This document shows positions 1 through 64,000 of a stretch of DNA of 64,000 nucleotides, one piece after another (position 1 is the first letter of the stretch; each line of letters opens with the position of its first letter). Location of the stretch: NCBI RefSeq assembly GCF_002157895.1, contig NZ_CP021377.1, positions 3,038,001-3,102,000 of the forward strand. The letters are read 5' to 3'. Position numbers and translations under genes: made by a program. This DNA comes from Oceanisphaera profunda. GTDB lineage: Bacteria; Pseudomonadota; Gammaproteobacteria; Enterobacterales; Aeromonadaceae. Under the pieces are notes generated by a model. That model saw nothing but the letters and a program-made list of their open reading frames with translations, was not told the origin of the DNA and made no database searches.

Positions 1-1128
1 TGGCCCAAGCTAAAGCTTGGTGTGCCCGCCCATTTACCGGCGGTGATCTTGGCCAGTGTGCTCACTTGGTTACTGAATAGCCAAGGGCTTGAGATAGCTA
101 CCATTAGCAGTCAGTTTAGTTATGTGCTGGCAGACGGCAGCAGTGGGCAAGGCATTCCGCCGGTGTTGCCGCAGTTTATTTGGCCTTGGCTGCAACCCGG
201 ACCCGATGGTGGGGTGTTAGTGCTGGATTGGAGCTTGCTGCAAGCCTTATTACCCGCAGCCTTTGCTATCGCCATGCTGGGGGCGATTGAGTCGCTACTT
301 TGTGCCGTAGTGTTAGATGGCATGACGGGCAAGCGTCACAGCGCCAATAGCGAGCTGTTAGGCCAAGGTATCGGCAATATAGTGGCGCCGCTTTTTGGTG
401 GTATTACCGCCACTGCTGCCATTGCGCGCTCGGCGGCTAATTTTAAAGCCGGTGGCCAAACACCGGTGTCGGGCATGGTGCACGCACTGGTGGTATTGGC
501 AGCCTTAGTCTTGCTGGCACCCATGTTGGCCTACGTGCCCATGCCGGCCATGGCCGCATTATTGATGGTGGTGGCGTGGAGCATGAGTGAAGCACACAAG
601 GCATTGCGCTTGATTAAAACCGCGCCTGTGGGTGATGTGTTGGTATTTTTTACCTGTTTCTCGCTGACCATTTTATTCGATATGGTGATTGCCATTACAG
701 CGGGTATTTTGGTGGCCGCCGTGCTGTTTATGCGCGATATTGCTGAGATGACGCGGGTGACGGATATTTCAGCTAGCAGCCGATTTAGTGCTTCGCCGCT
801 GCCAGTCGGCTGGTCGGTGTATAAGATCAACGGCCCGTTATTTTTTGCCGCTGCCGATAGGGTATTTAGCGAGTTAGCCGGTTTATGCCGTGAGCAAAAG
901 GGCGTAATTTTGTATCTAGACGCCGTGTCTATTTTGGATGCAGGCGGCCAAGCGGCGTTAAGTGGTTTTGTCACCCACTGCCAGCAACAAAATATTGAGG
1001 TCATAGTGGCCGACGTGCAATTTCAGCCGCTAAAAACCTTGGCCCGCGCCGGCGTACAGCCCATTCCTGAGGTGTTATCTTTTTATCCCACCTTACAAGA
1101 AGCGCTCGCGCAGGTGAGTCAGCGGTAG
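1..1128 (+). CDS. SulP family anion transporter, C-terminal part (5' end outside window)
   Basis: The reading frame is open from base 1, so the gene begins upstream; a GTG at 22 is internal. The visible part has several hydrophobic helices, including stretches around AAFAIAMLGAIESLLCAVV and LVVLAALVLLAPMLAYVP. The core features are typical of SulP transporters, for example GNIVAPLFGGITATAAIARSA. The last ~110 residues form a cytoplasmic STAS domain with the LDAVSILDAGG strand-turn. The family exchanges or symports sulfate, bicarbonate, or dicarboxylates (DauA) across the inner membrane; the substrate cannot be told from this sequence. The gene stands alone and converges on trxB, with a shared hairpin between them. 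The family call is secure. Confidence 0.9.
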   Translation, partial: WPKLKLGVPAHLPAVILASVLTWLLNSQGLEIATISSQFSYVLADGSSGQGIPPVLPQFIWPWLQPGPDGGVLVLDWSLLQALLPAAFAIAMLGAIESLLCAVVLDGMTGKRHSANSELLGQGIGNIVAPLFGGITATAAIARSAANFKAGGQTPVSGMVHALVVLAALVLLAPMLAYVPMPAMAALLMVVAWSMSEAHKALRLIKTAPVGDVLVFFTCFSLTILFDMVIAITAGILVAAVLFMRDIAEMTRVTDISASSRFSASPLPVGWSVYKINGPLFFAAADRVFSELAGLCREQKGVILYLDAVSILDAGGQAALSGFVTHCQQQNIEVIVADVQFQPLKTLARAGVQPIPEVLSFYPTLQEALAQVSQR

Positions 1129-1595
1129 AAGTGAAGGAATACAGCGCCGAGCGCCCAGCACCAAGCTAAAAGCTGAGCCTCAATATTCTGAATGCACGGA
1201 AAAATAGGCATAAAATCTGAAAGGGATTTTGATGGTTAGGGCGGGCGCTTGTAGGCGAACACTTGTTCTCGCATTTCGCCGAAGGCGGAACGGTTTTAGG
1301 CTTAGTGCATCAGCACCTGCTATGCCGGATTACACGGCTAAAGTATGTACCTAGATTCGTGCAATACGCAGACTGCGGCGCGGTTGGATATTGTTTAGTT
1401 TTACTGCGTAAAACCGGCCGACTAAAGATGGCCTCTACAATCGTGCAATATGTGAATGTTGGTGCGGTTGGTCTTTGTTTTGTGTTTAGCTCGGTGCTGT
1501 ATTCTCCCTTCACTTTTCACTCATCACAGTGTCAGATCAAAAACGGCGCCGTATCTAGGGCGCCGTTGTTTGCTGCTAGCTTAGTGTTGAATCGC
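1129..1595. repeat. Intergenic repeat cluster between the SulP gene and trxB
   Basis: No credible gene is seen in these 467 bases. In order the stretch holds: a GC-rich arm AGCGCCGAGCGCCCAGCACC... (1143-1170); a CACGGAAAAATAG piece (1190-1207); a TTGTAGGCGAACACTTGTTC... piece (1249-1291); two diverged ~60 b direct copies starting CTAAAG and containing TCGTGCAATA and GCGGTTGG (1338-1398 and 1432-1490); a GTTTTAC/GTAAAAC hairpin (1398-1414); a GC-rich right arm (1485-1500); and a trxB terminator. Related copies of these pieces occur elsewhere in the window. Confidence 0.75.
1539..1569 (-). terminator. Intrinsic terminator of trxB, probably bidirectional
   Basis: An AACGGCGCC / GGCGCCGTT hairpin with a short loop lies about 27 bases beyond the trxB stop. 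On the minus strand it is followed by TTTTTGATC. It also lies downstream of the SulP gene, so it could serve both convergent genes. Confidence 0.7.
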
Positions 1596-3192
<1,597 letters not shown>

Positions 3193-3708
3193 ATGAGTCA
3201 AAGGATGGATGAAGTGTTGGATTTGAACAGTAGACCGGCCAAAGATCTCGACCGAATAGATCGCAATATATTAAACGAGCTGCAGCAAGACGGCCGTATC
3301 TCTAACGTTGAGCTGTCTAAGCGGGTGGGGCTTAGCCCCACGCCGTGCTTAGAGCGCGTGCGTCGTTTAGAGCGCCAAGGGTACATCGAAGGCTATACTG
3401 CTATTCTTAATCCGCAGTATTTAGACGCCTCTTTGCTGGTGTTTGTAGAGATTACACTTAACCGTGGCACTCCTGATGTGTTTGATGAGTTTAATGATGC
3501 GGTACAAAAGCTGGAAGAAATTCAAGAATGCCATTTGGTATCCGGCGATTTTGACTATCTATTGAAAACGCGCGTGGCTGATATGTCGGCTTATCGTAAG
3601 TTGTTGGGCGAAACTTTGTTACGTTTGCCAGGCGTGAATGACACTCGCACCTATGTGGTGATGGAAGAGGTCAAGCAAAGCAATCGTCTGGTGATAAATA
3701 CCCGTTAA
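3193..3708 (+). CDS. lrp: Leucine-responsive regulatory protein Lrp
   Basis: Global transcription regulator of the Lrp/AsnC family that controls amino-acid metabolism genes and binds DNA as octamers or hexadecamers. From DLDRIDRNILNELQ onward the protein is nearly identical to enterobacterial Lrp. It has an N-terminal winged helix-turn-helix (ISNVELSKRVGLSPTPCLERVRR) followed by a RAM ligand-binding domain (LVFVEITLNRG to VVMEEVKQSNRL). ATG candidates are 3157, 3193 and 3205. 3193 is chosen on length (171 residues) and a GTGGAA about ten bases upstream; AAAGG directly abuts 3205, so the exact start is uncertain. A strong terminator follows. Confidence 0.95.
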   Translation: MSQRMDEVLDLNSRPAKDLDRIDRNILNELQQDGRISNVELSKRVGLSPTPCLERVRRLERQGYIEGYTAILNPQYLDASLLVFVEITLNRGTPDVFDEFNDAVQKLEEIQECHLVSGDFDYLLKTRVADMSAYRKLLGETLLRLPGVNDTRTYVVMEEVKQSNRLVINTR

Positions 3709-3773
3709 GCTGTGCTAATGGGTTCGGCTCTGGTATTTTTATCGAAGCGAGCTGATCATAAACTCAGATTCTG

Positions 3774-3801
3774 CGAGCGGCCTTGGCCGCTCGTTTGTCG
3801 T
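3774..3801 (+). terminator. Terminator of lrp
   Basis: A perfect 9-bp inverted repeat, CGAGCGGCC then TT then GGCCGCTCG (3774-3793), is followed by TTTGTCGTTT, 65 bases after the lrp stop. The T tract is imperfect. Confidence 0.65.
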
Positions 3802-3847
3802 TTGAGTCTCTGGCGACCTTATTTGTCGCAGCCCAGCCATTGATTGT

Positions 3848-6679
3848 ATGAATAACTTAAAAGTGAGGAGCGGGCGTTTGGCGGAGAAAAAGCTGTTTAC
3901 TCCCATGTCTGGTTTACAGCGCCTGTTTGAGGCCGGGTTGATCACCATTATTTTATTGGCGATCTTCATGATGTTGTCCTTGGTGTCTTATCACCCCTCG
4001 GATCCGGGCTGGTCACAAACTGCGTGGGGCGGAGAAATTCGTAATGCCGCCGGTCCTGCCGGTGCTTGGTTGGCCGATATTTTGCTGTTCTCTTTTGGCT
4101 TTTCAGCTTATGCGGTGCCGTTGTTTATGGTGCTGATTGGCTGGTTAACCTTATGGCGCCCAAGGGCGTTAAGTGACATTTGTTACTTAACCTTAAGCCT
4201 GCGCATTATCGGATTTTTAATGCTGCTGCTGAGTGTCTTAACCTTGGCCAGCATGAACTTGGGCAACATTTACTACTTTTCATCCGGTGGCTTAATTGGC
4301 GACATGTTGGCCTCGGCCATCGCCCCTGTCTTTGGCTCACTGGGCACCACTTTATTGCTGTTGTGTGGCTTTGCCACTGGCGTTACCTTTTTTACCGGTT
4401 GGTCTTGGTTGCTGATTGTGGAGCGCCTCGGGGCCGGTGTGGTCAATGCGCCGCAGTTATTAAGTCAAGTGCCGCAGCGTATCGTCGACTGGCAAAGTAA
4501 TTTACGTGGTTCACAGGAAAATGTGCCACTGGCGGCAACGACCAGCTCGACGCAAAGCTCCGGCAAATCAGTGACGGGCCCTGAGTCGGCGAATACCACC
4601 GCAGAAGACTCCGATTCCAGTTCAGGCTTTGTGAGCTGGCGCCGGTTTAAAGAGCGCTTGAGTGGCACCGCTGACGAAGCAGATTACGTCCCGCAAGCTG
4701 GCCGTGAATATGAGCAAGACGACCCGCTGATGGCACCTCTGCCAGCTGCACCTAAGCGTGCTTTACTGCAAAAGAAGGCGCCACCGATGCGTAAAGAGCC
4801 GGTGTTTAATGCCAACCATGAACCAGATGTGGACTTAGAGGCGGCCAGCTCGATGGCGGCGGATGACTTTATGGACACCGATGATTTTCTGGATGCGGAA
4901 GATTTTTTAGCGGCTGCGAGTGTCAATAAGCCTGCTCGTGTGCCGCAGCAAGCAGCAGCACCTACTCAACAATCACCGATTCAACAAGCAGCGCCGCAAG
5001 CACGCCCGCAGGCGATGCAACCGCCCGCAGCGCAGCCTATGGCAACCTTAGCGCAAGCGAATGGCTGGCCAGAAGACGACGAGGAGCTGGATTTGCCTTG
5101 GTTAAAAGATGATGAAGCTGTGCCTCATGCACCTGCCACACGGGTGGCAGCTGTGCCGCCTAGAGCGCAACGCAGTGTTAGCCCTTTACCTTCGTTTGAG
5201 TTACTGGATTTACCCAAGCCGCGCCAGCATACGGTGAGTGAGGCAGAGTTAGAACGCATTGCACGCTTAGTTGAGGCTAAACTTGCGGACTATAACGTAC
5301 AAGCCAACGTAGTGGGCGTGTATCCGGGGCCGGTGATCACCCGTTTTGAATTGGACTTAGCGCCGGGTATTAAGGTGAGTAAAATTGCCAGCCTAGATCG
5401 TGACTTGGCCCGTTCATTGTCAGCGATCAGCGTGCGGGTGGTAGAAGTTATCCCGGGTAAGCCTTATATCGGCCTAGAATTGCCCAACACGCGCCGAGAA
5501 ACCGTGTATTTGCGTGAGGTAATCGACAGCGAAGCCTTTAGAAATAGCCAACATCCGTTAACCATGGTGCTGGGTCAAGACATTGCCGGCGAGCCGGTGG
5601 TGGTGAACTTGGCGAGAATGCCCCATGTATTAGTGGCGGGCACCACCGGCTCCGGTAAGTCGGTGGGCGTGAACGTGATGATCTTGTCGATGTTATATAA
5701 AGCCACGCCGGAAGAAGTGCGCTTTATTATGATAGATCCCAAGATGTTGGAGCTGTCGGTTTACGAAGGTATTCCGCATCTACTCACCGAAGTGGTCACC
5801 GACATGAAAGATGCGGCCAATGCGCTGCGCTGGTGTGTGGGTGAGATGGAGCGCCGCTATAAACTGTTGTCTTCGGTAGGGGTGCGTAACCTGCAAGGCT
5901 ATAACACCAAGGTACAAGAGGCGATTGATGCGGGTGAGCCAATCCGTGATCCACTGTGGGATCCAACTCAGTCTATGGATACCTATCCGCCGGCACTGGA
6001 AAAACTACCCCATATCGTGGTGGTGATTGATGAATTTGCCGACATGATGATGATAGTCGGTAAGAAAGTAGAAGAGCTAATTGCGCGTATTGCCCAAAAG
6101 GCCCGTGCCGCAGGTATTCACCTGATTTTGGCTACCCAGCGACCCTCGGTGGATGTGATCACCGGCTTAATTAAAGCCAACATTCCAACGCGTATGTCAT
6201 TTCAGGTGTCGAGCAAAATAGACTCGCGCACCATCTTAGACCAACAAGGGGCTGAGTCCTTGTTAGGCATGGGTGACATGCTGTACTTACCCGCCGGTGA
6301 TAGCACGCCCACGCGGGTGCACGGTGCCTTCGTGGATGACCATGAAGTGCACAAGGTAGTAGCGGCATGGAAAGAGCGGGGCGAGCCCAATTATATCGAA
6401 GATATTTTAAGTGGTGACGTGGGCCCGGAAGGCTTATTACCAGGAGAAGTAGCGGAAGAGGGCGACGATGCACCGGATCCCTTGTTTGATGCTGCGGTAG
6501 CTTATGTCGTAGAGACGCGCCGCGGCTCTATCTCTGGGGTGCAACGTCAGTTTAAGATTGGTTACAACCGCGCCGCTCGTTTAATCGAACGAATGGAGCA
6601 ACTTGGCATTGTGAGTGCGCCTATGGGTAGCGGTCAACGTGAAGTATTGGCACCTCCGCCAGTTAGGGAGCGCAATTAA
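3848..6679 (+). CDS. ftsK: DNA translocase FtsK
   Basis: Septal DNA pump that resolves chromosome dimers and links division to segregation. The N terminus has about four membrane segments within the first ~200 residues. A Pro/Gln/Ala-rich acidic linker (about 220-450) is much shorter than in E. coli, so the 943-residue total compares with ~1,330. The motor domain has Walker A GTTGSGKS (598-605) and Walker [12 protein letters not shown]. It ends in a gamma winged-helix domain ([21 protein letters not shown]) that reads KOPS sites. The ATG at 3848 has no Shine-Dalgarno sequence; a TTG at 3878 (reading [11 protein letters not shown]) lies seven bases after AGGAG and may be the true start. The stop abuts the lolA ATG. 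Confidence 0.96.
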
Positions 6680-7288
6680 ATGAAGAAATTAGCGACAATA
6701 GGTTTTTTAATTTGGTCGGTGAGTGCGGTAGCACTGGCCGATGCTAGGTCTGACTTACAACAAAAACTGGCCAGCTTTAACCAGTTCTCTGCAGATTTCA
6801 GCCAGCAAGTATTTGATGAGCAAGGTAAGCCGATGCAAACCGGCAAGGGCACCATGCAGTTGGCACGACCCGATCAGTTTCGCTGGCACACAGTGTCCCC
6901 CGATGAGAGCTTGATTGTTTCAAACGGCAAAAGCGTGTGGATGTATGACCCTTTTGTGGAGCAAGTGAGCATAGCGCCACTGGAGCAAGCGATTCAGAAC
7001 ACGCCTTTCTTATTGATTGCCGGTCGTGATGGCAAACGCTGGCAGGATTATGAAGTGACGCGCCAAGGTGCAGATTTTATCGTGGCCAGTAAAGATCCCA
7101 GCGAGCTGATCAGCCAGTTTAGTCTGCGCTTTGATGCGAGAAATCGCATTGAACGTTTCAGTGTGTTGGAGTCAGGCGGTCAGCGCAGTGATTTCACCTT
7201 AAAAAATATCAACACTCAGCCTAAGGTAAGCAACACCAGCTTTACCTTTACGCCGCCAAAAGGCGTGATGGTTGATGATCAACGCTAA
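6680..7288 (+). CDS. lolA: Outer-membrane lipoprotein carrier protein LolA
   Basis: Periplasmic chaperone that takes lipoproteins from LolCDE to LolB. The 202-residue precursor has a Sec signal peptide (MKKLATIGFLIWSVSAVALA, cleaved near residue 20). The mature part is a typical LolA beta barrel, with FSADFSQ, GTMQLARPDQFRW and SVWMYDPFVEQV. The ATG immediately follows the ftsK TAA, so the two are probably cotranscribed and translationally coupled; the same order occurs in E. coli. A clear terminator follows. Confidence 0.96.
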   Translation: MKKLATIGFLIWSVSAVALADARSDLQQKLASFNQFSADFSQQVFDEQGKPMQTGKGTMQLARPDQFRWHTVSPDESLIVSNGKSVWMYDPFVEQVSIAPLEQAIQNTPFLLIAGRDGKRWQDYEVTRQGADFIVASKDPSELISQFSLRFDARNRIERFSVLESGGQRSDFTLKNINTQPKVSNTSFTFTPPKGVMVDDQR

Positions 7289-7320
7289 ATATTAAGCGCC
7301 AAGCGTTAAGTAAATAGAGA

Positions 7321-7351
7321 ATACCGAGCTCAAGCAGCTCGGTATTTTTTT
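7321..7351 (+). terminator. Terminator of ftsK-lolA
   Basis: A 10-bp perfect stem, ATACCGAGCT / AGCTCGGTAT (7321-7330 and 7336-7345), with a 5-base loop and T7 after it. It is a textbook intrinsic terminator 32 bases after the lolA stop. Confidence 0.92.
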
Positions 7352-7533
7352 GCCGTGCTATTGGGCCAACTCTGCGTACCAACGCGCTCAGCTTTACCCC
7401 TCAGGCGTCAGCCTTTACACTTCCCCCTCTATAGAGACCCCGTTAGGCCCACAGTGTTACTCATATTAGGCCCGCCGCGTTGCTAAAGGCTGCTGGCCGA
7501 GTGCTGGATCTGTTGCCATTTTTGTGGAGATGA

Positions 7534-8862
7534 ATGATGAGCACCTTGAGTCTCGACTTTGAACAAGATGACTTTCGCCCGTTAGCCGCGCGCATGCGTC
7601 CGCAACGCTTAGAGCAATATCTGGGCCAAGACCATATTTTAGGGCCGGATAAACCACTGCGCCGAGCTCTGGAAGCCGGACACTGCCACTCCATGATTTT
7701 GTGGGGCCCGCCGGGTACCGGCAAAACCACGCTGGCTGAGTTGATAGCCCTGTATTGTGATGCCGAAGTGGAGCGGGTCTCCGCGGTGACCTCCGGTGTA
7801 AAAGAAATTCGCGCCGCCATCGAGCGCGCCCGCGAACATAAGTTAGCAGGTCGGCGCACTATCTTGTTTGTTGATGAAGTACACCGCTTTAATAAATCTC
7901 AGCAAGATGCATTTTTGCCCCATATTGAAGACGGTACCGTCACCTTTATTGGTGCCACCACCGAAAACCCCTCGTTTGAGCTCAATAACGCTTTGCTGTC
8001 GCGCGCGCGCGTTTATTTGCTGAAGCGTTTAGCGCCTGCTGCCATCGAGCAAATGATCGTGCAGGCGCTAAGCGACGACTCCATCTTGGTAGAGCGACAT
8101 ATTGTGCTAGAGGAAGGCGTACAAAGCGCCTTGGCGCAATTGGTGGACGGTGATGGTCGCAAAGCGTTGAACTATCTTGAGCTGTTATCGGACATGGCCG
8201 TATCTGTGGAGGGGCAATGCCGAGTCGACTTGAGCTTGTTGGCGGAAGTGACCGGCGAGCGACTGGCGCGTTTTGATAATCAAGGCGACCTGTATTACGA
8301 TTTAATTTCGGCGATTCATAAGTCAATTCGCGGCTCTAATCCCGATGCTGGTTTATATTGGTATGCGCGTATGGTGAGTGCCGGCTGTGACCCTTTGTAT
8401 ATTGCCCGTCGCTTGTTGGCCATCGCCTCAGAAGACATAGGGCTTGCCGATCCTAAAGCCATGGACGTAGCACTGGCAGCTTGGGATTGCTTTACGCGGG
8501 TGGGGCCTGCTGAAGGGGAGCGCGCCATTGCGCAAGCCATTATTTATTTAGCCTGTGCGCCCAAGAGTAATGCGGTTTACACCGCGTGGAACCAAGCGTT
8601 AAAAGATGCCAAAGAACTGCCAGATTTTGAGGTGCCCATGCATCTGCGTAACGCCCCCACTAAGTTAATGAAAGAGCTGGGGCATGGCGCCGAGTATCGT
8701 TATGCCCACCATGAGCCGGGGGCCTATGCGGCGGGTGCCACCTATTTGCCCGATGCCATTGCTGGCCGACAATATTATCAGCCTAATGAGCGCGGTTTTG
8801 AGCAGAAGATAAAAGCCAAGCTCGATTATTTGAAAAACCTTGACCAACAAGCGGGCGGCTAG
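7534..8862 (+). CDS. rarA: Replication-associated recombination protein A (RarA/MgsA AAA+ ATPase)
   Basis: AAA+ ATPase of the RarA/Mgs1/WRNIP1 family that acts at stalled replication forks with SSB and RecA. It has Walker A GPPGTGKT (58-65), Walker [10 protein letters not shown] (about 111-119), sensor 1 [10 protein letters not shown], and the C-terminal RarA tetramerisation region ([10 protein letters not shown]-like segment, [15 protein letters not shown]). The 442-residue length is standard. GGAG at 7526-7529 suits the second of two adjacent ATGs (7537) slightly better than 7534. It sits between lolA and serS, as in many gammaproteobacteria. Confidence 0.95.
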
Positions 8863-9009
8863 CGGTAAAAGAGCCATAGACCTTAGTTGGCTCGCAGGCG
8901 AGGGGCTGTTAAACTTAACCTAGTTTAACAATGTTAATTTTCCGTGCTGCTAGACTCACCCGAGCATAGTCTCGATGGCTCTTGCACACCCTCGCATTTA
9001 ATAAGGTAA

Positions 9010-10311
<1,302 letters not shown>

Positions 10312-10332
10312 TTGCGCGCTTAATCTCTGCAT

Positions 10333-10380
10333 AAAAAAAGCCGCCCGTCCCGCATATTATGTTGGGACGGGCGGCTTTTT
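10333..10380 (+). terminator. Terminator of serS
   Basis: A 17-bp perfect stem, AAAAAGCCGCCCGTCCC (10335-10351) with GGGACGGGCGGCTTTTT (10364-10380), and a 12-base loop. Because both sides carry A/T tracts it could work in either direction. Confidence 0.93.
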
Positions 10381-10452
10381 GACGTTTGTAGCTTGGTACT
10401 GCAGTACTTGCTAAGACGGACAGCTAACGCGGCCTGACATGCGTTTACTTAA

Positions 10453-10751
10453 TGGTACCTGATTACCCACAAAGCTCAGCTATGTTTCAGTGAATTCAGT
10501 ATCAATTAATTCAATAGGTTACAGTGAGGCTCCGCCTCTTCGGTAAGAATATGAGGCTCATTTTGGTATTTTGACCTTGTAGGGGCCAATTTATTCGGCC
10601 CGGTTTGGTGTTTTGGTTTAAATCTAAACCTCAGTAACAGCCAGCAGAGCTGGCCTGCCGAAGTCCTCTTCGCCGAAGAGACGGGGCAGCTACAAAGAAC
10701 AAACCGAAACAGGGTGCATTATGGCTGAGGTTCATACGTAATCAGGTACCA
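10453..10751. mobile_element. MITE-like element with 14-bp terminal inverted repeats, no ORF
   Basis: TGGTACCTGATTAC at 10453-10466 is the exact inverse complement of GTAATCAGGTACCA at 10738-10751. The 271 bases between them code for nothing. They contain several small palindromes: GAGGC/GCCTC near 10530, GGTTTAAATCTAAACC near 10615, GCCAG/CTGGC near 10637, and a CTCTTCG/CGAAGAG hairpin near 10665. The shape resembles a miniature inverted-repeat element or a large folded RNA. Flanking target duplications were not evident, so mobility is inferred only. Confidence 0.5.
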
Positions 10752-10876
10752 ATAAAAGCCCATTGTAACTCGCATTACGGCGTGTGACTAAACCGAAAAC
10801 ACACAATAGTTTCATGAATTTACCTGACGGTAGTCATATTATTCATAAAAATGTAACAATTCAGTATCATATGCCA

Positions 10877-10904
10877 TTGATGAGTCTCCCTCTCTGTGTA
10901 TAAT
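10877..10904 (+). promoter_or_regulatory. Sigma-70 promoter for the AbgT transporter
   Basis: TTGATG (10877-10882) and a perfect TATAAT (10899-10904) are separated by 16 bases, about 140 bases upstream of the transporter start. No operator could be named. Confidence 0.65.
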
Positions 10905-11044
10905 CCACCAATATTTTTTGGTGTTCTAGCAGAACCATTCGGCTGGAAGGTTTCAGGTGGTTTTATCATCTGTTAATTCGGTTGGTGGTTGCCTTATCTA
11001 TTTGTCTGGCTATGCCAGATGCTTGGTTTGATGGAGAGAAAGAC

Positions 11045-12652
11045 ATGACGTCGCGTTCAACTGAATATAAAGGCGCTCCCAAAAGTGGGGCTGAGAAAAA
11101 AGGTGGATTTACCCGCTTTTTGGATACCGTAGAATGGTTAGGCAATTTATTGCCCCATCCCATAACCTTGTTTGCCATTCTCTGTGCCGTTATTTTAATT
11201 GCATCGGGTATTGCCGGATATTTTGAATTGAGTGTGGCTGACCCTCGCCCGGAAGGTGTCGCGGGACGCGCCGCTGATGGCATGATCCAGGTGGTGAGCT
11301 TGCTAAATGGCGAAGGTCTGGCGCGTATTGTGGGCAGCCTAGTGAGCAACTTCACCGGCTTTGCCCCCTTGGGCACAGTACTGGTCGCGCTGCTGGGCGT
11401 AGGCATTGCCGAGCATTCTGGTCTCTTGTCTGCTGCGATGCGCGGTTTGGTGATGAATGCGTCCAAACGCATGGTGACCGTTACCGTAGTATTTGCGGGG
11501 ATAGTCTCTAACACGGCGTCAGAGTTGGGTTACGTGGTACTGATCCCGCTGGCGGCGATGATCTTCCATTCATTGGGGCGCCACCCCTTGGCAGGTTTAG
11601 CGGCGGCGTTTGCCGGTGTGTCGGGTGGCTACAGTGCTAACTTGCTCTTGGGCACGGTGGACCCCTTGTTGTCGGGTATCACGCAAACGGCGGCGAACAT
11701 CATTGATCCCGAATATGTGGTGGGGCCAGAAGTAAACTGGTACTTCATGTTTGTGAGTACCTTTGTTATTGCTGCGTTAGGCGCCTTTGTTACCGAGAAA
11801 ATCGTCGAGCCTAAGCTGGGTAAATATAATGAGGCCGACGCCGCAGGTGATCTCGATATGACCGGCATGGGACGGGTGACTCCGGCGGAGAAACGCGCCC
11901 TTAAAGGGGCGGGTCTGGCTGCGCTGGTGGTGTGTGGGTTACTGGCGCTGACCGTAGTGCCCGAAAACGGTGTGCTGCGTCATCCGGTCACGGGTGAGAT
12001 CGCCGGCTCCCCGTTTCTACAGGGCATAGTAGCCTTTATTTTCGTGTTCTTTGCCATTCCCGGTTTTGTATATGGCCGCATGATGGGCACCATGAAAAGC
12101 GATCGTGATGTGATTGATGCCATGTCGAAAAGCATGAGCTCTATGGGTATGTACATAGTGTTGGTGTTTTTTGCGGCGCAGTTTGTGGCGTTTTTCAGCT
12201 GGACCAATTTTGGTACCGTGGTAGCAGTGCAGGGCGCTACCTTCTTACAAAACATTGGCCTGACCGGTCCTTTGCTGATGATGTGCTTTATCGTACTGTG
12301 CGGCTTTATTAATCTGATGCTGGGCTCGGCCTCTGCCCAGTGGGCAGTAACGGCCCCTATTTTTGTGCCCATGCTGATGCTGGTGGGCTACTCGCCGGAA
12401 GTGATCCAAGCGGCGTACCGCATTGGTGACTCCACCACCAATATTATTACCCCCATGATGAGCTACTTTGGCTTGATTATGGCGGTGGCGGCTCGGTATA
12501 AGAAAGACTTAGGTATAGGCACGCTGATGGCCATGATGCTGCCCTATTCGATAGTATTTTTGTTAGGATGGAGCTTGTTATTCTTTCTGTGGGTCTTTGT
12601 ATTCGGCCTGCCAGTGGGGCCAGGTGCCGCTACTTTTTATAACGGCCTGTAA
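11045..12652 (+). CDS. AbgT family transporter
   Basis: Inner-membrane protein of about a dozen helices, 535 residues, of the AbgT family (p-aminobenzoyl-glutamate transporter, MtrF/YdaH). The family imports p-aminobenzoyl-glutamate or exports antimetabolites such as sulfonamides; which one applies here is not shown. Supporting segments are WLGNLLPHPITLFAILCA, the re-entrant GVSGGYSANLL, and MLGSASAQWAVTAPIFVPM. The start at 11045 (MTSRSTEYK) follows GGAGAG at good spacing; an open frame back to 10982 lacks a ribosome site. It is single-gene, with its own promoter and terminator. Confidence 0.92.
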   Translation: MTSRSTEYKGAPKSGAEKKGGFTRFLDTVEWLGNLLPHPITLFAILCAVILIASGIAGYFELSVADPRPEGVAGRAADGMIQVVSLLNGEGLARIVGSLVSNFTGFAPLGTVLVALLGVGIAEHSGLLSAAMRGLVMNASKRMVTVTVVFAGIVSNTASELGYVVLIPLAAMIFHSLGRHPLAGLAAAFAGVSGGYSANLLLGTVDPLLSGITQTAANIIDPEYVVGPEVNWYFMFVSTFVIAALGAFVTEKIVEPKLGKYNEADAAGDLDMTGMGRVTPAEKRALKGAGLAALVVCGLLALTVVPENGVLRHPVTGEIAGSPFLQGIVAFIFVFFAIPGFVYGRMMGTMKSDRDVIDAMSKSMSSMGMYIVLVFFAAQFVAFFSWTNFGTVVAVQGATFLQNIGLTGPLLMMCFIVLCGFINLMLGSASAQWAVTAPIFVPMLMLVGYSPEVIQAAYRIGDSTTNIITPMMSYFGLIMAVAARYKKDLGIGTLMAMMLPYSIVFLLGWSLLFFLWVFVFGLPVGPGAATFYNGL

Positions 12653-12707
12653 GTTGACCTGTTAGACAGATTATTTTGTTACGTTAGTCAGATAATCACC
12701 AAGAGGC

Positions 12708-12740
12708 GTTCGGCGTGGGTCACTGCGCCGAACCTTTTTT
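12708..12740 (+). terminator. Terminator of the AbgT transporter gene
   Basis: GTTCGGCG (12708-12715) pairs with CGCCGAAC (12726-12733), followed by CTTTTTT, 55 bases after the stop. Confidence 0.85.
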
Positions 12741-12860
12741 ATTTAACGAGGGCGAGCAAGAGAATAGTTTGATGTTGAAGAATATTTATCCGTTTTTATT
12801 TCGCTTTTTGTCATTCTCCTTTGGTAGAATACAGCCCCTTAACGAGGTCCTCGGCAACAA

Positions 12861-13352
12861 ATGATGGTTTGGATAGACTTTGTAATTCTGGGTATTATTG
12901 CCCTGTCAGCAGTCGTAAGCTTAGTCAGAGGGTTCGTAAAAGAAGCCATGTCACTGGCTACCTGGTTGGCGGCGTTCTTCGTTGCTAGTCAATTTTATGC
13001 TGATCTTAGCGCTCTGCTCGATATCTCAGATCCCCTGATACGCAACGGCACCGCCATTGCCGTCCTGTTTGTATTAACCCTCATTTTAGGCGCACTCATC
13101 AATTATATTGTGGGTCAGTTAGTCGATAAAACTGGCCTGTCGGGCACTGATCGGGTGCTTGGCGTGTGTTTTGGTGCCGTTCGCGGTGTCTTGATCGTGG
13201 CCGCGTTATTGTTTTTTATCGATACCATGACCGGATTTTCTCATAGTCTGTGGTGGCAACAGTCTGTGTTAATTCCCGAATTTGGTATTGTTATCCAGTG
13301 GTTCTTCAGCCTGGTGCAAAATTCATCCAGCTTTTTACCCCCCAAGCCATAA
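12861..13352 (+). CDS. cvpA: CvpA family membrane protein
   Basis: 163-residue inner-membrane protein with four hydrophobic helices, from the CvpA (colicin V production) family. The start WIDFVILGIIALSAVVSLVRGFVKEAMS is diagnostic, as is LSGTDRVLGVCFGAVRG. Its molecular role is poorly defined; in E. coli it is linked to envelope and bile stress and lies directly upstream of purF, as here. Two ATGs (12861 and 12864) are possible starts. TAGAAT at 12825-12830 is a candidate -10 box; a clear PurR operator was not found. Confidence 0.93.
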   Translation: MMVWIDFVILGIIALSAVVSLVRGFVKEAMSLATWLAAFFVASQFYADLSALLDISDPLIRNGTAIAVLFVLTLILGALINYIVGQLVDKTGLSGTDRVLGVCFGAVRGVLIVAALLFFIDTMTGFSHSLWWQQSVLIPEFGIVIQWFFSLVQNSSSFLPPKP

Positions 13353-13372
13353 TGAATTGAGGAAATGAATAC

Positions 13373-14893
13373 ATGTGTGGGATTGTCGGTATTCAAGGTA
13401 CGACTCCAGTAAATCAGGCGCTTTATGACGCCTTAACTGTACTGCAACACAGAGGTCAAGACGCCGCAGGCATAGTGACCATTGCTGGTGACACGTTGCG
13501 CCAACGCAAAGCCAATGGCCTAGTACGCGAAGTGTTTGAAGAGCGACACATGGCGCGTTTAATTGGTAACGTTGGTATTGGCCATGTACGTTACCCAACT
13601 GCAGGCAGCAGCAGTGTGGCCCAAGCCCAGCCTTTTTATGTCAACTCCCCCTTTGGCATTACCTTGGCGCACAATGGCAACTTGACTAACGCTCGCGAGC
13701 TAAAAGAAGAACAGTTTCGCGTGGCGCGTCGCCACATCAATACCACCTCAGATTCTGAAATTTTGCTCAATGTCCTCGCTCATGAGCTCGATCAACAGAC
13801 TCTCGATCTGCATCTAGAACCCAGTCATGTGTTTGCCGCTATTAGCTCTGTGCACAAAAAAGTGCGCGGTGCCTATGCGGTGGTCGCCGTTATTATTGGC
13901 CATGGCATGCTGGCGTTTCGTGACCCTAACGGTATTAGACCTTTAGTGCTCGGCAAGCGTGACTGTGAGCAGGGTGGTGTTGAGTATATGGTGGCCTCAG
14001 AAAGTGTGGCGCTCAATGCGGTGGGTTTTCATCTGATCCGCGACGTAGCCCCCGGTGAAGCCATTTACATTACTCAGCAAGGTGAGCTGTTTACCCAGCA
14101 ATGTGCCGATGAGCCTCAGCATCAGTCTTGTATTTTTGAATATGTGTACTTTGCGCGTCCTGACTCTTTTATTGATAAAGTGTCTGTGTATGCGGTGCGA
14201 GCGCGCATGGGCCAGAAACTCGGCGAAAAAATTGCCCGTGAGTGGGAAGACTTCGATATTGATGTGGTGATCCCCATTCCCGAAACCTCGTGCGATATTG
14301 CGTTGGAAATTGCGCATAATCTGGACTTGCCTTATCGCCAAGGCTTCGTAAAAAATCGCTATATTGGCCGTACCTTTATTATGCCCGGCCAGCTGCAACG
14401 TCAGCAATCGGTGCGCCGTAAACTCAACGCCATACATTCTGAGTTTGCCGGCAAAAATGTGCTGCTAGTTGATGATTCAATAGTAAGGGGCACCACCTCA
14501 GAGCAGATTATTAAAATGGCCCGCGAAGCGGGGGCGAAAAAAGTTTACTTTGCCTCAGCCGCACCAGAAATTCGCTTCCCGAATGTGTATGGCATCGACA
14601 TGCCATCGGTGAATGAGCTGATTGCCTATGGCCGCGAAGTTGACGAAATCTGTCAATTAATAGGTGCAGATGGGCTGATTTTTCAAGAGCTTGAAGACCT
14701 CGAAGATGCAGTGCGCCACTTTAATCCTGAGCTGCGTCACTTTGAAACCTCAGTCTTTACCGGCGAGTACGTGACGCAAGATGTGGACCAAGCTTATTTA
14801 GATGAGCAAAATGCGTTACGCAACGATAACGTTAAGCATGCAGACTGCCAAGATGACGCGCATTTGGCGATGTATAACGAAGGCGAAGCCTGA
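13373..14893 (+). CDS. purF: Amidophosphoribosyltransferase PurF
   Basis: First committed enzyme of purine synthesis, which converts PRPP and glutamine to phosphoribosylamine. The N-terminal Ntn glutaminase domain has its catalytic Cys2 directly after Met (MCGIVGIQG), with HRGQDAAG and AHNGNLTN. The C-terminal phosphoribosyltransferase domain has the PRPP loop [13 protein letters not shown] around residues 364-376. At 506 residues the length is standard. It lies 20 bases after cvpA, with GAGGAAATG upstream, so the two form an operon. A terminator follows. Confidence 0.97.
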
Positions 14894-14916
14894 TTAATCA
14901 GCGGGTGAGCTAATAG

Positions 14917-14942
14917 AAAGGGGCCATTAAGGCCCCTTTTTT
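14917..14942 (+). terminator. Terminator of cvpA-purF
   Basis: AAAGGGGCC / GGCCCCTTT stem with an ATTAA loop, followed by T6. On the other strand it may also end the convergent Yip1-like gene. Confidence 0.9.
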
Positions 14943-14977
14943 ATTAATGATGAACACCATTTCGTTCATATAGTCAG

Positions 14978-15583
14978 TTAGTTCATATACATAGGGCCAA
15001 AGCCCCAACTCCAAATTAATACGGTCGCCGTCATCAGGCAGACTAACAGTACCAGTGCTGCTGTGATCACCGAGCTTGCATAAATAAAGCCGCGATCTTC
15101 AGGAATACGCATCACGATAGGGATGCCCGTATACAAAAGGTAAACCGAGTAGGCAACGCCCAGCAAACCCACCACCATGATCACGATAGGCTCAGGGTAG
15201 AACAAAGCAAAACCAGCCATAAATAAGGGTGTAGCCGTATAGGCAGCAAGCTCTATGCTGTTTGCAAAACTTGGTTTAGCACCAAAGGTGCTTGCCATCC
15301 AAAAAATAAGGTAGGCGAGGGCGAAAACGCCGAAAATTAACCCCACATACATGCTTATCGCCATGGCTAAGGCGCTTTGAGGTGTGAGCAAAATATTGGT
15401 GCTGTTAGTGGTACCAAAATTCCAACCAATCATGGTTGTCGAAAGGTAAGCGCAGATGGTGGGTATTAGTGCGATCACGGCTAAGTGGATTAAGCTGTAG
15501 CGTAAACTCTCATGTTGGCGGTCTACCGTGTGCCACTGTACTTTAGGCTGTGTATACAAACCCCAAATTCGATTCAAAAACAT
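14978..15583 (-). CDS. Yip1 family integral membrane protein
   Basis: 201-residue protein with about five hydrophobic helices, such as LIHLAVIALIPTICAYLST, YVGLIFGVFALAYLIFWMA and IMVVGLLGVAYSVYLLYTGIPIVM. The N terminus MFLNRIWGLYTQPKVQWHTV and the GLLGVAYSVYLLYTGIP motif are typical of bacterial Yip1 (DUF1282-like) proteins. No biochemical function is established. It is a single gene, convergent with purF. Assignment rests on topology and motif pattern, so the family is fairly sure and the role unknown. Confidence 0.8.
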   Translation of the reverse strand: MFLNRIWGLYTQPKVQWHTVDRQHESLRYSLIHLAVIALIPTICAYLSTTMIGWNFGTTNSTNILLTPQSALAMAISMYVGLIFGVFALAYLIFWMASTFGAKPSFANSIELAAYTATPLFMAGFALFYPEPIVIMVVGLLGVAYSVYLLYTGIPIVMRIPEDRGFIYASSVITAALVLLVCLMTATVLIWSWGFGPMYMN

Positions 15584-15982
15584 GGCTTACCCCCTTCAAT
15601 ATGCTTATTGCGAGCTGTTTTATGGCAGATAAACGGTATGGTTATGTTTTTCTGTAAAACACAGCTGCGTGCAGTCGAATATCCGTATTACTACTCTTAA
15701 GCTCGGACTAAGTATAAACCACATTTTACAAGCTGCTGTGTAAGCGCAAAATTAGGTGCCCCGGCTTCTTGAGGTAAGTTCGAGTCTGATGCTTTTTATG
15801 AGAGACTGAGATATACAGAATTTGAAGCGACACTCCGTAAAATAGCAAACTGCTAATTAGCTTTTTAGGCGTATAGATATAAAAGTGGCGGCAGTGATAG
15901 AATACGGTCGTATTCATAATAACTTATTGAGAATATTTATAAATTTCCCTCGCATGCTAGATAACTAGGTAGCCGAATTACT
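15584..15982. other. Intergenic region upstream of the GGDEF/EAL gene
   Basis: About 400 bases between divergent genes with no supported ORF. A perfect palindrome GAATACG-GT-CGTATTC lies near 15900-15915, about 70 bases upstream of the GGDEF/EAL start codon, and could be an operator. The bases after it are AT-rich. Confidence 0.45.
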
Positions 15983-18634
15983 ATGCTGATATCGATTATT
16001 GAACAGGCGATGCTGATCCTCGCATCAGGCTGGCTACTCACCATGAATATGCGAAAAATGCAGGCACATCCGCGTTTATTAACGCTGACCACCGGCGTCT
16101 GGTTTGGCATTATTACTATCGCCTGCATGTCGATGCCATTTAGCATTGGGCCTGGCGTACTGCTGGATGTAGGGGATGCGGTTATCTTTGTTGCCGGCTT
16201 ATTTGGTGGTCTGCTCTCCGGTGGCTTGGCGTTAGTGCTAGCGGGGGCGTTTAAGTTGTGGTTTAACGACGCTAATAGCTTAATCAGTGTAATAAGCATG
16301 CTGATAGCGCTGTCCTTGGGGCTTATCGGTAAATACGCCTTAGTGAATACGCGATTTTCGCTGACTTTCGGTTATTTGTTGCCTGCTAGTTTATTTCTCA
16401 ATAGCATCAGTATTAGTGTGATTTATTACAGTGTTGAGCCCCAATTACAGGCGCATGTACTATCCATGACCCTGCCTTTTTTAGTGGTTGCCATGCCTTT
16501 GACCTTGATGCTGATTTTTATTCTCAGAGATACCGAGCATCGTCAACAAGAGCAGCGTGCATTGCGGGTCAGCCAAGCACGGTTATTGGCCATTACCAGT
16601 GCTTTGCCGGATATGATGAGTGTGATTGATGAAGATGGATTTTATCTGGATATCATGCCCGACAATATTATATTTCCCGGTAGTAAAGATGTGCGCCGCG
16701 TCGGTCAAAATGTCAGCGATGTATTTCCTCGCGAGCATGCCCAACGGTTGCTGGCTTTTATTTCCCGCACGATTAGCGAGCACAAAGTTACCCATATGTT
16801 GTTTGAGCTGCAGCAAGATGAGGGCGAGCGTACATTTGAAAGCGTGGCGCAAGCCCTTGAAACTCGTGCAGGAGAAGCGCGTGCCGTGGTGATACTCACC
16901 CGTGATATTAGTGAGCGAGTAAAGGGAGAAACTGACCTGCGTATTGCCGCGGTGGCATTTGATAGTTTTCAAGGCATGTTGGTAACCGATAAACATAATC
17001 GCATCTTGCGTGTTAATCAGGCGTTTAGTGAGATTACGGGGTATAGCGAAACCGAAGTCTTGGGTAAGACACCGAGCATTTTTAGCTCTGGCCAACACGA
17101 CAGTGCCTTTTATCAAGAGATGTGGCACGACATTAATAACCAAGGTCACTGGCAGGGCGAGATTTATGATAAACGTAAATCAGGGCAAATTTATCCCCAA
17201 TTACTCTCTATTAGTGCCGTGAAAGATGAACAAGAACAGGTGAGCCATTATGTTGCCAGTATTACCGATTTGAGTGCGGAAAAAGAAAACGCCAAAAAAA
17301 TTCATGACTTGGCTTATTACGACAGTTTAACTGGGTTACCCAACCGACGACTGTTGCTGACCAGTATCAGAAAAACCCAAAGAGAGAGTGCTAATAGCCA
17401 TCAGTTAGGCGCCATTATTTTTATCGACTTAGATCAATTTAAAAATATTAACGATCTCTGGGGCCATGCAGTGGGCGATAAATTGTTGCTGCATGTGACC
17501 AATCAGTTACGAAAAGTGCTCACCGAGCAAGATAGCCTAGCTCGCTTAGGCAGTGACCAATTTGTGCTGGTGCTCAGTGCTCAAGCGGACGACCAACGTC
17601 AACTTATGGCCCGCTTAGAGCGCCACAGCCAAATGTTACTGGCGATGTTGGATCAGCCCTATACCCACGGCGGGCAAAAGCTGCGCAGCAGTGCTTGTTT
17701 AGGCATAGTCGCACTAGATGGCTTTAATGACGCGCCTGAAGAGCTAATCCGCCAAGCTGAGCTGGCTATGTATGCGGCGAAAGATGCCGGTAAGGGGGAG
17801 CGCCGTTTCTTTGACCCCCATATGCAAGAGACGATTTCTCAGCGCTTATTATTAGAAGAAGACATTATTCGCGGCTTAGAAGCGCGGGAGTTTGGTGTTT
17901 ACTTTCAAGCGCAATTTAACAGTGATAGCCAGTTAATTGGCGTCGAATCCTTAGTGCGTTGGCATCATCCCAAGCGCGGGCTTTTATCACCCGCCGCCTT
18001 TATCGATGTGGCAGAGGCGGCGGGTATCATGAGCCAAATAGACAGTGTTGTGCTGCTTCGCTCCTGTGAGCAAATGGCGAAATGGACGCGGTTGCCGGCT
18101 TTTAGTGAGATTACGGTGTCGGTGAATATTAGTCCGGCACAACTGTATCAGCATGGCTTTGTCGAAGAAGTATTGAACGTGGTCAGTGACACTGGCGCTG
18201 ATCCTAAGCGCCTGAAGCTGGAGCTGACAGAATCTATGCTGGTGACGGATATGCAGCAAGCCATTGCGCGGATGCGCCAACTTAAGCAAGCAGGGATTCG
18301 TTTTTCCATCGACGATTTTGGTACCGGTTATTCGTCGCTGCAATATTTACAACAATTGCCGCTGGACCAACTCAAAATCGACCAATCTTTTGTGCGGGGT
18401 TTGCCGGAAGACACCAGCAGCTTGGCGATTATTAGAGCCGTGATTGCTATGGCTACCAGCTTAGGCTTAGAAGTGATTGCCGAAGGTGTTGAAACCGAAG
18501 TACAGCGCGACATACTGTTAGCTAATGGCTGTGGTTTATATCAAGGCTATTGGTATGCAAAGCCGCTACCTGCCGAGCAAGTTGAACAGCTAGATATCAT
18601 TGATAACGCCACTAGCACCAAGGCGCTTGGCTAA
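15983..18634 (+). CDS. Membrane-bound PAS-PAS-GGDEF-EAL protein, probable c-di-GMP phosphodiesterase
   Basis: 883 residues. The first ~185 form a hydrophobic 5-7 helix sensor of the 5TM-LYT type (FAGLFGGLLSGGLALVLAGAFKL-like). Two PAS domains follow (about 200-310 and 325-430, the second with VNQAFSEITGYSETEVLGKTP). The GGDEF domain (about 440-600) has the degenerate signature GSDQF at 523-527, which suggests loss of cyclase activity. The EAL domain (about 620-875) has ESL at 655-657, ELTESML, IDDFGTGYSSL, LKIDQSFV and EGVET; the Glu, Asp pair and Lys needed for hydrolysis appear present. The likely output is c-di-GMP breakdown under a membrane signal. It is convergent with a diguanylate cyclase. 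Confidence 0.92.
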   Translation: MLISIIEQAMLILASGWLLTMNMRKMQAHPRLLTLTTGVWFGIITIACMSMPFSIGPGVLLDVGDAVIFVAGLFGGLLSGGLALVLAGAFKLWFNDANSLISVISMLIALSLGLIGKYALVNTRFSLTFGYLLPASLFLNSISISVIYYSVEPQLQAHVLSMTLPFLVVAMPLTLMLIFILRDTEHRQQEQRALRVSQARLLAITSALPDMMSVIDEDGFYLDIMPDNIIFPGSKDVRRVGQNVSDVFPREHAQRLLAFISRTISEHKVTHMLFELQQDEGERTFESVAQALETRAGEARAVVILTRDISERVKGETDLRIAAVAFDSFQGMLVTDKHNRILRVNQAFSEITGYSETEVLGKTPSIFSSGQHDSAFYQEMWHDINNQGHWQGEIYDKRKSGQIYPQLLSISAVKDEQEQVSHYVASITDLSAEKENAKKIHDLAYYDSLTGLPNRRLLLTSIRKTQRESANSHQLGAIIFIDLDQFKNINDLWGHAVGDKLLLHVTNQLRKVLTEQDSLARLGSDQFVLVLSAQADDQRQLMARLERHSQMLLAMLDQPYTHGGQKLRSSACLGIVALDGFNDAPEELIRQAELAMYAAKDAGKGERRFFDPHMQETISQRLLLEEDIIRGLEAREFGVYFQAQFNSDSQLIGVESLVRWHHPKRGLLSPAAFIDVAEAAGIMSQIDSVVLLRSCEQMAKWTRLPAFSEITVSVNISPAQLYQHGFVEEVLNVVSDTGADPKRLKLELTESMLVTDMQQAIARMRQLKQAGIRFSIDDFGTGYSSLQYLQQLPLDQLKIDQSFVRGLPEDTSSLAIIRAVIAMATSLGLEVIAEGVETEVQRDILLANGCGLYQGYWYAKPLPAEQVEQLDIIDNATSTKALG

Positions 18635-18690
18635 CGCCAGCGCTTTTAACTCAATAGCCATCTATCCCTGCGCAACTTATTTCTGATCGC

Positions 18691-20289
18691 TTATAGCGCC
18701 ACAGTTTGATTACGGCCCTGTTGTTTGGCTTGATACAGTGCCTGGTCTGCCAGTTTTAAAGTATCATTGATACTTGTGGCTGAGTCAGCCCCCGACCAAT
18801 GCCCTACGCCCAAAGAAACAGTAATGGTGCCTACAGTAGGGATATCGGTGGCCGCTATCAGCTCTCTGAGCCGTTCGGCTACCCTAACAGCAGTATCTTG
18901 GGAGGTGTTGGGTAAGAAAATCATAAACTCTTCCCCACCGCTGCGGCATAACTGGTCTTCTTTTCGTGCTTGAAGGCGCATCAATTGCGCCAGTTTCTTG
19001 ATTACCTCATCACCCACATCATGACCATAAGTATCATTAATACGCTTAAAAAGGTCGATATCTAAGGTGATGACTGAAAAAGGGGTGTGCGCTTGCTGAT
19101 AGCTATCGAGCACTTGCGTCATGGCGCGACGATTTAATAATTCCGTCATCGCATCCGTATGGCTATCGCTGTGCAACTGGCTAATTTTATCGTTAAGTAA
19201 CCCCATACTTTTTATAATGGCGCGCTTTAGTTGAGCGGCTTCAAAGTACCAAGAGTTAATGTGCGAGATATTATCTTGCGTGGTCCTGTTATTAATCTGA
19301 GCATTATTTAATGGAGTGTTATCTATCTGTCGAGTGCCGCTAGCCAACTGCCACAAGGGCCGCGAAATGAGCAGTGCAGAGAGCCAGATGCCCAATAACG
19401 TTAGTAGCACCAAGGGCAGGCTTTTTAAGAACACCTTAATAATATGACCATCAAGGCCCGCCAGCGTCATGGTATTAGGCCTTTGCGCGACGACTCCCCA
19501 CCCTGCGTTAGTCACAGGGGCAAAGCCGGCTAGCATGGCCACCCCTTGAGAGTTAGTGACCCTATAAGCGCCTTCGTTGCCGGCAATCACCTCGTCAATG
19601 GCGGGGTTATGCTCAATTCTTTGGCCAATGCGCTCAGGATTTGGATGGTAAATTAAGGTCTTATTGCGATCCACCACATACAAGTAGGAACCATCTTGGT
19701 AATAATGTTTGCCAAGAATATCGTTAAGAATGTTTTTTTGCTGTAAGTAGATGGAGCCTGCGATATAGCCTAAGTACTCACCATTAGCAGCAAAAATAGG
19801 ATGAGACAAACTGATCAAATAATTGCCAGCAGCAGAAATAAAGGGGTCTGTGATCACTGGTGCTCGGGCTGCGATAGACAAACGAGCCTGGCGTGAGTGC
19901 AGTGTCTCGCCACTCAGGCCCAGTGCTTCGGGAGAAACCGCCAGCACCCTTGCTTTATCATTAACCACCACCACAGAGTTAAAGGTGTTCGTGGGTTCTT
20001 GCAAACGGCGAACTTCCGCCACTAAGCCGGCTTCTGAATGCATTTGGTCACTGAGCATCTCGGCACTGTAAGCCAATCGGTCTTGAGCCATATCCAGAAA
20101 CACATCGGTGACTTCCGCTAACTTAGCCGCATACACGCGGTTCGCTTCTAGCGTATTGTTAATGAGTAATGAGCGTTGTACTTCATAGGTGGCATAAAAA
20201 CTGTTGCCCAAGGTAATGAGCACACTGAACACCGCCAGCACTAGAATAAGGCCGCGCAGTTTAAACTTGGGAAGAGACTTACTAGACAT
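18691..20289 (-). CDS. Cache-sensor diguanylate cyclase
   Basis: 532 residues. One N-terminal helix (about 13-35) is followed by a periplasmic double-Cache sensor (ITDPFISAAGNYLISLSHPI, GSYLYVVDRNKTLIYHPN). A second helix lies at about 285-310, and a C-terminal GGDEF domain ends the protein. The active-site signature is intact GGEEF (451-455), with TDAMTELLNRR and LDIDLFKRINDTYGHDVGD. An inhibitory I-site RKED (442-445) lies five residues before it, so product inhibition is expected. The role is c-di-GMP synthesis in response to a small periplasmic ligand. It is convergent with the EAL-domain gene, 56 bases apart. Confidence 0.94.
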   Translation of the reverse strand: MSSKSLPKFKLRGLILVLAVFSVLITLGNSFYATYEVQRSLLINNTLEANRVYAAKLAEVTDVFLDMAQDRLAYSAEMLSDQMHSEAGLVAEVRRLQEPTNTFNSVVVVNDKARVLAVSPEALGLSGETLHSRQARLSIAARAPVITDPFISAAGNYLISLSHPIFAANGEYLGYIAGSIYLQQKNILNDILGKHYYQDGSYLYVVDRNKTLIYHPNPERIGQRIEHNPAIDEVIAGNEGAYRVTNSQGVAMLAGFAPVTNAGWGVVAQRPNTMTLAGLDGHIIKVFLKSLPLVLLTLLGIWLSALLISRPLWQLASGTRQIDNTPLNNAQINNRTTQDNISHINSWYFEAAQLKRAIIKSMGLLNDKISQLHSDSHTDAMTELLNRRAMTQVLDSYQQAHTPFSVITLDIDLFKRINDTYGHDVGDEVIKKLAQLMRLQARKEDQLCRSGGEEFMIFLPNTSQDTAVRVAERLRELIAATDIPTVGTITVSLGVGHWSGADSATSINDTLKLADQALYQAKQQGRNQTVAL

Positions 20290-20489
20290 TAGGCAGCATA
20301 AACCGATATGTGATCAGCTAACGTGGCTGAAGATGTGACTTTTAGCGATTCTAATGGCGCAGGTTTAGTAAAGCCAGCCCATTGCATCGCCTTACAGAAA
20401 GCAAAAGGCCGTTGAGATTCGACCTTGATGGCGTTGGTCGTAGCGTGAGTGTCCAGCCCAGCCAACTAGGTGAGGCACAACTTGTGCCA

Positions 20490-20549
20490 CTAGGTGTGCC
20501 ACTAGCTGTGACACTAGCTGTGACAGTAGGTGTGACAGTAGGTGTGACA
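20490..20549. repeat. 12-bp tandem repeat, five units
   Basis: Units are CTAGGTGTGCCA, CTAGCTGTGACA (twice) and GTAGGTGTGACA (twice), back to back, with a partial unit ending TTGTGCCA before the first. The period is exactly 12 bases. It lies about 200 bases upstream of the diguanylate cyclase start codon. Confidence 0.85.
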
Positions 20550-20611
20550 CTTAAGGCTTTTTTGGCTGTAAATCAGGTTTATCTGATATAGCGTAACCTA
20601 TTGATTAGACA

Positions 20612-20640
20612 TAAAAAAGGCCCCGTTAGGGGCCTTTCCA
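20612..20640 (-). terminator. Terminator of tmRNA gene
   Basis: On the minus strand GGCCCC-TAAC-GGGGCC is followed by TTTTTT, seven bases beyond the mature tmRNA 3' end. Confidence 0.9.
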
Positions 20641-20646
20641 ATCGAT

Positions 20647-21006
20647 TGGTGGAGCTGGCGGGATTTGAACCCGCGTCCGAAAAACCTACATCGTCGGTAC
20701 TACATGCGTAGTCAGTCATTACATTCGCCATCTGCTGCGGACAGACACGCCACAGAATAACTAGCCTAAATTAGTTTTAATGCTTCCACCGTCAGGCACG
20801 ATTTCCACACGATTCTGTGAGATATGACCTTCCAATTCCCTAAGTCACAGACAAGCTAGGGTAGAAGGGCTCTAACAGGTTATTAAGCTGCTAGTGCGTA
20901 GTTTTCGTCGTTTGCGACTATTTTTTTGCGATTTTTTAACGAGGCCTATCGCACCTCGGCATGCACCTAGGAGTTCGAGAATCTCGTCGAATCCAGAATC
21001 AGCCCC
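20647..21006 (-). ncRNA. ssrA: Transfer-messenger RNA (tmRNA, SsrA)
   Basis: 360 nt RNA that rescues stalled ribosomes with SmpB. The 5' end GGGGCTGATTCTGGATTCGA (complement of 20987-21006) and the 3' end CCAGCTCCACCA form the tRNA-Ala-like domain. The T-arm GGGTTCAAATCCCGC-like segment sits just inside the 3' end. The tag reading frame, complement of 20883-20915, reads GCA AAC GAC GAA AAC TAC GCA CTA GCA GCT TAA. It encodes ANDENYALAA, identical to the E. coli degradation tag, and a second TAA follows. smpB is directly upstream on the same strand. Confidence 0.98.
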
Positions 21007-21048
21007 AAGTTCGTTTATGGTATGGCAATTTTTGCCAAATCACAAGTA

Positions 21049-21534
21049 TTAACGATTTTTATGTTTCATCATGCGGTCTTTTTCGCGCTTCCAGTCCCGC
21101 TCTTTCACATCTTGACGCTTGTCGTGGTCTTTTTTACCTTTCACCAAGCCAATTTCAATTTTCACCCAAGACTGAGACCAATATAGCGCCAGCGGCACCA
21201 AGGTATACCCATCGCGGTCAAGCAGGGTGGCTAACCGGTCGAGCTCGCGCCGTTTAAGTAACAGCTTACGCGAGCGCATGGGATCGCACACTACGTGAGT
21301 AGAGGCCATGTTAAGGGGAGTAATGGTGGCGGCAAACAAGAAGGCTTCGCCATTACGTATAAATACGTAAGAATCGGCGATATTGGCTTTGCCTGCCCGC
21401 ATCGCTTTTACTTCCCATCCTTGTAGCTCCAGCCCAGCTTCATATTTTTCTTCGACATAATATTCGTGCCGTGCCTTCCTATTGAGGGCAATGGTGCTGG
21501 AACCGACTTTTTTCTTCGCTTTGTTTTTTGTCAT
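21049..21534 (-). CDS. smpB: SsrA-binding protein SmpB
   Basis: 161-residue RNA-binding OB-fold protein that delivers tmRNA to stalled ribosomes. Diagnostic segments are [48 protein letters not shown] and [22 protein letters not shown]. The basic C-terminal tail [18 protein letters not shown] enters the mRNA channel. The start at 21534 (MTKNKAKKK) gives the standard length; the frame extends eight codons upstream. It lies 42 bases before ssrA on the same strand, and a TGGCAA/TTGCCA palindrome (21023-21037) sits between them. Confidence 0.97.
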
Positions 21535-21715
21535 AGTAGCGCCATTATACGGGGCCAATGATGGCTTTGGAATTGCTGATACAGCAACTGCGTGTTTTTC
21601 ATACGTATTTCGTGATGATTCTGCGGTTATATCAGCCTAATTGTCTTGATTCGACAGCCGTGAGTCCAACTAAGATTAATGTTAAAATCGAGTCGATTTG
21701 CTGTCAGGAGAGATT

Positions 21716-22165
21716 ATGCCGAGTATTACTCGCAGTGCCTTAGTGATGTTTAGTGCACAACAAATGTATGAGTTGGTCAATGATATTGACGCTTATCCGC
21801 AGTTTTTACCAGGTTGTGTGGCAAGCCGTGTGGTCTCGCAGTCCGATAATACCATTACTGCGGCCTTGGATGTATCTAAGGCGGGCATTCGTAAAACTTT
21901 TACCACCCGCAATGTATTAACGCCTTTTAACCATATTCGTGTGGAGTTAGTGGACGGACCTTTTAAAGCACTAAATGGCGGTTGGACTTTCACGGCATTG
22001 GACGAAGATGCCTGTAAAGTCGAGTTAGAATTGTATTTTGAATTTACGTCTCGGTTAGTGGAATTTGCCTTTGGCGGCATCTTTAAAGAGCTGGCCAATG
22101 CCATGGTGCATTCTTTTAGTGAGCGAGCCAGAGAGGTGTATGGCCATGAGTCTTATTCAGGTTGA
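21716..22165 (+). CDS. ratA: RatA, coenzyme Q-binding START-like protein
   Basis: 149-residue START/polyketide-cyclase fold protein (YfjG/RatA). It is described as a ribosome-association toxin in E. coli; homologues such as Coq10 bind ubiquinone. Signature segments are RSALVMFSAQQMYELVNDIDAYPQFLPGC and VELVDGPFKALNGGWTF. The ATG at 21716 follows AGGAGAG at ideal spacing; an upstream in-frame TTG is rejected. It is divergent from smpB and overlaps the next gene by 20 bases, as in the conserved smpB-ratA-rnfH cluster. Confidence 0.94.
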   Translation: MPSITRSALVMFSAQQMYELVNDIDAYPQFLPGCVASRVVSQSDNTITAALDVSKAGIRKTFTTRNVLTPFNHIRVELVDGPFKALNGGWTFTALDEDACKVELELYFEFTSRLVEFAFGGIFKELANAMVHSFSERAREVYGHESYSG

Positions 22166-22532
22166 AGTGGTGTATGCGCTGCCTTATAAGCAAGTGGTGT
22201 TAAGCCTTAAGGTGGCAGCAGATTGTGATGTACAGCAGGTTATCGACCAGTCTGGCATTTTGCAGCAGTTTCCTGAGATTGACCTAGATACTAACATGGT
22301 CGGTGTATTTGGCCGTCAGGTTAAACTGGATAGCCACCTGCGGGCAGGGGACAGAGTCGAAATTTATCGACCTTTATTAGCGGATCCTAAAGATATTCGT
22401 CGCCGCCGTGCCGAGCAAGCCAAAGAAGAAGGGCGTGCCGATAAGGTCACCGGTGGGCGGCCCAATCCAGGCAGAGCTAGCGTGAGAGCGAGCAAAGACA
22501 GTGCGCAAGCAGAAGACGAGCTTAAGGAATAA
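22146..22532 (+). CDS. rnfH: RnfH family ubiquitin-like protein (RatB)
   Basis: 128-residue protein with an N-terminal beta-grasp UPF0125/RnfH domain (IQVEVVYALPYKQVVLSLKV, VGVFGRQVKLDSHLRAGDRVEIYRPLLADPKDIRRRRA). An Arg/Lys/Glu-rich tail is longer than usual. Function is unknown; in E. coli it is the second gene of the ratA operon. The start at 22146 is preferred over 22140 because AGAGAGG lies about nine bases upstream. It overlaps the ratA end by 20 bases, implying coupled translation. Confidence 0.9.
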   Translation: MSLIQVEVVYALPYKQVVLSLKVAADCDVQQVIDQSGILQQFPEIDLDTNMVGVFGRQVKLDSHLRAGDRVEIYRPLLADPKDIRRRRAEQAKEEGRADKVTGGRPNPGRASVRASKDSAQAEDELKE

Positions 22533-22638
22533 TAAAATAGGAAGCGCGAGTTGAAACAGGCCGGACGGGTGTCCGGCATGATGATGTAGTTAGGTTATTT
22601 ATTGCCTCAAAGCCGCTGAGTTGCCGAGGTAATCATCG

Positions 22639-22977
22639 TTATAAGCCTTGAGCGAAGTCGATGGGTGCGGGGTAATCGCCGCCTACTGACATTAGCGCAC
22701 CGTTATTGAACTCCAGCACCAGCTGCTTTTGTTCTACTTCTCCGCGACCGGGTTTAAAGTAGTACAGATAGACCCAACGTTCATGATTGAAGCTGTCTAA
22801 GCTCATGGGGTTACCGAGCAAAAAGCGGACCTGTTCTTGACTCATGCCGCGGCGTAGCTGATCAACTTGTTTGGCTTCTATGTAGTTGCCTTGTGGAATA
22901 TCTATTTTATATACCAGACCGCAACCCATCAGAGGCAGGGTTAACATTATCGGTAAAATCAAGGTTTTGAGTTGCAT
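22639..22977 (-). CDS. bamE: Outer membrane protein assembly factor BamE
   Basis: Small lipoprotein of the BAM complex that folds outer-membrane beta barrels. The 112-residue precursor has a lipoprotein signal with lipobox LMGC (MQLKTLILPIMLTLPLMGC). The SmpA/OmlA fold follows: YKIDIPQGNYIEAKQVDQLRRGMSQEQVRFLLGNP, DSFNHERWVYLY. The start at 22977 is set by the signal peptide; 32 upstream codons lack homology. It faces rnfH and is divergent from udp. Confidence 0.96.
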   Translation of the reverse strand: MQLKTLILPIMLTLPLMGCGLVYKIDIPQGNYIEAKQVDQLRRGMSQEQVRFLLGNPMSLDSFNHERWVYLYYFKPGRGEVEQKQLVLEFNNGALMSVGGDYPAPIDFAQGL

Positions 22978-23217
22978 ATGGGCACTATATCCTGTGTGAC
23001 TTGTGGCCATGATAGCGACTGTAGCTGACCTTGTAAAAGCACAAGCGACAGTTATATTTTGGCTGGCGGCCATTATGTGTTGCTGTGTTGGTTTTTGCCC
23101 GCTCAGAGAGCTGAGCGTCTTGGCTTAAATTTGGTGGTCACTTAAGCTGCTGGACCTTGAGAGGCAGCGCGGCCTTAGGTTAAGCTGCATTTATTTCTAA
23201 TCGTGAAGCGACAATTT

Positions 23218-23976
23218 ATGACGACACAGGTATTTCATCTCGGGATCACGACTGCCGATTTGCAGGGCGCACGCTTGGCCATATTGCCCGGCGATCCAAA
23301 CCGGGTTGCCCGCATTGCGGGACATCTCGCTAATCCGCGTTTGCTGGCCAGTCATCGTGAATTTACATCTTGGCTTGGTGAGCTGGATGGCAAAGCGGTC
23401 GTGGTATGCTCAACCGGTATTGGCGGGCCTTCTACCTCTATTGCCTTGGAAGAGCTGGCGCAACTGGGCGTGACCACGTTCTTGCGCATTGGTACCACCG
23501 GGGCGATTCAGCCCACGATTAATGTGGGCGACATGATAGTCACCAACGCGGCGGTGCGCCTAGATGGCGCGAGTTTACATTTTGCACCCTTGGCATATCC
23601 TGCAGTGGCGGATTTTGATTGCAGCTGTGCGCTGGTGGATGCGGCGCGCGAGTTGGGCTTAAGCCCGCATGTGGGCATTACTGCCTCGTCTGATACTTTT
23701 TACCCTGGTCAAGAGCGCTACGACACCTACTCTGGCCGAGTGACGGCGAGTCTGCAAGGCAGCCTTGCTGAGTGGCAGGCCATGGGAGTGCTCAATTATG
23801 AGATGGAGTCGGCCACCTTGTTTACCTTCTGTGCCAGTCAGGGATTAAAGGCTGGCTGTGTGGCTGGGGTAATCGTTAATCGCTGTGAGCAAGAAATTCC
23901 CAATCCCGTGCAAGTACAAGCCGCAGAGCAACAGGCGATTGAGATAGTGATCGGTGCTGCCCGCCGTTTGGTTTAG
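23218..23976 (+). CDS. udp: Uridine phosphorylase
   Basis: 252-residue nucleoside phosphorylase that converts uridine and phosphate to uracil and ribose-1-phosphate for pyrimidine salvage. It is very close to the E. coli enzyme: [15 protein letters not shown] (phosphate site), [49 protein letters not shown] and [10 protein letters not shown] (ribose/base site). The start at 23218 (MTTQVFHLG) matches the family; an upstream GTG at 23203 has no support. It lies in the middle of the bamE-recN block, where relatives usually have no gene. It has its own terminator. Confidence 0.96.
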
Positions 23977-24008
23977 GCCAAGTGCTGCTTTCAGGTTTAT
24001 TGACCATT

Positions 24009-24044
24009 AAAAAAGCCCCGAGTCGTTACGATTCGGGGCTTTTT
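24009..24044 (+). terminator. Terminator of udp
   Basis: AAAAAGCCCCGA-type arm pairs with TCGGGGCTTTTT around a GTCG-TTA-CGAT loop stem, 30 bases past the stop. The A tract on the left arm could let it serve recN on the other strand. Confidence 0.9.
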
Positions 24045-24081
24045 GGTCAGTATTCGTTGTTACTTCACGTAGAGCATTTTT

Positions 24082-24152
24082 GAGCTCGGTGCTGGGCGCT
24101 TAGCGCTGTATTTTTCGCCTCACGCCTCACGCCTCACGCCTTACGCCTCACG
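24082..24152. repeat. GC-rich repeat arm plus 7-bp CTCACGC tandem repeats
   Basis: 24082-24108 is one arm of the dispersed AGCGCC.../GCTCGG repeat family. 24116-24152 holds five successive 7-base units of the type CTCACGC with one-base variants. Both lie between udp and the 3' end of recN. Confidence 0.75.
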
Positions 24153-24160
24153 GTTAATGT

Positions 24161-25825
24161 TTAGCTAACCAATAGCTCTTGAGCATTGGCCAAGGTATTG
24201 GCAGTAATTTTATCGCCACCGAGCAAGCGTGCCAGCTCCTGCAAGCGGCTGTTGGTATCCAGCTCTTGCATACGGGTTTGGGTTTCATGTTTATCGCTGT
24301 CTTTACTGACAAAGTAATGCTGATGCCCGTTGCCTGCCACTTGGGGCAGGTGGGTGATCACCAATACTTGGGTCGAATCGCCAAGTTGGCGTAATAGTTT
24401 TCCCACCACGGCGGCCGTTGGCCCGCTGACGCCCACATCTACTTCATCAAAAATTAGCGTCGGAGTTTCTACCTTCTGCGCAGTAATTACCTGAATGGCC
24501 AAGCTAATGCGTGATAGCTCGCCGCCGGAGGCCACTTTCGCCAAGGGACTCATAGGCTGACCTGGGTTAGTGCTCACCAAAAAGTCGACTTTATCTATGC
24601 CCAAGGGCGAGAATCCTGCGCTGTTATCGGCGGTTACGGTAATTTCAAAGCGACCGTGCTCCATGCTCAGTTGATGCAAGCTTTGGGTAATTTGGCTATT
24701 CAGCGATTGCGCGTAGCGCTGACGGCTGTGACTGAGTCGCTCGGCGGCTTGTAAAAATTGTGCTTTGGCCAAGTCTACTTCTTCGTCTAGCGCTTCTAGC
24801 CGATGATCGTTATTGTCCATGTCGGTGAGTTGGTTTTTTATCTGCTGATGAAACTGCGATAACTCTACGGGCTGCACATGGTGTTTACGGGCCAGCTCCA
24901 TCACTTTAGTCATGCGCGCTTCCACCTCAAACAGACGTTCAGGGTCCAGCTCTAAGCGATCTAAATAGCGACTTAGCTCTATGTGGCCTTCTTCTAATTG
25001 AATAAGGCTGCTCTCGAGCATTTCTTGAACAGGCGTTAATAATGAATCCATTTGGCACAGGTCTGTCACGACTTTTAGGCCTTGGCGCAATTGCTGTAGG
25101 GCATTGTTATCATCGCCATCGCCTAAAATGTTCAACGCCAGCTGACAATCACTTAACAACTCGGCACCATTAGCCAAGCGCGCATGCTCGGCTTCTAACT
25201 CCGGAAACTCATCTTCGCTTAAGGCTAATTCATCAAGCTCGGCCACTTGATATTCCAGTAGCTGACGCTGGGCTTGCCACTGAGCCTGCTCTAGTTTGAG
25301 TTGCTTGCGCTCATTACTGAGCTGGCGCCACAGTTGATAATGCTTGCTCGACTTTTGCAGCAGCTGATGATGACCTGCATAGGCATCGAGCAGGCCGCGC
25401 TGAAAATCTGATTTTTGTAAGGCGTGGTGGGCATGTTGACCATGAATATTGATCAATAACGCGCCCAGTGCTTTTAATTGCGTCAAGGGGACCGGCATGC
25501 CGTTGATGTAGCCGCGGGAGCGGCCTTCACGAGTTAAGGTACGGCGCAAGATGCATTCATCTTGTTCATCCAGCTCTTGCTCATTGAGCCAAGCTTTCAC
25601 GCGGGGCAGTTTATCGATACGAAAGCGGGCGCTAATATCGGCTTTATCGGCCCCTGGCCTTACCGAGTCTGAGTCTCCGCGCTCACCCAGAGCTAGGGCC
25701 AGTGCATCAATGGCAATGGACTTACCGGCACCGGTTTCACCGGTAATGCTGGTCATGCCGGCACGCAAGTCCAGCTCAAGAAAAGAAACAATCGCAAAAT
25801 TACTGATGGTGAGCTGAAGCAACAT
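24161..25825 (-). CDS. recN: DNA repair protein RecN
   Basis: SMC-like ATPase needed for repair of double-strand breaks. The 554-residue protein has Walker A GETGAGKS (29-36), a long coiled-coil middle (about 150-370), the ABC signature KVASGGELSRISLA, and Walker B TLIFDEVDVGVSG. The start at 25825 (MLLQLTISNFAIV) follows GGGGA and gives the family length; 32 upstream codons are not conserved. Two LexA boxes directly upstream place it in the SOS regulon. bamE-recN-nadK order is conserved in relatives apart from the inserted udp. Confidence 0.97.
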   Translation of the reverse strand: MLLQLTISNFAIVSFLELDLRAGMTSITGETGAGKSIAIDALALALGERGDSDSVRPGADKADISARFRIDKLPRVKAWLNEQELDEQDECILRRTLTREGRSRGYINGMPVPLTQLKALGALLINIHGQHAHHALQKSDFQRGLLDAYAGHHQLLQKSSKHYQLWRQLSNERKQLKLEQAQWQAQRQLLEYQVAELDELALSEDEFPELEAEHARLANGAELLSDCQLALNILGDGDDNNALQQLRQGLKVVTDLCQMDSLLTPVQEMLESSLIQLEEGHIELSRYLDRLELDPERLFEVEARMTKVMELARKHHVQPVELSQFHQQIKNQLTDMDNNDHRLEALDEEVDLAKAQFLQAAERLSHSRQRYAQSLNSQITQSLHQLSMEHGRFEITVTADNSAGFSPLGIDKVDFLVSTNPGQPMSPLAKVASGGELSRISLAIQVITAQKVETPTLIFDEVDVGVSGPTAAVVGKLLRQLGDSTQVLVITHLPQVAGNGHQHYFVSKDSDKHETQTRMQELDTNSRLQELARLLGGDKITANTLANAQELLVS

Positions 25826-25849
25826 GATAAGTCCCCTGCACAAAGTGTA

Positions 25850-25885
25850 CTGTGTATAAAAACAGTATACTGTGGTTTTGTACAG
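25850..25885 (-). promoter_or_regulatory. Two LexA (SOS) boxes upstream of recN
   Basis: CTGTGTATAAAAACAG (25850-25865) and CTGTGGTTTTGTACAG (25870-25885) both match CTGT-N8-ACAG exactly. Their starts are 20 bases apart and lie 25-60 bases upstream of the recN start codon. Double boxes are also known for E. coli recN. Confidence 0.9.
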
Positions 25886-25909
25886 TGGCAAGAGTAAAGT
25901 GCAGCTGCA

Positions 25910-26041
25910 AGCGCCGAGCACCCCGCACCAAGCTAAAAACAGTTCACTGAGGTCATGACCGGCCTCAGAAAGACGGCTAACGCTTAACGCTGCGGCTATT
26001 TTTTTGTTTAGCTCGGCGCTTGGTGCTGGGCGCCTGGCGCT
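25910..26041. repeat. Two inverted GC-rich repeat arms between recN and nadK
   Basis: The left arm AGCGCCGAGCACCCCGCACC... (25910-25937) and the right arm TAGCTCGGCGCTTGGTGCTG... (26009-26041) are inverted copies of the dispersed family and enclose ~70 bases. The right arm ends four bases before the nadK stop codon complement, so the element forms the 3' trailer of nadK. Confidence 0.75.
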
Positions 26042-26044
26042 GCC

Positions 26045-26929
26045 TTAAAACAATTTGCTGCCCCAACCGAGTTTGCTGCGCAGCACTTCAAAATAGTTGT
26101 GACCGCGGGGGTGCAACAACTTGAGTTTATGCGGACTTTTATTGATATAAATTTCATCGCCCGGTTGTACGGACAGTGACACATGGCCGTCACAACTGAC
26201 CAGCATTTGGCTAGTTTTGTTGTTTGGCGACAGCACTAACTTTACCTGTGAGTCGGCGTCGATCACTATGGGACGGCAACTTAGAGTATGTGGAAACATG
26301 GGGACCAGTGTGATGGCATTAAGGTTGGGCGTGACGATAGGGCCACCGGCAGACAGCGAATAGGCGGTTGAGCCGGTGGGAGTGGCCACTATCATGCCAT
26401 CGGCACGCTGGCTGTACATAAAAATGCCATTAATATAAACCTCAAACTCAATCATATGGGCAATTTTACCGGGATGGAGCACAGCCTCATTCATGGCAGT
26501 GTTGCTGGCCTTGAGTTGGCCGTGACGGTGCACTTGGGTTTCCAGTAAAAAACGCTGCTCCGCTTGATAATCACCGGCGAGTAGGCGCTCTAATGGTTGC
26601 TCAAAACTGTGCGGAGATAAATCCGTTAAAAAGCCTAAATTACCACGGTTAACCCCCACCACGGCCACGTCAAATCGAGCCAGTACTCTCGCCGCGCCGA
26701 GCATGTTGCCGTCTCCGCCCACCACTATGGCCAAGTCGGCACGCTCGCCCAGCTCGACCATTTCTAGCAGTTCTACGCCGTCTAGGGCCAGTTGTTCGCC
26801 TACGCGGCGTTCGATCACCACATTTAAGCCTAAACCGGCAATGTGCTTATATAAGGCCACCAAGGTTTGGTTGGCGCCTTCGTGATCGGGTTTTCCTATC
26901 AGCGCTATGGTATTAAATTCGCTTTCCAT
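26045..26929 (-). CDS. nadK: NAD kinase
   Basis: Phosphorylates NAD to NADP using ATP or polyphosphate. The 294-residue protein has the GGDGN motif (71-75, catalytic Asp73), the NE motif in [10 protein letters not shown], and the glycine-rich [15 protein letters not shown] substrate loop. [16 protein letters not shown] at the N terminus is typical of the gammaproteobacterial enzyme. The length is standard. It lies between recN (same strand) and grpE (divergent), as in E. coli. Confidence 0.97.
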
Positions 26930-27056
26930 AAATATCGACCTGGCATAAAGGATGAAATGAGTAAGGTGGCCAGCTAAATATTGGGCCGCATAATCCTCAT
27001 TCTAAATAACCCGCTGCGTTAGTGCTACCGATGAGGGGCAATGATAAAAATATTCT

Positions 27057-27085
27057 CTTGAATTATGCCACTGGCTCCCCCATAT
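27057..27085 (+). promoter_or_regulatory. Sigma-32 heat-shock promoter of grpE
   Basis: CTTGAA (27057-27062) is followed after 15 bases by CCCCATAT (27078-27085). This is an almost perfect match to the sigma-32 consensus CTTGAAA / CCCCATNT and lies 36 bases before the grpE start. Confidence 0.9.
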
Positions 27086-27121
27086 AAGCTGCAAGCCAGA
27101 AAAAATTAGATGGGAGACAAG

Positions 27122-27730
27122 ATGAGCGATAACAAACATCAGCCTGAAGTAGAGCAGGGCGCAGAGCAAGAGCCGTTAACAGTAGACATGAATGCAGAAC
27201 CCGAAGTTGAGGGCGAATTGTTGCAAGCCGATGCTGCAGAAGTCGCCGCGTTAGAGCTGCAACTTGCTGCCGCAAATGAGCGTGCCCAAAGCGAAAAAGA
27301 CCAAGCGCTGCGCGCCTTGGCGGAAATGGAAAACCTGCGCCGCCGCGCCGCACAAGATGTCGAAAAGGCACAAAAATTTGCGCTTGAAAAATTTGCCGGT
27401 GACTTATTGCCCGTGATCGACAGCTTAGAGCGTGCCCTTGAGCACACTGATAAAGAAAATGAAGCCTTTAAAGCTATTTATGAAGGCGTAGATCTGACGC
27501 TGAAGTCTTTGCTCACCACCATCGAAAAATATGGCGTCTTGCTGATTGATCCACAAGGCACGCCGTTTGATCCCAATAAGCATGAAGCCATGAGCATGGT
27601 CGAAAGCGCGGACGTGCCACCTAACTCGGTAGTGGCAGTGATGATGAAAGGTTATGAGCTGAACGGCCGCGTGTTGCGCCCCGCTATGGTAATGGTGGCC
27701 AAAGGGCCAGCAATCGACACTAAAGCTTAA
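27122..27730 (+). CDS. grpE: Nucleotide exchange factor GrpE
   Basis: Releases ADP from DnaK. The 202-residue protein has a long N-terminal coiled coil (about 35-85, [22 protein letters not shown]...), the [23 protein letters not shown] helix, and a beta-wing domain ending [18 protein letters not shown]. The start at 27122 (MSDNKHQ) follows GGGAGACAAG; an in-frame ATG twelve bases upstream is less well placed. A sigma-32 promoter precedes it and dnaK follows with its own. Confidence 0.96.
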
Positions 27731-27776
27731 AACATCGGCTTAATTGCACGATTTATTTAATAAATGTGAGCTGCGC

Positions 27777-27805
27777 CTTGAAAGTCATACCAAGCAGCCA
27801 CATAT
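27777..27805 (+). promoter_or_regulatory. Sigma-32 heat-shock promoter of dnaK
   Basis: CTTGAAA (27777-27783), a 14-base spacer and CCACATAT (27798-27805) match the sigma-32 consensus with one change. It lies ~60 bases before the dnaK start. Confidence 0.82.
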
Positions 27806-27865
27806 ACACTGTAAAGCGAAAACAACAGTGCTTACGTTTAATTCAAGATATTGAGAGAGGATTTT

Positions 27866-29788
27866 ATGGGTAGAATCATCGGCATAGATTTGGGTACCAC
27901 TAACTCTTGCGTCGCCATTTTGGACGGGGATAACCCGCGCGTCATCGAAAACGCCGAAGGCACTCGTACTACTCCTTCCATCATCGCCTATGCCGATGAT
28001 GGCGAAACGTTAGTCGGTCAGCCAGCCAAGCGCCAGGCAGTGACTAACCCCGAGAATACGTTGTTTGCTATTAAGCGTTTGATTGGCCGTCGTTTTGAAG
28101 ATGAAGAAGTACAGCGTGATATTAAGCTGATGCCTTTCAAAATTGTAAAAGCCGACAACGGTGATGCTTGGGTAGAAGCCAAAGGCAAGAAAATGGCGCC
28201 GCCGCAGGTATCTGCTGAAGTGCTGAAAAAGATGAAGAAAACCGCTGAAGATTATCTGGGCGAAGCGGTAACCGAAGCCGTTATTACGGTACCGGCTTAC
28301 TTTAACGACGCTCAGCGTCAAGCAACCAAAGATGCAGGCCGCATTGCAGGTTTGGATGTTAAGCGCATCATCAACGAGCCAACCGCTGCTGCATTTGCCT
28401 ATGGCGTAAATAAGACCAAGGGCGATCGCAAAGTTGCCGTTTACGACTTGGGCGGTGGTACTTTCGATATTTCCATCATTGAAATCGATGAGATGGATGG
28501 TGAGAAAACCTTCGAAGTATTAGCCACTAACGGTGACACCCACTTGGGTGGTGAAGACTTTGATAACCGCTTAATCAACTATTTAGTAGCTGAATTTAAG
28601 CGCGAGCAAGGTTTTGACTTGATGAATGACATGTTGGCACTGCAACGCTTGAAAGAAGCGGCAGAAAAAGCCAAGTGTGAGTTGTCTTCTGCCCAGCAAA
28701 CTGACGTTAACTTGCCTTATATTACCGCCGATGCCTCAGGTCCTAAGCACTTGAACATTAAGCTGACGCGCGCCAAGTTAGAGTCACTGGTTGAAGACAT
28801 GGTTACTAAGTCTTTGGATCCGGTTAAAACCGCATTGAAAGATGCTGGCTTATCCGTGACTGACATTGATGACGTGATTTTGGTCGGCGGTCAGACCCGT
28901 ATGCCATTAGTACAAAAAGCGGTAACGGACTTCTTTGGTCAAGAGCCACGTAAAGACGTGAACCCTGATGAAGCAGTGGCCGTGGGTGCTGCAATTCAAG
29001 GTGCGGTATTGTCTGGCGATAAGACTGACGTATTGCTGCTTGACGTAACGCCTCTGTCTTTGGGTATTGAAACCATGGGCGGCGTGATGACGGCCGTGAT
29101 TGAAAAGAACACTACTATTCCGACTAAGAAATCACAGGTGTTCTCGACCGCCGATGACAACCAAGCCGCCGTGACTATTCATGTGCTGCAAGGTGAGCGT
29201 AAGCGCTCTAGCGATAACAAGTCTCTGGGTCAGTTTAACCTGGAAGGCATTCGCCCTGCACCACGCGGTTTACCACAGGTTGAAGTGACCTTCGACATCG
29301 ATGCGGATGGTATCTTGCACGTGTCAGCGAAAGATAAAGACACCAATAAAGAGCAAAAGATCACCATTCAAGCCTCTTCTGGTTTAACAGAAGAAGAGAT
29401 CGATGCCATGGTGCGCTCGGCTGAAGCTAACGCTGAAGAAGACAAGAAATTTGAAGAGCTGGTCAGCACCCGTAACCAAGCTGACGGTCTGGTACACGCT
29501 ACCCGTAAGCAATTGGAAGAAGCGGGCGATGCTTTGGCAGCCGACGACAAGAGCGCCATCGAGTCCGCTTTGAGCGAACTGGAAACGGCACTGCGCGGTG
29601 AAGACAAAGCGGAGATCGAAGCTAAGCAGCAAGCGCTGCTGGAAGCCTCGCAAAAGCTGGCAGAAGTTGCTCAAGCGAAGGCACAAGCTGATGCTTCTCA
29701 AACCGGTGAGCCAGAAGATGGCGCCACCAAAGCGGATGACGATGTAGTCGACGCTGAGTTTGAAGAAGTGAAAGACGATAAAAAGTAA
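27866..29788 (+). CDS. dnaK: Molecular chaperone DnaK (Hsp70)
   Basis: ATP-driven folding chaperone that works with DnaJ and GrpE and controls sigma-32. The 640-residue protein has the nucleotide-binding domain ([34 protein letters not shown]), a linker of the [16 protein letters not shown] type, a beta-sandwich substrate domain, and an alpha lid. The C terminus is acidic and ends [14 protein letters not shown]. The start at 27866 ([10 protein letters not shown]) follows GAGAGAGG; five upstream in-frame codons are excluded. It is followed by dnaJ after 90 bases containing a strong hairpin. Confidence 0.98.
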
Positions 29789-29817
29789 GTTAACCCCAGC
29801 GTAGTAGCGCGCTTAGT

Positions 29818-29851
29818 GCGGGCGTTGGGATGCCAACGCCCGCCTTTGTTT
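29818..29851 (+). terminator. Hairpin/attenuator between dnaK and dnaJ
   Basis: Perfect 11-bp stem GCGGGCGTTGG / CCAACGCCCGC (29818-29828 and 29833-29843) with GATG loop, then CTTTGTTTT. It could partly terminate dnaK transcription so that DnaJ is made in smaller amounts than DnaK; no separate dnaJ promoter is evident. Confidence 0.75.
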
Positions 29852-29878
29852 TAACAGGACTCAGGTAAGTTTCAGCCT

Positions 29879-31006
29879 ATGTCAAAACGAGATTATTATG
29901 AGGTGCTCGGCGTCAGTAAAGACGCAGACGAGCGCGAAATAAAAAAAGCCTATAAGCGGATGGCGATGAAATATCATCCCGACCGTAACAAAACTGACGC
30001 CGATGCCATTGATAAATTCAAGGAAGCGTCTGAGGCCAATGAAGTACTGACTGACCCGCAAAAACGTGCGGCTTATGATCAGTTTGGCCATGATGCAGTC
30101 AATGGCCAGCAAGGCGGCCACGGCCACGGCGGTGGTGACTTTGGCGATATTTTTGGTGATGTGTTCGGTGATATCTTCGGTGGCGGTCAGCGCCGTCAGC
30201 AGCGTGCGGCTCGTGGCTCGGATTTACGCTATAACATGGAGCTGACGCTAGAAGAAGCCGTGCGGGGCGTGACCAAAGAGATCAAGGTACCAACGCTGGT
30301 CGGTTGTGATGTGTGCGATGGCAGTGGCGCTAAGGCAGGCACCCAGGCTAATACCTGCTCTACCTGTCATGGCCATGGCCAAGTACAAATGCGCCAAGGT
30401 TTCTTTACCGTGCAACAACCTTGTCCGCATTGCCGTGGTAAGGGCAAGATCATCACAGACCCCTGTCATAAGTGTCATGGGGAAGGTCGCTACCAAAAGA
30501 CCAAGACCTTGTCGGTGAAAATTCCGGCGGGCGTCGATACCGGCGATCGTATTCGCTTATCCGGTGAAGGCGAAGCCGGTGAGTCTGGAGCACCGGCAGG
30601 TGATTTGTATGTGCAAATGCACGTACGCGATCATGAGATATTTGTCCGTGATGGCAGTAATCTGTACTGCGAAGTGCCCATTAGTTTCACCGCTTCAGCC
30701 TTAGGTGGTGAAGTGGAAGTGCCGACACTCGACGGGCGCGTGAAGCTGAAAATTCCGGCTGAAACACAAACCGGTCGTAGCTTTCGCTTAAAAGGTAAAG
30801 GCGTGCGTTCGGCTAGAAATGGCCAAGTAGGCGACTTAGTCTGTAAGGTGTATGTCGAAACGCCGGTGAGCTTAACCGAAGAGCAAAAAGCCTTGTTACA
30901 ACAATTAGAAGACTCTTATATAGGGGTGGCTGCCAATAAGCACCAACCTAAGACCGAAGGTTTTCTAAAAGGCGTAAAGCGATTTTTTGATGATTTGACC
31001 CGCTAA
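29879..31006 (+). CDS. dnaJ: Co-chaperone DnaJ (Hsp40)
   Basis: Type I Hsp40 that stimulates DnaK ATPase and delivers unfolded clients. The 375-residue protein has the J domain ([36 protein letters not shown] at 33-35) and a Gly/Phe-rich linker. Four CxxCxGxG zinc repeats follow (CDVCDGSG from 143, [24 protein letters not shown]), then the substrate-binding C-terminal domains. The order grpE-dnaK-dnaJ is intact. In several relatives dapB-carA-carB follow dnaJ; here greA does. Confidence 0.98.
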
Positions 31007-31067
31007 GCTAGCCGTACTACTCTAGGGTGCGCTTTAAACCCATGAGCGAATTATTAATTGATAACGT

Positions 31068-31110
31068 GAGCCCCCTGTCGATTGTCGGCAGGGGCTCTTG
31101 TTTTATTGTC
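31068..31110 (+). terminator. Terminator between dnaJ and greA
   Basis: GAGCCCC...TG / CA...GGGGCTC stem (31068-31107) with a bulged base and ~11-base loop, followed by TTGTTTT. It ends just before the greA ribosome-binding site, so read-through would control greA. Confidence 0.7.
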
Positions 31111-31132
31111 TGAAAGGAACTGGTTTTTCATT

Positions 31133-31609
31133 ATGGCACAAACTCCAATGACAGTGCGTGGAGCACAAAAACTGCGTGAAGAGCTGGATTACCTCAAGTC
31201 AGAGCTGCGCCCTAGGATCATTGCTGATATTGCTTCTGCCCGTGAACATGGCGATTTAAAAGAAAACGCCGAATATCACGCTGCGCGCGAAGAGCAAGGG
31301 TTCTGTGAAGGACGCATTCAAGAGATTGAAGGTAAGCTGTCTAACGCTCAGGTTATCGATGTAACCAAACTGCCCAATAGCGGTAAGGTTATTTTTGGTA
31401 CCACTGTGGATTTATTTAAAGTCGATGATGAGCGAGAGATCACTTATCAAATCGTCGGCGATGATGAGTCTGATATCAAAGCGAACATGATTTCGGTTAA
31501 CTCACCCATTGCCCGTGCCTTAATCGGCAAGGAAGTGGATGATGTGGCGGTGGTGAAAACCCCTGCCGGTGAGGTGGAGTACGAAATCCTCAAGGTACAA
31601 TATTTGTAA
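31133..31609 (+). CDS. greA: Transcription elongation factor GreA
   Basis: Rescues backtracked RNA polymerase by stimulating transcript cleavage. The 158-residue protein, the same length as E. coli GreA, has the N-terminal antiparallel coiled coil ([42 protein letters not shown]). The acidic tip is intact, and a C-terminal FKBP-like domain follows ([22 protein letters not shown]). The ATG at 31133 is preceded by AAAGGAAC at a somewhat long distance; the second Met, six codons in, is an alternative. Confidence 0.96.
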
Positions 31610-31663
31610 TGATGCTGATTAATATTGGCGAATAAGATTCGCTAATATGAGCATGCTTTATAA

Positions 31664-31691
31664 ACAGGCGCCTAGGGCGCCTGTTTTTTTT
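31664..31691 (+). terminator. Terminator of greA
   Basis: ACAGGCGCC-TAG-GGCGCCTGT followed by T8. It overlaps the last codons of the convergent PilZ gene. A second hairpin, ATATT-GCGAA / TTCGC-AATAT, lies just upstream at 31622-31648. Confidence 0.9.
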
Positions 31692-32325
31692 CATTTTGTG
31701 CCAAAAAACCCTGAAACACAAAGTCAGACAGGGTGCGCTGGTCGGCGCTATTGAGTTGAAACTGAACGGCGGTTAACCAAAAAGCCGGCCCTTTTCGCTC
31801 CCGTACTAAGGTTACTTTACAGCGTAGCTCTGCTTCACCCACCACTAATAGCAAGGTTTGCACCCGAGGCTGCAATGTCGCCTTCTCTGGCCGGAACAGG
31901 GCACGACGAGATAACAGGCGCATGCCATTGATGGATAAATCCCGTATTTCGGCGGCTAGAGGCTTACCATTAGCGCGCTTTAATTGGATATGGGCAGGTG
32001 CTGGCAATCGCCAAGCGCGCGGATGGCCGCCATGACTGATGCTACTCGCACTGATGTCATTGGTACCTATTTCACAAGTAATGGAGGGCGCACTGAGTTC
32101 TGCTTGCTCTGGGTACGCAAAGGAGTGGGAGAGGGTAACCGGAAAGCTAAACATCAGCTCACCCATTACCAGTTTTAGCTCTAAGCGTGAGGCTTGCGCT
32201 AATAAGGGGGCTACCTGCTTATCCAATAACAAGGGTAGGGTCAGGCAGTCCTGTGGCCCATCAGCTTGGTATAATTCGCTCAGCAGCGCGATTTCTTCTT
32301 CTGACAGATAAGGGTGACTCGGCAC
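31672..32325 (-). CDS. PilZ domain protein
   Basis: 217-residue cytoplasmic protein. The N-terminal half is a helical and beta region unlike named domains (YLSEEEIALLSELYQADGPQDCLTLPLLLDK). The C-terminal half looks like PilZ, a c-di-GMP receptor domain, with DLSINGMRLLSRR matching the D-x-S-x-x-G signature. The usual upstream RxxxR appears as PRAWR with altered spacing, so c-di-GMP binding is uncertain. Convergent with greA. It may connect to the two c-di-GMP enzymes at 16-20 kb, which is inference. Confidence 0.75.
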   Translation of the reverse strand: MPSHPYLSEEEIALLSELYQADGPQDCLTLPLLLDKQVAPLLAQASRLELKLVMGELMFSFPVTLSHSFAYPEQAELSAPSITCEIGTNDISASSISHGGHPRAWRLPAPAHIQLKRANGKPLAAEIRDLSINGMRLLSRRALFRPEKATLQPRVQTLLLVVGEAELRCKVTLVRERKGPAFWLTAVQFQLNSADQRTLSDFVFQGFLAQNEKKQAP

Positions 32326-32533
32326 AGCGCAATACCTTAATCAATAATAAATGGGTATTTGAGCTTATGGCGAGCGAACGATAAATGTAAAGTAAGGGGC
32401 GGTACTGTTAGTGGCGGTTGGCTTGAACGTCTGGCTTACAAGGCGCTTATGTAAAGACACCGAGGTGACAAAATACTGGGGCAGCTGTAAGTATGCGGCC
32501 CCTTGTATCAGTAAGCACGGTTAGCCTATGGGC

Positions 32534-32833
32534 TTATTTGGCGCGAGGTAAACTGATTTTTTTCTCTTCACTGGCACGGTACAGCGTCAACACATGGCCA
32601 ACACTTTGTACTTTAAAGGCCTTGGTTTCACGTACGATGGCATCTATGATCAGAGCCTTGGTGTCGCGGTCTTCAGAGGCTACCTTCACTTTAATCAGTT
32701 CATGAAAGTTCAACGCCAGATCGATTTCGGCTAACACGCCTTCGGTCAGGCCATGTTGGCCAAGCAATACCACTGGCTTTAGGCTGTGAGCCAAGCCTTT
32801 TAAGTATTGTTTTTGCTTATTAGTCAGGGTCAT
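32534..32833 (-). CDS. yhbY: Ribosome assembly RNA-binding protein YhbY
   Basis: 99-residue CRM-domain protein that binds pre-50S particles. LTNKQKQYLKGLAHSLKPVVLLGQHGLTEGVLAEID carries the conserved GxxG-type turn, and NFHELIKVKVASEDRDTK and HVLTLYR complete the fold. The length is standard. It is divergent from rlmE, the same arrangement as in E. coli; the 84-base gap must hold both promoters. Confidence 0.96.
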   Translation of the reverse strand: MTLTNKQKQYLKGLAHSLKPVVLLGQHGLTEGVLAEIDLALNFHELIKVKVASEDRDTKALIIDAIVRETKAFKVQSVGHVLTLYRASEEKKISLPRAK

Positions 32834-32917
32834 TGCAAAATGCTTCAGTTAATAGGTTGAAAGGGGGCTATTGTACCCCCATCTTAGCTTCAATGGTAAT
32901 AGCAGAGCGATAATAAA

Positions 32918-33547
32918 ATGGCGAACAAAAAACGCTCGGGCAGCTCAACGCGCTGGCTCCAAGAGCACTTCAGTGATAAGTACGTACAAGAAGCGCACAA
33001 AAGAGGCCTACGTTCCCGGGCTGTGTTTAAATTAGAAGAACTGCAAGGGCGGGATCGCTTGTTCAGACCGGGTATGACGGTGGTGGACTTAGGTGCAGCA
33101 CCCGGCGGTTGGAGTCAGTTTTCCGCAGAGCAAGTGGGAGCCAAAGGGCAAGTGATTGCTTGTGACTTGTTACCCATGGATGCCATTGCTGGTGTCAGTT
33201 TTTTGCAGGGCGACTTTAGAGATGAGGCTGTACTTAACGCATTACTCGAGCGAGTAGGGCAAGATAAGGTCGATGTTTTACTCTCGGATATGGCACCCAA
33301 CATGAGTGGTACCCGAGAAGTGGATCAGCCCAAGTCGATGTATTTAGTCGAATTAGCGCTCGATATGTGTCGCCAAGTATTAGCTCCGAAAGGTAGCTTT
33401 GTGGTGAAAGTGTTCCAAGGGGCCGGCTTTGATGAGTTTTTATTAGAAGTGAGACGGTCTTTTAGTTCAGTAAGAGTAAGAAAACCCGATTCGTCGCGGC
33501 CCCGCTCGCGAGAAGTTTACATTGTGGCTACAGGTTTTAAACTGTAG
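32918..33547 (+). CDS. rlmE: 23S rRNA (uridine-2'-O)-methyltransferase RlmE (RrmJ/FtsJ)
   Basis: Heat-shock methyltransferase that makes Um2552 in the 50S subunit. The 209-residue protein has the SAM motif [14 protein letters not shown] and the catalytic K-D-K-E set in recognisable positions (Lys of SRAVFKLEE, Asp of [11 protein letters not shown], Lys of [10 protein letters not shown], Glu of [11 protein letters not shown]). In E. coli rlmE-ftsH is a heat-shock operon; here ftsH follows after 44 bases. Confidence 0.96.
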
Positions 33548-33591
33548 TACTCTGTCGAAGTCATAAACAGTCAGCCGGTGAGGTTAGTAAT

Positions 33592-35547
33592 TTGAGTGAC
33601 ATGGCAAAAAATTTGATCCTGTGGTTGGTCATAGCCGTGGTGTTAATGTCGGTATTCCAGAGCTTTAGCCCAAGTGAGCCGAGTGGACGCCAAACGGACT
33701 ACACCACCTTTGTGCAGGAAGTATCTCAAGGACAAATCCGCGAAGTACGCATGGATGGACGCACCGTGAACGGTGTTAAGCGCAGTGGTGATAGATTCAC
33801 GACTATTTTACCCGCACAAGATCCGCAGCTACTGAACGATTTGTTAAATAATAATGTCCGTGTAGTGGGTGAGAAGCCAGAAGAGCCGAGCTTACTGACG
33901 TCTATTTTCATCTCTTGGTTCCCCATGTTGCTGTTGATCGGCGTTTGGGTATTCTTCATGCGTCAAATGCAAGGTGGCGGTGGCGGTAAAGGTGCCATGA
34001 GCTTTGGTAAGAGCAAAGCGCGCTTGATGGGTGAAGACCAAATCAAGACCACTTTTGCCGATGTAGCCGGTTGTGATGAAGCCAAAGAAGACGTGGCGGA
34101 GCTCGTGGATTACTTACGTGATCCGAGCCACTTCCAAAAGCTCGGCGGGCGTATTCCGACCGGTATTTTGTTAGTAGGTCCGCCCGGTACCGGTAAGACA
34201 TTGCTGGCGAAAGCCATCGCCGGTGAGGCCAAAGTGCCATTCTTTACGATTTCCGGTTCTGATTTCGTGGAAATGTTTGTGGGTGTCGGTGCCTCTCGAG
34301 TGCGCGACATGTTTGAGCAAGCGAAAAAATCTGCGCCTTGTATCATCTTTATCGATGAAATAGATGCGGTAGGCCGTCAACGTGGTGCTGGCATGGGTGG
34401 TGGTCACGATGAGCGTGAGCAAACCCTGAACCAGATGCTGGTTGAAATGGATGGCTTTGAAGGTAACGAAGGTGTCATCGTCGTGGCGGCCACTAACCGT
34501 CCCGACGTATTAGACCCCGCCTTGCTGCGTCCTGGTCGTTTCGACCGTCAAGTGGTAGTGGGCTTGCCTGATGTGCGTGGTCGTGAACAAATCCTTAAGG
34601 TGCACATGCGTCGTGTGCCGTTAGGTGATGATGTGCAGGCCAGCGTGATTGCACGCGGTACGCCAGGCTTCAGTGGTGCAGATTTGGCGAACTTGGTCAA
34701 CGAAGCGGCCCTGTTTGCGGCGCGTTCATCACGCCGTGTGGTGTCCATGGATGAGTTTGAAAAAGCTAAAGACAAAATCATGATGGGTGCCGAGCGCCGT
34801 TCTATGGTGATGTCTGAGAAAGAGAAAGCCATGACTGCCTATCATGAAGCGGGTCACGCTATCGTTGGTCGTTTAGTACCAGAGCATGATCCTGTTTATA
34901 AAGTGTCCATCATCCCTCGTGGTCGGGCACTGGGTGTGACCATGTATTTGCCGGAGCAAGACAGATATAGCTACAGCAAACAGCATTTGGAGTCGATGAT
35001 TTCTAGCCTGTATGGCGGCCGTTTAGCGGAAGAGATTATTTACGGCTTTGAAATGGTTACTACAGGTGCGTCTAACGACATCGAACGGGCGACGGATTTA
35101 GCTCATAAGATGGTGACTCAGTGGGGCCTGTCAGAAAAAATGGGTCCTTTGCTGTACGCAGAAGAAGAAGGCGAGGTCTTTATGGGCCGCTCTTCTGCTA
35201 AGGTGAAGCACATGTCAGATGAAACCGCGCAAGCGATTGACGCTGAAGTGAAAGATCTGATTAATCGTAACTATGATCGTGCTAAGAAAATCTTGCTGGA
35301 TAACATCGATATATTGCATGCGATGAAAGACTGCTTGATGAAGTATGAAACGATTGATGCTAAGCAGATTGATGACTTAATGGCGCGCCGTGCAGTACGT
35401 GCACCCGCCGATTGGGTTGAAGAGTCTGATGACAAGCCACAAGGGCCTACCGCGACCAAGAATACTGATGATAAAGAGTCAGGTTCGGTTGCAGAGCCGA
35501 AGACGGGTGCGCCGGATTTGAATAAGCCGAGTGATCTCACCAGTTAG
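33592..35547 (+). CDS. ftsH: ATP-dependent zinc metalloprotease FtsH
   Basis: Membrane-anchored AAA+ protease that degrades sigma-32, LpxC and misassembled membrane proteins. The 651-residue protein has two membrane helices (about 8-24 and 103-122) and Walker A GPPGTGKT (196-203). Walker [24 protein letters not shown] and the zinc site HEAGH (418-422) are also present. A TTG at 33592 (reading [10 protein letters not shown]) lies eight bases after GAGG and is the better start; the classic ATG is 33601. The strong rho-independent terminator downstream separates it from folP. Confidence 0.97.
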
Positions 35548-35567
35548 TAAAAATTTATGCTAAATTA

Positions 35568-35600
35568 AGCCCGAACATATTCTGTTCGGGGCTTTTTTAT
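35568..35600 (+). terminator. Terminator of rlmE-ftsH
   Basis: AGCCCGAACA / TGTTCGGGGCT stem with TATTC loop and one bulge, followed by T6, 20 bases past the ftsH stop. Confidence 0.88.
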
Positions 35601-35954
35601 TTACTATACCCCTTCGCGGAGCAGTAAGTTCGAAGCCGTAAGTTAGGGCCACTGATTAGTCCATAGGGCTAGGTTTTTGTAGGCGATCACTTGTTCTCGT
35701 ATTTCGCCGAAGGCGGAACCGATGACCACACCACAAAGCTGTTTTCGCAACGGAATCCACGGAAGAACGCGGAAAATAGTGCTCAAGTCTGACAGGGATA
35801 ATTCAGCGCCGAGCGCCAAGCTAAATAAAAGACGGTGTTTGTCTTTCAGCTCGACGCGGTGTTTTTGCCCTGACGTAAACCGAGCACATTTTACTTAGAT
35901 TGAAATGAGACCGTCCACCGAAACCGTTTACCCAGATAGATTGGAATACAGATT
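35601..35954. repeat. Intergenic repeat cluster between ftsH and folP
   Basis: No gene is seen. The stretch contains copies of three repeat types also found at 1143-1291: TTGTAGGCGATCACTTGTTC... (35677-35719), CGGAATCCACGGAAGAACGC... (35749-35779) and AGCGCCGAGCGCCAAGCTAA (35805-35826). The order of the three types is reversed relative to the first site. folP and glmM may start from a promoter in the last 60 bases. Confidence 0.75.
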
Positions 35955-36788
35955 ATGCTGTTATCGAGCACGAGCAAAAGCTTGGACTTATCTCGCCCGC
36001 AGATCATGGGCATCTTAAATTTAACTCCCGACTCTTTTTCTGACGGTGGGCGTTTTATTGAGCCACAGGCCGCCCTTAAGCATGCCAAGCAGATGCTGAT
36101 GGATGGCGCCACCTTAATTGATGTTGGCGGTGAGTCGACGCGCCCCGGTGCCGATGCGGTGGTTGAGCAAGCTGAATTAGACCGAGTGATACCGGTGATT
36201 GAACTGTTACGCCAAGAGCTAGACTGCTGGATTTCGATTGATACCAGTAAAGCCGTGGTGATGAAAGAAGCGGTGAGCGCGGGCGCCGACTTGATTAACG
36301 ATATTCGAGCCTTGCGTGAGCCCAATGCCTTACAAGTGGCGGCTGACAGCGGTGCGGCTATTTGCTTAATGCATATGCAAGGTTTGCCCCGCACCATGCA
36401 ACAGGCACCGGGCTATCAAGATGTGACGGCCGAAGTCGTGGATTTTTTACAGGCGCGAGTACAGGCCTGCATCGAAGTCGGGATCAGCCGAGAACGATTA
36501 TGCTTAGATCCGGGCTATGGCTTTGGCAAAGGCTTAGATCATAATTATGAATTACTGGGTAAACTTGGCCAACTCAGACTTATGAGCTTGCCGTTATTGG
36601 TGGGCATGTCCCGCAAGTCGATGTTAGGGCAGTTGCTCAATCGGGAAGTCGACCAGCGATTAGCAGGCGGGCTGGCCGCGCACTTATTTGCGATAAATCA
36701 AGGTGCCCATATTTTGCGGGTGCATGATGTTAAAGAAATGACTGACGCGCTGCGCGTCTGGCAATATGCCGCACATTATCTGACATAA
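35955..36788 (+). CDS. folP: Dihydropteroate synthase
   Basis: Condenses p-aminobenzoate with dihydropterin pyrophosphate in folate synthesis and is the sulfonamide target. The 277-residue TIM barrel has IMGILNLTPDSFSDGG, LIDVGGESTRPGA, SIDTSKAVVM, INDIRA, LDPGYGFGK and the GMSRKSMLG loop. The start at 35955 has GGAA eight bases upstream. Its neighbour glmM follows after 94 AT-rich bases, as in the conserved ftsH-folP-glmM-secG cluster. Confidence 0.97.
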   Translation: MLLSSTSKSLDLSRPQIMGILNLTPDSFSDGGRFIEPQAALKHAKQMLMDGATLIDVGGESTRPGADAVVEQAELDRVIPVIELLRQELDCWISIDTSKAVVMKEAVSAGADLINDIRALREPNALQVAADSGAAICLMHMQGLPRTMQQAPGYQDVTAEVVDFLQARVQACIEVGISRERLCLDPGYGFGKGLDHNYELLGKLGQLRLMSLPLLVGMSRKSMLGQLLNREVDQRLAGGLAAHLFAINQGAHILRVHDVKEMTDALRVWQYAAHYLT

Positions 36789-36882
36789 GATTCGAGTATA
36801 ATAATTTGGTATAAGAGTTGGATATAAGACTCACGAATTAAGAATTGAGTTAAAAATTAGAAATACGCATTAGGGATAAAAA

Positions 36883-38208
36883 ATGAACAGAAAATATTTT
36901 GGTACCGACGGTATTCGTGGCCATGTGGGCGAATATCCCATCACACCTGAGTTTGTAATGAAGTTGGGTTGGGCGGCGGGTAAGGTATTATCACAAACCG
37001 GCACGAAAAAAGTGTTAATCGGTAAAGATACCCGTATCTCTGGCTATATGTTGGAATCCGCATTAGAAGCAGGCTTGTCTGCGGCAGGCATACAAGCGGC
37101 CTTGTTAGGGCCCATGCCGACTCCAGCGATTGCCTATTTGACCCGTACCTTTAGGGCCGAAGCCGGTATTGTGATCAGTGCTTCTCATAATCCGTATTAT
37201 GACAATGGTATTAAGTTTTTCTCTCATGACGGCACCAAGTTGCCCGATGAAGTCGAGCTGGCCATTGAAGCCATGCTCGATCAACCTATGGACTGTGTAG
37301 CTTCTGAGCAGTTAGGTAAGGCTCGCCGAATTATTGATGCGGCGGGGCGTTATATCGAATTTTGCAAGAGCACCTTTCCCTCAGAAATGCACCTCGACGG
37401 CTTAACTATCGTTATCGATTGTGCACATGGTGCCACCTATCACATAGCGCCGGCGGTATTTGAAGAGCTGGGGGCTAAAGTGATCCGCACGGGGTGTGAG
37501 CCTAACGGTATTAACATTAATGACCAAGTAGGCTCAACCGCGCCAGAAGCCTTGATGGCAGCTGTCGTTGAGCATGGAGCAGACTTAGGTATCGCCTTTG
37601 ACGGAGACGGTGACCGGTTAGCCATGGTGGATCACACCGGCGCATTACTCGATGGCGATCAAGTGCTCTATATCATGGTGAACAATGCTATTAGGCGAGG
37701 CACGCTAGGCGGCGGTGTAGTGGGCACCTTAATGACCAATATGGCACTGGAATTGGCGTTAGCGAAACAAGATATTCCTTTTGTGCGCGCCAATGTCGGC
37801 GATCGTTATGTATTGGAGCAGCTCAAGCAACGCGGTTGGAAACTGGGCGGTGAAAATTCCGGACACATTATCAGCCTGGAACACAACAGTACCGGCGACG
37901 GCATAGTGGCAGCTTTGCAAGTATTACGTGCCATGGTGTGCAGCAAACAAGACTTGTATACCTTAGGTAAAAGTTTAGTGCTGTTCCCCCAAGTGCTCAA
38001 TAATGTGCGCTTCACCGCCGATACAGATCCTCTGAACGATGCAGACGTGCAGGCGCGGGTGGCTGAAGCCGAAGCCGAACTGGCCGGCGCCGGACGGGTG
38101 CTATTAAGAAAGTCCGGCACTGAGCCATTAATTCGGGTGATGGTGGAAGGGGCAGATTTGGATCAAGTGAGCCGATTGGCCCATTATATTGGCGATGCGG
38201 TACGTTAA
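36883..38208 (+). CDS. glmM: Phosphoglucosamine mutase
   Basis: Interconverts glucosamine-6-phosphate and glucosamine-1-phosphate for peptidoglycan and LPS. The 441-residue protein, slightly shorter than the 445 of E. coli, has [11 protein letters not shown] at the N terminus. The phosphoserine loop is ISASHNP (Ser101), the metal-binding loop [13 protein letters not shown], the sugar loop GGENSGHI, and the phosphate loop [17 protein letters not shown]. Upstream AT-rich DNA with TATAATAA near 36800 may hold a promoter. Confidence 0.97.
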
Positions 38209-38361
38209 ACGGCGATGGAATGGTCTTTTTGCTGACTTTTCGTTCAGTCGCGCTTTTTTTTTGAAATTGAGCTTGTAACCCACTAAGCCTATGGCTAGTA
38301 TTAGCCCCGCTCCGGACAGTAGTCTGATGCGGGGCTCAGACGTCAAGCAAAGGTGTAGCTG

Positions 38362-38721
38362 ATGTACGAAATTCTTTTAGTGGTGTATCTGCTTATTGCA
38401 CTGACCTTAGTTGGTTTGGTGTTGATTCAGCAAGGTAAGGGTGCCGATATGGGCGCTTCCTTCGGTGCAGGTGCCTCCAATACCGTTTTTGGCTCCAGTG
38501 GTTCAGGTAACTTTTTAACGAAAGCGACCACGCTATTGGCAGCAGGCTTCTTTATTGTGAGTCTGGCGCTGGGTAATTTATCCAGTAACAGTACCCAACA
38601 AGGAAGCGAGTGGGATGACCTTTCTGAAACAGTAGTTCAAGAAAGCACTCCTGCAGGGGACGTCCCCGGCGTGAATAACAGTGATGTACCTTCTGTTATC
38701 AGCAGCGACGTACCTGAGTAA
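38362..38721 (+). CDS. secG: Preprotein translocase subunit SecG
   Basis: Small inner-membrane partner of SecYE that assists protein export. The 119-residue protein has two hydrophobic helices (about 2-20 and 54-73) and the conserved VLIQQGKGADMGASFGAGASNTVFGSSGSGNF loop. The C-terminal ~45 residues are polar and acidic and vary between genera. tRNA-Leu follows seven bases after the stop, so these are cotranscribed, as in E. coli secG-leuU. Confidence 0.96.
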   Translation: MYEILLVVYLLIALTLVGLVLIQQGKGADMGASFGAGASNTVFGSSGSGNFLTKATTLLAAGFFIVSLALGNLSSNSTQQGSEWDDLSETVVQESTPAGDVPGVNNSDVPSVISSDVPE

Positions 38722-38728
38722 TAGATTT

Positions 38729-38815
38729 GCCGTGGTGGTGGAATTGGTAGACACGCTATCTTGAGGGGGTAGTGCCTGTATGGGCGTGCGGGTTCAATTC
38801 CCGCTCACGGCACCA
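38729..38815 (+). tRNA. tRNA-Leu (GAG)
   Basis: 87-nt class II tRNA with encoded CCA. The acceptor GCCGTGG pairs with TCACGGC. The anticodon stem is CTATC/GGTAG with loop TTGAGGG, so the anticodon is GAG at 38763-38765. The long variable arm is TGCCTGTATGGGCGT, and the T-arm is GCGGG-TTCAATT-CCCGC. It matches E. coli leuU in sequence and place. Confidence 0.97.
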
Positions 38816-38898
38816 ATTATGTTAGCTTGAATTTCAAATTCAAAATAACTATAATTCCACGTAGTTTGAATTAGTTTAATTCTACGTAATTTTTCGGA

Positions 38899-38975
<77 letters not shown>

Positions 38976-39007
38976 ATTCCTCACATTTATTGCAGTGGTG
39001 AAGCTAC

Positions 39008-39044
39008 CCTGTGATAAGTGGTTGTCGTAAGACAACAGTCAGGG
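39008..39044 (+). other. Leader hairpin upstream of rimP
   Basis: CCCTG (39008-39012) pairs with CAGGG (39040-39044) and encloses an inner perfect hairpin GTTGTC-GTAA-GACAAC. It lies between the initiator tRNA and two terminators and could be a processing or regulatory structure. Confidence 0.5.
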
Positions 39045-39055
39045 TCCAGGTGAAT

Positions 39056-39083
39056 AGCCCCGATTTGATGATCGGGGCTTTTT
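39056..39083 (+). terminator. First terminator in the rimP-nusA leader
   Basis: AGCCCCGAT-TTGATG-ATCGGGGCT followed by T5, about 80 bases after the initiator tRNA. It may end tRNA transcripts or attenuate the operon. Confidence 0.88.
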
Positions 39084-39124
39084 GTTATCTGCACGTTAGC
39101 ACCCAATTAGGGTGCACATTCACT

Positions 39125-39144
39125 GGGCTGCGAGCCCTTTTTTT
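39125..39144 (+). terminator. Second terminator directly before rimP
   Basis: GGGCT-GCG-AGCCC followed by T7, ending six bases before the rimP Shine-Dalgarno sequence. A terminator between the leader and the first gene suggests attenuation of rimP-nusA-infB, which could be sensed by NusA itself (inference). Confidence 0.8.
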
Positions 39145-39161
39145 GTTTTCGGAGGGTAGCT

Positions 39162-39620
39162 TTGGCTACATTGGAACAACGATTGACCGAAATGCTGACA
39201 GAGCCCGTAGAGGCTTTGGGCTTTGAATTGCTAGGGCTCGAATTCGTCCGTGCCGGGCGGCATTCGACCTTACGTTTGTATATCGACCATGAAAACGGTA
39301 TTCAAGTCGCCGACTGTGCTGAGGTAAGCCGGCAGGTGAGTGCCGTAATGGACGTGGAAGATCCCATTACTACCGAATATGATCTGGAAGTCTCTTCGCC
39401 AGGTATGGCTCGCCCCTTATTCAAACCTGCTCATTACCAAGCCATTATTGGTGAACAGGTTGAATTGTCCCTGCGCATGGCGGTGAATAATCATCGTAAG
39501 TTAAGCGGACTCCTAGTGGCAGTAGATGACACCCTGATCAGACTGGAGGTAGACGGAACTGAGTTCCCGATTGCTTTCGCTAATATCCAAAAAGCACATC
39601 TGGTTCCGAACTTTGACTAA
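39162..39620 (+). CDS. rimP: Ribosome maturation factor RimP
   Basis: 152-residue protein needed for 30S subunit assembly. It has an N-terminal alpha/beta domain ([60 protein letters not shown]) and a C-terminal SH3-like domain. Initiation is at TTG 39162, supported by GGAGG six bases upstream; no ATG is available near the conserved N terminus. First gene of the rimP-nusA-infB operon. Confidence 0.96.
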
Positions 39621-39634
39621 CGAGGCAGTCGGAC

Positions 39635-41137
39635 ATGAATAAAGAAATATTGCTAGTGGTAGATGCGGTTTCTAACGAAAAAGCATTGCCTCGCGAAAAG
39701 ATTTTTGAAGCCTTAGAAACGGCATTAGCCACGGCGACGAAAAAGAAATATGACGGAGATATCCTAGTACGAGTCGAAATCGATCGTAAGAGCGGTAACT
39801 TCGAAACCTTCCGTCGTTGGCAAGTCGTGGAAAGTCAGGAAACCCTGACCAACCCTTACGGCGAAATCACACTGGAAGCGGCACAAATTGATGAGCCAGA
39901 AATTCAAGTTGGCGACTTCGTCGAAGACGACATCGATTCTGTGACCTTTGACCGCATCACCACCCAAACCGCCAAGCAAGTGATCGTACAAAAAGTACGT
40001 GAAGCCGAGCGTATGCAAGTGGTTGAGCAGTTTAAAGATCAAGAAGGCGAGATCATTAGCGGTGTGGTGAAAAAAGCCACCCGTGAGAATGTGATTTTAG
40101 ATCTGGGTAATAACGCTGAAGCGGTGATTTTCCGTGAAGACATGTTACCGCGCGAAACCTTTCGCAGCGGCGACCGGGTGCGTGGCCTACTTTATGCCGT
40201 GCGTCCAGAAGCACGCGGTGCACAGCTATTTATTAGCCGCAGCAACCCTGACTTCTTGAAAGAGCTGTTTCGCATTGAGGTGCCAGAGATTGGCGAAGAA
40301 GTTATCGATATCATGGGTGCTGCACGCGACCCAGGTAGCCGTGCCAAGATCGCCGTTAAAACCAACGACCGCCGCATAGACCCCATTGGTGCATGTGTGG
40401 GCATGCGTGGTGCCCGAGTGCAAGCCGTATCCGGTGAGCTTAATGGCGAGCGCGTTGATATCGTACTGTGGGATGATAATCCTGCACAGTTTGTGATCAA
40501 CGCCATGGCGCCGGCTGACGTCTCTTCTATCATCGTCGATGAAGATGCGCATTCCATGGATATAGCCGTGGAGTCAGGCAACTTGGCGCAAGCCATCGGT
40601 CGTAATGGTCAAAACGTACGTTTGGCCGCCCAGCTAACTGGCTGGGAGTTGAACGTGATGACGGTCGAAGATTTACAGAACAAACATCAGGTCGAAAGCG
40701 ATAAGATCATCAATCTCTTTATTCAACATCTGGATATTGACGATGATTTTGCAGGCTTGCTTATGGAAGAAGGCTTTTCCTCGTTGGAAGAAATTGCCTA
40801 TGTACCGGTTAGCGAGTTATTGAGCGTTGAAGGCCTAGATGAAGAGATGGTGGAGGAGCTGCGTAATCGTGCCAAGGCTGCCCTGACCACTCGAGCGCTA
40901 GCGCAAGAAGAATCATTCGAAGGGGTAGAGCCAGCAGAAGATTTGCTCGCATTGCCCTCCATGACCCGGGAGCTGGCGTATGCGCTTGCCGCCCGTGGTG
41001 TTGCGGATCTGGAACAACTAGCAGAGCAGGGCATTGACGATCTTGAAGGAATTGAAGATCTGAGTGAAACCCTAGCTGGGGAGCTGATTATGGCGGCCCG
41101 TAATATCTGTTGGTTTGGTGACCAGACCGAAGAATAA
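39635..41137 (+). CDS. nusA: Transcription termination/antitermination factor NusA
   Basis: RNA-polymerase-binding factor that acts in pausing, termination and antitermination. The 500-residue protein has an N-terminal polymerase-binding domain (about 1-130), an S1 domain ([28 protein letters not shown]), and KH1/KH2 domains ([33 protein letters not shown]). Two C-terminal acidic repeats of the gammaproteobacterial type follow (about 365-425 and 440-495). It lies 14 bases after rimP with GAGG upstream. Confidence 0.97.
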
Positions 41138-41156
41138 GATCAGCGGAGGTATATTA

Positions 41157-43856
41157 ATGGCAGAAGTTACATTATCGCAGCTCGCCAGCGACATAGACAC
41201 ATCAGTTGACCGTCTTGTACAGCAGTTTCGTGAAGCCGGCATGGAGAAATCCGTCGGTGATTCCGTATCGGAAACCGAAAAAGCCGATTTGCTGACATTT
41301 CTTAAGAAACAGCATGGCGGTGCGGCAGACGAGCCTAAGCGTATGACACTGCAGCGCAAAACCATGAGCACCTTAAATGTGCCCGTGGTTGGCGGTAAGA
41401 GCAAAGAAGTACAGGTGGAAGTGCGCAAAAAACGCACTTACGTCCGACGTGACACGGCTGAAGAGCTGCAGCGTCAACAAGAATCAGAAGAGCAGGCGCG
41501 TTTAGCAGCAGAAACGCAGGCTCAACAGCAAGCCGAAGAGCAAGCCAAGCGTGAAGCCGACGAGAAAGCTAAACGTGAAGCGCAAGATAAAGCCAAGCAT
41601 GACGCGCAAGACAAAGCTCGCCAGGCTCAGCCGCAAGCTCAGAACACCAAAGAGCAGGGGAAAGCAAAACCCCAAAGCAAAGAGCCGAAAAAGGTGGACA
41701 ATATGGCCAAGAGCGAAGCAGAAAAGTTAACCGCGCAGCGTGAGCAAGAAATCTTGCGTAAGGCCGAGCAAGATGCCAAAGAAAAAGCTGAAGAAGTACG
41801 TAAGCTGGCAGAAGTAAACGAAAAGCGTTGGGCTGAAGAAGCCGCGGCTGCCAAAAAGCCAGAAGACGCAGACTATCATGTGATGACCAACGCCTCTGCC
41901 AAAGCCGCAGAAGATGAAGCAGATAAGTCTGAAGAAAACAAAGCTCGTCGTAGCACCGGTGGCAAAAAGCGCAGTGGTGGTAAGTCGAAAGAAGACCGTC
42001 TTGAGCGTGAAAACCGTAATGAGCGTCTGCGTAAAGGCAAGCGCGCTAAGGTGATGATGCCTAACTCCATGAAGCACGACTTCCAAAGACCGGCGCAAGC
42101 TGTGAATCGTGACGTGGAAATTGGCGAAACCATTACCGTGGCAGAGCTGGCTAACAAGATGGCCGTTAAAGGCGTCGCCGTCATCAAAGTGATGATGAAG
42201 ATGGGTGCCATGGCCACCATCAACCAAGTGATTGACCAAGAAACTGCTCAGCTAGTGGCAGAAGAAATGGGTCACAAGGTTATTCTGCGTCGTGAAAACG
42301 AATTAGAAGAGCACGTGTTGCAAGACCGCGACACAGATGCAGCACGCGAAACTCGTGCGCCAGTGGTTACCATCATGGGTCACGTAGACCACGGTAAAAC
42401 CTCTACTCTGGATTATATTCGTCGCGCTAAAGTCGCGTCTGGCGAAGCCGGTGGTATTACTCAGCATATTGGTGCCTACCACGTAGAAACCGAAAACGGC
42501 TCTATTACCTTCTTGGATACCCCAGGTCACGCGGCCTTTACCTCTATGCGTGCTCGTGGTGCCAGCGCTACCGATATCGTTATCTTGGTAGTGGCAGCGG
42601 ATGATGGCGTAATGCCGCAAACCGTTGAAGCGATTCAGCACGCCAAAGCGGCGAACGTGCCCTTGATTGTGGCCGTGAACAAGATGGATAAGCCCGAAGC
42701 AGATATCGATCGCGTGAAGAGCGAATTGTCTCAGCACGGCGTGATGTCAGAAGACTGGGGCGGCGAAAACATCTTTACCTATATCTCGGCTAAAACCGGT
42801 GAAGGTATCGATGAGCTGTTAGAAGCTATCTTGCTACAGTCTGAAGTATTAGAGCTAAATGCTGTGGTTGATGGCATGGCGTCTGGTGTGGTGATTGAAT
42901 CACGTCTCGACAAAGGCCGTGGTCCAGTAGCTACCGTTTTAGTACAAGAAGGTACGCTGAACCAAGGCGATATCGTATTGTGCGGACTCGAGTATGGCCG
43001 TGTACGTGCCATGCGTGATGAGCTAGGCCGTGATATTAAGACCGCAGGTCCGTCTCAGCCGGTGGAAATCTTAGGTCTGTCCGGTGTACCGGCAGCCGGT
43101 GATGAAGCAACCGTAGTACGTGACGAGAAGAAAGCCCGTGAAGTGGCGCTCTATCGTCAAGGTAAGTTCCGCGATGTGAAACTGGCTCGCCAGCAGACCG
43201 CTAAGCTTGAAAACATGTTTGCTAACATGGAAGAAGGCGAAGTTGCAGAAGTTAACCTAGTACTTAAAGCTGACGTACAAGGTTCTATCCAAGCCATTGC
43301 CGACTCACTTGAGCAGCTGTCTACGGACGAAGTGAAAGTGAAGATCATCGGTTCTGGTGTGGGTGGTATTACCGAAACTGACGCCAGCTTGGCCGCGGCT
43401 TCTAACGCCATTATCTTAGGCTTTAACGTGCGTGCCGATGCATCTGCTCGTAAGATGATTGAAGCGGAAGAAATCGACCTGCGTTACTACAGCGTAATTT
43501 ATGAGCTGATCGACGAAGTGAAACAGGCCATGACCGGCATGTTGGCTCCTGAGTTCAAGCAAGAAATCATTGGTTTGGCCGAAGTACGTGACGTGTTCCG
43601 TTCGCCTAAGTTTGGCGCAGTAGCCGGTTGTATGGTGACTGAAGGTAACGTGAAGCGCAGCAATCCGATTCGAGTACTGCGTGATAACGTGGTGATTTAC
43701 GAAGGCGAGCTGGAATCTCTGCGTCGCTTTAAAGACGATGTCCAAGAAGTGCGTAATGGCATGGAATGTGGTATCGCGGTGAAGAACTATAATGACGTAC
43801 GTCCGGGCGACCAGATTGAGGTTTTCCAAATCGTAGAAGTAAAGCGTACCCTGTAA
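41157..43856 (+). CDS. infB: Translation initiation factor IF-2
   Basis: GTPase that brings fMet-tRNA to the 30S subunit. The 899-residue protein has N-terminal IF2_N ([21 protein letters not shown]) and a very charged Ala/Glu/Lys/Gln-rich linker (about 90-290). A second IF2_N motif precedes the G domain, which has G1 GHVDHGKT (408-415), DTPGH and [10 protein letters not shown]1/C2 domains end the protein. The start at 41157 follows GGAGG. An internal ATG at 41703 (residue 183), eight bases after AAGGTGG, could give a shorter IF2-beta-like form, as known in E. coli. Confidence 0.97.
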
Positions 43857-43887
43857 AGGCACGCCGACCTGAACCACTCAAGGTTGA

Positions 43888-43967
43888 AAGAGTAGGCCCT
43901 TTGCCTCGGGCTGAGGGCCACTCTTATGTTAACTTAATCAATCTAAAGGGGCCTCAAGGCTCCTTTT
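43888..43967 (+). terminator. Hairpin plus terminator between infB and rbfA
   Basis: A large stem AGAGT-GGCCCT / AGGGCC-ACTCT (43888-43926) is followed by AAAGG-GCC / GGC-CCTTT with TCAA loop and T6 (43945-43967), 20 bases before rbfA. It is probably partial termination inside the operon. Confidence 0.75.
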
Positions 43968-43986
43968 TTAATGGGATTACAATATT

Positions 43987-44436
43987 ATGGCGAGAGAATT
44001 TAGCCGTTCACGTCGTGTAGGTCAGGAATTACAAAAAGAAATTGCCTTGATCCTACAGCGCGAAATTAAAGATGATCGACTGCGCTTGATCACCGTATCC
44101 GGTGTTGAGCTGTCTAAAGATTTAAGCTCAGCCAAGGTGTTTGTGACCTTCTTGGATAACGATCCTGAGAACATCACTCAAGGTATGAAAGTACTAAAAG
44201 ACGCCAGTGGCTTTATTCGCAGCCTAGTGGGCAAAGCCATGCGTCTGCGCATTACCCCGGAGCTGCGTTTTACTTACGATCAAAGCTTGGTTGAAGGTAT
44301 GCGGATCTCGACCTTGGTTTCAAGCACCATCGCCGAAGATGAGCGTCGCAGCCAAGAGTTTGGCACTGGTGAGCCAGAAACCGATGCTGAGCAAAACGAC
44401 GAGCAAGACCAAGATCAAGCAGAAAAGAAGGATTAA
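43987..44436 (+). CDS. rbfA: 30S ribosome-binding factor RbfA
   Basis: 149-residue KH-fold protein that helps mature the 5' end of 16S rRNA and is important in the cold. It has [53 protein letters not shown] and [22 protein letters not shown]. The acidic Gln/Asp/Glu tail is usual. It lies two bases before the truB start, so the pair is coupled. Confidence 0.96.
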
Positions 44437-44438
44437 TC

Positions 44439-45374
44439 ATGGGGCGTCAGCGTCAATTTCGTGGCCGTGCGGTAGACGGCATCCTGCTGCTAGATAAGCC
44501 AGCAGGCATTACCTCTAACGATGCCTTGCAGCAAGTAAAGCGCATTTATGCGGCGGCAAAAGCGGGGCACACAGGTGCGCTGGATCCATTGGCCACCGGT
44601 ATGCTGCCCATTTGCTTGGGCGAAGCCACTAAGTTTTCCCAGTTTTTACTGGAAGCCGATAAGCGCTATCGCGTGGTGGCCAAGCTTGGTCTGCGCACCG
44701 ATACCAGTGATGCCGATGGCGAAGTGGTAGAGACGCGCCCCGTTAATGTGACCGATGATGCTTTGGCTGTGGCCTTGGACAGCTTTCGCGGCACCACACA
44801 ACAAATTCCGTCTATGTATTCGGCGCTAAAATATCAGGGCAAACCCTTATATCACTACGCGCGTGAAGGCATAGAAGTGCCACGCGAATCGCGGCCGATT
44901 ACGGTGTTTGAACTGATCCAAGTGCGCTTTGAAGGCGACGAGCTGGAGTTGGAAATTCACTGCAGCAAGGGCACCTATATTCGCACTATCGTCGATGACT
45001 TGGGCGAACTGCTGGGTTGTGGCGCCCATGTGGCGGTATTGCGCCGCTTAGCGGTGGCCAGTTATCCAACTGAACGCATGGTGACCCTAGAGCAGCTAGA
45101 AACCATGCTCGAGCATTGCCGTGCGCAGGAGATATTGCCGCGCTTGGAGCTGGATCCACTGTTGCTGCCCATGGATACAGCCGTGGCCGGTCTGGCAGAA
45201 GTCAATATGTCAGAGCTGGTGGCCGGTTACATTAACCAAGGCCAAGCGGTGCAAGTTTCCGGTGCGCCCGCGTCGGGTCAAGTACGGATGACAGTGGGCG
45301 AGCAACGGCTGTTTATCGGTGTCGGTGAGATTGACGACGACGGCAAAGTGGCACCAAAACGCTTAGTGCGTTGA
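44439..45374 (+). CDS. truB: tRNA pseudouridine(55) synthase TruB
   Basis: Makes pseudouridine 55 in the T-loop of tRNAs. The 311-residue protein has [18 protein letters not shown], the catalytic-Asp motif [45 protein letters not shown], and a C-terminal PUA-like domain. rbfA-truB-rpsO-pnp order is conserved. Downstream is a repeat-rich gap before rpsO. Confidence 0.97.
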
Positions 45375-45412
45375 TTTATATATGGTGAGGCGTTTAGCTC
45401 GGTGCTGTCTTA

Positions 45413-45498
45413 TGCCGTCTTCCTGATGAAAATCAGGATCTCGTTTTTATGTCCTAAAGACTAAACCGAGATCCTGAAGCAAGTTCAGGAAGACGGCA
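45413..45498. repeat. Cloverleaf-like inverted repeat element
   Basis: Outer arms TGCCGTCTTCCTGA (45413-45426) and TCAGGAAGACGGCA (45485-45498) are a perfect 14-bp match. Inner arms CAGGATCTCG (45434-45443) and CGAGATCCTG (45467-45476) are also perfect. Each half can instead fold on itself (TCCTGA/TCAGGA). A diverged copy, CTGTCATCCT...CAGAATCTCG...ACTAAAGAC, lies at 50861-50913. Confidence 0.8.
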
Positions 45499-45654
45499 AA
45501 GAGCGAAAGGTCACAAACGGCGGTGTTTATTTTTAATCCACCGCGTGTGGGGAAAGCGTAAGCACAGCTTCGACAGATTGGGTGTTAATACTAACTCCTC
45601 ACATCTCATTTTTCGCCTCACCTTTTTCATCTCACTTTTTTGACCTCACGTTAT

Positions 45655-45705
45655 CTCAGTAAATGAACGGTGAATTTATATCCGTTACACCATTCATTTA
45701 CTGAG
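45655..45705. repeat. 18-bp inverted repeat upstream of rpsO promoter
   Basis: CTCAGTAAATGAACGGTG (45655-45672) and CACCATTCATTTACTGAG (45688-45705) pair at 17 of 18 positions around a 15-base loop. It ends 15 bases before the -35 box of rpsO. It may be a terminator-like or regulatory structure, or one end of a mobile repeat. Confidence 0.8.
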
Positions 45706-45720
45706 CACGCTATTTTCTGG

Positions 45721-45748
45721 TTGCTAACACAGATGCAACTGGTAGAAT
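45721..45748 (+). promoter_or_regulatory. rpsO promoter
   Basis: TTGCTA (45721-45726), a 16-base spacer and TAGAAT (45743-45748), about 70 bases before the rpsO start. The leader contains CCAGC/GGCTGG pairing (45762-45785), which may belong to the S15 autoregulatory pseudoknot known from E. coli. Confidence 0.65.
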
Positions 45749-45818
45749 GCGCAGCTTACTTTCCAGCTGAATTAGTGATCGGCTGGAGAAAACATTCATC
45801 TTTTTTGGAGTACACAAG

Positions 45819-46088
45819 ATGTCACTAAATGCAGAAACTAAAGCGCAAATCGTTGCTGACAACGCTCGTGGCGAAGGCGATACAGGTTCTCCTGAAGTAC
45901 AAGTTGCTTTGCTGAGCGCGCAAATCAACCACCTGCAAGGTCACTTCAAACAGCACATCCACGATCACCACAGCCGTCGTGGTCTGTTGCGCATGGTATC
46001 TCAGCGTCGTAGCTTGCTGGACTACCTGAAGCGTAAAGACGTAGTGCGTTACACTGCACTGATCGCTAAATTGGGTCTGCGTCGTTAA
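45819..46088 (+). CDS. rpsO: 30S ribosomal protein S15
   Basis: 89-residue primary 16S rRNA-binding protein. It has the four-helix pattern with [42 protein letters not shown], the conserved [24 protein letters not shown], and [12 protein letters not shown] at the end. The length is identical to the E. coli protein. TTTGGAG lies directly upstream. A terminator separates it from pnp, as in the well-known rpsO-pnp operon. Confidence 0.98.
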
Positions 46089-46106
46089 TCGACACACTCA
46101 ATTTAA

Positions 46107-46133
46107 CAAAAAGGGGCTTAGGCCCCTTTTTTG
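46107..46133 (+). terminator. Terminator of rpsO
   Basis: AAAAGGGG / CCCCTTTT stem with CTTAGG loop and a T tract, about 20 bases after the stop. Confidence 0.9.
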
Positions 46134-46327
46134 TTGCCTGATTTTTAGAGTGAAGGGTAAGGGGTGAAGCGTGGGGGGAAACCGCACCTGTGCATGGGGG
46201 TGGATAATGCCTCACGGCTTACCACTCACACTGTCGGCCACCCGCATTCGCTGTGCTTTAGCCCATAATCACGTATACTGTGGCGGTATATTAAAAGACC
46301 AAAAACATATATTAAGGAATCTAAAAC

Positions 46328-48619
46328 GTGAATCCTATCGTAAAAACCTTCCAGTATGGCCAACATACAGTAACCCTAGAAACTGGCGTTATGGCGCGTC
46401 AGGCAAGTGGTGCTGTGATGGCCAGCATTGATGATACCGCCGTTCTGGTCACAGTAGTGGGCAAGCGGGATGCGGACGAAAGCAAAGACTTTTTTCCGTT
46501 AACCGTTAACTATCAAGAACGCACCTATGCGGCAGGCCGAATTCCTGGCAGCTTTTTTAAACGAGAAGGCCGCCCATCAGAAGGTGAAACGCTAACTTCA
46601 CGTTTGATTGACCGCCCCATTCGTCCGTTATTCCCAGCGGGCTTTAAAAACGAAGTGCAAGTTATTGCCACTGTTATGTCGGTCAATCCTGAGATTTCGC
46701 CGGACATTATTGCGCTTTTGGGTACCTCTGCGGCCCTGGCCATTTCGGGTCTGCCGTTTGCCGGCCCCATTGGTGCGGCCCGCGTGGGTTACATTAATGG
46801 CGAATACGTATTAAACCCGACTGTGACTGAACTGGGTAACAGTGAGCTGGACTTAGTGGTTGCTGGTACGGCGAATGCGGTATTGATGGTTGAGTCTGAA
46901 GCCAATATCTTGCCAGAAGAAGTGATGTTAGGTGCTGTGGTCTATGGCCATGAGCAACTGAATGCCGCCGTGACCGCCATTAAAGAATTTGCCGCCGAAG
47001 TGGGCACTCAGCCTTGGAATTGGCAGCCAAAAGCACAAAATGAAGCGCTGAAAGCCCAAGTGGCTGAATTGGCAACGGATGAGGTGGGCGAAGCCTATCG
47101 CATTACCGATAAAACCGCGCGCCGTGATGCACTGAGCGTGATCAAAGCTAAAGTTATGGCGGCGGTATTAGCCAGTAACCCACAGCAAAACAGCAAAGAA
47201 GTACAAGAGCACTTCTCCGCCCTTGAGAAGCACATAGTCCGTGGTCGTATCGTGCGCGGTGAGCCGCGTATCGATGGTCGCGAACCCGACATGATCCGTG
47301 CATTGGATGTGGCCACCGGCTTATTGCCACGCACTCACGGCTCGGCACTGTTTACGCGCGGTGAAACTCAAGCCTTAGTGGTTGCCACGCTCGGCACGCA
47401 GCGTGATGCTCAGATGATTGATGAGCTGACCGGTACCCGCACCGACAACTTCATGCTGCATTATAACTTCCCTCCCTATTGTGTCGGCGAAACTGGCATG
47501 GTGGGCAGCCCTAAGCGTCGTGAAATTGGTCACGGTCGTTTGGCTAAGCGCGGTGTGGCGGCAATTATGCCAAGCGTTGATGTGTTCCCATACACAGTGC
47601 GTGTGGTGGCAGAGATTACCGAGTCGAACGGTTCTTCTTCTATGGCATCCGTGTGCGGTACGTCACTGGCATTGATGGACGCGGGCGTGCCGATTAAAGC
47701 CTCAGTGGCCGGTATTGCCATGGGCTTGGTGAAAGAAGACGAAGGTTATGTTGTCTTGTCTGACATCTTGGGTGATGAAGATCACTTAGGTGACATGGAC
47801 TTTAAAGTGGCCGGTACTACTCAAGGTATTACCGCACTGCAAATGGACATTAAAATCGAAGGCATTACCAAAGACATCATGGAAGCGGCATTAAATCAGG
47901 CGCGCAACGCCCGTTTGCACATCCTAAAAGTGATGGACGAAGCTATGCAAGCGCCACGGGAAGAGATTTCTGACTTTGCACCGCGTATTCACATCATCAA
48001 GATCAATCCAGAGAAGATCCGTGATGTGATTGGTAAAGGCGGCGCGACCATCCGTGCACTGACCGAAGAAACCGGCACTACCATTGAGCTGGACGACGAT
48101 GGCACCGTTAAAATTGCCGCCGTTGATGGCGAAGCTGCAAAATTGGCCATTAGCCGTATTCAGCAGTTAACCGCAGAAGTGGAGCCTGGCACTATTTATC
48201 AAGGTCAGGTAGTACGTTTAGCCGACTTTGGTGCCTTCGTTAACATTCTGCCGGGCAAAGACGGGTTAGTACACATCTCACAAATCACCGAAGAGCGCGT
48301 TAAAAACGTCTCGGATCATTTGACTGTGGGTGACACGGTTGCCGTTAAGGTATTAGAAGTGGACCGCCAAGGCCGCATTCGCTTATCTATTAAAGAAGCA
48401 AAAGAGCCAAGCGTAGCTGAAGAGCAAGCCGCAGAAACCACGACTGAAGCGCCAGTGCAAACTGCGCCTACCCTTGAGGCTACTCAAACAACAGCCACTC
48501 CAGTAGTAGCTCCAGTAGTTACACCGACTACTGTTGCTCCAAGAACTCCAGTTACCGTAGCCCCTGCTCAAGCAGATGAAGCTGCCCCTGCTAATAATGA
48601 CGATAAAACCGCTGAGTAA
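46328..48619 (+). CDS. pnp: Polyribonucleotide nucleotidyltransferase (PNPase)
   Basis: Phosphorolytic 3'-5' exoribonuclease and part of the RNA degradosome. The 763-residue protein has two RNase PH-like domains (N-terminal [17 protein letters not shown]; second [43 protein letters not shown]). The KH domain is [20 protein letters not shown] and the S1 domain [28 protein letters not shown]. The C-terminal ~60 residues are a low-complexity Ala/Pro/Thr/Val tail that may bind RNase E. The start codon is GTG at 46328, with AAGGAA upstream. A GTGAAGGGT-type tract and a TATACT box lie in the leader. Confidence 0.97.
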
Positions 48620-48647
48620 TTAGCCGGACACGTCAAAAATAGCAAAC

Positions 48648-48678
48648 AAAAAGCCGAGACACTGTCTCGGCTTTTTTT
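48648..48678 (+). terminator. Terminator of pnp
   Basis: AAAAAGCCGAGACA / TGTCTCGGCTTTTT stem of 14 bp with almost no loop (central CTG), then T3. It lies 30 bases after the stop. Confidence 0.92.
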
Positions 48679-48691
48679 ATGGGTTAAATTT

Positions 48692-48787
48692 AGCGCCGAG
48701 TAACCAGCGCCCGACGCCCAGCTAAGAACAAACTCAGCTCTTCGCTCTGAGCCGTCTTGTTAAGCTTAGTGCTGGGCGCAGGGCGCT
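48692..48787. repeat. Paired GC-rich repeat arms between pnp and trhP
   Basis: AGCGCCGAGTAACCAGCGCC... (48692-48725) and the inverted arm AAGCTTAGTGCTGGGCGCAGG... (48762-48787) form a ~96-base imperfect palindrome. The right arm reaches to within six bases of the trhP stop. Same family as 25910-26041. Confidence 0.75.
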
Positions 48788-48792
48788 TTAAT

Positions 48793-50199
48793 TTAATATT
48801 TTAAATGTTTCAACAAAATCGCAAAGTCCGCATTGATAGACTTATCTAAGGGAATAAATACTACATGCCCGCTGCCGGGCGCGACCTCGACTAACTCACC
48901 TTTACGGTTTTTAATCTGCTCCAATACGAAGCTGATATTACCGGCGGGCGTCATTAGCTCCAAGCTATCGCCGACGCTAAATTTATTCTTCACTTCTACT
49001 TCGACCCAGTCGCCATCACGGCGAGTCACGTCACCAACAAACTGCTGTTGAGTGGACACCGAATGGCCGATTTCATAGTTTTGATAATCGCTATGGGCAT
49101 GGCGCTTCAAAAAGCCTTCTGTGTAACCACGATGGGCGAGGTTTTCCAGCGTACTCATCAGGCTGACATCAAACGGCTTGCCGGCCACGGCATCGTCGAT
49201 GGCTTTGCGATAAACCTGAGCGGTGCGTGCCACGTAATAAAACGACTTAGTACGGCCTTCAATTTTTAAAGAATGCACGCCCATTTGCGTTAAGCGCTCT
49301 ACATACTGCACGGCACGCAAGTCTTTGGAGTTCATGATGTAGGTGCCGTGCTCATCTTCATAAGCGGCCATATACTCGCCAGGCCTATTGCTTTCTTCTA
49401 ACAGCACTGGATGCTCATAGGGTGCACCGGCACCGAGCGTGGGGGCAGGGCTTTCGTTAATGGCTTCTTTTGCAGGGTCTATCTTTTGCACCATAATCGG
49501 CTCTTGGCGATGCACAATTTGCCCAGCATCGTCTTCTTTGGCTTCATGTACTTTATATTCCCAACGACAAGCATTAGTGCAAGTTCCCTGATTGGGATCG
49601 CGCTTGTTGATGTAGCCAGACAATAAACACCGGCCCGAATAGGCCATGCACAGTGCGCCATGCACAAACACTTCTAATTCCACTTTTGGGCATTGGGCAC
49701 GAATTTCTTCGATTTCTTCTAGCGATAATTCCCGCGATAAAATAACCCGCTCTATACCGTACTCTTGCCAAAACTTCACCGACGCCCAGTTTACCGCGTT
49801 CGCTTGCACCGACAGATGAATACTCACCTCAGGAAAGTGCTCACGCACCAACATAATCAAACCCGGATCCGACATAATGAGCGCATCAGGCCCCATCTCG
49901 ATCACGGGCTGCATGTCACGAATAAAGGTTTTTAGCTTGGCGTTATGGGGCTGAATGTTTACCACCACATAGAATTTTTTGCCCAAGGCATGAGCTTCAT
50001 CTATGCCAATCTTGAGATTCTCATGGTTAAACTCGTTATTGCGCACCCGAAGCGAATAACGGGGCTGGCCCGCATACACAGCATCGGCGCCATAGGCGAA
50101 GGCATAACGCATGTTTTTTAAGGTACCCGCAGGTGAGAGCAATTCGGGAACGAAGCCGGGAGTAATAGGGGGCGTAACAGCAGTGTGAGCGTCGGACAT
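48793..50199 (-). CDS. trhP: Peptidase U32 family tRNA hydroxylation protein TrhP (YegQ)
   Basis: 468-residue protein with very high similarity to E. coli YegQ/TrhP, which takes part in prephenate-dependent 5-hydroxyuridine formation at wobble U34 of tRNAs. Signature segments are PELLSPAGTLKNMRYAFAYGADAVYAGQPRYSLRVRNNEF, RVILSRELSLEEI and the Cys cluster CMAYSGRCLLSGYINKRDPNQGTCTNACRWEY, a probable iron-sulfur site. A ~25-residue insert, IDPAKEAINESPAPTLGAG, lies in the middle. The start at 50199 (MSDAHTAVT) is preferred to a TTG at 50220. It is unusual to find this gene directly after pnp. Confidence 0.92.
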   Translation of the reverse strand: MSDAHTAVTPPITPGFVPELLSPAGTLKNMRYAFAYGADAVYAGQPRYSLRVRNNEFNHENLKIGIDEAHALGKKFYVVVNIQPHNAKLKTFIRDMQPVIEMGPDALIMSDPGLIMLVREHFPEVSIHLSVQANAVNWASVKFWQEYGIERVILSRELSLEEIEEIRAQCPKVELEVFVHGALCMAYSGRCLLSGYINKRDPNQGTCTNACRWEYKVHEAKEDDAGQIVHRQEPIMVQKIDPAKEAINESPAPTLGAGAPYEHPVLLEESNRPGEYMAAYEDEHGTYIMNSKDLRAVQYVERLTQMGVHSLKIEGRTKSFYYVARTAQVYRKAIDDAVAGKPFDVSLMSTLENLAHRGYTEGFLKRHAHSDYQNYEIGHSVSTQQQFVGDVTRRDGDWVEVEVKNKFSVGDSLELMTPAGNISFVLEQIKNRKGELVEVAPGSGHVVFIPLDKSINADFAILLKHLKY

Positions 50200-50227
50200 T
50201 AAGTTAATCTCTGATATCAAGTCAGTA

Positions 50228-50247
50228 GGCCGCCATTAATGGCGGCC
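50228..50247. other. 20-bp perfect palindrome between BOF gene and trhP
   Basis: GGCCGCCATTAATGGCGGCC reads identically on both strands. It lies downstream of the BOF gene and about 30 bases upstream of the trhP start codon. It lacks a T tract, so it may be an operator or a weak terminator. Confidence 0.6.
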
Positions 50248-50330
50248 GAATCCGGCATTTTACTATGCCAAGTGCTCAATATCGAGGGACTAACTCACTC
50301 ATTGGCGCGCGGCTTGATTAGGATCAAGGA

Positions 50331-50675
50331 TTAGCGGGCTAACTCTAAGTGATCCACTTCCAGCTCATTACCGTGATCTTCCTCGTCTAATTGGCCCCAA
50401 ATGGTGAGTCGGGTGCGCGAGCTAGCACGCATATCGCGCCACTTATCTTCATCAATTTCCACCACTATGGTGCCGGTGCCATCTTGAAACAGGTATTTTT
50501 CTTTGCCGACTTGCTCGACCACATAGCCGGTGAGGCGAATATCATGGTCGTCATTCATGCGCAGTGCTTGGGCTACTGTGACTCGTGGTTGGTCATAAGA
50601 AAAATTAGAGCCGGCAATCGCAGTGCCCGCCAGCAGGGTTAAGCCCAAAGTGGCACTAACTAGAGTCTTCTTCAT
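50331..50675 (-). CDS. BOF (YgiW/YdeI) family OB-fold periplasmic protein
   Basis: 114-residue precursor with a Sec signal peptide (MKKTLVSATLGLTLLAGTAIAG). The single bacterial OB-fold domain of the BOF type has VTVAQALRMNDDHDIRLTGYVVEQVGKEKYLFQDGTGTIVVEIDEDKW and RLTIWGQLDEEDHGNELEVDHLEL. Family members are linked to stress tolerance and to binding small molecules in the periplasm; the ligand is unknown. It is in the same orientation as trhP but 130 bases apart, so probably independent. Confidence 0.9.
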   Translation of the reverse strand: MKKTLVSATLGLTLLAGTAIAGSNFSYDQPRVTVAQALRMNDDHDIRLTGYVVEQVGKEKYLFQDGTGTIVVEIDEDKWRDMRASSRTRLTIWGQLDEEDHGNELEVDHLELAR

Positions 50676-51180
50676 GATGAGCCCTTTAATTTATGATTGG
50701 TAGAATAGTTTTATGGGAATAATTTTTGCCGAGCATAGCCATTACTCATCAGGGTGACTAGCGATTAAGGTTTCAATCGGACAAGTTTGGACCACTGGAT
50801 CAGCGCCGAGCACTCAGCGCTTAGCACCAAGCTCAACAAAGGGCGCTGTTTATCTTTATGCTGTCATCCTATTGAGTGTCAGAATCTCGCTTTGGCTCTT
50901 AGTGACTAAAGACTTTTTTGCCACGGAACGCACGGAAAAATAGTGATCAGAGCTGAATTACATCGGTGAGGGGTGAAGGGTGAAGCGTAAAGGGTGAAGA
51001 GGACGAGCCAACAAGGAGTTTGATATCGACATAGAGCGCGAATGTAGTCGCGCGCTTTAGCCGCGAAATCCGCCAACGGCGGATCTGGACACTAGGCACG
51101 GCCTGTTAGGACGGCCTGTTAGGACGCTCCGTCACACCCAAAATCGGTAAGGGATGAAGCGCAAAACTATTGATAAATGC
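50676..51180. repeat. Repeat cluster between BOF gene and gapA
   Basis: No gene is seen in ~500 bases. In order: a GC-rich arm AGCGCCGAGCACTCAGCGC... (50802-50834); a diverged CTGTCATCCT...CAGAATCTCG copy (50861-50913); TTGCCACGGAACGCACGGAA... (50918-50943); a GGTGAGGGGTGAAGGGTGAA... tract (50965-51002); an ATCCGCC-AAC-GGCGGAT hairpin near 51068-51084; and ACGGCCTGTTAGG repeated exactly twice in tandem (51098-51123). Confidence 0.75.
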
Positions 51181-51183
51181 AGA

Positions 51184-51218
51184 CAAAAAAGCCCCCGTGT
51201 TTATTAAACGGAGGCTTA
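51184..51218 (-). terminator. Terminator of gapA
   Basis: On the minus strand AAGCCTCCGT / ACGGGGGCTT with one mismatch, followed by T5, about 30 bases beyond the gapA stop. Confidence 0.85.
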
Positions 51219-51245
51219 GATCTTAGCGCTTGTGCTGTTAGTGAC

Positions 51246-52250
<1,005 letters not shown>

Positions 52251-52364
52251 CTATGCAAAGGGAGATAATTTTATGGTTACGCTGACAAAAATAACCGCCA
52301 GCGTCAATGCTGTTATGCCGATGGGTACAGCTTACGCAGACGGATAATATTTAGCGCTAACCGT

Positions 52365-53183
52365 TTAGACTTTCAGTTTGGTGATGTGGCTGGGAGCGGA
52401 GTAAGTGCCTTTCGCCAACTGCTCTAAAATACGCTCGACATCTTGCTGCAACTGTTGCTGTTGGTCGACACTAAACTGGGCATAAGTATTCAACCGGCTG
52501 AGTTCTATATTTTCTTGGTAGTCCAATTTGCTCAATACTTGCGTCCAAATCCACGCCTCTTGATAGCGCTGCTGGCGAATATACAGCGTCAGCAGGTTGG
52601 CGATAATATCCGGGTTTAGGGCGTCGCCTTTGTGATATAGGCTGAGTGCCTTGTGTAATGCTTGCTCGGCGGCGTCGCTATCACGCAGCAGCAATAATTC
52701 GGCAAGGGCATTTTGTAGCTCGGGGTCTTGCATTTCGGCACGGTCGGCGAGCTTAATAAAACGCGCCTTGGCTTGCTGGCTGCCTTTATGCTGCCAATGC
52801 CACAGTAGCAATTGCGGATGATCCGAGCCTTGGGTATCGATAGCCAGTTGGTTGATGGCTTCTTTAGCATGATATACCGCCTCTACCTTATCGTTTTTCC
52901 GCTCTTTGTGGCGCGTATACTCAATGGCTAGCAGTGGGTCTAAGCAGTTATGGTAAGTCTGTAGCTTGTTCAGTAAGTCATAATCATGCATGGCACTGGG
53001 GAGCGTGGCCTGTTGCTTGCGCGCACGTATTAAAGCGGTGCGTTCAAACTTACACCAGCTGTCTGCATGTAAATCTACACAAAATTGTGGGGTGTCTGCA
53101 CAAATGTTAGGGATGCGATCTCGGTCACAGGCTGCTAAAAAGAAAGGGACTGCAAGCAGCAATATCGACTGTTTAATTTTCAT
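52365..53183 (-). CDS. DUF2989 family lipoprotein
   Basis: 272-residue protein with a lipoprotein signal and lipobox LAAC (MKIKQSILLLAVPFFLAAC). A Cys-containing segment follows (IPNICADTPQFCVDLHADSWCKFERTALI), then helical repeats resembling TPR/Sel1 (ALHKALSLYHKGDALNPDIIANLLTLYIRQQRYQEAW). This is the pattern of the DUF2989 family found in marine gammaproteobacteria, often beside gap genes. Function is unknown; helical repeats suggest protein binding at the outer or inner membrane. Confidence 0.78.
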   Translation of the reverse strand: MKIKQSILLLAVPFFLAACDRDRIPNICADTPQFCVDLHADSWCKFERTALIRARKQQATLPSAMHDYDLLNKLQTYHNCLDPLLAIEYTRHKERKNDKVEAVYHAKEAINQLAIDTQGSDHPQLLLWHWQHKGSQQAKARFIKLADRAEMQDPELQNALAELLLLRDSDAAEQALHKALSLYHKGDALNPDIIANLLTLYIRQQRYQEAWIWTQVLSKLDYQENIELSRLNTYAQFSVDQQQQLQQDVERILEQLAKGTYSAPSHITKLKV

Positions 53184-53323
53184 ATGAGTATTTAATCAGC
53201 TGTCCTTAGTCTGGTAATCATACCCCCTATCTACTAAAATGGGCGCACTTAATAGAGCTGATGCACCCGTTCGTCGGTTGGCATCAATCTTCATGATAGT
53301 TACCTGATAAAAGGACTCGGTCA

Positions 53324-54754
53324 ATGACCCACGAGAGTTACCTGTCTGCTTGGCAGCAAAGCCAAGAATTGGCAGAATCTATGCAGCCCCTGATCGGCAA
53401 ATTATACCGTAATCAGGGCGTAGAAATTAGCGTGCATGCGCGCCCCTTACTCAATGCGTCAACCATTGAGATTATCAAGGCGCACCGTGTGGCCAGCCGC
53501 CATGAAGGCAAAGCCCTGTTGGTTAGCCAAAGCTACCCTATCTTAAAAGTATTGAGCGAGCTGGATTTAGCGCCCGCGAGTATAGACTTGGGTAAACTGG
53601 CTGTCAGCTACTGGGAGACCCATAAAGACGAGTCTGGCTTAGCGACGTTTTTGCAACAAGAACTGGCACCTGCACTCGATCATGAACATGCTAACAAAGC
53701 GACCGATGTGGTCTTGTATGGCTTTGGTCGTATTGGCCGCTTGGTGGCGCGGTTATTGATTGAGCGTTCGGGCGGCAACCACGGTTTGCGTTTGCGTGCG
53801 ATTGTGGTGCGAGGCTCGGCAGACGACTTAGAAAAGCGCGCCAGCTTATTGCGTCGCGACTCGGTACACGGTCCTTTTAACGGCTCTATTGAAGTGGACA
53901 TGGAAAACCATGCCATTATCGCCAACGGCACCTACATTCAGGTGATCTACGCTAATAGCCCAGCCGAGATTGACTACACCCAATACGGCATTAACGATGC
54001 CTTAATCGTTGATAACACCGGTATTTGGCGTGATGAAGACGGCCTAGGCCAACACCTGCAAGCCAAGGGCGCGGCACGCGTATTGCTGACCGCACCGGGT
54101 AAGGGTGATATTAAAAATATCGTGTTTGGCGTAAACGACAACATGATTTTGCCTACCGACAATATCGTATCAGCCGCCTCTTGTACCACTAATGCCATCA
54201 CGCCAGTACTGAAAGCGGTGAGCGATAAGTACGGGATCAAGAACGGCCACGTAGAAACCGTGCACTCTTATACTAACGACCAAAACCTGATTGATAACTT
54301 TCATAAAGGTGACCGTCGTGGCCGCAGTGCCGCATTGAACATGGTATTAACCAGCACAGGTGCTGCGTCAGCCGTAGCTAAGGCGCTGCCTGAGCTAAAA
54401 GGCAAGTTGACCGGTAACGCAATTCGCGTGCCCACGCCAAACGTGTCGATGGCGGTGATCAACCTGAATTTAGATAAGCCGACTAACGCCGAAGAGTTAA
54501 ACGAGTACTTGTTGGCCATGTCACTGGACTCACCTTTGCATCAGCAAATTGATTTCAGCACCAGCAGTGAGTTAGTGTCTACCGATATGGTAGGCTCGCG
54601 CTTCGCCGGCATCGTGGATTCGTTGGCTACTATTGCCGAAGATGACCGCGCCGTACTCTATGTATGGTATGACAACGAGTTTGGTTATAGCTGTCAGGTA
54701 GTACGCGTCATGCAAAAAATGTCGGGTATCGAGCTGATGGACTTACCGCGCTAA
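53324..54754 (+). CDS. Glyceraldehyde-3-phosphate dehydrogenase, long form with N-terminal extension
   Basis: 476 residues. Residues ~1-125 are a helical extension with no catalytic motif (SAWQQSQELAESMQPLIGKLYRNQGVEI). The GAPDH fold then starts at [15 protein letters not shown] (about 130-144). Catalytic Cys287 lies in SAASCTTNAITP, with HSYTNDQNLIDNFHKGDRRGRSAA and VWYDNEFGYSCQVVRVM near the end. This long class is known in Vibrio, Shewanella and relatives. It differs enough from gapA to suggest a different role, perhaps gluconeogenic or NADP-linked (inference). Divergent from the DUF2989-gapA pair. Confidence 0.92.
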   Translation: MTHESYLSAWQQSQELAESMQPLIGKLYRNQGVEISVHARPLLNASTIEIIKAHRVASRHEGKALLVSQSYPILKVLSELDLAPASIDLGKLAVSYWETHKDESGLATFLQQELAPALDHEHANKATDVVLYGFGRIGRLVARLLIERSGGNHGLRLRAIVVRGSADDLEKRASLLRRDSVHGPFNGSIEVDMENHAIIANGTYIQVIYANSPAEIDYTQYGINDALIVDNTGIWRDEDGLGQHLQAKGAARVLLTAPGKGDIKNIVFGVNDNMILPTDNIVSAASCTTNAITPVLKAVSDKYGIKNGHVETVHSYTNDQNLIDNFHKGDRRGRSAALNMVLTSTGAASAVAKALPELKGKLTGNAIRVPTPNVSMAVINLNLDKPTNAEELNEYLLAMSLDSPLHQQIDFSTSSELVSTDMVGSRFAGIVDSLATIAEDDRAVLYVWYDNEFGYSCQVVRVMQKMSGIELMDLPR

Positions 54755-54793
54755 GTTTAATGCGCACACCGGTATTGAATGCCGAGTGACGGT

Positions 54794-54819
54794 AAAAGGC
54801 GGCTTAGGCCGCCTTTTTT
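54794..54819 (+). terminator. Terminator of the long GAPDH gene
   Basis: AAAAGGCGGC-TTA-GGCCGCCTTTTTT, 40 bases past the stop and ~40 bases upstream of the yeaC homologue. Confidence 0.9.
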
Positions 54820-54857
54820 ATTCGCCATTATTTTATTTCAGCTGTAGGAGACACCCC

Positions 54858-55136
54858 ATGTCCTCGTTTCAAGAAGTGATTGTCAAGATGCCAGAAGAGG
54901 TGTATTTGCGCCTTAAAACCGCCGTTGAAATCGGTAAATGGCCGGACGGTATTGCCTTAACGGCGGAGCAAAAAGCCAGCAGCTTGCAGGCGGTGTTAAT
55001 GTGGCAAGCACTGCACGTTGATGATCCTGAGCATATGTCTGTGGGCAAGGGCGGCGAGATCATGATGAAAAGCAAAGCCGAGTTGCTGCGCCAATACAAT
55101 GATGAAATAGAAATCGCCCGCCAGAAAGTAGATTAA
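54858..55136 (+). CDS. yeaC: YeaC family protein (DUF1315)
   Basis: 92-residue cytoplasmic protein of the DUF1315/YeaC family. VYLRLKTAVEIGKWPDGIALTAEQKASSLQAVLMWQALH and MMKSKAELLRQYNDEIE match the E. coli protein, which also sits near gapA. Function is unknown. The start at 54858 (MSSFQEVIV) follows TAGGAG; the upstream in-frame stretch crosses the terminator and is not coding. Confidence 0.88.
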   Translation: MSSFQEVIVKMPEEVYLRLKTAVEIGKWPDGIALTAEQKASSLQAVLMWQALHVDDPEHMSVGKGGEIMMKSKAELLRQYNDEIEIARQKVD

Positions 55137-55169
55137 CGCCTACAGGCGCGCCGATCTCTAAAGACCTTC

Positions 55170-55293
55170 TTGCCACGGAATACACGGAACAACACGGAAA
55201 AGTGACCAAATACTGTTAGTTAAACGCTATATAAAGTAATTTTTATCTTTATATAGCGTTTAACTTCGTCTATTTCCGTGTATTCCGTGGCAA
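55170..55293. repeat. 124-base nested perfect inverted repeat
   Basis: Outer arms of 20 bp, TTGCCACGGAATACACGGAA (55170-55189) and its exact inverse complement (55274-55293), enclose inner arms of 19 bp, AGTTAAACGCTATATAAAG (55218-55236) and its exact inverse complement (55247-55265), around a 10-base loop. The outer arm sequence is a dispersed repeat with relatives at 1190, 35749 and 50918. The structure could form a long cruciform or RNA hairpin. It lies ~70 bases upstream of the photolyase-operon promoter. Confidence 0.9.
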
Positions 55294-55317
55294 AAATAGC
55301 TGTTAACGTCTTTTAAC

Positions 55318-55332
55318 TGGGCGCTCGGCGCT
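55318..55332. repeat. Fragment of GC-rich repeat arm
   Basis: TGGGCGCTCGGCGCT is a short remnant of the dispersed GC-rich family, between the long hairpin and the operon promoter. Confidence 0.5.
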
Positions 55333-55362
55333 ATTATTTCTCCTCCTCTATGAAATTTTTCT

Positions 55363-55438
55363 TATACAAACTTGATCTTCTTGTACAACAACGACTATCT
55401 TATTATAAATAGTTGTACAACAAGGTGAGATATGTACA
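55363..55438 (+). promoter_or_regulatory. Promoter with four TGTACA-type operator half-sites (photolyase operon)
   Basis: Half-sites are TATACA (55363-55368), TGTACA (55382-55387), TGTACA (55414-55419) and TGTACA (55433-55438). The first and second, and the third and fourth, are each separated by exactly 13 bases. Two of them sit in longer direct copies of TTGTACAACAA. A -35 TTGTAC (55381-55386), 17-base spacer and -10 TATAAA (55404-55409) lie between the pairs, so one pair overlaps -35 and the other the start codon. This is a classical repressor layout. The MerR protein encoded by the second gene is the obvious candidate; Pseudomonas LitR/PplR-type regulators use similar T(G/A)TACA half-sites (from memory). 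Confidence 0.75.
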
Positions 55439-56400
55439 AGTTTGATCCTAAAATTATTCGCGTCGGCATCAGTGGCTGCTTAATCGGTCAAAAGGTGCGC
55501 TTTGATGGTGGCCATAAACGTTCGGATTTTTGTACCGAGCAATTAATCAATCATGTGGAGTTTGTGCCTTTTTGCCCTGAGATGGCCATTGGCCTCGGCA
55601 CTCCTAGGCCCAGCATTCGGCTGATCAGTGCAAGCCTACTAGATGGCGACAGCAATATTATTGCGCAAACCGCCAAAGGCGAGGATGTCACCGAGCAGCT
55701 GCGCGATTATGGTCGTACCATGTCCGCGCAGTTTGGCGGCTTAAGCGGTTATGTGCTGTGCGCCAAATCTCCCAGCTGTGGCATGGAGCGGGTGCGGGTT
55801 TATCATGAAAGTGGTCAAGGAAATACCAAAGATGGCATTGGTATTTATGCCGCCGAGCTAATGAAGGCACAACCGTTGTTGCCGCTGGAGGAAGATGGCC
55901 GCTTAAACGATCCCTTGCTGCGTGAAAATTTCGTGACGCGAGTGTTTGCGCTGCACGACTGGCAGTGTTTGTGCCATAAAGGCATCACTGCCGCCGGCCT
56001 GATTGATTTTCATAGCCGTTATAAATATCTATTGATGGCACACCATAGAGACAGCTACCTGCAACTGGGCAAGTTGTTATCGGATTTATCGAGCAATCTT
56101 GAGGCCATCGCAGACACTTATATTGCTGAGCTGATGCAAGCTTTGAGTTTGCCGGTAACCCGTAATAATCACACTAACGTGCTGCAGCATTTGCAGGGTT
56201 ACTTTAAGCGCCTACTGAACAGTGGTCAGCGCCAAGAGTTAGCGGACACCATCAGCCAATACCACCAAGGTATTTTGCCCTTATTTGCCCCCATCACTTT
56301 ATTTCGTCATTACCTCAACGAATTTCCTAATGACTATCTGCAACAGCAGGTTTATTTAAATCCCCATCCGGAGGCATTGCGACTGCGCTATGGCATCTGA
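55432..56400 (+). CDS. DUF523 and DUF1722 protein (YbgA-like)
   Basis: 322 residues. The N-terminal DUF523 half has conserved cysteines (VGISGCLIGQKVRFDGGHKRS, FVPFCPEMAIGLGTPRPSIRL, YVLCAKSPSCGMERVRVY). The C-terminal DUF1722 half (YbgA-like, about 165-322) has FHSRYKYLLMAHHRDSYLQLGK and the NEFPNDYLQQQVYLNPHPEAL ending. E. coli ybgA lies beside phr, and this family often neighbours photolyases; biochemical function is not established. AAGGTGAG is a good ribosome site. First gene of the operon; overlaps merR by 11 bases. Confidence 0.9.
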   Translation: MYKFDPKIIRVGISGCLIGQKVRFDGGHKRSDFCTEQLINHVEFVPFCPEMAIGLGTPRPSIRLISASLLDGDSNIIAQTAKGEDVTEQLRDYGRTMSAQFGGLSGYVLCAKSPSCGMERVRVYHESGQGNTKDGIGIYAAELMKAQPLLPLEEDGRLNDPLLRENFVTRVFALHDWQCLCHKGITAAGLIDFHSRYKYLLMAHHRDSYLQLGKLLSDLSSNLEAIADTYIAELMQALSLPVTRNNHTNVLQHLQGYFKRLLNSGQRQELADTISQYHQGILPLFAPITLFRHYLNEFPNDYLQQQVYLNPHPEALRLRYGI

Positions 56401-57265
56401 ACCCCACTCTATGATGAGCGCCGCGCCTAATTCTATTCCAACATACCCAATTCGGGATGTGGCGCGTCTCACCGGCATTAACCCGGTGACCCTGCGTGCT
56501 TGGCAGCGTCGTTACGGCTTGCTTAAGCCGGCGCGCACCGAAAAAGGCCACCGCCTGTACAGCGAAGACGACGTTAGCACCATTCGCCATATTCTGCATT
56601 GGCTGGAGCAGGGGGTGAGTATCGGACAAGTGAAAGGCTTGCTCGATACCCCAACCCCAGAGGCGAGCGGCTCTAATTGGCAGCAAGCTCAAACGCAACT
56701 GCTGGACTCATCATTGGCACTTAACTTAGGCCGCTTAGAAGCCGAGCTGCTAGAGCTGGCTAGTTTGTATCCCGCTGAATTGGTGCTGCGTAAAGTGATT
56801 GAGCCTTGGCTATTGGCCTTGGCGCAATTGCATAGGCCCGATGCGCAACTGATTGAGCAAAGCGCACGGGCTTTGTTAATGCGTTTGCTGCATCAGATGT
56901 TAACCATTAAAAGCGGCCCCGTGATAGCGGTGGCGCGAGTGGGGCAAGTGCGTGAGCAACACGCCTTATTAGCTCAGTTTGAATTACAAGGGCTTGAGTG
57001 TCGCAGCATAGATTTAGGCGTGTTGGATCCTCATACCTTGCCGCTGGCGGTAGGGCGATTGAAATTTGATGCTTTAGTGATTGTGTTAGGGGCTGGCTTA
57101 AGCCACAGCTGGTTTTTAGATGCACACACTCTTCTGCCTGAGCACTGTTTTTACGTCGGTGAGCTGGGCACACTTTATCTGCAACAAGGCTGGCTAAACC
57201 GACCCTTCTCGGTGTGCGTCAGTGACCTTAAGAGAGAGCATGATGCGTCATTTAGTTTGGTTTAG
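56390..57265 (+). CDS. MerR family regulator with cobalamin-binding-like C-terminal domain
   Basis: 291 residues. The N-terminal MerR winged helix (about 18-86, YPIRDVARLTGINPVTLRAW, RYGLLKPARTEKGHRLYSEDD) is followed by a helical domain (95-172) and an alpha/beta domain (175-291) of the B12-binding fold. Relative to light sensors LitR/CarH, His191 is kept in REQHALL, but the glycine of D-x-H-x-x-G is replaced. The W...EH motif of the helical bundle reads EQ at 156-157. It may therefore not bind adenosylcobalamin tightly. By context it probably regulates its own operon. The last 26 bases overlap the photolyase gene. Confidence 0.88.
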   Translation: MASEPHSMMSAAPNSIPTYPIRDVARLTGINPVTLRAWQRRYGLLKPARTEKGHRLYSEDDVSTIRHILHWLEQGVSIGQVKGLLDTPTPEASGSNWQQAQTQLLDSSLALNLGRLEAELLELASLYPAELVLRKVIEPWLLALAQLHRPDAQLIEQSARALLMRLLHQMLTIKSGPVIAVARVGQVREQHALLAQFELQGLECRSIDLGVLDPHTLPLAVGRLKFDALVIVLGAGLSHSWFLDAHTLLPEHCFYVGELGTLYLQQGWLNRPFSVCVSDLKREHDASFSLV

Positions 57266-58733
57266 AGCTGACTTACGAGTTGCGGATAATCCCGCTCTTT
57301 ATGAAGCCACCGCCGATGGTGTAAAAGTCAGCGCCATTTACATCGACTGTCTGAAGCAATGGCAGCAGCACGGCCGCAGCCCCATACAAAGGGATTTTTT
57401 AAGTCGTCATTTACAGGCATTAAGCACAGAGCTGGCGGCATTAGGCATACCGCTCACCGTACTGACTATTGATGACTCTTCGCAAACACCGGAATTGTTG
57501 GTGAACTGGTTAGCAGACCATCCCCATGATGCCTTATACGCCAACCGAGAAATCGGCCTTGATGAGCGCCGACGCGATAAAGCGGTGCAGCAGCGTCTAA
57601 AAGAGCTGCTGGAGATCCGAGTGTTTAATGGTGACTGCGTATTTAAACATGGCAGTCTCACCACTCAAAGTGGCGACATGTATAAGGTGTTTACGCCCTT
57701 TGCCAAAACCTGGTTAGCGCAATTACGCGCCACTGGTTATCGCTTACATCCGGTACCTAAAGCACAAGGTAGCGCCGTGACCGCCACCAGCATTGAACTG
57801 ACCGGCGAGCGGGTGAGCAGTGCGGCTTGGCCGGTGGGTGAGCTTGCGGCCCGCGATCGTTTACGACTTTTTTGCGAGTCGGGTGTATATGACTATGGCG
57901 ATCAGCGTGATTATCCGGCCATTAATGGCACCAGCAGCTTGTCGCCGTATTTAGCCTTGGGGGTGATTTCGCCGTCGCAATGTTTAGCCGCCATTGAGCA
58001 ACAGCTGGGGCACTTGCCCATGAGTCGTGGTGAGCAAGGCTTTGTGTGGTTGAACGAGCTGATTTGGCGGGAGTTTTATCGTCACCTATTAGTAGCCTTT
58101 CCGCGTCTGTCCATGAATCGCGCTTTTAAGCCAGACACCGAAAGTTTGCAATGGAGCCAAGATAAAGCAGGCTTCGAGGCTTGGTGCAGTGGGCACACGG
58201 GTTTTCCGATTGTGGATGCGGCCATGCGCTGCCTTAATGCTACCGGCTGGATGCACAATCGGTTGCGCATGATAGTGGCCAGCTTTCTAACCAAAGACTT
58301 ACACCTGAGCTGGCGCCAAGGGGAAGACTATTTTATGTCGCGCCTGATTGATGGCGAGCTAGCCGCCAACAACGGTGGCTGGCAATGGGCGGCGGGCACC
58401 GGAGCCGATGCTGCACCCTATTTTCGAGTGTTTAATCCTACCACTCAAGGCGAGCGCTTCGACGCCGAAGGCGATTTTATCCGCCAATGGTTGCCTGAGC
58501 TCGTTGAGGTGCCCACCAAGCGCATTCACACCCCCCATGACTGGCTCGATAATAATCAGCCGGGTCATGACTACCCTAAACCCATCGTTGATCACAAGCG
58601 TGCTCGGCTACATGCCATTGCCATGTTTGATGCCCTTAAAGACCAGTCTGACAACATCAAAAATAACGCCGATGTGCAAACTAATAAGCAGTCTGAGCTT
58701 TGGCTTGCACAGCTCGATCAGGAGCCAGTATGA
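57240..58733 (+). CDS. phrB: Deoxyribodipyrimidine photo-lyase (class I CPD photolyase)
   Basis: Flavoprotein that splits cyclobutane pyrimidine dimers with blue light. About 497 residues. The N-terminal antenna-binding domain has HLVWFRADLRVADNPALYEA. The FAD domain has SLSPYLALGVISPSQ, WLNELIWREFYRHLL, GFPIVDAAMRCLNATGWMHNRLRMIVASF, the motif DGELAANNGGWQWAAGTGAD, and YFRVFNPTTQGERFD. Adjacent ATGs at 57240 and 57243 follow AGAGAGAG. It overlaps merR upstream and the next gene by ATGA downstream. Confidence 0.96.
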   Translation: MMRHLVWFRADLRVADNPALYEATADGVKVSAIYIDCLKQWQQHGRSPIQRDFLSRHLQALSTELAALGIPLTVLTIDDSSQTPELLVNWLADHPHDALYANREIGLDERRRDKAVQQRLKELLEIRVFNGDCVFKHGSLTTQSGDMYKVFTPFAKTWLAQLRATGYRLHPVPKAQGSAVTATSIELTGERVSSAAWPVGELAARDRLRLFCESGVYDYGDQRDYPAINGTSSLSPYLALGVISPSQCLAAIEQQLGHLPMSRGEQGFVWLNELIWREFYRHLLVAFPRLSMNRAFKPDTESLQWSQDKAGFEAWCSGHTGFPIVDAAMRCLNATGWMHNRLRMIVASFLTKDLHLSWRQGEDYFMSRLIDGELAANNGGWQWAAGTGADAAPYFRVFNPTTQGERFDAEGDFIRQWLPELVEVPTKRIHTPHDWLDNNQPGHDYPKPIVDHKRARLHAIAMFDALKDQSDNIKNNADVQTNKQSELWLAQLDQEPV

Positions 58734-59152
58734 AGCCTGCACTGACGGTGTTTTGTCGTGAATACCAGCGCTTGTCCGCGGACAATTTGAGCGTGCTGCG
58801 CGAAATATATGCCCCCCATATTCACTTTCAAGATCCTAGCCATGAATTATCAGGCATCGAAGCGTTGGTGCGCTACTTCGAAGGCTTGTTCAGTAACGTC
58901 AAGCATTGTCAATTTGAGATAGAACAGGTGATGGAGCAAGAGGGCGAGGCTTTTGTACGCTGGCAGATGCGCTTTTCACATCCCAAGCTCAATGGCGGCA
59001 GCGAAATCTGCGTCCCTGGCCTGAGTCATTTGCGCTTTAGTGAGCAAATCGACTTTCATCGGGACTACTTCGACCTCGGCGCCATGCTCTATGAGCATAT
59101 TCCTGTGATGGGAGCCTTGGTTAAAACCCTCAAACGGAGATTGAGCCAATGA
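58730..59152 (+). CDS. SnoaL-like (NTF2 fold) protein
   Basis: 140-residue protein of the SnoaL-like/NTF2 fold: NLSVLREIYAPHIHFQDPSHELSGIEALVRYFEGLFSNVKHCQFEIEQV, WQMRFSHPKLNGG, LRFSEQIDFHRDYFDLGAMLYEHIPVMG. Such proteins in photolyase/CFA clusters have no proven reaction; the fold suggests a small enzyme or ligand carrier. The ATG overlaps the photolyase TGA by four bases (ATGA) after CAGGAG, and its own end overlaps the SDR the same way. Confidence 0.86.
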   Translation: MKPALTVFCREYQRLSADNLSVLREIYAPHIHFQDPSHELSGIEALVRYFEGLFSNVKHCQFEIEQVMEQEGEAFVRWQMRFSHPKLNGGSEICVPGLSHLRFSEQIDFHRDYFDLGAMLYEHIPVMGALVKTLKRRLSQ

Positions 59153-59877
59153 AACGCGTACTGATCACCGGAGCTAACTCCGGCATGGGCCTGCAGCTGG
59201 CCAAAGATTATGCGGCCGACGGTTGGCAAGTGGTGGCTTGTGGTCGAGACCGAGCAAAACTGCAACAAGCGCTGGCGGGTGTTGATGTTGAGATCTGTGT
59301 GTTTGATATGCAGCAGGCGAGCGAAATTAACACTGCCGTGGCTTCTTTGGCAGCGTTTGATCTGGTGCTGCTCAATGCAGGGAACTGTGAATATATCGAA
59401 GATGCGCGCCAGTTTGACGCCGAGCTGTTTAAGCGGGTAGTGAACGTAAACCTTATTGGTACTGCCAACTGCGTGGCCGCCTTAATACCGCGCATTAAAC
59501 AAGGCGGGCGCTTAGCGGTGGTGAGCTCATCGGTGAGCTTTTTACCGCTCACTCGCGCCGAGGCATACGGTGCGTCTAAGGCAGGGTTGGATTATTTCGT
59601 GCGTACCTTAGCCATTGATTTAGCACCCCATAATATTGCGGTAAGTCTTATTCGCCCAGGCTTTGTGGATACGCCACTCACGCAAAAAAATGACTTTGCC
59701 ATGCCCGGCCAAGTGAGCACTGAGCAGGCCAGTCGCGCCATTCGTCAAGGCTTGGCCAAGGGCAAGTCTGAAATAAGCTTCCCCTTTGGCTTAATTAGCG
59801 CACTGCGGGTGTTGTCGTGGTTGCCGCACGGCTTATGGCGTCGCTTAAGCCAGCGCATGGTAAGGAAAGCGTCATGA
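59149..59877 (+). CDS. Short-chain dehydrogenase/reductase
   Basis: 242-residue classical SDR with the cofactor motif TGANSGMG (7-14), LLNAGN (74-79), a Ser near 127-128, and catalytic YGASK (Tyr140, Lys144). RPGFVDTPLT follows. The substrate is unknown; in this operon a lipid or quinone-like carbonyl is plausible. ATGA overlaps at both ends couple it to the SnoaL-like and FAD oxidoreductase genes. Confidence 0.9.
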   Translation: MKRVLITGANSGMGLQLAKDYAADGWQVVACGRDRAKLQQALAGVDVEICVFDMQQASEINTAVASLAAFDLVLLNAGNCEYIEDARQFDAELFKRVVNVNLIGTANCVAALIPRIKQGGRLAVVSSSVSFLPLTRAEAYGASKAGLDYFVRTLAIDLAPHNIAVSLIRPGFVDTPLTQKNDFAMPGQVSTEQASRAIRQGLAKGKSEISFPFGLISALRVLSWLPHGLWRRLSQRMVRKAS

Positions 59878-61166
59878 GCCGCATTGACCTTAAAGACACG
59901 AGTTTGGGAAAAATCGGCTCGAAAAAGATTGCCATAGTCGGTAGTGGTATTTCCGGATTAACCAGCGCTTGGCTGCTCAGCCAACAGCATCAGCTGACGG
60001 TATTTGAAGCCAACGATTATTTGGGCGGGCACACCGCTACGGTTGATATTCAGTTAAAGGGTAAAACCTTGGCGGTGGATACCGGTTTTATCGTATTTAA
60101 CGACCGTACCTATCCTAACTTTGAGCGCTTATTGGCGCGCATCGGTGTAAAAGCCAAGCCGACCGAAATGAGCTTTAGCGTTCAGCAACAGCAAACTGGG
60201 CTGGAATATAATGGACACACTTTAGGCTCTATGTTTGCTCAGCGCTCAAATCTGTTTAGCCTGAAGTTTTACGGCTTGTTAGCGGAAATAGTGCGCTTTA
60301 ACTTATTGTGCAAAAAAATACTGAAGGAAGAAGCCCTTAATAATACCGACACCTTAGGCGACTTTCTTGAGCAATATGGTTTTTCTGAGTTTTTTACCGG
60401 TCATTATATTCTGCCCATGGTGGCGGCCATTTGGTCGTCGTCCTTGGCAGACAGCCGCGATTTTCCGTTAGCCTTTTTCCTGCGCTTCTTTAACCATCAT
60501 GGCTTGCTTAATTTGATCGACAGGCCCCAGTGGTACGTGGTGGAAGGCGGCTCGCGCAGCTATATCCCAGGCCTAACCGCACCGCTAACAGATATTCGTT
60601 TAAATACGCCTGTGCTGGGTATCAGGCGTCATGAGCAAGGCGTCACCATTACCACTGCAACGGGCAGTGAAGACTTTGATGAGGTGGTGTTGGCCTGTCA
60701 TTCGGATCAAGCGCTGCGCATGTTAACGGATGCTACCGAGGTTGAGCGTGCCGTATTAGGTGGGCTGGAATATCGAGATAACGAGGTCATTTTACACACA
60801 GATACTCGCTTGCTGCCTAAAGAGCCCCGCGCTTGGGCTAGTTGGAATTATTGGCTCGATGGCAGTGCTGACGCGCTGCCGGCCGTGACCTACAACATGA
60901 ATATTTTGCAGGGCATTCAATCCGAACAAACGCTGTGTGTGACTCTCAATCGCGGCGATGCTATTGCGCCTGAGCACATACTGCGCCGCTTTAGCTATGC
61001 CCATCCGGTGTACAACCAAGCGGCCATTACTGCACAAGCACGACGAGCCGAGATTTGTGGCCAGCAACATACCCATTTTTGTGGCGCCTATTGGTACAAC
61101 GGCTTTCATGAAGATGGCGTGAACAGTGCGCTTGATGTGTGTGCGCGGTTTGGCATCAGCTTATGA
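59874..61166 (+). CDS. FAD-dependent amine-oxidase-like oxidoreductase (COG2907 type)
   Basis: 430 residues with the N-terminal FAD motif KKIAIVGSGISGLTSAWLLSQ and FEANDYLGGHTATVDI. FIVFNDRTYPNFERLLARIGV and the conserved C-terminal CGAYWYNGFHEDGVNSAL are also present. Homologues sit beside CFA synthase-like genes in many proteobacteria; in Rhodobacter sphaeroides related sigma-E/ChrR-controlled genes have been tied to singlet-oxygen response and unusual methylated or furan fatty acids. A lipid-desaturating role here is inference. The ATGA start overlaps the SDR stop. Confidence 0.88.
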   Translation: MSRIDLKDTSLGKIGSKKIAIVGSGISGLTSAWLLSQQHQLTVFEANDYLGGHTATVDIQLKGKTLAVDTGFIVFNDRTYPNFERLLARIGVKAKPTEMSFSVQQQQTGLEYNGHTLGSMFAQRSNLFSLKFYGLLAEIVRFNLLCKKILKEEALNNTDTLGDFLEQYGFSEFFTGHYILPMVAAIWSSSLADSRDFPLAFFLRFFNHHGLLNLIDRPQWYVVEGGSRSYIPGLTAPLTDIRLNTPVLGIRRHEQGVTITTATGSEDFDEVVLACHSDQALRMLTDATEVERAVLGGLEYRDNEVILHTDTRLLPKEPRAWASWNYWLDGSADALPAVTYNMNILQGIQSEQTLCVTLNRGDAIAPEHILRRFSYAHPVYNQAAITAQARRAEICGQQHTHFCGAYWYNGFHEDGVNSALDVCARFGISL

Positions 61167-61176
61167 AGGGCCGAAT

Positions 61177-61914
61177 ATGACAAAAAATAGCGCCATTTAT
61201 CAAGGCCAAGTGCGTCATCGTCGCTTTGCCACTGAGGCCCATCAAGCCCATCACTTCAGTTATGGCCTCTATATGTTGGCGCTGGATTTAGATGAGCTGG
61301 AAACGGTGGCTGCTAATAGTCGGCTGTTTGCTGTTGAGCGCTTTGCGCCCTTAAGCTTTCGCCGTGCTGATTACCTAGGCGACCCCAAGTTGCCGCTTAA
61401 AGAAGCAGTGTTGCAAGAAGTCGCGCGCTTAGGCGGTGAAGCCGCGGCTGTGGATCGCGTGGTGATGCTCGGTCAAGTGCGCTGCTTTGGCCTCTACTTT
61501 AGCCCCATTAATGTGTTTTTTTGCTATCAAGGTGAGCAGGCACGCTTCGCGCTAATGGAGGTGCATAACACGCCGTGGAATCAGCGCCACTGCTACTTAG
61601 TGGACTTGGCAAAACAGCACCCTACCGATAAGGCGTTTCATGTGTCGCCCTTTATGGATATGGACATGAAATATCACTGGCGCATTACGCCGCCAACGCT
61701 TGGTCGCTCTAAGGTGCAGGTGCACATCGAGAATCGTAACCCCGAGCTGTTATTTGATGCCACCTTGAGCCTGCGTCGTCATGATTTTGACCGCACCGTA
61801 CTTAAAGCCGCCTTGCTGCAATGGCCTTGGATGACGCTGACCATAGTGCGCGGCATTTATTGGCAGGCACTGCGTTTATTTTTAAAGCGCATCCCTTATC
61901 ACTCACCCTCTTAA
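61177..61914 (+). CDS. DUF1365 family protein
   Basis: 245-residue DUF1365 (COG3496) protein: SAIYQGQVRHRRFATEAHQAHHFSYGLYMLALDLDEL, YFSPINVFFCYQG, EVHNTPWNQRHCYLV, FHVSPFMDMDMKYHWRI. Function is unproven. It is almost always found between the COG2907 oxidoreductase and a CFA synthase-like methyltransferase, as here, so a step in the same lipid pathway is likely. The start at 61177 is ten bases after the previous stop. Confidence 0.9.
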   Translation: MTKNSAIYQGQVRHRRFATEAHQAHHFSYGLYMLALDLDELETVAANSRLFAVERFAPLSFRRADYLGDPKLPLKEAVLQEVARLGGEAAAVDRVVMLGQVRCFGLYFSPINVFFCYQGEQARFALMEVHNTPWNQRHCYLVDLAKQHPTDKAFHVSPFMDMDMKYHWRITPPTLGRSKVQVHIENRNPELLFDATLSLRRHDFDRTVLKAALLQWPWMTLTIVRGIYWQALRLFLKRIPYHSPS

Positions 61915-61923
61915 GGAATTCCC

Positions 61924-63174
61924 ATGGAAACGACGTTAATACGTTCGCAACCACGGCATTTAGATCGCTGGGCGCGCCGCTTAGCTTTTTCGTTACTCAA
62001 TGGCTTAACCGATGCCGGCTTGACCATCAAGGAAGGCCAACAGACTTTTGAATTTGGGCAGCGAGACGCGCTCTTGCAAGCGCACATTCAGGTGCATGAG
62101 CCGCGTTTTTATCGCCAACTCATGCTAGGTGGCAGCATAGGGGCGGCAGAAGCTTGGGTAGAAGGCAATTGGTACAGTGCCGACCTATCGGCGGTGGTGC
62201 AGTTATTTGCCCGCAATATGGCCACCTTAGACCGATTTGAGCGCCGCCTTGCCTGGTTAACCACGCCGTGGCACAAGCTCAAGCACAAGTTTAATCGCAA
62301 CTCACTCAGTGGTAGTCGCGCCAATATTGCCGCCCATTACGACTTGGGTAATGAAATGTATCGGCTGTTTCTTGATCCCTTAATGCAATATTCCTCAGCG
62401 GTGTTTCCTGAACCTCACAGCAGCTTGGAAGCGGCCCAAGCCCATAAATTACATTTAATTTGCCAACAATTAGAGCTAAAGCCAGAGGATCATTTACTGG
62501 AAATTGGCACTGGGTGGGGTGGGTTGGCTTGTTTTGCCGCCGAACATTATGGTTGTCGGGTCACCACTACCACCTTATCGGCTGAGCAGCTTAAAACTGC
62601 CCAAGAGCGCGTTGCGCAGGCAGGCTTAACCGATAAAGTGACGCTGTTGCTGGAAGACTATCGCGACTTAACGGGCCAATACGACAAAGTGGTATCGGTA
62701 GAAATGATTGAAGCTGTGGGTCATGAGTATTTACCCGTCTATTTTAAGACGCTTAATCGACTGCTCAAACCAGAAGGTAAGCTGTTTATTCAGGCGATTA
62801 CCATCGCTGATCAGCGCTACGACAGCTATCGCTCTGGGGTGGACTTTATTCAGCGCTATATTTTCCCCGGTGGCTGTTTGCCCTCGGTCAGTGAAATGTG
62901 TCGTCACTTAAAAGAACAAACCGACATGACGCTGACCGTGCTCCAAGACTACGGCCAGCATTATGCCCAGACCTTAAATATTTGGGCGGCCCGTTTTCAG
63001 CAACTGGAGCCGGCACTCAAAGACTTAGGGTATAGCCGTGATTTTCATCGGCTATGGGCCTTCTATTTTGCTTATTGCGAAGGTGGATTTCGTGAAGGCA
63101 GCATAGGATTGGCGCACTTAACCGCAGCCAAACCAGGAGCGCGCCGATGTCTAAATGGCAATGGACTCAACTAG
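61924..63174 (+). CDS. cfa: Cyclopropane-fatty-acyl-phospholipid synthase family methyltransferase
   Basis: 416-residue SAM-dependent enzyme of the Cfa family, which adds a methylene or methyl group to unsaturated acyl chains in membrane phospholipids. It has an N-terminal lipid-binding region, then ISHHYD-like NIAAHYDLGNEMYRLFLDPLMQYSSAVF and the SAM motif LLEIGTGWGG (191-200). VVSVEMIEAVGHEYLPVYF and FIQRYIFPGGCLPS are present. The position with COG2907 and DUF1365 genes fits a stress-induced CfaB-like enzyme rather than housekeeping Cfa. AAGGAATTCCC lies upstream. It overlaps the next gene by 28 bases. Confidence 0.93.
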   Translation: METTLIRSQPRHLDRWARRLAFSLLNGLTDAGLTIKEGQQTFEFGQRDALLQAHIQVHEPRFYRQLMLGGSIGAAEAWVEGNWYSADLSAVVQLFARNMATLDRFERRLAWLTTPWHKLKHKFNRNSLSGSRANIAAHYDLGNEMYRLFLDPLMQYSSAVFPEPHSSLEAAQAHKLHLICQQLELKPEDHLLEIGTGWGGLACFAAEHYGCRVTTTTLSAEQLKTAQERVAQAGLTDKVTLLLEDYRDLTGQYDKVVSVEMIEAVGHEYLPVYFKTLNRLLKPEGKLFIQAITIADQRYDSYRSGVDFIQRYIFPGGCLPSVSEMCRHLKEQTDMTLTVLQDYGQHYAQTLNIWAARFQQLEPALKDLGYSRDFHRLWAFYFAYCEGGFREGSIGLAHLTAAKPGARRCLNGNGLN

Positions 63175-63656
63175 TCGGATTTTACGGCTTCTGGCTGCTG
63201 GCGGTAATAGGCCAAAACAGCCTAGCTTGGGTGTTAGGCTTACTTATTTTGGCGCATTTTATGTTTACGCCCAGCCGAACGGCCGACTGCAAAGTGTTGA
63301 GCTTAGCGCTGTTAGGCTTGAGCCTTGATGGCCTGCTGACGTGGAGCGGCGTGTTCGCCTTTAGCCACTGGCCGGTATGGTTGGTATTGCTGTGGCTCGG
63401 CTTTGTGCTCACCCTCGACCATAGTTTGCGCTGGCTGGCGGCACGTCCTGTATGGCAACAAGCACTGTTAGGCGGAGTTTCTGGCCCTAGTTCGTACCTA
63501 AGCGGCTGGCGGTTAGGCGCGGTTGACTTGCCGTTAGGGCCATGGACGAGCACCGTTATCTTGGTGCCGTTGTGGGCTTTATTATTAGTGATCTTGGTGC
63601 GTTTAACGAGCGTGATATACGGTGATACTCGACAGGGCTGGAGGCTCAATGACTAA
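63147..63656 (+). CDS. DUF2878 integral membrane protein
   Basis: 169-residue hydrophobic protein with four to five helices: LVGFYGFWLLAVIGQN, LAWVLGLLILAHFMF, VLSLALLGLSLDGLLTWSGVF, WPVWLVLLWLGFVLTL, VILVPLWALLLVILV. LSLDGLLTWSGVF and the GPSSYLSGWRLGAVDLP loop match DUF2878. Its role is unknown; it is typical of this operon type. It starts inside the cfa-like gene with CAGGAGCG as ribosome site and overlaps the next gene by eight bases. Confidence 0.85.
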   Translation: MSKWQWTQLVGFYGFWLLAVIGQNSLAWVLGLLILAHFMFTPSRTADCKVLSLALLGLSLDGLLTWSGVFAFSHWPVWLVLLWLGFVLTLDHSLRWLAARPVWQQALLGGVSGPSSYLSGWRLGAVDLPLGPWTSTVILVPLWALLLVILVRLTSVIYGDTRQGWRLND

Positions 63657-64000
63657 ATTTTTCAGCGTCTTATTTACACTATTGCTGTTACTGCTGCCGC
63701 AAATGGTATCGGCCAATGCTCAGTCAAACTTGCAGTTGGTGGGCCAAGGCCAGATGAAGTGGATGTTTTTTGATCTCTATCAGGCGCAACTATACAGCAT
63801 TGATGGTCGCTACCAAGCGAGCCGCTACCCTCAGGCGCTGCGCTTGCTTTATCAAAAAGATATCAGCCGGGATGCCTTAATTGAAGCCACTGTCAGCGAA
63901 TGGCAGCGTTTAGGTATTAAGGCGCAGCCCAACTGGCTATCACAACTGAGCGCACTCTGGCCCAATATTAAAAAAGGCGATGAGTTGGCCATAAGAGTGG
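63649..64000 (+). CDS. Chalcone-isomerase-like periplasmic protein, partial at window end
   Basis: The frame opens at ATG 63649 (GGAGGCTC upstream) and runs off the window. The signal peptide MTKFFSVLFTLLLLLLPQMVSANA directs export. Mature LQLVGQGQMKWMFFDLYQAQLYSIDG and YPQALRLLYQKDISRDALIEATVSEW are typical of the chalcone-isomerase-like domain used by bacterial fatty-acid-binding or unknown-function proteins. It overlaps DUF2878 by eight bases, so it is the tenth visible gene of the operon. Confidence 0.85.
   Translation, partial: MTKFFSVLFTLLLLLLPQMVSANAQSNLQLVGQGQMKWMFFDLYQAQLYSIDGRYQASRYPQALRLLYQKDISRDALIEATVSEWQRLGIKAQPNWLSQLSALWPNIKKGDELAIRV

Follow-up and report, generated by a model that had tools for sequence, protein, structure and literature searches.

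A hairpin of Oceanisphaera profunda as a probable gene-free copy of a dispersed palindromic family associated with GxxExxY nuclease genes

The nested hairpin that lies between two protein genes in the window (the whole 64,000-nucleotide stretch of Oceanisphaera profunda DNA that was analysed) is probably, on balance, the gene-free side of a partnership of the REPIN/RAYT kind in which the protein is a PD-(D/E)XK nuclease. The observations behind this reading are the existence of a dispersed family, the structure of its ends, their intergenic placement, the bracketing of GxxExxY genes by arrays of the same kind, the match between protein and unit, the enrichment of the gene where the elements abound, and the absence of the window copy at orthologous sites.

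The hairpin is built as the preliminary description had it, with a 20-bp outer and a 19-bp inner pair of arms, both exact; between outer and inner arms, 28 bases of the left side and 8 of the right side are unmatched (Table 1). Fewer than one such structure would be expected by chance, since random equal-base sequence of 64 kb should contain about 7e-6 inverted repeats that are perfect over 20 bp and enclose a loop of 3-120, and as RNA the hairpin has a computed folding energy of -61.7 kcal/mol (z of -11.6 relative to 200 shuffled sequences that keep the dinucleotide content). The copy is non-coding, and an Rfam search of the window gave no family at the element. The only Rfam matches in the window are a tmRNA, an S15 leader, a rimP leader and two tRNAs, at 20647-21006 (-), 38729-39144 (+) and 45759-45875 (+). 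An integron attC site was also considered, as the inner arms contain GTTAAAC/GTTTAAC, but the order of these, judged by eye, is opposite to that of attC, and the candidate was set aside.

Table 1. Positions in the window of the hairpin, its parts, its neighbours and related one-sided copies
Feature	Positions	Strand	Remarks
Left outer arm	55170..55189	+	units 1 and 2, CACGGAA, at 55174 and 55183; family consensus
Third unit CACGGAA, left array	55193..55199	+	
Left inner arm	55218..55236	+	private to the window copy
Right inner arm	55247..55265	-	exact complement of the left inner arm
Decayed third unit, right array (AGACGAA on minus strand)	55265..55271	-	from the alignment of right ends
Right outer arm	55274..55293	-	minus-strand units 55274-55280 and 55283-55289
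Left flank CTAAAGAC	55158..55165	+	many copies have a similar, loosely conserved sequence outside them, perhaps a target preference
Right flank GTCTTTTA	55308..55315	+	faces CTAAAGAC
Upstream gene, 92 aa	54858..55136	+	stops 33 bases short of the left arm; presumably YeaC/DUF1315-like
Downstream gene, 322 aa	55432..56400	+	which we take to be DUF523/DUF1722-like
One-sided decayed left end, two units	50919..50939	+	same family
One-sided variant-type copy GCAACGGAATCCACGGAAGAACGCGGAA	35747..35775	+	variant as beside GxxExxY in G010; seen in L091

The outer arm had been described as a dispersed repeat, and the hairpin as possibly a copy of a non-autonomous element, and both statements are supported when the whole genome, a single contig of 3,508,860 bases, is considered, the family being apparently non-autonomous. 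Within the window, the motif of the outer arm recurs one-sidedly and in diverged form at 50921 and at 35748 (two mismatches each), and it also does so genome-wide, and the question of whether the element might be unique in the genome is answered by a multicopy family: a pattern of three CACGGAA units separated by 1-4 bases has 34 forward and 33 reverse exact matches, 67 altogether, against 0 for a reversed control pattern, and a BLAST search found at least 111 places of the element, 40 of 142 first-look candidates having been scored. Within 172,158 bases of the genome that were examined there are 59 left and 63 right ends (at most two substitutions), and 23 convergent pairs of ends less than 400 bp apart, the window copy among them, with 102 to 287 bp between their outer units (median about 119 bp, n = 23). 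With 22 further two-ended copies in these 172 kb, beside many one-sided ones, the proposal that the window copy is the sole complete form and the others its fragments has to be given up.

When the 23 copies are aligned, left and right ends share one consensus, AAA..t.TTTTtGCCACGGAATACACGGAA..ACACGGAAaaa, in which AAA..t.TTTTt is followed by GCCACGGAATACACGGAA and this by a third unit, ACACGGAA, with the AAA some 9-11 bases outside GCC (23 ends on each side); the ends are inverted arrays of units of about 9 bp (CACGGAA). The perfection of the arms had been taken as a sign of recent origin, but because each outer arm agrees with the consensus of the family, their perfection is by itself no proof of recency, and only the inner 19-bp arms are private. 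These inner arms have no other occurrence in the fetched sequence, and BLAST finds the window place alone; in many other copies a common centre like GGTAAGACCTTAC (by eye) stands where the window copy has its own stem, which most likely arose within this copy by template switching inside the palindrome. None of the 23 paired copies lies within a stop-to-stop frame of at least 100 codons (greedy gene set), so that their placement is intergenic, and in 19 of them the folding z is below -4. No target-site duplication was seen across the 23 aligned copies, the window site being complicated by an added deletion.

Empty sites in relatives had been named as a point worth checking, and they exist: the 92-aa upstream gene has an ortholog in each of the 23 genomes of the congeneric sample (in a genus that includes Oceanisphaera pacifica), and in 21 of the 22 other genomes the orthologous site is without the window copy. 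Only the window genome (G000) has an element of the window type downstream of that gene; G010 has at the orthologous place a decayed palindrome and a different downstream neighbour, and the remaining 21 genomes have none of this element type there. The empty sites match the outer context of the element, CTAAAGAC in G022 and GTCTTTAG in G014, the closest relative, but both of these genomes also have at the window locus about 150 bp that G000 is without, and the change in the window is therefore not a clean insertion. The spaces of skp-bamA-rseP differ as well, for the window genome has CACGGAA elements there, G014 none of that unit type, and G022 palindromes of CAACGAAA units; from these differences, together with those beside the 92-aa gene, it follows that closely related genomes gain and lose occupied sites. 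In the scoring of CACGGAA elements G022 came out as nearly free of them, and a PF13366 search detected no GxxExxY gene in it, despite its palindromes of the other unit type. The CAACGAAA-type palindromes of G022 (L239 from 556; skp-bamA and bamA-rseP spaces) resemble those beside the second GxxExxY gene of G010.

The window place in G014 and G022 also has a hairpin followed by T (by eye), absent in G000, whose position the element may have taken over. This, with the very stable fold, would suit an alternative in which the hairpin is not mobile and has been kept because it serves the 3′ end of the upstream gene as an RNA structure or terminator, an explanation to which we give very little credence: the stem is followed by GCAAAAATAG and not by a T run, on which ground an intrinsic terminator was rejected, the same ends recur in dozens of intergenic spaces that have nothing else in common, and the inner stem belongs to this copy alone.

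The elements are unevenly spread in the genus, five of the 23 genomes being rich in them (44, 36, 26, 41 and 36 matches at E up to 0.001) and one more having a single match. The GxxExxY family (PF13366) was detected in four of these five and in none of the 18 others (Fisher p 5.6e-4); the element-rich genome without a detected PF13366 gene, G011 (26 element matches), has a fragmented assembly, 91% complete. The only GxxExxY gene detected in the window genome lies at 785823-786161 of the chromosome, far outside the window and among such elements, and a reading of the flanks places all five GxxExxY genes of the genus inside groups of these palindromes. A separate observation concerns G017, where four near-identical tandem units, about 310 bp apart (L077, 7417-8374), each hold a one-sided CACGGAA array and other repeat sequence.

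The preliminary description had looked elsewhere for the agent, to a REP-associated tyrosine transposase that would mobilise the hairpin as a REP or REPIN. Paired inverted repeats in intergenic space are what that suggestion calls for, and the window genome does have three Y1_Tnp matches, one of them about 1 kb from a full element; but Y1_Tnp occurs in 18 of the 23 congeneric genomes irrespective of the elements, G017 combines 36 element matches with zero Y1_Tnp, and none of 15 Y1 genes is bracketed by arrays of the GxxExxY type. Distribution and flanks thus disfavour the partnership, and of all the explanations weighed here it is the one that we find hardest to credit. The four-helix family PF05635 was likewise tried as partner and rejected, being present in 18 of the 23 genomes with a distribution unlike that of the elements and with different flanking units.

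The association between gene and arrays extends beyond the genus. Among 377 genomes of Gammaproteobacteria, CACAGAG triple arrays were found in 28, with PF13366 in 15 of these carriers as against 52 of the 349 others (p 8e-6), and CACGGAA triple arrays in 19, with PF13366 in 10 as against 57 of 358 (p 4e-4, or 0.001 without the window genome); the Fisher tests, here as within the genus, take genomes as independent, and several of the genomes share a genus. With at least five matches of either array type, the gene is present in 14 of 22 genomes (p 9e-7). The type of array also agrees with the type of gene flank, since CACAGAG arrays are found in 7/7 genomes whose gene has CACAGAG flanks and in 4/22 with other flanks (p 2e-4), a count to which the gene's own arrays contribute, and at five or more such arrays the proportions are 5/7 and 3/22 (p 0.008). 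In about half of the carriers PF13366 was not detected (13 of 28 for CACAGAG and 9 of 19 for CACGGAA). Overall, the gene occurs in 67 of these 377 genomes and in 64 of 398 genomes of Pseudomonadota. By far the most exact CACGGAA triple-array matches among the 377 are those of G299, with 174 forward and 173 reverse.

The linked GxxExxY protein, of 120 residues, matches TIGR04256 with 144.2 bits (cut-off 35) and PF13366 (PDDEXK_3) with 138.8 bits (cut-off 22), entries for which the libraries state no function, and in the literature, as far as its accessible parts go, the name receives passing mentions. E27, E76 and K78 are invariant, and D66 is present in at least 90%, among 40 sequences (alignment A2, without L158, L149, L150 and L153). 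The predicted structure (mean pLDDT 95.3) gave a list of matches topped by nuclease folds, the best being the Cas4-like SSO0001 (Z 10.9, 99 residues, 3.6 Å), with the Holliday junction resolvase Hjc (1gef; Z 8.0, 84 residues, 2.9 Å), for which the likeness may be that of a common arrangement, and the type II restriction enzyme BamHI (Z 7.7) further on; a Z near 8 is a match of fold only. Cas4 proteins are Fe-S proteins, whereas GxxExxY has no cysteine in its invariant or near-invariant columns. A profile search of PDB sequences returned one weak match (E 0.29). By family, invariant residues and modelled fold, then, GxxExxY is a predicted PD-(D/E)XK nuclease, and for a protein of that kind to act alone as a transposase would be unusual.

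What ties this protein to the palindromes is the neighbourhood of its gene. Nine GxxExxY loci come from named genomes, and several of them are tightly enclosed by inverted unit arrays; the bracketing is seen in loci of Aliidiomarina, Halomonas, Billgrantia, KSB1, Daviesbacteria and Parcubacteria. Taking as bracketed a gene with at least two inward units C[AG]CN[AG]AN on each side within 220 bp, a first set, which included 30 loci from the search of the 377 Gammaproteobacteria (67 PF13366-positive), had inward arrays on both sides in 30 of 40 loci and outward ones in 4 of 40; in a second set of 30 loci from the 398 Pseudomonadota genomes (64 positive), most from family f189 and with the prediction written beforehand, the corresponding figures were 27 of 30 and 2 of 30. 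The two-sided criterion was missed by 10 loci of the first set and 3 of the second. Control genes were bracketed by arrays of this type in 0 of 63 cases, made up of PF05635 (0/25, from 30 loci), Y1_Tnp (0/15, from 20 loci) and yeaC-like genes (0/23). A comparison of the best inverted match between left and right flanks with that of mispaired flanks placed 34 of 44 loci above the 95th percentile and 16 above the 99th, a control weaker than the count of units; in this 44-locus set, L149 and L150 repeat L091 and L095, and L157 and L158 are identical in protein, doublets from which the 40-locus set is free. In the corresponding comparison for PF05635 genes, given below, 16 of the 23 yeaC-like loci were used.

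One locus, in Parcubacteria CG1_02_44_31 (L152, about 5990-6430), has the GxxExxY frame and its inverted arrays in frame inside a coding sequence that we take, by its motifs, to be LepA-like; the insertion stands between VRMVYHPD and YILNLIDTPGHVDF, translation runs through the arrays as well, and the host frame is unbroken. To judge by the reading frame, this case supports real movement of the gene-bearing form.

The sequence of the units follows the type of the protein. In the first set, distance between units and distance between proteins are correlated (Mantel r 0.51, p 5e-4, 34 loci), and about equally so in 20 non-redundant loci (r 0.50, p 5e-4). Of the seven bases of a unit, the last is A with proteins that have V-Y-R, G with V-H and GLLE, and T with proteins that have N two places after V and with GFLE. 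Written down beforehand, this rule was right for 26 of the 30 loci of the second set, wrong for three (L216, L230 and L237) and silent for one (L225), and when no rule is applied, a locus and the one closest to it in protein sequence agree in the last unit base in 29 of 30 cases (permutation p 5e-5). In the genera g354 and g357, proteins of the A, G and T types occur in different genomes, each with its own unit type, and host ancestry alone is therefore no explanation of the match.

Two other ways of accounting for the arrays have to be weighed against these data. According to one, the units would be the sites of a separate host or mobile recombinase, and GxxExxY one of several cargo genes with no part in the movement; genes of the four-helix bundle family PF05635 are indeed also often enclosed by arrays, 10 of 30 loci being above the 95th percentile of mispaired flanks. 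Those loci have quite different units, and none of the 25 counted has arrays of the GxxExxY type; moreover, even inside one host genus the unit varies with the GxxExxY protein, a pattern not to be expected from a recombinase shared from outside, and we regard the explanation as distinctly improbable. The PF05635 loci themselves (L096-L125), whose genes are of the IVP/S23p type, often show inverted arrays built from other short units (AGCTGTCAGCT, GTGAGGGGTGAGG, GTGTTGAGT, GGAAGCTGGAAGCT).

According to the other, which we think unlikely, if less so than the first, GxxExxY would be a nuclease of the homing type that recognises the units, cuts pre-existing arrays without a gene and is copied into them by repair, the palindromes having some other origin. 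This would predict both the bracketing and the match of protein and unit, it would account for the genomes that have arrays and no gene (9/19 and 13/28), and the homing endonuclease I-Bth0305I does appear, far down (rank 46), in the Foldseek list. Against it, the inverted arrays face inward on both sides (27/30, with 2/30 outward), as if the gene were the loop of one palindrome, and a second agent would be needed to make and spread the palindromes.

Under the partnership that we favour, GxxExxY may bind or cut the units and thereby move or maintain the palindromes, as we infer from the sequences. The direct repetition of units is unneeded for base pairing and so suggests several protein sites side by side; that the units of an array vary jointly, in step with the type of protein, points to recognition by GxxExxY. 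On this reading the window feature is a complete copy, without coding sequence, of a palindromic element of about 100-190 bp from the dispersed family, each end having three units of about 9 bp and the two arrays being inverted relative to each other, and these units would be putative binding or cutting sites of the GxxExxY protein of this genome, a nuclease of about 120 aa. The gene bracketed by arrays would represent the parent element, and the gene-free palindromes small forms derived from it, which the protein would recognise in trans and which would enter intergenic spaces and be copied or converted in them, in a relation like that of REPINs to RAYT genes. The inversion of the arrays could mean that the nuclease acts on both ends, or else on a cruciform or a single-stranded hairpin, and the spread could have taken place via transposition, cut-and-repair conversion or another route.

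A more general proposal, which we put forward only tentatively and as somewhat less probable than not, is that GxxExxY marks a large class of repeat systems, whether selfish or domesticated, in which a small PD-(D/E)XK nuclease reads short iteron-like units by a protein-DNA code (a unit C-R-C-N-R-A-N whose last base, A, G or T, would be set by the protein clade) and spreads gene-free palindromes in bacterial genomes; the dispersed repeats of the CACAGAG, CACGGAA and CGCAAAG types in many phyla would be its traces, and PF05635, with inverted arrays of its own, a parallel system. The link with the arrays gives the GxxExxY family a testable role and proposes an agent for one class of repeats dispersed in bacteria, and the natural series of protein-unit pairs is one from which the recognition could be decoded.

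In the open-licence PMC literature, no description was found of a link between GxxExxY and dispersed palindromes, nor of PDDEXK proteins with palindromic and dispersed repeats or of four-helix proteins with an inverted repeat, and the literal repeat strings led only to unrelated eukaryotic work. Three known systems nevertheless offer a comparison. With the intervening sequences of 23S rRNA that carry S23p, as in Coxiella (PMC4990558), the likeness is that of a unit of about 430 nt with one small gene within complementary ends, but S23p is a four-helix protein and the unit lies in rRNA, whereas here the link is with a PD-(D/E)XK protein and the copies lie between protein genes; the window copy has neither a PF05635 gene nor a site in 23S rRNA. 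The MITEs of the Correia and NEMIS kinds (PMC2649163, PMC2229807, PMC10969869) are closer in form, being of about 100-190 bp, intergenic, with terminal inverted repeats and a long RNA hairpin, and the window family is itself short, non-coding, multicopy and bounded by terminal inverted repeats; it differs in that its copies showed no target-site duplication, that a parent DNA transposon was not found and that the linked gene is that of a nuclease. The GxxExxY genes with unit arrays of the same type would fit the role of MITE parent, with a transposase activity that is putative.

The closest likeness is to REPIN/RAYT (PMC3116915), in which short intergenic inverted repeats are likewise paired and many per genome, the tied gene is flanked by the same repeats, and one-sided copies are apparent remnants. 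The partner there is a tyrosine (Y1) protein and here a PD-(D/E)XK one, and the ends there are REP palindromes and here arrays of units of about 9 bp that vary with the type of protein; dispersed intergenic pairs are thus common to both, and a repeat-flanked Y1 (HUH) partner is not found for the window family. Because the Y1 partner fails, and because no target duplication was seen and no parent transposon found, the element is filed as a member of neither group, but among dispersed palindromes that are tied to one gene with repeats on its flanks; it works most like REPIN/RAYT and is a MITE in form. If this is true, partnerships of the RAYT/REPIN kind would have arisen more than once, with unrelated nucleases.
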